From IMG/VR virus record IMGVR_UViG_3300011115_000505, positions 1 through 20,531 of that record: a DNA stretch of 20,531 nt. One strand, written 5' to 3'. The position numbers and the translations under genes were made by a program. Positions 1 to 20,531 of the stretch are shown here, piece after piece. Within the stretch, counting starts at the first letter, position 1. Each line of letters starts with the position of its first letter. Source of the stretch: a virus. Under the pieces are notes generated by a model. The model saw nothing but the letters and a program-made list of their open reading frames with translations, ran no database searches and was not told where the DNA came from.

Positions 1-73
1 TAGTGCCGCCGTTCCGCGATTCTCTCTCCCCGAAACTGTATTTTGAACTGAAAAAAAATATAACGATTTTGTT
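1..73. other. left-end non-coding region
   Basis: 73 bases before the first gene. The first 32 are GC- and C-rich (CCGCCGTTCCGCG, then CTCTCTCCCC), unlike the rest of the window. The remainder is A-rich (eight A at 51-58, TATAAC at 59-64). No promoter with correct spacing was found. Together with the right end it could form the packaging site. Confidence 0.4.
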
Positions 74-334
74 ATGAAAACTATAAAAAGTAGAAAATAT
101 AACGCGAATTACAAAAGATTGCGCAAACTTATATTGGCTACTTTGCCCAAGTGTTTTTATTGCAAAAAGGCTCAAGCTACGACAATAGACCATGATCCAC
201 CGATAGATTCCTTCCCGGCTCCTGAGCTGTGGGTTGGGAGTTTAAGACCATCATGCGCACATTGCAACTACTCAAGGGGGGCGATTTATGGCAACAAAAA
301 AAGGAAAGCCATCAAAAACAGCCGTAAGTGGTAA
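74..334 (+). CDS. HNH endonuclease (small, terminase-associated)
   Basis: An 86-residue basic protein. Two zinc-knuckle pairs are visible, C27-x2-C30 and C61-x2-C64, with an Asp-His-Asp (39-41) between them and Asn65 directly after the second pair. This is the layout of a small HNH nuclease. HNH proteins next to the terminase are common in cos-type HK97-like phages, where they help the terminase nick or cleave the packaging site; that role is inferred from position. The 73 bases before the start hold no gene. There is no clear Shine-Dalgarno sequence and no properly spaced promoter. The 3' end overlaps the next gene by 47 bases. A homing endonuclease is less likely because the gene interrupts nothing and sits in the usual packaging position. 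Confidence 0.85.
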   Translation: MKTIKSRKYNANYKRLRKLILATLPKCFYCKKAQATTIDHDPPIDSFPAPELWVGSLRPSCAHCNYSRGAIYGNKKRKAIKNSRKW

Positions 335-557
335 GCCGGTAAATCATGGCGTACATACAGCCGCAATGATTGTTGCGCTAAAAGGTCGCAATGATATTGA
401 TGATGTAAAACAAGAGATGCTATTAGGTCTTTCACGCGCTTGGGATCACATAGAGAAAACCGGAGAAAATACACACACCATCCCATCAATCTCAAGAGAG
501 CTTAGAGAGATCTGGGATTTTTGTGGCTTGCCGGAACAAGATGACATTTTTAAATAA
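288..557 (+). CDS. terS: terminase small subunit (TerS-like)
   Basis: An 89-residue protein with a basic N-terminus (residues 1-20) and then a mostly helical, acidic body (about 25-85). It lies between an HNH nuclease and the large terminase. TerS recognises the packaging site and hands the DNA to the large subunit. Size and position fit this, and the C-terminal part resembles small actinophage TerS proteins, but there is no diagnostic motif, so context carries most of the call. The start is well set: a strong Shine-Dalgarno AAGGGGG at 274-280 lies 7 nt before the ATG, inside the 3' end of the HNH gene. It overlaps the likely terL start by 17 bases. Confidence 0.65.
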   Translation: MATKKGKPSKTAVSGKPVNHGVHTAAMIVALKGRNDIDDVKQEMLLGLSRAWDHIEKTGENTHTIPSISRELREIWDFCGLPEQDDIFK

Positions 558-1950
558 TTGTCCTCCCAGGTGGGCATCAGCTAGGGATGAACAATGTGAG
601 ACTGATGGCGATAAAATGAAGATAGTAGCCAACATTCTAGGTTTTGATTTATTCGCCTGGCAACAATATGTTTGTGATGTTGGTTTAGAAAAAGATGAAA
701 ATGGCAGTTACAAATATAGAACAGTGGCGGCTCAGGTATCTAGGCAATCAGGTAAAAGCAAACTAATTGAAACACGCATAGCTTATGAATTATTACAAAG
801 TAAAAGACATGTGGCTTATACCGCACAAGATCGCAACATGGCTAAAAGTAAATGGGAAGAGCATCTCTTAAGTTTTCAATTATCTCCTAAATTTTCAAAA
901 CGCATTGCTAGGGTATCTAGAGTCAATGGCAGTGAAAAGATTTATATGCGTAATGGATCTACCTATGGAATTGTTACCCCTAATGACAAAGGCGCACGCG
1001 GTCTTAGTTTAAATTTAATGGTGATTGATGAAGCTTTGACACATCCTCTGTCTTTAATTGCAAACCTACAACCAACCTTGGCAACAAAACGCAATGGACA
1101 GCTTTGGATCATGTCAAACGCCGGCAGACCAGGAGTTTCAGAATTATTAGAACATTATCGCGAATTAGGGCATAGAGAGATAGCAGATCCAACAAATAAA
1201 CTAGCTTGGTTTGAATGGTCACCTTTAACTGATGATTTTGACTATATGGATGAAAGAGTCTGGTATCAAGCTATTCCATCCCTACATGAAGAAAAAGGGG
1301 TTTTACTTGAAGCGGTAAGAGAAGCGGCTCAAACAAACAGCCCGGAGATATTTACAAAAGAATGGCTAAATGTATGGCCGGCGAAAGATGCAGTTCAAGT
1401 AATTAACACAGAGCTTTGGGATTCACTAGCTAGAACTGACATAATCCTGGGAGATCAAGTAGTTTTTGGGGTTGATATTTCAAGGGAAAGAGATAAAGCC
1501 TCTATAGCCGTATCTGGACAGGTTTTGCATTATACGCCGGTAGAACTTATTGAATGTAAAGAGGGAACATCTTGGGTATTACCCAAACTTGTAGAGTTAT
1601 GTAAAAAGTATAAAACTAAAGTAGTTATAGACACCGGATCACCTGCCGCATCACTTATATTGGAATTACAAAAACAAGAGATAGGTGTTATGGCTATACA
1701 TCTACGCGATTATGCAAGAGCATGTGGATCCTTTTATGATGCAGTTCAAGCCAAGACTGTCTGCCACATAGATGATCCTAATTTGAGAGCCGCAATTATG
1801 GGATCAACCAAAAGACCTTTGGGAGATTCATGGGCTTGGAACAGACAAAGTACAACAAACATAACACCCTTGGTAGCGGCAACACTGGCACGCTATGGAG
1901 TAGTCACTAAGACTGAAGAGAAGCCGGTGGCTAGGAGTAAGATGTACTAA
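541..1950 (+). CDS. terL: terminase large subunit (TerL)
   Basis: A 469-residue packaging motor and nuclease. Numbered from the ATG at 541, the ATPase domain has a Walker A of the RQSGKS type (68-73) and a Walker B MVIDEA (160-165, catalytic Glu164). The C-terminal RNase H-like nuclease shows GVD (Asp312), VVIDTGS (Asp364) and a final acidic patch at Asp411-Asp412 and Gly428-Asp429. All expected catalytic elements are intact. The reading frame is open back to a GTG at 523, but ATG 541 gives the usual N-terminus and a 17-base overlap with terS. The gene ends one base into the following small membrane-protein gene (TAATG). Confidence 0.95.
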   Translation: MTFLNNCPPRWASARDEQCETDGDKMKIVANILGFDLFAWQQYVCDVGLEKDENGSYKYRTVAAQVSRQSGKSKLIETRIAYELLQSKRHVAYTAQDRNMAKSKWEEHLLSFQLSPKFSKRIARVSRVNGSEKIYMRNGSTYGIVTPNDKGARGLSLNLMVIDEALTHPLSLIANLQPTLATKRNGQLWIMSNAGRPGVSELLEHYRELGHREIADPTNKLAWFEWSPLTDDFDYMDERVWYQAIPSLHEEKGVLLEAVREAAQTNSPEIFTKEWLNVWPAKDAVQVINTELWDSLARTDIILGDQVVFGVDISRERDKASIAVSGQVLHYTPVELIECKEGTSWVLPKLVELCKKYKTKVVIDTGSPAASLILELQKQEIGVMAIHLRDYARACGSFYDAVQAKTVCHIDDPNLRAAIMGSTKRPLGDSWAWNRQSTTNITPLVAATLARYGVVTKTEEKPVARSKMY

Positions 1951-2096
1951 TGAAATACTTTCCATCCATATTACAATTGTTAGGTGCTGGGCTTTTAGTT
2001 GCAGGTGTCGCATCATTTAATTTACTTTTAGGGGTAATATTAACCGGCGCATTTTTAATTACTTTTGGCATAGCTTTAGAAATTAGAGGTAAATAA
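1950..2096 (+). CDS. small two-helix membrane protein between terminase and portal
   Basis: A 48-residue protein starting MKYFPSILQLLGAG and ending ALEIRGK. Almost all of residues 7-44 is hydrophobic, with two candidate membrane helices (about 8-22 and 25-42) split by a short Ser-Phe-Asn turn. Both borders are one-base TAATG overlaps, with terL upstream and portal downstream, which is strong evidence that the gene is translated. Short hydrophobic proteins at exactly this place recur in actinobacteriophages, usually left unannotated and without known function. I infer a role at the membrane, perhaps in packaging or head assembly near the membrane, but nothing in the sequence proves it. A holin is unlikely because lysis genes lie elsewhere. 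Confidence 0.75.
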   Translation: MKYFPSILQLLGAGLLVAGVASFNLLLGVILTGAFLITFGIALEIRGK

Positions 2097-3271
2097 TGCT
2101 TGGCAGACTCTTAAAGAGACAAATACAACCTGGCTTAGTTTATACATCTTCCGGCTATGTTGATTCACTAGGTCGGGTTGGTAGATTCTTTGAGGGTAAT
2201 TGGGCAGGTGCCTATGTTGATGATAAAACCGCACTTGGTATTCCAGCAATTTACCGTGGTGTATCTTTAATTGCAGATGCAGTTGGAGCTTTAGATTTTT
2301 GTGCCTATCGCAATGATAGAGAAGTTTTTCCAAAACCTGTAATACTTGCAAGACCTAATCCAGCAGAGACAAGAATGGAAACAATATCTGCTATGGCCGC
2401 AAGTTTAATTTTACATGGTAATTATGTAGCCGTATTAGGTGAGCCAGGTGCTAATGGATTACCAGATAGCATTTATCCAGTTGCGGTAGATCGCGTACAA
2501 GTCAGCAGAGAAAAAGGCCGCATCATTTATAGGATTGATGACAAAAGTTATGATAAGTCTGAAATTTTACATATCAAAAACTTTACAATGCCAGGTGACT
2601 TAGTAGGCAGGGGAATATTGGCAATTGCAAAACAAGCTCTTGGCAAAGAGATTGCAATAAGTGAATACGCCGCAAAATATTTTGATGGTGGCGTAAATCC
2701 CACAGCCGTAATTAAATCTCAAAATCCAGATTTATCTTCAGAGGAAGCTGATGCATTAAAGACAGCCTGGATGTCTATGTATTCATCACGCAATCGCGCA
2801 CCAGTAGTTATGAACGCATCAACAGATTTTGAGGTTTTAAGTAGCAATGCGGCTGAGTCTCAGTTGGTTGAGGCACAAACAGCCGGATTAACAGAGGCGG
2901 CTAACATCCTAGGGTTGCCGCCTTACTATTTAGGCGCACCTAACTCAAGCCGTACCTATTCCAATGTGGAACAAGAAAATTTACAATTGATCAAATGGTC
3001 AATACAACCAATCGCCGAAAGAATAGAGAGTGCATTTTCAGATCTTTTAGTTCGCGGTCAAATTGCAAAATTCAAATATGAGTCATTATTAAAAACAGAT
3101 ACAGCTAGTAGATATGATGCTTATGCAGTGGCTCTGTCAAACGGCTTTTTAACAGTTGATGAAGTTAGAGATAAAGAAAATCTTGATGCAATGGATTATG
3201 AAGATGAAGAATCAGATGTGGAAGTTGCTACAACACAAAATCAAGTAGAGGTGCCTGATTATGAAGAATGA
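2096..3271 (+). CDS. portal protein, HK97 family
   Basis: A 391-residue protein that forms the dodecameric DNA-entry ring at one head vertex. The N-terminal part carries the family's IYRGVSLIADAVG-like helix (about 52-64). Next come the HGNYVAVLG strand and a segment with SEILHIKNF and LVGRGIL, followed by EYAAKYFDGGVNPTAVI, all typical of HK97-type portals. The C-terminus is strongly acidic (EDEESDVEV), a common portal tail. Length is normal. The Shine-Dalgarno AGAGG at 2085-2089 lies 6 nt before the ATG. The protease gene starts inside the last 11 bases. Confidence 0.93.
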   Translation: MLGRLLKRQIQPGLVYTSSGYVDSLGRVGRFFEGNWAGAYVDDKTALGIPAIYRGVSLIADAVGALDFCAYRNDREVFPKPVILARPNPAETRMETISAMAASLILHGNYVAVLGEPGANGLPDSIYPVAVDRVQVSREKGRIIYRIDDKSYDKSEILHIKNFTMPGDLVGRGILAIAKQALGKEIAISEYAAKYFDGGVNPTAVIKSQNPDLSSEEADALKTAWMSMYSSRNRAPVVMNASTDFEVLSSNAAESQLVEAQTAGLTEAANILGLPPYYLGAPNSSRTYSNVEQENLQLIKWSIQPIAERIESAFSDLLVRGQIAKFKYESLLKTDTASRYDAYAVALSNGFLTVDEVRDKENLDAMDYEDEESDVEVATTQNQVEVPDYEE

Positions 3272-3812
3272 AATAGAAAATAGAAAATATACAGTTGAAT
3301 TTGAACTAAGACTATCCGGGGGTGATGGTCGGACTATTTATGGCTTGGCAGTGCCGTATGACAAAGAACAAAGAATAAGTAGCACATTAACCGAAGTCTT
3401 TAGAAAAGGTGTTTTTGCAGATGTTATACGCGCACCACATAGAGTTAAACTTTTGCGTGGTCATGGTGAGAATAATGTTTTGGGTAGAGCCACTTTGTTG
3501 AAGGAAACAGATGATGGCCTTTATGCAGAATTTAGAATTTCAAAAACAAGAGAAGGTGATGAAGCTCTAGAACTTGTAAAGGATGGCGCACTAGATCAAT
3601 TATCAATCGGATTTATGCCGATCAAAAACCGCAAAAGATCAGATGGTGTTATGGAAAGAATTAAAGCTCATTTAGCGGAAGTCTCACTTGTAACCTTTGG
3701 AGCTTATGGGGATATGGCCGCCATTGCAGGTGTGCGTGAGGGCGAACCATTGCTAACCCCAAGAGCTGATGAAGCTAGGAAGATTTTAAATGCCATACAG
3801 CATAAAAAATGA
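3261..3812 (+). CDS. prohead protease, HK97 family (peptidase S78)
   Basis: A 183-residue serine protease that cleaves the capsid protein's N-terminal scaffold domain during head maturation. The probable catalytic residues are His68 (in RGHGENN), Ser115 (in DQLSIGFMP) and Glu140 (in HLAEVSLV), with spacing close to that of HK97 gp4. The fold order fits: a beta strand with GRTIYGLAVPYD, the FRKGVFAD segment, the His, then the Ser. A Shine-Dalgarno GAGGTG at 3248-3253 sits 7 nt before the ATG inside the portal gene. Its last 23 bases overlap the next gene. Confidence 0.92.
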   Translation: MKNEIENRKYTVEFELRLSGGDGRTIYGLAVPYDKEQRISSTLTEVFRKGVFADVIRAPHRVKLLRGHGENNVLGRATLLKETDDGLYAEFRISKTREGDEALELVKDGALDQLSIGFMPIKNRKRSDGVMERIKAHLAEVSLVTFGAYGDMAAIAGVREGEPLLTPRADEARKILNAIQHKK

Positions 3813-4368
3813 TCACCCAGATTGTGAAGGTTTTGCGGTAGTCAAAGATGCTAATAATGAGTTATTAGGATGTCATAAAACCAAGGCTCAAGCTGAAGCG
3901 CAATTAACTGCAATAAACATTGCAGAGTACGGCAACAGAGCTATAACATCCTTTGATCAAGATGACAAAGACATAAGAGTTGATGGTTTTACACCCACTC
4001 AAGCAATGCAAACTGAGGCGCAAAGAGGTTTAGATTGGCGTAGGGAGTTTGGCAGAGGCGGTACAGATATTGGCATAGCAAGGGCAAGGGATATTGTCAG
4101 TGGCAAAAATTTACCGCTTGATACAGTAAATCGTATGGTCTCTTTTTTTGCTAGACATGAAGTAGATAAACAGGCTGAGGGTTTTAGTCCCGGCGAAGAG
4201 GGTTATCCAAGCAATGGCAGAATAGCTTGGGCTTTATGGGGTGGAGATGCCGGTAAATCTTGGGCAGAAAAAATTGTTAATCAAAACCGGGATAGTAATG
4301 AAAATGATGACACACCCAGATATAAAACAGCATTGTTTATATTACAAAATCTTAAAAAAGAGATATAA
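3790..4368 (+). CDS. conserved two-module phage head-region protein, function unknown
   Basis: A 192-residue protein in two parts. Residues 1-45 contain His9, Cys12, Cys28 and His29 (DHPDC ... LGCHKTK), a short module I recognise from other phage head-region proteins. Residues 67-160 form a helical module with GLDWRREFGRGGTDIG, RMVSFFARHEVDK and IAWALWGGDAGKSWAEK, also widespread in phage structural regions and without a known function. Its position between protease and capsid genes suggests a minor head component or scaffold helper. The four Cys/His residues could bind a metal, but this is only inferred. The promoter for the capsid gene is embedded in its last codons. There is no close Shine-Dalgarno; translation is probably coupled to the protease. 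Confidence 0.7.
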   Translation: MPYSIKNDHPDCEGFAVVKDANNELLGCHKTKAQAEAQLTAINIAEYGNRAITSFDQDDKDIRVDGFTPTQAMQTEAQRGLDWRREFGRGGTDIGIARARDIVSGKNLPLDTVNRMVSFFARHEVDKQAEGFSPGEEGYPSNGRIAWALWGGDAGKSWAEKIVNQNRDSNENDDTPRYKTALFILQNLKKEI

Positions 4369-4369
4369 T
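4341..4369 (+). promoter_or_regulatory. candidate promoter for the major capsid gene
   Basis: A perfect -10 box TATAAT at 4364-4369 follows an ATTACA box at 4341-4346 (4 of 6 matches to TTGACA) with an ideal 17-bp spacer. It overlaps the end of the preceding gene. Transcription would begin near 4376 and give a leader of about 65 nt before the capsid ATG at 4443. The box match is direct; activity is inferred, and AT-rich DNA raises the chance-match rate. Confidence 0.5.
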
Positions 4370-4442
4370 AAAACTGTAGAACACCTGACCCTTTTGTAAG
4401 CGCGTCACACCTTCTCACCAAAAACTAATTTATAGGAGAAAA

Positions 4443-5801
4443 ATGTCTAATGCTTTTTTAGCTTCTCTAAGAGAGAAGCGTGAGTCTAAGACTGCTCTTA
4501 TTCAATCCACTTTAGATCGTGCCGCCGAAGAGGTACGCGATCTGACAGAGGTAGAGCTTGCCAATGTAGAGGCACTCAATCTTGAAATCAAAAAGTTGGA
4601 TGAAAGAATTGAGCAGATGTCTGATATTGAAATTCGCAATCAAAAAGCCGCCGAATTGGCCGCTAAGGTTGATGTCAATGCAGATACCAAAAAGGAAGTT
4701 CGCGCCGGTGGATTTATTGTCACCAAAGAGGAACTTACTTATTCAGAGCGCACCGCCGACAAATTTTTAGGTGATGCACTAAAGGCACAGTTTGCTAATG
4801 ATTATGAAGCCGCCGAGCGTATTCAACGCCACCAAAAAGAGATGGCAATTGAAAAACGCGCATCTGATTCAGGCAATTTTGCCGGCCTTGTAGTACCTCA
4901 ATATCTAGTTGATTTGTATGCACCTCTAGCACGCGCCGGTAGGCCGTTTGCAGATGCCGCACGCAAACATCCACTACCAGCACAAGGTATGTCAGTAGTT
5001 ATCAGCCGTATTACAACCGGCACATCAGTGGCATATCAAACATCTGAAAACACTGCCGCGGTTAGCACAGATCCAGATGACACTACATTGACAGTTAATG
5101 TCAATACAATCGCTGGACAAAACAGCATCTCAAAGCAAGCTCTATTGCGCGGATACAATATTGAAAACATTGTATTAGCAGACTTATTACGCGCTTATCA
5201 CACTAAACTTGATGATGCGTTACTAAATGGATCAGGTTCAAATGGACAACCTCTAGGTCTAAAAGGTATGACCACAGGTATCCTTGTAACTTATACTGCT
5301 ACAACAGGAACAGTTGCAGGTCTTTATCCAAAAATTGCAGATTCAATCCAACAGATTCAATCAACAATTTATGCTAATCCAAACGCAATCATTATGCACC
5401 CACGCCGCTTAGGATTCCTATTGGCCGGGGTTGATGGTTCAAATCGCCCACTGGTAGTACCACAGGCTTACAATCCGCAAAATGCAATCGGTGTAGGCAA
5501 TGGAACACCTCAATACGGCAATAGCGGTTACTCAATACTTGGCTTGCCAATTATTACAGATGCCAACATTGCAACAAATGTCGGTGCTAGCACAAATCAA
5601 GACACAATCTTTGTGGTTGATCTTAATGAGTGTCACCTTTGGGAAGAGGCTGGATCTCCTACCTATGTGAAGTTTGAAGAGCCAAACGGCAAAGTTGCAA
5701 TCAACATTGTTATGTTTGGAATGTCAGCATTTACAAGCTTGAGATACCCAGGCGCAATTGCTCAAATCAATGGAACCGGATTAGCAGCACCAAGCTTCTA
5801 A
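4443..5801 (+). CDS. major capsid protein, HK97 fold
   Basis: A 452-residue shell protein. Residues 1 to about 105 are charged and helical (heptad-like, rich in Glu, Lys and Leu), as expected for the delta/scaffold domain removed by the upstream protease. The mature domain probably begins between residues 105 and 145, near EKRASDSGNFAGLVVP (137 onward). It then shows the usual segments: TTGTSVAYQTSENTAA, QNSISKQALLRG, LLNGSGSNGQPLGL, IIMHPRRLGFLLAG and a C-terminal AINIVMFGMSAFTSLRYPGA. The start is fixed by AGGAGAA at 4434-4440, a strong Shine-Dalgarno. It has its own candidate promoter and a hairpin behind it, so it can be made in excess over its neighbours. Confidence 0.95.
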   Translation: MSNAFLASLREKRESKTALIQSTLDRAAEEVRDLTEVELANVEALNLEIKKLDERIEQMSDIEIRNQKAAELAAKVDVNADTKKEVRAGGFIVTKEELTYSERTADKFLGDALKAQFANDYEAAERIQRHQKEMAIEKRASDSGNFAGLVVPQYLVDLYAPLARAGRPFADAARKHPLPAQGMSVVISRITTGTSVAYQTSENTAAVSTDPDDTTLTVNVNTIAGQNSISKQALLRGYNIENIVLADLLRAYHTKLDDALLNGSGSNGQPLGLKGMTTGILVTYTATTGTVAGLYPKIADSIQQIQSTIYANPNAIIMHPRRLGFLLAGVDGSNRPLVVPQAYNPQNAIGVGNGTPQYGNSGYSILGLPIITDANIATNVGASTNQDTIFVVDLNECHLWEEAGSPTYVKFEEPNGKVAINIVMFGMSAFTSLRYPGAIAQINGTGLAAPSF

Positions 5802-5812
5802 TCTAAAAATTT

Positions 5813-5842
5813 CTAAGCCCCCTACCCTTCCAGGGGGCTTAG
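5813..5842 (+). terminator. strong hairpin after the capsid gene
   Basis: CTAAGCCCCCT (5813-5823) and AGGGGGCTTAG (5832-5842) are perfect reverse complements, an 11-bp GC-rich stem with an 8-nt loop, 11 bases after the capsid stop. No U-run follows directly; a run of six T comes 17 bases later (5860-5865). It may be an imperfect terminator, a partial read-through point, or a 3' stabiliser of the capsid mRNA. Confidence 0.65.
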
Positions 5843-5851
5843 ATCCTAACT

Positions 5852-5921
5852 ATGGCCGGTTTTTTAAGAGATGGAGTTTGCTTAATGTCCCAGAGCAATA
5901 CAGATTTTGGAGACCGGCCAT
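5852..5921 (+). promoter_or_regulatory. 9-bp inverted repeat covering the connector start codon
   Basis: ATGGCCGGT (5852-5860) and ACCGGCCAT (5913-5921) are perfect reverse complements with 52 bases between them. The second arm includes the first two bases of the connector ATG (5920) and lies right beside its GGAG ribosome site (5909-5912). In mRNA the pairing would occlude translation initiation. This is a candidate translational switch or a paired protein-binding site. Confidence 0.4.
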
Positions 5922-5929
5922 GGCTATAA
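5852..5929 (+). CDS. possible 25-residue leader peptide before the connector
   Basis: An open frame from ATG 5852 to TAA 5927-5929 starts MAGFLRDGVCLM and ends FGDRPWL; it runs across the connector start. A second in-frame ATG at 5884 has GGAG (5873-5876) 7 nt upstream and would give 14 residues. It could be a coupling peptide that opens the inverted repeat at the connector start, or simply chance. I do not recognise it. Confidence 0.25.
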   Translation: MAGFLRDGVCLMSQSNTDFGDRPWL

Positions 5930-6543
5930 CAAATGGTTATGCAACACTTACACAAATAAAAAATTATCTATCAATCTCAGATAATACTGACAATGATCTA
6001 CTTGAAGATCTTATAGAGTCAGCCTCACGCTCTATTGATCGGATTGCTAATCGTAGATTTTATGCAGATACTAATGCCTCTGCCCGGCTATATAGAGCCT
6101 ATTCAGATGTTTTTGTTTATACAGATGATATATCTACAACCACAGGTTTGGTTGTAAAAGTAGATGAAGATGGCAATGGAACTTATAGCAAGACATTAAC
6201 TTTAAATACAGATTTTATTATGGATCCACTGACTGCCTCAGCTTTAGGCAGACCTTTTACTCAATTGACTATGGTGTCAAACACTGAGTCTTGGCCAATA
6301 TTCCCTGGATTGATGCAAAATGGCTTAAGACCCGGAGTACAGGTAACAGCTAAATGGGGATGGCCTAGCGTGCCAGATGATATTACAGTCGCTACATTGA
6401 CTTTGACAGCAGATTTATACAAACGCAAAGATGCCCCAGGCGGCGTGCTGGGTCTTGGTGATCTGGGAGTTATCAGAATGTCACCAGTAGGTAGAGATGT
6501 GGCACAAATTGTTAGAGCATATAAAAAGATCGCAATAGCATAA
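5920..6543 (+). CDS. head-tail connector (HK97 gp6-like adaptor)
   Basis: A 207-residue protein beginning MAITNGYATLTQIKNYLSI, the typical start of actinophage connector proteins. The next segment, DNDLLEDLIESASRSIDRIANRRFY, is the helical pair that forms the ring under the portal. The C-terminal half has VTAKWGWPSVPDDI followed by a helix with KRKDAPGGVLG, also family-typical. The ring joins portal to tail. The frame is open back to a TTG at 5878, but ATG 5920 with GGAG at 5909-5912 fits the family start. Translation may be controlled by the inverted repeat that covers this start. The stop overlaps the next ATG by one base. Confidence 0.85.
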   Translation: MAITNGYATLTQIKNYLSISDNTDNDLLEDLIESASRSIDRIANRRFYADTNASARLYRAYSDVFVYTDDISTTTGLVVKVDEDGNGTYSKTLTLNTDFIMDPLTASALGRPFTQLTMVSNTESWPIFPGLMQNGLRPGVQVTAKWGWPSVPDDITVATLTLTADLYKRKDAPGGVLGLGDLGVIRMSPVGRDVAQIVRAYKKIAIA

Positions 6544-6953
6544 TGGTGCCAAGTACAGTAAGAGCTAATCTTAAAACAGCGTTACAAAGCATCTCAGGTT
6601 TGCGTGTAATGGATTATGTCCCTGATTCTACAAATGTACCAACCAATAATGCCTTTGCAGTGGTAGGTCAATTATCAATGAATTATGACTTTACATTATC
6701 AAGAGGATTTGACCAAGCCACCTGCAACATAATTGTCATGGTAGGCAGAATGAGTGAAAAAGATGGGCAATCAAGATTGGATGGTTTATTACAATCATCC
6801 GGTTCAACCTCAATCAAAGCCGCTATTGAGGCTGATAAAACACTAAGCGGTGCAGTGCAAACTTTAAGAGTTGTGTCTGCATCACCAGGCACAATAAGTT
6901 CCGCTAATATTGACTACCTAAGTTATCAGTATTCAGTGGAATTGATAGGTTAG
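6543..6953 (+). CDS. tail terminator / tail completion protein
   Basis: A 136-residue protein with ATG in a TAATG overlap with the connector gene and no Shine-Dalgarno of its own, so probably translated by re-initiation. It has a GLRVMDYVPDSTNVP segment, then NYDFTLSRGFDQATCNIIVMVGR and a C-terminal YLSYQYSVELIG strand. This alpha/beta pattern, and the phrase GLRV.DY.PD followed by DFT..RG.D, is what I associate with actinophage tail-terminator proteins placed just before the tail tube gene. The protein would cap the tail tube and meet the connector. A head-tail stopper role cannot be excluded, since no separate stopper gene is visible here. Confidence 0.65.
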   Translation: MVPSTVRANLKTALQSISGLRVMDYVPDSTNVPTNNAFAVVGQLSMNYDFTLSRGFDQATCNIIVMVGRMSEKDGQSRLDGLLQSSGSTSIKAAIEADKTLSGAVQTLRVVSASPGTISSANIDYLSYQYSVELIG

Positions 6954-6966
6954 CGAAAGGAAAAAT

Positions 6967-7374
6967 ATGGCCATATTTATGGGTAATAAGGTAACTGTAG
7001 TTGCAGGAGCCACTACCATCAGCGATCATGTCAGCACTGTTAGTTTGAACCGCGAAGTTGAAGCGGTAACTATCACAGCCATGAATGATACTGTACAAAA
7101 CATGATTGGTGGAGTTGAGGTATCGTCAGTTAGTTTGGAAATATTCAATGACTTTGCCGCATCATCTGTCAATAGTGTTTTTGAAGATGCTATTGGTACT
7201 AAACTTGCAATTAAATTGATACCAGTGACCGGAACAGTTAGCGCAACAAATCCAAGTTACAGCATGTCTTGTTTAATCACTCAATGGACACCGATCTCAG
7301 GATCTACTGATGGTGCAATGACAGCTAGCGTTACTCTTCCAGTTACAGCTATTACAAAATCTACTAGCGCGTAA
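6967..7374 (+). CDS. major tail tube protein
   Basis: A 135-residue, beta-rich protein, heavy in Val, Thr, Ser and Ile. It contains GNKVTVVAGATTISDHVSTVSLNR, then VTITAMNDTVQNMIGG and VSSVSLEIFNDF, which match the pattern of compact actinophage tail-tube proteins (start strand, loop with conserved Asn/Asp, hairpin). It lies just before the tail assembly chaperone, the usual place. The Shine-Dalgarno AAAGGA at 6956-6961 sits 5 nt before the ATG. The size is at the short end for tail tubes but acceptable. Call rests on pattern plus position. Confidence 0.75.
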   Translation: MAIFMGNKVTVVAGATTISDHVSTVSLNREVEAVTITAMNDTVQNMIGGVEVSSVSLEIFNDFAASSVNSVFEDAIGTKLAIKLIPVTGTVSATNPSYSMSCLITQWTPISGSTDGAMTASVTLPVTAITKSTSA

Positions 7375-7388
7375 AGAAAAGGTGGGAC

Positions 7389-7646
7389 ATGCACAAAATA
7401 GAGATAACAAAGCAAGATGGAAAAAAATTAACTTATGAACTTACGCCATCTGTAAAGGTAGCCTTTGAGGCTGAATTTAAAACCGGATGGCGTAAGCGAT
7501 TAGGTGAGTTACAGCTTGAGTCAGATCTTTGGTGGTTCGCACATGCTCTTGAAAAAGCGGCTGGCAAAACTGATAAACCTTTTGGTGATGATTACATAAA
7601 TCAGTATGTAGATGTAGATTTATTATATGAACCAAAAAATGGCTAG
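7389..7646 (+). CDS. tail assembly chaperone, short form (gpG-like)
   Basis: An 85-residue zero-frame product starting MHKIEITKQDGKKLTYELTP. It is a small alpha/beta protein with a Trp-rich helix (GWRKRLGELQLESDLWWFAHALEKAAG). Proteins of this type lie between tail tube and tape measure genes and coat the tape measure during tail assembly. The Shine-Dalgarno region AAAAGGTGGG (7377-7386) is strong. The gene ends in CCA AAA AAT GGC TAG. That ending doubles as a slippery site giving a longer product (see the frameshift entry), as in lambda gpG/gpGT. Confidence 0.8.
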   Translation: MHKIEITKQDGKKLTYELTPSVKVAFEAEFKTGWRKRLGELQLESDLWWFAHALEKAAGKTDKPFGDDYINQYVDVDLLYEPKNG

Positions 7647-7801
7647 ACCGACATGGACAGATATGGGAGCTTGCATCTGTGTCGGTGGCTACCGGGTTAT
7701 CTCCCAAAGATCTCTTAGAGGTTGATCCGGCAATTTATCTTGCTATTAAAGCGATCTTGCAAGAGAGAGCGCAACAATCTAAGACAATGAGGCGTAAATA
7801 A
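7389..7801 (+). CDS. tail assembly chaperone, frameshifted long form (gpGT-like)
   Basis: A -1 slip on A AAA AAT (7634-7640) moves ribosomes from the 7389 frame into a frame read from TGG at 7640 to TAA at 7799-7801. It adds 53 residues beginning WLDRHGQIWELASVSVATGL and ending QSKTMRRK, for about 137 in total. The added frame has no start codon with a ribosome site of its own, and it ends exactly in a TAATG overlap with the next gene, so selection on it is hard to explain otherwise. Known biology: most siphoviruses make the long chaperone this way at a low fixed ratio. The added part would carry the tail-tube-binding T domain. Confidence 0.8.
7634..7686 (+). promoter_or_regulatory. programmed -1 ribosomal frameshift signal
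   Basis: The slippery heptamer A AAA AAT is at 7634-7640, in the right phase for a -1 slip. After a 6-nt spacer comes a stem: 7647-7657 (ACCGACATGGA) pairs with 7676-7686 (TCTGTGTCGGT), 11 base pairs including two G-U, with an 18-nt loop. Slippery sequence, spacer and stem all fall in the range known for bacterial and phage -1 frameshifting. Confidence 0.75.
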
Positions 7802-8418
7802 TGGCTGAAATAAGAATAGATGAACCTATCTATATCAAAAGTTTAGATGCCATATTAAAACGCATGAAAGAGATGGATCCTAAATTAGCAAAAAGATTTA
7901 AGAGAGAATTGAAGCAAGCCGTTCGACCAGTGCAACGCAAAGCTCAAAGTTTTGTACCTAACTCTCCATTTCCAGGATGGCGTGATACTAAACCCTTTTA
8001 TCCAACAGCATGGGGCTGGTCAAATGATACTTACCATAGAGGTAGGACTTATGGTAAAACTAATGAATCAAGATGGCAATGGTCAAAAGATCAAACTGTA
8101 AGTGGCATTGTTGTAACAGAGGCACCAACCTCTGTTAAAAGACAAGGATTTAACATAACTACATCAGCATTATCTGTACAAAATAAATCAGTACCGGGCA
8201 TCATTTATGAATTAGCCGGTTTTGGAACAGCACGAAGTAGAGGCAAAACTAGGAGAGTAAGTCGCAACAAAGATGCAAGTAATTTATTCATTGCTAAATT
8301 GGGCAAGCCTGAAAAACCTAGACTTATTTACAGAGCCGCTTATGAGATGGCTTCTCAGGTTCATGCTAATCTTTACGGCGTATTGAAAAAATATCTGGGC
8401 GAAAACTTTAAGGGCTAA
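7801..8418 (+). CDS. basic tail or neck protein, HK97 gp10-like (uncertain)
   Basis: A 205-residue, strongly basic protein. The N-terminal helix (residues about 14-50: LDAILKRMKEMDPKLAKRFK, then RELKQAVRPVQRKAQ) resembles the start of HK97 gp10-like head-tail proteins. A Trp/Tyr-rich stretch follows (PFYPTAWGWSNDTYHRGRTYG), then a Gly/Arg region (GFGTARSRGKTRRVSRN) and a C-terminal helix. It sits between the chaperone and the tape measure, whereas gp10-like proteins normally come before the tail tube, so the placement is odd. It could be a displaced head-tail joining protein or a minor tail protein. Start is a TAATG overlap with the frameshifted chaperone product. Confidence 0.5.
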   Translation: MAEIRIDEPIYIKSLDAILKRMKEMDPKLAKRFKRELKQAVRPVQRKAQSFVPNSPFPGWRDTKPFYPTAWGWSNDTYHRGRTYGKTNESRWQWSKDQTVSGIVVTEAPTSVKRQGFNITTSALSVQNKSVPGIIYELAGFGTARSRGKTRRVSRNKDASNLFIAKLGKPEKPRLIYRAAYEMASQVHANLYGVLKKYLGENFKG

Positions 8419-8420
8419 AA

Positions 8421-10250
8421 ATGGCACTCAGTTCAAATGTAGTAATTACCTTTTTAACTAAATTTGATAAAAAGGGGTTACAGCGTGCCACAAAAGAATT
8501 AAAAGGATTTGATGCTTTCCTTGCAAAAAGCAAGTTTATAGGCAAGGCCGCTTTAGTTACAGCCGGTATAGCCGGGGTTGTAGCTTTAGAAAAATTAGCC
8601 AGATCATCAATCCAAGCCGCACTTGAGCAAGAAAAATTAGACAAATCCATAGAGCAATCTCTCAGATCTATCAATAGACTTGGTGAATTAACCTCTGTAA
8701 AAACTTTTATATCTGATTTACAACGCACTACAAATATAACTGAAGATCAATTAACACCAGCTTTAAACTCTTTAATTATCCAAACTGGAGATTTAGAAAA
8801 AGCCCAAGGTCTATTCAAAGTTGCAGTAGATACCAGTGCCGGAGCCGGCTTGGATCTTGTTGCGGTAACTGATGCACTTGCCAAAGCAAGTAGAGGTAAT
8901 TTTAAAGCTCTAGGTACCTTGGGTCTAGGTTTTGATGCGGCTACTGCTAAAGCCGCCGGTTTAGATGAAATTACAGAATATTTGACATTAAAATTTGGTG
9001 GGTCTGCAAAAAGAGCTACAGAGACTTTTGGTGGTCAATTAGATGCATTGAAAATTAGTGCTGGTGAGGCACAAGAAAATCTTGGCCAAGGATTTGTTGA
9101 TGCTTTTGAAATCATATTAGGTGGTGCCAACGCGGCAGATTATTTTGGAGCAAAACTTGAATCTCTTGGATTAAATGGCGGGTACATTCTTGTAGCAATA
9201 GCAGATAAAGTCTCAAAAATTACAGATGCTTTTGATGGATTATCCAAAAAAATAAACAGTAATCCAATTTTGAAGTTTTTATTTACAGCCGAAAATATCC
9301 CAGTTGTAGGTGGTTGGTTGCAAGGATTTAAAGGATTAGCCGAAGAGGGCAAAAAAATATCCGAATCAACCGGTGAAACTTTAGAACAAACAGCAGAGCA
9401 AAAAGCCCTGGCAGAAAAATTGGCCGCACTACAAGCCAAGTTAGATAAGATGGCCAAAGATGCTTTGAATAAACAAAAGCAATTAACTAAAGAAAAATTG
9501 GCTCAACAAGCTTTAGATAAAAAGAAGGCTGAATTAGAGGCCATGTTTGACATGGATCGGATTAACCTACAGGCCGCATTGAGCCGTAAATTATCTGTTG
9601 AAGATGAAGCGCGGGTAAAAATATTACAAAGACTTAAAGATGGTACCAAAGAAGCCGTTGATGAAGCGCAACGCTATGCAGATGTTTTGAAAGTTATACA
9701 AGATGGCAAAATCACTACTGAGGAAATAGATCAGTTAGCAAAAATGTGGAACATGACTACAGAGGCAGTCAAGTTATATCTTATGAAATTATTTGAAGGC
9801 AATGATGAACTTAAGAAAATGCTTGGACTTTTGAAAGATGTCACCAAAGAAATTTTGGCGGCACAAACTATTTATCCAACTGGTAGGAGTATGGCAGAAT
9901 TTAGAGCCTACAAAGCTGGTGAAATAGCTAATAATATTCCACAAATATCAGCTCAACAAACCATTTACCCAACCGGTACAAGCATGACTGAATACTCTGC
10001 CTATCGTGCCGGAGAGAGAGCTATGGCAGATGGTGGAATTGTCACGCAACCAACTAGAGCTTTGATTGGTGAGGCCGGGGCTGAGGCAGTTATTCCTTTA
10101 GATCGCATGGGTGGTATTGGTCAAAGGGTCACAATAAATGTAGCCGGATCTGTAATCTCTGAGGGTCAATTACAATCAGTCATACAGGATGTTTTATATA
10201 ATTTAAATCGCACTGGGGCAGTCACACAACTAACAAACCTTGGTAGATAA
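8421..10250 (+). CDS. tape measure protein
   Basis: A 609-residue protein, the longest in the window, right after the chaperone region. It has a long helical body with Lys/Glu/Ala/Leu-rich coiled coil (about 320-400), a hydrophobic helix near residues 41-57 (AALVTAGIAGVVALEKL), and a C-terminal ADGGIVTQPTRALIGEAGAE segment typical of tape measures. It sets tail length: at the usual 0.15 nm per residue, about 90 nm, a short siphovirus tail. Residues 481-501 and 512-532 form an imperfect repeat. No lytic domain is visible. AAGGG at 8410-8414 is the ribosome site. Confidence 0.9.
   Translation: MALSSNVVITFLTKFDKKGLQRATKELKGFDAFLAKSKFIGKAALVTAGIAGVVALEKLARSSIQAALEQEKLDKSIEQSLRSINRLGELTSVKTFISDLQRTTNITEDQLTPALNSLIIQTGDLEKAQGLFKVAVDTSAGAGLDLVAVTDALAKASRGNFKALGTLGLGFDAATAKAAGLDEITEYLTLKFGGSAKRATETFGGQLDALKISAGEAQENLGQGFVDAFEIILGGANAADYFGAKLESLGLNGGYILVAIADKVSKITDAFDGLSKKINSNPILKFLFTAENIPVVGGWLQGFKGLAEEGKKISESTGETLEQTAEQKALAEKLAALQAKLDKMAKDALNKQKQLTKEKLAQQALDKKKAELEAMFDMDRINLQAALSRKLSVEDEARVKILQRLKDGTKEAVDEAQRYADVLKVIQDGKITTEEIDQLAKMWNMTTEAVKLYLMKLFEGNDELKKMLGLLKDVTKEILAAQTIYPTGRSMAEFRAYKAGEIANNIPQISAQQTIYPTGTSMTEYSAYRAGERAMADGGIVTQPTRALIGEAGAEAVIPLDRMGGIGQRVTINVAGSVISEGQLQSVIQDVLYNLNRTGAVTQLTNLGR
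9861..10016 (+). repeat. imperfect 31-residue tandem repeat inside the tape measure gene
   Basis: AQTIYPTGRSMAEFRAYKAGE (protein residues 481-501) recurs as an AQQTIYPTGTSMTEYSAYRAGE-type block at 511-532, a period of 31 residues or 93 bases. The DNA copies differ at many third positions (for example ACTATTTATCCA against ACCATTTACCCA), so the duplication is old and kept at protein level. Confidence 0.75.
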
Positions 10251-11500
10251 TGCCAGCCGCAACATTTAAAGCTGAGATTGATTTCAGCAATGGAGCTAGT
10301 TTTGATCCCAGCCTAGTATTGGATGATCCAGCTACACCTTTAGATAGTGCCATTCTAGGTACATCAGCCGCAGATGTTGTAGATATAACAAATTTTGTAA
10401 CTCAATGTTTTATCCGAAGAGCTTTTAATAGATCTTCAGACTCTTTTATTGGTGGCAATGCAAAGGTAGTGTTTGTTGATCAAACCGGTACATTCAATCC
10501 AGCCAATACATCATCATCTCTATATGGCAAAATAAAACCAATGCGCAAAATCAGATTTACCGCATCTTATTTAGGAACTAATTACAATCTTGGCTCTCTT
10601 TATGTGCAAGAGTGGAATTATCAAAGTCCTACTGGATTTGATCCGGCTTATGTGACTTTAAATTGTGTAGATGGATTTCAACTGTTAAATTTAACTACAT
10701 TAACCACAGTTTCAGGTGCAACTGCTGGACAAACTACAGCTCAAAGAGTGACAAGCTTGCTTGATCAAGGTGATTGGCCAGCATTCATGAGAGATATTTC
10801 AACCACCACTACGACTACAGTTCAGGCAGATAGTGGTGCATCAAGATCATTACTTTCAAGCTTGCAAGAAATTGAACAAACTGAGGCAGGGGCTTTGTAT
10901 GTAGATCAGCGCGGTTTTGTTAAGTTCATGTCCAGAAATGACATTATCACAGCATCCGGAGGTACTTTGACAGAATTTTCAGATGTCAATGGCTCTGGGG
11001 ATATTACCTACCAGGCAGTAGAGTTTGACATCTCTGATTATCAAATGATCAACAAAGTGACTGTAACGCCTACTGGGTTGAGTGGTCAGACCGCCTCCGA
11101 TTCGGCAAGTATTGATGATTATTTTCAACATTCAAGGGTTAGATCAGGCATTATGCAGACTGAGGCAGATGCCTTAAATCAGGCTCAAATGATTATTGCC
11201 TCACGCAAAGAGCAAGGTGTTAATATCCAATTAAATTCTCTGACTGTTGATGCTTATGGCTCTGATGACCCAGCTAGGGTAACAGCCGCATTGCAATTAG
11301 ATATTTTTGATCCAATCCAGGTTACACAAACACTACCGGCTGGCAATGTGATCAGTGATAGCGTAATTGCAGGTGTTCAATATGCAATAACACCTAAATC
11401 TTTTTTGGTCACATTCTCATGCGCCCAGCCCTTTGCAGTGGGTTTTTTGCTAGACTCAGCCGTTGATGGTTTATTAGATCAAGACAGTTTGAGCTACTAG
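10250..11500 (+). CDS. minor tail protein, tail hub / distal tail type
   Basis: A 416-residue protein in a TAATG overlap with the tape measure gene. Residues about 66-110 (GNAKVVFVDQTGTFNP ... YGKIKPMRKIRFTA) follow the tail-hub pattern in which a FDP/FNP motif and a Y...I.P.R.IR segment are conserved in actinophages. A region with EIEQTEAGALYVDQRGFVKF (about 205-225) is also typical of this class. Proteins of this kind form the tail tip at which the tape measure ends and fibres attach. The order tape measure, hub, fibre is standard. A separate Dit gene is not visible, so this protein may combine both tip functions. Confidence 0.75.
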   Translation: MPAATFKAEIDFSNGASFDPSLVLDDPATPLDSAILGTSAADVVDITNFVTQCFIRRAFNRSSDSFIGGNAKVVFVDQTGTFNPANTSSSLYGKIKPMRKIRFTASYLGTNYNLGSLYVQEWNYQSPTGFDPAYVTLNCVDGFQLLNLTTLTTVSGATAGQTTAQRVTSLLDQGDWPAFMRDISTTTTTTVQADSGASRSLLSSLQEIEQTEAGALYVDQRGFVKFMSRNDIITASGGTLTEFSDVNGSGDITYQAVEFDISDYQMINKVTVTPTGLSGQTASDSASIDDYFQHSRVRSGIMQTEADALNQAQMIIASRKEQGVNIQLNSLTVDAYGSDDPARVTAALQLDIFDPIQVTQTLPAGNVISDSVIAGVQYAITPKSFLVTFSCAQPFAVGFLLDSAVDGLLDQDSLSY

Positions 11501-11507
11501 GAGATAC

Positions 11508-12545
11508 ATGGCAAAACAAACTTTTACAACAGGCCAGGTCTTAACCGCCGCCCAGGTCAATGCCTTGCAAGCAAACGATTTTAACCAAACAGTTAGCACA
11601 AAGACAGCCAGTTATGTTTTAGTAGCCGCCGATAAAGGCACGCGTATTGTTATGAACAGTACAAGCGCAACCACAATTACTGTAAATACAGGATTGTTTG
11701 ATGCCGGCGATACTCTTTATATTCATAATACAAATTCTGGAGTATGCACAATAACTGCCGGCACTGCTACTGTTGCCACATCAGGCTCTTTAGTTTTAGC
11801 ACAAAATCAAGGTGGAGTTCTTTATTTTACCAGCGCAAGCGCATCTATATTTTTTCAATATGCAACACCGGCATCAGGGGACATTGAAGGTGTGACAGCC
11901 GGCACCGGGATTTCAGGTGGTGGCACATCCGGTACTGTAACAATTACAAACTCTATGGCAACAGAGATTACTGCCGCCGGCGATATTATTGTTGGTACAG
12001 GTTCGGGAACTTTTGATAATTTACCGATAGGCACAACTGGTCAGATATTAACTGCTGACACAACAGTTTCACCATATAAAGTTAAATGGGCTACTGCCGC
12101 TGGTGGTGGAAAAGTATTGCAGGTTGTATATGGTTCAACCAATACAAGCACAACAGTTACAGGAAATACTTTAACTGATAGCACATTATCAGCATCAATC
12201 ACACCATCATCAACATCCAGCAAAGTTTTAGTATTTACTAATCAATTTATTGTGTTTAATCGGTCAGGCAGAGATCAAGGTTGCGTTGTCCGTTTGTTAA
12301 GAGGGGCAACAGCAGTATTTGAGCCATCACCAACTTCATCAACTGAATTAGGTTATATTGATGTTAGTGGTCAAGTGCCAGTAGTTAAAATGAATATGGG
12401 TATTCAATATTTAGACAGCCCATCTACAACTTCATCAACAACATACAAAACTCAATTTACTGGAACTTATGGAAGTCCAGGAACTGCAACTGCACAATCA
12501 AATAGCACATATTCAACAATTATACTTATGGAAATTGGTGCATAA
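11508..12545 (+). CDS. tail fibre / receptor-binding protein
   Basis: A 345-residue beta-rich protein, very high in Thr, Ser, Gly and Ala. It opens with FTTGQVLTAAQVNALQAN, a known attachment-type N-terminus. Next is a beta domain with ASYVLVAADKGTRIVMN, a Gly/Thr linker (GTGISGGGTSGTVTI), the DIIVGTGSGTFDNLP segment, and a C-terminal domain from about residue 200 (GKVLQVVYGSTNTSTTV ... ITPSSTSSKVLVF). All three blocks are common in fibres of aquatic phages. It probably recognises the host surface. AGGAG at 11499-11503 is the ribosome site. The C-terminal domain is probably the variable, host-specific part. Confidence 0.8.
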   Translation: MAKQTFTTGQVLTAAQVNALQANDFNQTVSTKTASYVLVAADKGTRIVMNSTSATTITVNTGLFDAGDTLYIHNTNSGVCTITAGTATVATSGSLVLAQNQGGVLYFTSASASIFFQYATPASGDIEGVTAGTGISGGGTSGTVTITNSMATEITAAGDIIVGTGSGTFDNLPIGTTGQILTADTTVSPYKVKWATAAGGGKVLQVVYGSTNTSTTVTGNTLTDSTLSASITPSSTSSKVLVFTNQFIVFNRSGRDQGCVVRLLRGATAVFEPSPTSSTELGYIDVSGQVPVVKMNMGIQYLDSPSTTSSTTYKTQFTGTYGSPGTATAQSNSTYSTIILMEIGA

Positions 12546-12802
12546 TGAAACACGAGGATAAAGTTAAAGCAATTTTACAGATTAGACCAGAATCTAATTT
12601 TCAATTAATAGGTGATGATTTGATTTGGCAAGATGAAAATCAAACAGAACCAACAAATAAAGAAATTGAAACAGGTTGGATTGCTTATCAAACAGCACAA
12701 CAAGCCGAAGCGGAGGCAAAGGCAACAGCCAAAGCAGCAGCACAAGCAAAACTTGCAGCACTTGGTTTAACTGTTGAGGATTTACAAGCTCTAGGTTTGT
12801 AG
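12545..12802 (+). CDS. small fibre-associated protein (assembly or accessory type)
   Basis: An 85-residue acidic protein, in a TAATG overlap with the fibre gene. Residues 1-50 form a small alpha/beta domain (KAILQIRPESNFQLIGDDLIWQ). Residues 51-80 are an Ala/Gln/Glu helix (AEAEAKATAKAAAQAKLAAL), and the end is LGLTVEDLQALGL. Small proteins with this order of parts directly follow fibre genes in many phages and are thought to help fibre folding or attachment. The Ala codons are GCA-rich and the DNA here is locally repetitive (GCA runs around 12710-12765). Confidence 0.6.
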   Translation: MKHEDKVKAILQIRPESNFQLIGDDLIWQDENQTEPTNKEIETGWIAYQTAQQAEAEAKATAKAAAQAKLAALGLTVEDLQALGL

Positions 12803-12819
12803 CATAATCTTAGGGAAGT

Positions 12820-13293
12820 GTGGCAATAATCAGAGAGCTGACAAGTCCAAACGGCTGGCCGGCTAGTGAAGATCGCAAAGCCATAGACATTGCGTCTTTT
12901 GTTGTACCCGGTACAAAAATTAAATTTGTATGTTGTAGTGCGGTTGCGCCATTGCTTGTTAATTTTGCTAAAGAATTTCATGAGTCTGTTGAGCCAATTG
13001 ATGAAGGTCAATTAGATGATTGGGGTTATGCCTTCCGCATGACCAGGGGATCAGATCGCGTTTTAAGTAATCATTCATCCGGTACCGCCATAGATTTAAA
13101 TGCAATTAAACACCCTTTGGGTAAGTCAAATACATTTAATAAGGATCAGCGTAATATAATAAATCTACTGATAACTAAATATGGCTTGACTTGGGGTGGT
13201 AATTACAAAAAGCGTAAAGATGAAATGCATTTTGAAATTGCTATCAATCAAGAGCAAGTGAAAAACAAAATTAAAGAGTTAGGATTAAAATGA
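12820..13293 (+). CDS. endolysin: M15-family D-Ala-D-Ala-type peptidase
   Basis: A 157-residue zinc peptidase that cuts peptide cross-links in peptidoglycan. The metal ligands are His85 and Asp92 in SNHSSGTAIDL, and His137 in KDEMHFEI, with Asp134/Glu135 just before as catalytic candidates, so the active site looks complete. There is no cell-wall-binding domain and no signal peptide, so export depends on a holin; two small membrane proteins follow. The frame begins with GTG at 12820; a purine-rich AGGGA (12812-12816) is only 3 nt away, so the start is less certain. The next gene starts in an ATGA overlap. Confidence 0.9.
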   Translation: MAIIRELTSPNGWPASEDRKAIDIASFVVPGTKIKFVCCSAVAPLLVNFAKEFHESVEPIDEGQLDDWGYAFRMTRGSDRVLSNHSSGTAIDLNAIKHPLGKSNTFNKDQRNIINLLITKYGLTWGGNYKKRKDEMHFEIAINQEQVKNKIKELGLK

Positions 13294-13481
13294 AGCTTAC
13301 AAAAAAACAAAAAGAGATTGTTAAGTCTTATCTAAGAAGTCTTGCCGCCGCAACATTAACTACTATATTGGCTTTGGTTGCAGATATTAGACCTGAATTA
13401 TCAGTTTTAGCAGGTGCCTTGGTTGCACCTTTGGCACGCTATTTTGATCCACAAGATAAATCTTTTGGTATCAATAGCTAA
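13290..13481 (+). CDS. holin-like membrane protein 1
   Basis: A 63-residue protein, ATGA-coupled to the endolysin gene. A basic N-terminus (KLTKKQKEIVKSYLR, 2-16) is followed by one or two hydrophobic helices, about 17-33 and 37-49, broken by DIRPE. The C-terminus is short and polar. Size, charge and position directly behind an endolysin without a signal peptide make a holin the best call. Holins share little sequence, so this is a functional guess based on context. Confidence 0.65.
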   Translation: MKLTKKQKEIVKSYLRSLAAATLTTILALVADIRPELSVLAGALVAPLARYFDPQDKSFGINS

Positions 13482-13684
13482 TGAGTATGAATGATTGGGC
13501 GGCCTTGGCAGTATCTACAATAACTATTGTAGGTGCCTTGTTTGCGGCGGTCAGATTTTTGGTTAAACACTATTTGTCAGAGCTTAAACCTGATAATAAT
13601 GGGCAACATAATCTTGAAGGTCGCATAGCTAAAATGGAGATTAAATTAGACACGCTTTATGACATACTGATAAATAAGAGATAA
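13481..13684 (+). CDS. holin-like or antiholin-like membrane protein 2
   Basis: A 67-residue protein in a TAATG overlap with the previous membrane gene. One N-terminal membrane helix (about 5-27, AALAVSTITIVGALFAAVRF) is followed by a charged linker and a heptad-like helix (45-63, HNLEGRIAKMEIKLDTLYDI). An N-terminal helix with a cytoplasmic coiled coil is common in small phage lysis proteins. Paired with the preceding gene it could be an antiholin or a second holin. A spanin is unlikely because an actinobacterial host has no typical outer membrane. Confidence 0.6.
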   Translation: MSMNDWAALAVSTITIVGALFAAVRFLVKHYLSELKPDNNGQHNLEGRIAKMEIKLDTLYDILINKR

Positions 13685-13702
13685 GCAATCTACCCTACTG
13701 CC

Positions 13703-14389
13703 ATGAGAATTTGTGCGGTAGTGCCATCCAGAGGCAGACCTGAAAATGCCTATCGCTTAGCTCAAGCTTTTATTGATACAAAAGCTGACACAGACCTTTA
13801 TTTTGTAATTGATAATGATGACCCTAAGTGGAATGAGTATGTTAAACATGAAGATGAAAAAAACTATAAGTGCCTACCTGCACAAAATAATACTGGTGGT
13901 TGCGCTAAGTCCCTTAATGATGGTGCGGTTATGCTTTTGGATATTCTTAAGTTTCCTATATATGATTATTTTATTTTCATGGGTGATGATCACTTGCCTA
14001 GAACCCAAGGCTGGGATAAAGCCCTTGTTCAAGCGATAGGTTATGATGTTGGTTTTGCTTATGGCAATGATCTATTGCAAGGGGCAAACCTACCAACAGC
14101 TTATGCCATGTCCAGTAGATTGGTAAATGAGCTAAGGGGTATGACATTCCCAGGATGCATACATTTGTATTTTGATAACTTTGTCAAGCAATTGGGACTT
14201 GATTTAAATTGTTTGCATTACTTACCTGATGTGATAATTGAGCATTTACATCCAATTGCCGGTAAAGCTGAGATGGATGCCGGATATGAAAGAGTCAATC
14301 AACCTAAATGGTATGAAGCAGACTTACTGACTTTACAAAAATATATTAGATCTAAAGAATATGCTGATCTAGTTAATAAATATAAATGA
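13703..14389 (+). CDS. glycosyltransferase-like protein, GT-A fold
   Basis: A 228-residue protein starting MRICAVVPSRGRPENAYRL, the nucleotide-sugar-binding start of GT-A glycosyltransferases. A DNDDP turn (37-41) follows. The metal-binding DXD-like site is Asp95-Asp96-His97 in FMGDDHLPRTQGWD. Residues 62-75 (NNTGGCAKSLNDGA) match the region between them in the family. The acceptor is unknown; targets could be virion proteins, host wall glycans or DNA. There is no Shine-Dalgarno before the ATG, and an 18-base gap separates it from the lysis genes. It is ATGA-coupled to the epimerase gene, which suggests a shared sugar pathway. Confidence 0.75.
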   Translation: MRICAVVPSRGRPENAYRLAQAFIDTKADTDLYFVIDNDDPKWNEYVKHEDEKNYKCLPAQNNTGGCAKSLNDGAVMLLDILKFPIYDYFIFMGDDHLPRTQGWDKALVQAIGYDVGFAYGNDLLQGANLPTAYAMSSRLVNELRGMTFPGCIHLYFDNFVKQLGLDLNCLHYLPDVIIEHLHPIAGKAEMDAGYERVNQPKWYEADLLTLQKYIRSKEYADLVNKYK

Positions 14390-15258
14390 ACATATTACTA
14401 ACCGGATCACATGGATTTGTAGGTCGGGCTTTTAGGCGTGCTTTGCCGTATGCAAATTTTACTTTAGTAGATTTGAAAAATGGAGTTGATTGTCGGAATT
14501 TTTTTAAGCTTGAGACAAAGCAATATGATTTAGTCATACACCTTGCCGCAATTGTTGGGGGTAGGGTTCAGATAGAACAAGCCCCTTTATCTTTAGCTGT
14601 AGATCTTGCTATTGATGCTGAGTTTGCCAATTGGTGTATGGTCACTAGACAGCCTTATGTGGTTTATTTTAGTTCATCAGCCGCATACCCAATAGAGTTA
14701 CAGACAATACAAAAAAAACATAAATTAAAAGAAAATGATATAAATTTCAATAAAATGGGCAGACCAGATATGACTTATGGTTGGTCTAAATTAACTGGTG
14801 AGATGTTAATGAATTACTTGAGAGAGACCGGCACAAAAGTCTTAACCTTAAGACCCTTTAGTGGCTATGGGACTGATCAAGATTTGACCTACCCATTCCC
14901 CTCAATTATTCAAAGAGCTATTATGAACTCAAATCCATTTGACATCTGGGGCAGAGCTAATACAACAAGAGATTTTATCCATATAGATGATGTAGTTGAT
15001 GCAGTTTGTACAATGGTTAAAAATGACTGTAATCAAACAGTAAATTTATGCACTGGCCGGGCAATGACTTTTGTAGAGCTGGCCAAGATTGCTTTAGACA
15101 CAATGGGAGTAGATAAATACCCTAAATTCAATATTGTCTCTAATAAACCGGCTGGTGTGGCATACAGGGTTGGTAATCCAACAATGATGTCTGATTACTA
15201 CACACCAAAAATTACTCTTGAGGAAGGTGTCCATAGGGCTATTACCGGAGTCCTGTGA
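14386..15258 (+). CDS. NAD-dependent epimerase/dehydratase (GDP-fucose-synthase-like)
   Basis: A 290-residue short-chain dehydrogenase of the extended type. The Rossmann motif is GSHGFVG (7-13); Ser96-Ser98 and the YxxxK pair Tyr131 and Lys135 (YGWSK) give the catalytic triad. LAAIVGG is the typical strand 4 of the GDP-L-fucose synthase/NAD-epimerase group. DFIHIDDVVDAV and the CTGRAMTFVELAK block follow in the right order, so the enzyme looks complete. It would convert a nucleotide sugar, probably for the coupled glycosyltransferase. The exact substrate cannot be read from sequence. It overlaps the next gene by 4 bases (GTGA). Confidence 0.85.
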   Translation: MNILLTGSHGFVGRAFRRALPYANFTLVDLKNGVDCRNFFKLETKQYDLVIHLAAIVGGRVQIEQAPLSLAVDLAIDAEFANWCMVTRQPYVVYFSSSAAYPIELQTIQKKHKLKENDINFNKMGRPDMTYGWSKLTGEMLMNYLRETGTKVLTLRPFSGYGTDQDLTYPFPSIIQRAIMNSNPFDIWGRANTTRDFIHIDDVVDAVCTMVKNDCNQTVNLCTGRAMTFVELAKIALDTMGVDKYPKFNIVSNKPAGVAYRVGNPTMMSDYYTPKITLEEGVHRAITGVL

Positions 15259-15518
15259 TTTACAATTTACCTATGGCCACTAAACGCAAAAGCAAAAAGA
15301 TTGCCGCAAAAAAGCGTACAACCAAAGATACACCTTTAACAAAATTGGATTTTTGGGCTATCGCGGCACAAGAGGTTTATTTAGCTTGTCGCAAAGCTGG
15401 AATGAGTGAAGGCAATGCTCTTGCTTTTGCTATGGATCGTAGCAGTTATCCGGACTGGATTGTTTCGCCGGATGACCCAATACGCAAGCCTTGGGAAGAT
15501 GATGAGGAAGAAGATTAA
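15255..15518 (+). CDS. conserved small phage protein, basic N-terminus and acidic C-terminus
   Basis: An 87-residue protein. After a Lys/Arg-rich start (KRKSKKIAAKKR) it has a helical core (FWAIAAQEVYLACRKAGMSEGNALAFAMD), a short RSSYPDWIV motif, and a strongly acidic end (PWEDDEEED). I recognise this arrangement from small, usually unannotated actinophage proteins near phosphoesterase genes; no function is known. The start is GTG at 15255 in a GTGA overlap with GGAG at 15247-15250. ATG 15273 is in frame but has no ribosome site. The basic head and acidic tail could let it bind nucleic acid or a basic partner; this is only inferred. Confidence 0.7.
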   Translation: MIYNLPMATKRKSKKIAAKKRTTKDTPLTKLDFWAIAAQEVYLACRKAGMSEGNALAFAMDRSSYPDWIVSPDDPIRKPWEDDEEED

Positions 15519-16278
15519 GCGCGATAAGAGTTTTAATGCAAAGTACCTTATTGTGTCAGATCTTCAAGTCCCATTTCAATTTGATGCGGCAATTGTTAAT
15601 TTAAAAAAGTTAGTTAATGCTTTTAAATTTGACTTGGTTTTAAATGTTGGAGATGAACTTGATCTAAATACAGTTTCGCGTTGGAGCCAAGGTAAGCCAG
15701 AATCTTTTGAACAAACTCTAAATGCCGACAGGGATCTCTGCAAAGATATTCTTTATGATTTAAAAACAGATGTGGTTTCAAGATCTAATCATGGTGATCG
15801 CCTATATAAAGCCGTAATGCAGGTACCTGGTCTTTTAGAATTACCAGAATTGCAATATGACAAATTCATGGATTTTGATGAACTTGGCATTTATTATGCA
15901 AAAAAACCTTTTGAGATACCCGGAACTGACTTTGTACTCTGTCATGGGGATGAAGGAACCATGTCCAAGATTGGCGGCGGTACCGCGCTAAACATAGCCA
16001 AACGCTGGGGTAGATCCTGTATTACTGGCCATAGTCATAGAATGGGCTATACATGCCACTCAGAGGCCTTTAATGGCCGATTACAGAGGGTTTTAGTAGG
16101 AGTTGAGGTAGGACATACATGTGACATGTCAAAGATGGCTTATTTAGGCATTAAAGGCTATGCAAACTGGCAAGCCGGGGCGGTCATCATGACAGTCAAG
16201 AGGGGTAATGTGAGTTTTGAGATGATCCGGTTCAATAATGATGGGAGTTTTACAGCTCAAGGCAAAGCCTTTGGGTAG
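15499..16278 (+). CDS. calcineurin-like metallophosphoesterase
   Basis: A 259-residue protein with the metallophosphoesterase blocks in order: SDLQ (Asp21, with Gln23 in place of the usual His), NVGDELD (Asp52, Asp55), SNHGD (Asn97, His98), CHGD (His149) and GHSHR (His178, His180). Substitution of Gln in the first block occurs in phage members of the family. It hydrolyses phosphate esters of unknown identity; nucleic-acid ends or nucleotides are candidates. The frame is open back to 15406, but that part only overlaps the previous gene. ATG 15499, or ATG 15502 just after it, is the likely start. It overlaps the preceding gene by 20 bases. Confidence 0.85.
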   Translation: MMRKKIKRDKSFNAKYLIVSDLQVPFQFDAAIVNLKKLVNAFKFDLVLNVGDELDLNTVSRWSQGKPESFEQTLNADRDLCKDILYDLKTDVVSRSNHGDRLYKAVMQVPGLLELPELQYDKFMDFDELGIYYAKKPFEIPGTDFVLCHGDEGTMSKIGGGTALNIAKRWGRSCITGHSHRMGYTCHSEAFNGRLQRVLVGVEVGHTCDMSKMAYLGIKGYANWQAGAVIMTVKRGNVSFEMIRFNNDGSFTAQGKAFG

Positions 16279-16280
16279 TT

Positions 16281-16314
16281 GCAATTGTCAGTCGGGTATG
16301 GTTCAATTGCTTTT
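16281..16314 (+). promoter_or_regulatory. CAATTG inverted repeat: hairpin or paired operator
   Basis: GCAATTG (16281-16287) and CAATTGC (16304-16310) are perfect reverse complements, separated by 16 bases and followed by TTTT. The 64-base gap 16279-16342 is one of the few real non-coding gaps. It may be a weak terminator at the border of the phosphoesterase and replication genes, or a two-site operator. TTGCAA (16279-16284) and TTCAAT (16302-16307), 17 bp apart, could also form a poor promoter over the same bases. Confidence 0.35.
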
Positions 16315-16342
16315 GTAAATCCATTTGAAGGGATGGGTAACA

Positions 16343-16612
16343 ATGAAAATCACTAAGAATCAATTTGAAGCTTTAACTGATGCTCAGATGGAATGGGCTG
16401 GTGAAAGTGATTGGTCAAAACAATTAGATAGATTTGAAGATACCATTTGTTGGTCTCACAAGTTTATTTATTGGGTAGAAAATTATGCTTCAATCATTTT
16501 AGCTACTGAATTTTTAAAACAAAACAGATTTGATTTCAGTATCTCTTATGATAATGCAATTGGTCAATATTGTTTTACAACCGACTATGCAGGTTCATGG
16601 GTGAGAGTATGA
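16343..16612 (+). CDS. small unknown protein, aromatic-rich
   Basis: An 89-residue protein with many Trp, Phe and Tyr residues (WAGESDWSKQLDRF, CWSHKFIYWVENYAS, YCFTTDYAGSWVRV). No family is recognised. It begins a group of genes coupled by overlaps. ATG 16343 is preferred over the in-frame TTG at 16325 because AAGGGA (16328-16333) lies 9 nt upstream. It shares an ATGA overlap with the Prim-Pol gene. As the first gene after the 16279-16342 gap it may be expressed early. An anti-host factor is conceivable, but nothing shows it. Confidence 0.65.
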   Translation: MKITKNQFEALTDAQMEWAGESDWSKQLDRFEDTICWSHKFIYWVENYASIILATEFLKQNRFDFSISYDNAIGQYCFTTDYAGSWVRV

Positions 16613-17091
16613 ACGCTATAGCGTATGCAGAAAAAGGTTGGGTGGTAATGCCACTTAGAAAACAATCAAAAGAGCCATGCAAGTTTTTAAGACATGGTTA
16701 TCTTGATGCAAGTGCAGATTTAAACACAATAAAAAAATGGTTCCAAGATCCAGAGTTAAATATTGGTTTGGCTATAAAACAATCTGCCTTAGTTGTATTA
16801 GATTTTGATAAACGCAATGCTACTAATAAACAGGAGTGGCAAAATTATTTTCAGTGGTGCATCAAACTTAATACTCATACTGTAAAAACAGATGATGGGT
16901 ACCACTTTTATTTTAAAGCTAATCCTGAATTACAGTTTAAAGGCAAGTTGGCTACTGGCATTGATATTAAACATAAAGGTTATGTTGTACTACCACCATC
17001 TATACATCCAAACGGCACACAATATTCTGTGATGAATGATGTTGAGCCAATAGATCTACCAGATGGTCTAATGAAGGCAATGACTTGGTAA
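16609..17091 (+). CDS. stand-alone Prim-Pol domain (bifunctional primase/polymerase N-terminal type)
   Basis: A 160-residue protein with the archaeo-eukaryotic-type Prim-Pol motifs. The metal-binding pair is Asp65-x-Asp67 in LVVLDFDKR; the nucleotide-binding His99 lies in DDGYHFYF; the third acidic residue is Asp119 in ATGIDIKHKG, followed by GYVVLPPSIHPNG. KGWVVMPLRKQSKEP at the N-terminus is also typical. All catalytic residues are present, but the usual C-terminal helicase part is missing, so this is the catalytic core alone. It would make primers or short DNA on a template. The start is ATG 16609, in an ATGA overlap. Confidence 0.85.
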   Translation: MNAIAYAEKGWVVMPLRKQSKEPCKFLRHGYLDASADLNTIKKWFQDPELNIGLAIKQSALVVLDFDKRNATNKQEWQNYFQWCIKLNTHTVKTDDGYHFYFKANPELQFKGKLATGIDIKHKGYVVLPPSIHPNGTQYSVMNDVEPIDLPDGLMKAMTW

Positions 17092-17282
17092 TAGTTAAAT
17101 GGGACAAGATAAGTGGTGCGTATGTTGATGACAAACGCAAACACTTTGTTAAGGCTTCTCTGATTAGGGAGTATGCACATAAAGCTATGGGTGCCACTCA
17201 GGTCAGGGGCAGACTCTCAGCCAAAATGGTTGAGGGTTATTGGTTAGACAAGTTCAAGGAAGCGGTGAAATATGAACTATGA
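17085..17282 (+). CDS. small basic unknown protein in the replication region
   Basis: A 65-residue protein (VIVKWDKISGAYVDDKRKHF onward) with a basic, helical body. It begins at TTG 17085, overlapping the Prim-Pol stop by 7 bases, with GAAGG at 17073-17077 seven bases upstream. No ATG is available until near residue 48, so a TTG start is the only way to keep the frame. I do not recognise a family with confidence. Its place between Prim-Pol and a membrane protein, and its charge, suggest a DNA-related role. The overlap with the next gene is 11 bases. Confidence 0.6.
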   Translation: MVIVKWDKISGAYVDDKRKHFVKASLIREYAHKAMGATQVRGRLSAKMVEGYWLDKFKEAVKYEL

Positions 17283-17529
17283 AATATGGGGTTGGTTGGT
17301 AACAATCAGCTTATTCACTTTGGTGGCTTTGCTTATAGGAGTCACATGGATAGTGGCCGTAGAAAATGGCTATGACAAAGGCTATAAAGCCGGATACAAA
17401 CGCGGTGTTATGGATACAAAGCAATCAAATGTGCGGATACACCCATCATTGCGTGAAAATCAGCTTAAGCAAGATAATGATTATTTAATGGATCGCGTAG
17501 TAAGTCTTTGGGATAGGGAAAATAAATGA
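17272..17529 (+). CDS. single-pass membrane protein with GY repeat
   Basis: An 85-residue protein. Residues about 6-30 form one membrane helix (WLVTISLFTLVALLIGVTWI). Just behind it lies a repeated Gly-Tyr pattern (NGYDKGYKAGYKRG), then a polar tail with a helix rich in Asn, Asp and Leu. By the positive-inside rule the basic repeat and tail should be cytoplasmic. The gene lies inside a replication and recombination group, so it may tether phage DNA work or a host factor to the membrane; this is inference. The start overlaps the previous gene, and the end is ATGA-coupled to the next. Confidence 0.6.
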   Translation: MNYEIWGWLVTISLFTLVALLIGVTWIVAVENGYDKGYKAGYKRGVMDTKQSNVRIHPSLRENQLKQDNDYLMDRVVSLWDRENK

Positions 17530-18119
17530 AGCCAGACCTATCTCAATATGAAGATGCCGCTACCTTAAATAAGTGGTTCATAAATAATTATCCAATGGGT
17601 CGCTTAGATTTAAGTATCTATCAATTGGATCTTGATAAGGGCATTGTTGTATTTAAAGGCAGTGTATGGCGTGATCTGAATGATGCTTTCCCGGCTGTTA
17701 CAAACTATGCCAAAGGTGAGCGTGATGAATTTCCAACCCATATGCGTAAGTGGTATCTGGAAGATACTGCAACAAGCTGTATTGCTAGATGTCTGGTACT
17801 GATCAAAGGATCAAACAAGACTGCACCTAAAGAGTCCATGATTGCGGCAACACAATGGTCTGTTGAACCAAAAACAGAGTTAGAGATTGATTTGTTGCAA
17901 CCAAACCCACAATCGGTAATTACTACACAAGAGGTTACTAATCTGACAAATGCTCTTTGTGAGAATGGCGTACGCATGATCTACAAGACTGGCATATCAA
18001 AGACTACAAATAAACCTTTTGCTGGTTATGTATGTGCCTGTGGTGGTCAATGCAAGCCGATATGGGGCAGTCAAAAATCTGATGGCACTTGGGTATTTAA
18101 GGAGCCTGTTCATGGGTGA
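17526..18119 (+). CDS. recombination/ssDNA-annealing-like protein with C-terminal Cys motif
   Basis: A 197-residue protein. Residues 1-110 have the pattern of a widespread actinophage protein: a NYPMGRLDLSIYQLDLDKG start, a strand IVVFKGSVWRDL, and a helix EDTATSCIARCLVLIKGS, which recalls the ETSA.GRAL helix in Erf-like and related annealing proteins. Residues 110-150 are an acidic/Asn-Pro linker. The end holds CACGGQC (Cys-x-Cys-x3-Cys), a possible metal-binding tail. It lies next to a PD-(D/E)XK nuclease, a common pairing for phage recombination. The function is inferred from pattern and neighbours. Confidence 0.5.
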   Translation: MKPDLSQYEDAATLNKWFINNYPMGRLDLSIYQLDLDKGIVVFKGSVWRDLNDAFPAVTNYAKGERDEFPTHMRKWYLEDTATSCIARCLVLIKGSNKTAPKESMIAATQWSVEPKTELEIDLLQPNPQSVITTQEVTNLTNALCENGVRMIYKTGISKTTNKPFAGYVCACGGQCKPIWGSQKSDGTWVFKEPVHG

Positions 18120-18282
18120 TATGGAGATGATTGACCAATATGGCGTAAAGGCAACCTTTACAGATAAAGGTGTCTTTGTTGATCTTGTGCCGGATGCTGA
18201 ATGTTGCGTAGCTTGTAATGATGCAAGACTTTTGCGTGAAGGCACATTCAAGGTTTGTGTCATGTGTGGATGCAGACAGTGA
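18112..18282 (+). CDS. small zinc-ribbon protein
   Basis: A 56-residue protein with CCVAC (Cys31, Cys32, Cys35) and CVMCGC (Cys49, Cys52, Cys54). Cys32-x2-Cys35 and Cys49-x2-Cys52 give a typical four-Cys zinc ribbon. The N-terminal half is a small acidic beta-like segment (VKATFTDKGVFVDLVPD). ATG 18112 is set by AAGGAG at 18099-18104, a very good ribosome site 7 nt upstream; earlier in-frame codons belong to the overlap with the previous gene. It could bind DNA, RNA or a host protein. It overlaps its neighbours at both ends. Confidence 0.7.
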   Translation: MGDMEMIDQYGVKATFTDKGVFVDLVPDAECCVACNDARLLREGTFKVCVMCGCRQ

Positions 18283-18779
18283 GCTTTGATTACATGGACT
18301 CATTTCATAAGGGTCATGCATATAACTGTTTTGTAGCTGATATTTTAAGACAGTTTGGTGTGCCTGATGTTGAGGTACCTGAGATGTGGGATGCTCAAAA
18401 TGCAGAGCAAAGAATGGATAAAACCATCAATGAAAAAGATGTTTTAGTTGGTGGTTTAGTCCTAGAGATTAAAAGCCGTAATTTAAAATTTGAGGATATT
18501 GAGAGTTTTCCTTATGAGAAGATCTTAATTGATACAGTAGATGGCTATGACAAAAAAGCTGTTAAACCCTTTGCCTATGTCATGGTCAGCCAGGTAACAG
18601 GTAAAATGTTTGCTATTGCCGGTGCAACAAAAGAACACTGGTCAATTGGCGATATACATGACCCACACCGCAATATAGATTATGAAGCTTATTTTGCAAC
18701 CAAAAGGCATTGCAGACCTTTTATAGATTTAGTAGATATACTACTTGAACTTGCTGCCGATAGAGCCAGAGAGGTGTAA
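18279..18779 (+). CDS. PD-(D/E)XK-type nuclease
   Basis: A 166-residue protein with the core Asp54 (in EKDVLVGG) and Glu63-x-Lys65 (in LVLEIKSRN), the two-strand signature of PD-(D/E)XK nucleases. The following segments, SFPYEKILIDTVDGYDKKAV and KPFAYVMVSQVTGKMFAI, complete the fold. I recognise similar proteins in actinophages, usually unnamed. Candidate roles are recombination, degradation of host DNA, or junction resolution. The start is GTG 18279 (GTGA overlap with the zinc-ribbon stop); ATG 18294 is the alternative. The catalytic residues are intact. Confidence 0.75.
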   Translation: MSFDYMDSFHKGHAYNCFVADILRQFGVPDVEVPEMWDAQNAEQRMDKTINEKDVLVGGLVLEIKSRNLKFEDIESFPYEKILIDTVDGYDKKAVKPFAYVMVSQVTGKMFAIAGATKEHWSIGDIHDPHRNIDYEAYFATKRHCRPFIDLVDILLELAADRAREV

Positions 18780-18858
18780 GTGCGGATCCTGGGTCTATCC
18801 AGGCCAATCCTGCACTGTTTGTTATATCCTGAATAAGACACAAAAAAGGCTATCTTGA
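18745..18858 (+). CDS. possible 37-residue zinc-knuckle microprotein
   Basis: The sequence between the nuclease and the next gene is open in one frame up to TGA 18856-18858. It carries CKCGSWVYPGQSCTVC, a Cys-x-Cys-x9-Cys-x2-Cys pattern that can hold a zinc ion. Possible starts are TTG 18745 and TTG 18751, neither with a clear ribosome site. If real it overlaps the nuclease gene by 35 bases. A C-terminal extension of the nuclease by frameshift is a second possibility, though no slippery site is seen. Confidence 0.3.
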   Translation: MNLLPIEPERCKCGSWVYPGQSCTVCYILNKTQKRLS

Positions 18859-18873
18859 AAGGTAGGTCTTTAC

Positions 18874-19356
18874 ATGTTATGGTTCAACCGCTTTGTGGGG
18901 GGCTTACACTGGAACTCAGTCAGACCAAGTGATGCCATCTCTTACCTACTCAATGTTTTTAATTGGGGGGGTAGGGGGGGCTTTCCTAAGAATCTAGTCA
19001 CCCAAGTGACAATGATTTTAATAATAAATCTTTTAATAACAAATAATGCTTTTGCAGTTCAAAACAAGAATATTTACAAACAAGAGTATTTTAGGCAGTT
19101 GCATTACAATGTTGATCAGATTGATTGTTTAGTATCCCTAATTGATGAAGAAAATAGGAGTTGGGATATTCGGGCAAAGAATGGCTCACATTATGGATTA
19201 CCTCAAGGTAGATCTAAATTCTTAGCTACAGCTACCTATAGGCAACAGATAACCTGGCATATAAAATATATAAAAAATCGCTATGGGACTGATAGATCCG
19301 GTGCGGCAAACGCCTGTGGTGCATGGAGTCACTGGCTTATGAAGGGCTGGCATTGA
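18874..19356 (+). CDS. secreted or anchored transglycosylase-like protein (SLT/lysozyme type)
   Basis: The frame gives 160 residues from ATG 18874, which has AAAGG-TAGG (18858-18866) upstream, or 114 from ATG 19012. The shorter form starts with a signal-peptide-like stretch (MILIINLLITNNAFA, AFA as cleavage site). The core then has DEENRSWDIRAKNGSHYGLPQG, a helix with YRQQITWHIKYIKNRYG, and the end CGAWSHWLMKGWH. That is the fold pattern of actinobacterial transglycosylase/lysozyme domains, with one of the two Glu (46-47 of the short form) as catalytic candidate. It would cut glycan strands outside the membrane. The first 46 residues contain the G-run and read like non-coding leader. Confidence 0.65.
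   Translation: MLWFNRFVGGLHWNSVRPSDAISYLLNVFNWGGRGGFPKNLVTQVTMILIINLLITNNAFAVQNKNIYKQEYFRQLHYNVDQIDCLVSLIDEENRSWDIRAKNGSHYGLPQGRSKFLATATYRQQITWHIKYIKNRYGTDRSGAANACGAWSHWLMKGWH
18897..18980 (+). other. G-tracts with G-quadruplex potential
   Basis: Three long G-runs stand out in AT-rich DNA: G6 at 18897-18902, G7 at 18965-18971 and G7 at 18974-18980, the last two split only by TA. The pair reads GGG-G-GGG-TA-GGG-G-GGG and so meets the usual G3 N1-7 quadruplex rule in one stretch. They lie between the two possible starts of the transglycosylase gene. Confidence 0.6.
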
Positions 19357-19517
19357 GATCAGACTGTCAGCATGTATATAAAATTTTAAATACACCTTTG
19401 TGTCATTACTGTGGATTGGCGACTCATGAAGTAGATTGCGTGCAACAAAACAAGCTGATGGAACAATGGAAGATTGATCACCCGGAAGCTAAATATGGAG
19501 GGTGGATGTCAATTTGA
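19353..19517 (+). CDS. small Cys/His protein (zinc-binding type)
   Basis: A 54-residue protein from TTG 19353, or 64 from ATG 19323. It has CQHVYKILNTPLCHYCGLAT followed by HEVDC; the CHYC pair plus the flanking Cys and His residues fit a small zinc-binding fold. It is similar to short actinophage proteins I know only as hypothetical. The TTG start shares TTGA with the previous stop and has GAAGGG at 19338-19343 nine bases upstream. The ATG has no ribosome site and would give a 34-base overlap, so the TTG is preferred. The end again overlaps the next gene through TTGA. Confidence 0.6.
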   Translation: MRSDCQHVYKILNTPLCHYCGLATHEVDCVQQNKLMEQWKIDHPEAKYGGWMSI

Positions 19518-20248
19518 AAGATACAGAAAAAATCACAATAGGTATCTGCTCACCTGGATATGTTGTAACAGATTTTATGACAAGCATCTTGGATGTGGCT
19601 AGATCACAAAAGCAATTGGGTCAATTCATTTCATTACAAGGATCAGGGGTAATCAGTCGCTTACGCAATCAAGTGGTTGCAACATTCCTGGCTAAGACCA
19701 AAGATGACTGGCTATTACAGATAGATACTGACCAAAGATTTACAGTTAAGGATTTTACAAAGCTGAGAGATGCGGCAGATGCCAAGACCAGACCAATTGT
19801 GTCAGCAGTGGTTCATGGTGGATGGGAAGTCGGTGAGGCATACCCAGAGCCGGTGCCATGTATTTATAGGACAGGTGAGTCGGGTGGATTGTTTGCAGTA
19901 CATGACTATCCTAAAGACTCTATAATAGAGATTGATGCATGTGGCACTGGGGCAATCCTGGTACATAGATCCGTCTGGGAACGCTTTGAAAGAGAAGCTG
20001 ACCCAACCCACCAAGGCAAGATGTGGGGCTACTACCAGGATATGCCACTGCACAATGAATGGGTTGGTGAGGATCTGTTATGGAGCATGAGAGCTAAAAG
20101 CTTTGGATATAAGATCTATGCACATACCGGCGTACAAATGGAACATCAGCGTAAGATGTGGGTAAGTCAGAGGCAACACTCAGACTTTGCAAGGTTTAGG
20201 CAAACAAGACTACAAAGTAAAGAGGCAAGTGATGGCAATAGTAAATAG
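19514..20248 (+). CDS. glycosyltransferase family 2-like protein
   Basis: A 244-residue protein from TTG 19514, or 248 from GTG 19502. It begins ITIGICSPGYVVTDFM, has SRLRNQVVATFL, and the metal-binding Asp71-Thr72-Asp73 in LLQIDTDQRF. Further on are ACGTGAILVHRSVWERF and GEDLLWSMRAKSFGYKIYAH with a final VQMEH, the standard order of GT-A transferases of phage type. All key residues are there. It is not next to the first glycosyltransferase, so it may act on a different acceptor. GGAGGG at 19497-19502 suits the TTG (11 nt) and is too close for the GTG. Confidence 0.8.
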   Translation: MKDTEKITIGICSPGYVVTDFMTSILDVARSQKQLGQFISLQGSGVISRLRNQVVATFLAKTKDDWLLQIDTDQRFTVKDFTKLRDAADAKTRPIVSAVVHGGWEVGEAYPEPVPCIYRTGESGGLFAVHDYPKDSIIEIDACGTGAILVHRSVWERFEREADPTHQGKMWGYYQDMPLHNEWVGEDLLWSMRAKSFGYKIYAHTGVQMEHQRKMWVSQRQHSDFARFRQTRLQSKEASDGNSK

Positions 20249-20489
20249 TCAGGCAACAGTAACTACAACAAGTCAATCAATAGTCAGTGTTGATAATGTC
20301 AGCAGAGATGTCTTGCTTCATTCTAAACATACAATATGCATTGGCAATAGCGGTGTAACAAGTAGCAATGGCTTCCTCTTGGATAATGGCGACAAGGTGC
20401 GCTTGACATTGATGGAGGGTGAAGATTTATGGGCAGTAGCTACAACCGGATCAGGCACTCTACACATACTGGTCAGTAAGATAGATTAA
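20232..20489 (+). CDS. small beta-rich protein, possible virion decoration protein
   Basis: An 85-residue Ser/Thr/Val-rich protein (MAIVNSQATVTTTSQSIVSV onward). The TICIGNSGVTSSNGFLLDNG segment followed by DLWAVATTGSGTLHILV is the pattern of a small beta-sandwich seen in phage virion proteins, where a strand-turn XIGNSGVTSSNGF precedes an Ala-Val strand. It lies at the far end of the window, overlapping the glycosyltransferase gene by 17 bases, not in the structural block. ATG 20232 has AGAGG at 20221-20225. If the ends are joined it lies just before the packaging genes. A decoration or minor structural role is inferred, not shown. Confidence 0.55.
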   Translation: MAIVNSQATVTTTSQSIVSVDNVSRDVLLHSKHTICIGNSGVTSSNGFLLDNGDKVRLTLMEGEDLWAVATTGSGTLHILVSKID

Positions 20490-20500
20490 AACTATATGCG

Positions 20501-20531
20501 TTTTTTTTTATTTTGCACGCGTGCGGAATAC
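20501..20531. other. right-end region with T9 run and palindrome
   Basis: After the last gene come nine T (20501-20509), the perfect 10-bp palindrome GCACGCGTGC (20515-20524) and GCGGAA (20523-20528). No GC-rich stem precedes the T-run, so it is not a normal terminator. The last 17 bases are GC-rich compared with the rest of the window and may be part of a packaging end. Confidence 0.4.

Follow-up and report, generated by a model that had tools for sequence, protein, structure and literature searches.

A probable programmed -1 frameshift in a candidate tail assembly chaperone gene of an aquatic siphophage, with its signal conserved among related phages

In phage lambda, the gene for the tape measure protein is located directly after gene GT. 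The gpG and gpGT products of this phage are tail assembly chaperones that rely on a -1 frameshift (reviewed in PMC5009743). Sequences of chaperones of the lambda type are poorly conserved between phages, and in some tailed phages frameshifting can apparently do without a stimulator (PMC5009743). The locus described here shares with gpG/gpGT a short 0-frame product and a -1 extended product from a gene between those of the major tail protein and the tape measure, along with a canonical X XXY YYZ heptamer positioned just upstream of the stop of the 0 frame. It differs in having no detectable sequence or profile match to the lambda proteins, in its heptamer (A AAA AAT), in the sizes of its products (85 and 137 aa), in possessing a conserved downstream stem and in having an HK97-gp10-like gene that separates the extension from the tape measure gene, the latter being a feature that counts against a full lambda-like reading. 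Rhodococcus phages REQ1 and Jflix2 possess a related major tail protein and also have their chaperones upstream of the tape measure gene, with the frameshift joint annotated (as a joined CDS in Jflix2). They differ in that another hypothetical gene precedes the chaperone, and the extension of Jflix2 showed no similarity to that of the present locus visible by eye. A programmed -1 frameshift yielding a short and a long tail chaperone is the reading preferred for this locus, with an estimated probability of about 0.9.

The DNA analysed (hereafter the window) is the whole 20,531-base stretch of virus record IMGVR_UViG_3300011115_000505, which is AT-rich and has the head-tail gene order of a siphophage. 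Gene starts were located at 4443 (capsid), 5878 (connector), 6543 (tail terminator), 6967 (major tail protein), 7389 (85-aa ORF), 7801 (HK97-gp10-like protein) and 8421 (tape measure). The virus is an aquatic siphophage and probably has an actinobacterial host, since the nearest annotated relatives of its tail genes come from phages of Pontimonas and Rhodococcus, both actinobacteria. A bacterial genome collection scanned with the fusion protein and its alignment yielded no relative. The features of the locus and its neighbours are as follows.

6967..7374, + strand: major tail protein, neighbouring gene (phrog_4574, E 3.5e-14)
7389..7646, + strand: 0-frame ORF of 85 aa, putative short tail assembly chaperone, gpG-like (ORF, pN/pS 0.15, position, AlphaFold2)
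7634..7640, + strand: in-phase slippery heptamer A AAA AAT (no variation among 64 distinct homologous sequences)
7644..7646, + strand: 0-frame stop TAG, within the 6-nt spacer (invariant, 64/64)
7647..7686, + strand: putative stimulatory stem-loop, 7647-7657 paired with 7676-7686 over 11 bp around an 18-nt loop region (fold, covariation)
7640..7801, + strand: -1 frame extension of 53 codons plus TAA, T-like domain, WLDRHGQIWELASVSVATGLSPKDLLEVDPAIYLAIKAILQERAQQSKTMRRK (codon-phase shift, pN/pS, phiPsal1 homology)
7801..8418, + strand: HK97-gp10-like protein, between the chaperone and tape measure genes (PF04883, E 0.0012, falling slightly short of the curated cut-off)
8421..10250, + strand: tape measure protein, neighbouring gene (phrog_23574, E 3.3e-9)

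An earlier note on this DNA had described a slippery heptamer in phase, followed after a spacer of 6 nt by a stem of 11 bp, and a 53-codon -1 frame ending in an overlap with the next gene; each of these elements was reproduced. In the reading frame of the 85-aa ORF, the sequence AAAAAAT divides as A|AAA|AAT. It is thus an X XXY YYZ heptamer with the phasing, and the closeness to the 0-frame stop, expected of a -1 frameshift site. The spacer (7641-7646) reads GGCTAG and includes this stop, while the stem consists of 11 contiguous pairs, nine of these being Watson-Crick and two G-U. The region 7641-7690 was found to fold at -16.9 kcal/mol (ViennaRNA), with four extra pairs predicted inside the spacer. 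The -1 frame runs from 7640 to the TAA at 7799-7801, which overlaps the ATG at 7801 of the next gene (TAATG).

In-phase heptamers of the X XXY YYZ type are common in the AT-rich window, occurring at 54 of 6359 codon positions of its genes, and the heptamer on its own was therefore rejected as evidence. An open -1 frame of 53 codons would be expected by chance with P ~0.025 in dinucleotide-matched sequence. The downstream fold gave z = -3.3 against dinucleotide-model sequence, ranking 19th of 2049 windows, and z = -2.3 against synonymous recoding. It is conservation, rather than such single-sequence odds, that decides whether the frameshift is real.

Conservation was examined among the 80 closest homologous loci of IMG/VR, which with the window make 81 sequences, 64 of them distinct. 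The in-phase A AAA AAT, the spacer length and the stop were identical in 81/81. Each of the 80 homologues was found to have an 85-codon ORF ending A AAA AAT GGN TAG and a -1 extension of 53-55 codons, whose end in nearly all complete close homologues overlaps the start of the next gene (TAATG, TAGTG or ATGA). Site variability by codon position changed from 0.24/0.17/0.77 before the heptamer to 0.18/1.03/0.40 after it, third-position variability moving by exactly one base at the heptamer, from phase 3 of frame 0 to the same phase of frame -1. The G part (the 85-aa ORF) had a pN/pS of 0.15, and the extension a pN/pS of 0.21 in the -1 frame compared to 1.32 and 1.93 in the other two frames. Over the region of the extension the -1 frame is free of stops and both other frames contain them. 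The extension is thus a conserved -1 ORF joined to the 0-frame ORF and under purifying, protein-coding selection only in the -1 frame.

The signal was also found to be conserved beyond what the encoded residues account for. The lysine codon of the heptamer is always AAA, whereas five of the six other invariant lysine columns mix AAA and AAG, with the sixth being all AAG. The -1 codon lying over the TAG is NTA in 64/64 (CTA, TTA or ATA), compared to only 41% of codons ending in TA in other Leu/Ile columns. The 0-frame stop itself is therefore under selection, the overlapping -1 Leu/Ile codon being otherwise free to vary. At the level of sequence, comparison thus shows that the frame changes, where and in which direction it does so, that both products are under selection and that the signal is conserved; the occurrence of frameshifting, its efficiency and the chaperone function are what we infer.

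A stimulatory structure 5-8 nt downstream of a -1 site is usual, but not obligatory. Here the 11-bp stem lies 6 nt downstream and covaries. On an alignment of 37 distinct sites of the close family, the stem was paired in 93.4% of cells, with a covariation score of 0.206, whereas shuffles averaged 0.143 and none of 500 scored as high; the score collapsed once the stem was displaced by one column. Three pairs were found to be changed on both sides. Compensation is clear at the fifth pair, where the lineages L021, L070, L071 and L075 have C-G in place of A-U, and at the second pair, where locus L048 has U-A in place of C-G. Compared with synonymously recoded -1 frames, these 37 sites had a mean z of -2.2, and 89% of them fell below -1.5. 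For remote relatives, described below, 45% of distinct sites were below z -1.5, amounting to a stable stem in about half, and some (e.g. L110, L126) had no stable downstream stem; the stem is therefore regarded as a helper and not a defining part. The earlier note had named homologues lacking the heptamer and stem as a finding that would speak against it. The heptamer was kept identical in 80/80 close homologues, with 50 remote ones keeping an in-phase X XXY YYZ sequence, and the stem was kept, with compensatory changes, in the close family, but not always in the remote one.

The product is considered to be a putative tail assembly chaperone of the lambda type on the basis of gene position and architecture. 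Searches of Pfam, NCBIfam, PHROG and the PDB gave no match naming the 85-aa or fusion protein as a tail chaperone, PHROG giving for the extension a weak match to phrog_166 'tail protein' (E 0.009). Sequence and fold searches of the PDB gave nothing meaningful, and viral fold matches were only to uncharacterised phage proteins. AlphaFold2 predicted a compact alpha/beta G part (pLDDT 91.6) and an extension of three helices (pLDDT 83.7). As no profile or solved structure matches, the role proposed in the earlier note is derived from position and architecture: gene order and architecture fit gpG/gpGT, but no family or fold match says so.

It is accordingly conceivable, if improbable, that the frameshift is real and that its products are not chaperones of the gpG/gpGT type but have another tail or neck role, for instance with the HK97-gp10-like protein. 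Besides the missing matches, such a role would fit the observation that in all close relatives with enough flanking sequence it is the HK97-gp10-like gene, and not the tape measure gene, that comes directly 3' of the extension. In remote relatives a gene of similar size occupies this slot, with weak or no BLAST similarity to the HK97-gp10-like gene. However, the candidate gene is flanked by those of the major tail protein and the tape measure, with a single gene separating the extension from the latter, and at the sequence level it has two products with one N-terminus, the longer by frameshift; this placement after the major tail protein gene, the shared N-terminus and the small size are a lambda-type hallmark. 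The poor sequence conservation of such chaperones between phages (PMC5009743) also speaks against this alternative. A more speculative proposal, thought to have little chance of being correct, is that these genes form a separate tail-chaperone lineage in aquatic, probably actinobacterial, phages, in which the frameshift domain works with the HK97-gp10-like protein. If true, supply of a neck or completion protein would be part of the chaperone switch, beyond its linking of tape measure and tail tube.

The GenBank phage collection held no direct match to the fusion of the window, and the link to Pontimonas phage phiPsal1 (MG835450) came via the major tail protein. This is a phage sequence obtained from a DNA preparation of P. 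salivibrio and not kept in culture (PMC6106888). Gene 016 of phiPsal1 (83 residues), annotated only as a hypothetical protein, ends A AAA AAA TAA and is followed by an unannotated -1 extension of 55 codons. The fused product was found to align with the window family from end to end (29% identity, E ~1e-11). A homologous protein, a -1 extension and the order tail tube, chaperone, 17 and tape measure are therefore shared with the window, with phiPsal1 differing in having its own heptamer, A AAA AAA, and a TAA immediately after it. A further 49 viral (metagenomic) loci share the phiPsal1-type -1 arrangement, and among these 50 remote loci the heptamer is A AAA AAA in 39 and C CCA AAA in 11. In addition, gp13 of EBPR siphovirus 6 (JF412301; L136, 1481-1850) continues in the -1 frame with an unannotated extension. 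Its candidate shift site, C CCT TTG, is less certain because the overlap is longer.

These heptamers bear on a further explanation, considered highly doubtful, in which RNA polymerase slips on the A6 run and an extra A in some mRNAs joins the two frames. The runs of six A's in the window and seven in phiPsal1 would suit such slippage. However, six A's are short for polymerase slippage, the 11 loci with C CCA AAA have only four, and the equivalent site of EBPR siphovirus 6 reads C CCT TTG. What is conserved, an X XXY YYZ phase and a stem 6 nt downstream, resembles a ribosomal signal. That C CCA AAA can replace an A-run in the gene of a homologous protein points to slippage by ribosomes and not by polymerase, and polymerase slippage was rejected.

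Even less probable is that the extension is a separate small gene translated by re-initiation without any fusion. Termination-reinitiation is common in phages, and the window offers potential starts at codons 14 and 16 of the extension (both GTG), with GTG, ATG or TTG at codon 14 in 59/64 sequences. In 63/64, a stop only three codons before the shift site blocks the -1 frame, so that ribosomes can enter the extension only through a shift or a restart within it. A restart at codon 14 is opposed by the conservation, as -1 protein, of the 13 codons before it (WLDRHGQIWE...), and would leave the conservation of the heptamer and stem unexplained; re-initiation was rejected on these grounds. That a single 137-aa ORF was split by an indel, through sequencing error or gene decay, is suggested by nothing beyond the frame break itself and a 1-nt change of this kind in locus L090, and is refuted by the same break in 80 independent contigs and 50 more with other heptamers.

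Under the preferred reading of programmed -1 frameshifting, most ribosomes would translate 7389-7646 and stop at the TAG at 7644, giving the 85-aa short chaperone. The stem-loop may pause a minority of ribosomes, whose P- and A-site tRNAs (Lys-AAA, Asn-AAT) would re-pair one base back on AAA AAA within 7634-7640. These ribosomes would then read 53 codons in the -1 frame, giving a 137-aa fusion that ends at the TAA. By analogy with gpG/gpGT, many short copies may coat the tape measure and a few long copies may recruit the major tail protein via the helical domain encoded in the -1 frame. In E. coli, heterogeneous ZZN codons, AAU among them, are less prone to shifting than AAA/AAG (PMC4066793). 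A AAA AAT thus does not rank with the strongest heptamers of bacteria, which counts against the frameshift reading; no efficiency value for it was found in the text examined of this motif survey.

These results strongly support a new, unannotated frameshift family of an already known device. It covers 130 related phage loci, in which three types of heptamer occur with one homologous protein and the stimulatory stem covaries. Current views of how tails assemble are not altered by it. The family provides a natural series for the study of slippery-site swaps in evolution and is of use for annotation, as the records of phiPsal1 and EBPR siphovirus 6 lack the fusion product. The annotated start of phiPsal1 gene 017 falls inside the -1 extension (L082, 5667-5842) and is probably too early. 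Locus L090 was the only contig found out of frame, with a 1-nt deletion just after the heptamer (~3230) that turns TAG into TG. Its near relatives L091-L093 are intact, and the deletion is either a mutation or an assembly error. Elsewhere in the window, the most stable 50-nt fold begins at 5801, right after the end of the major capsid gene (5801), and the fold at 5801-5860 is probably a terminator or processing hairpin.
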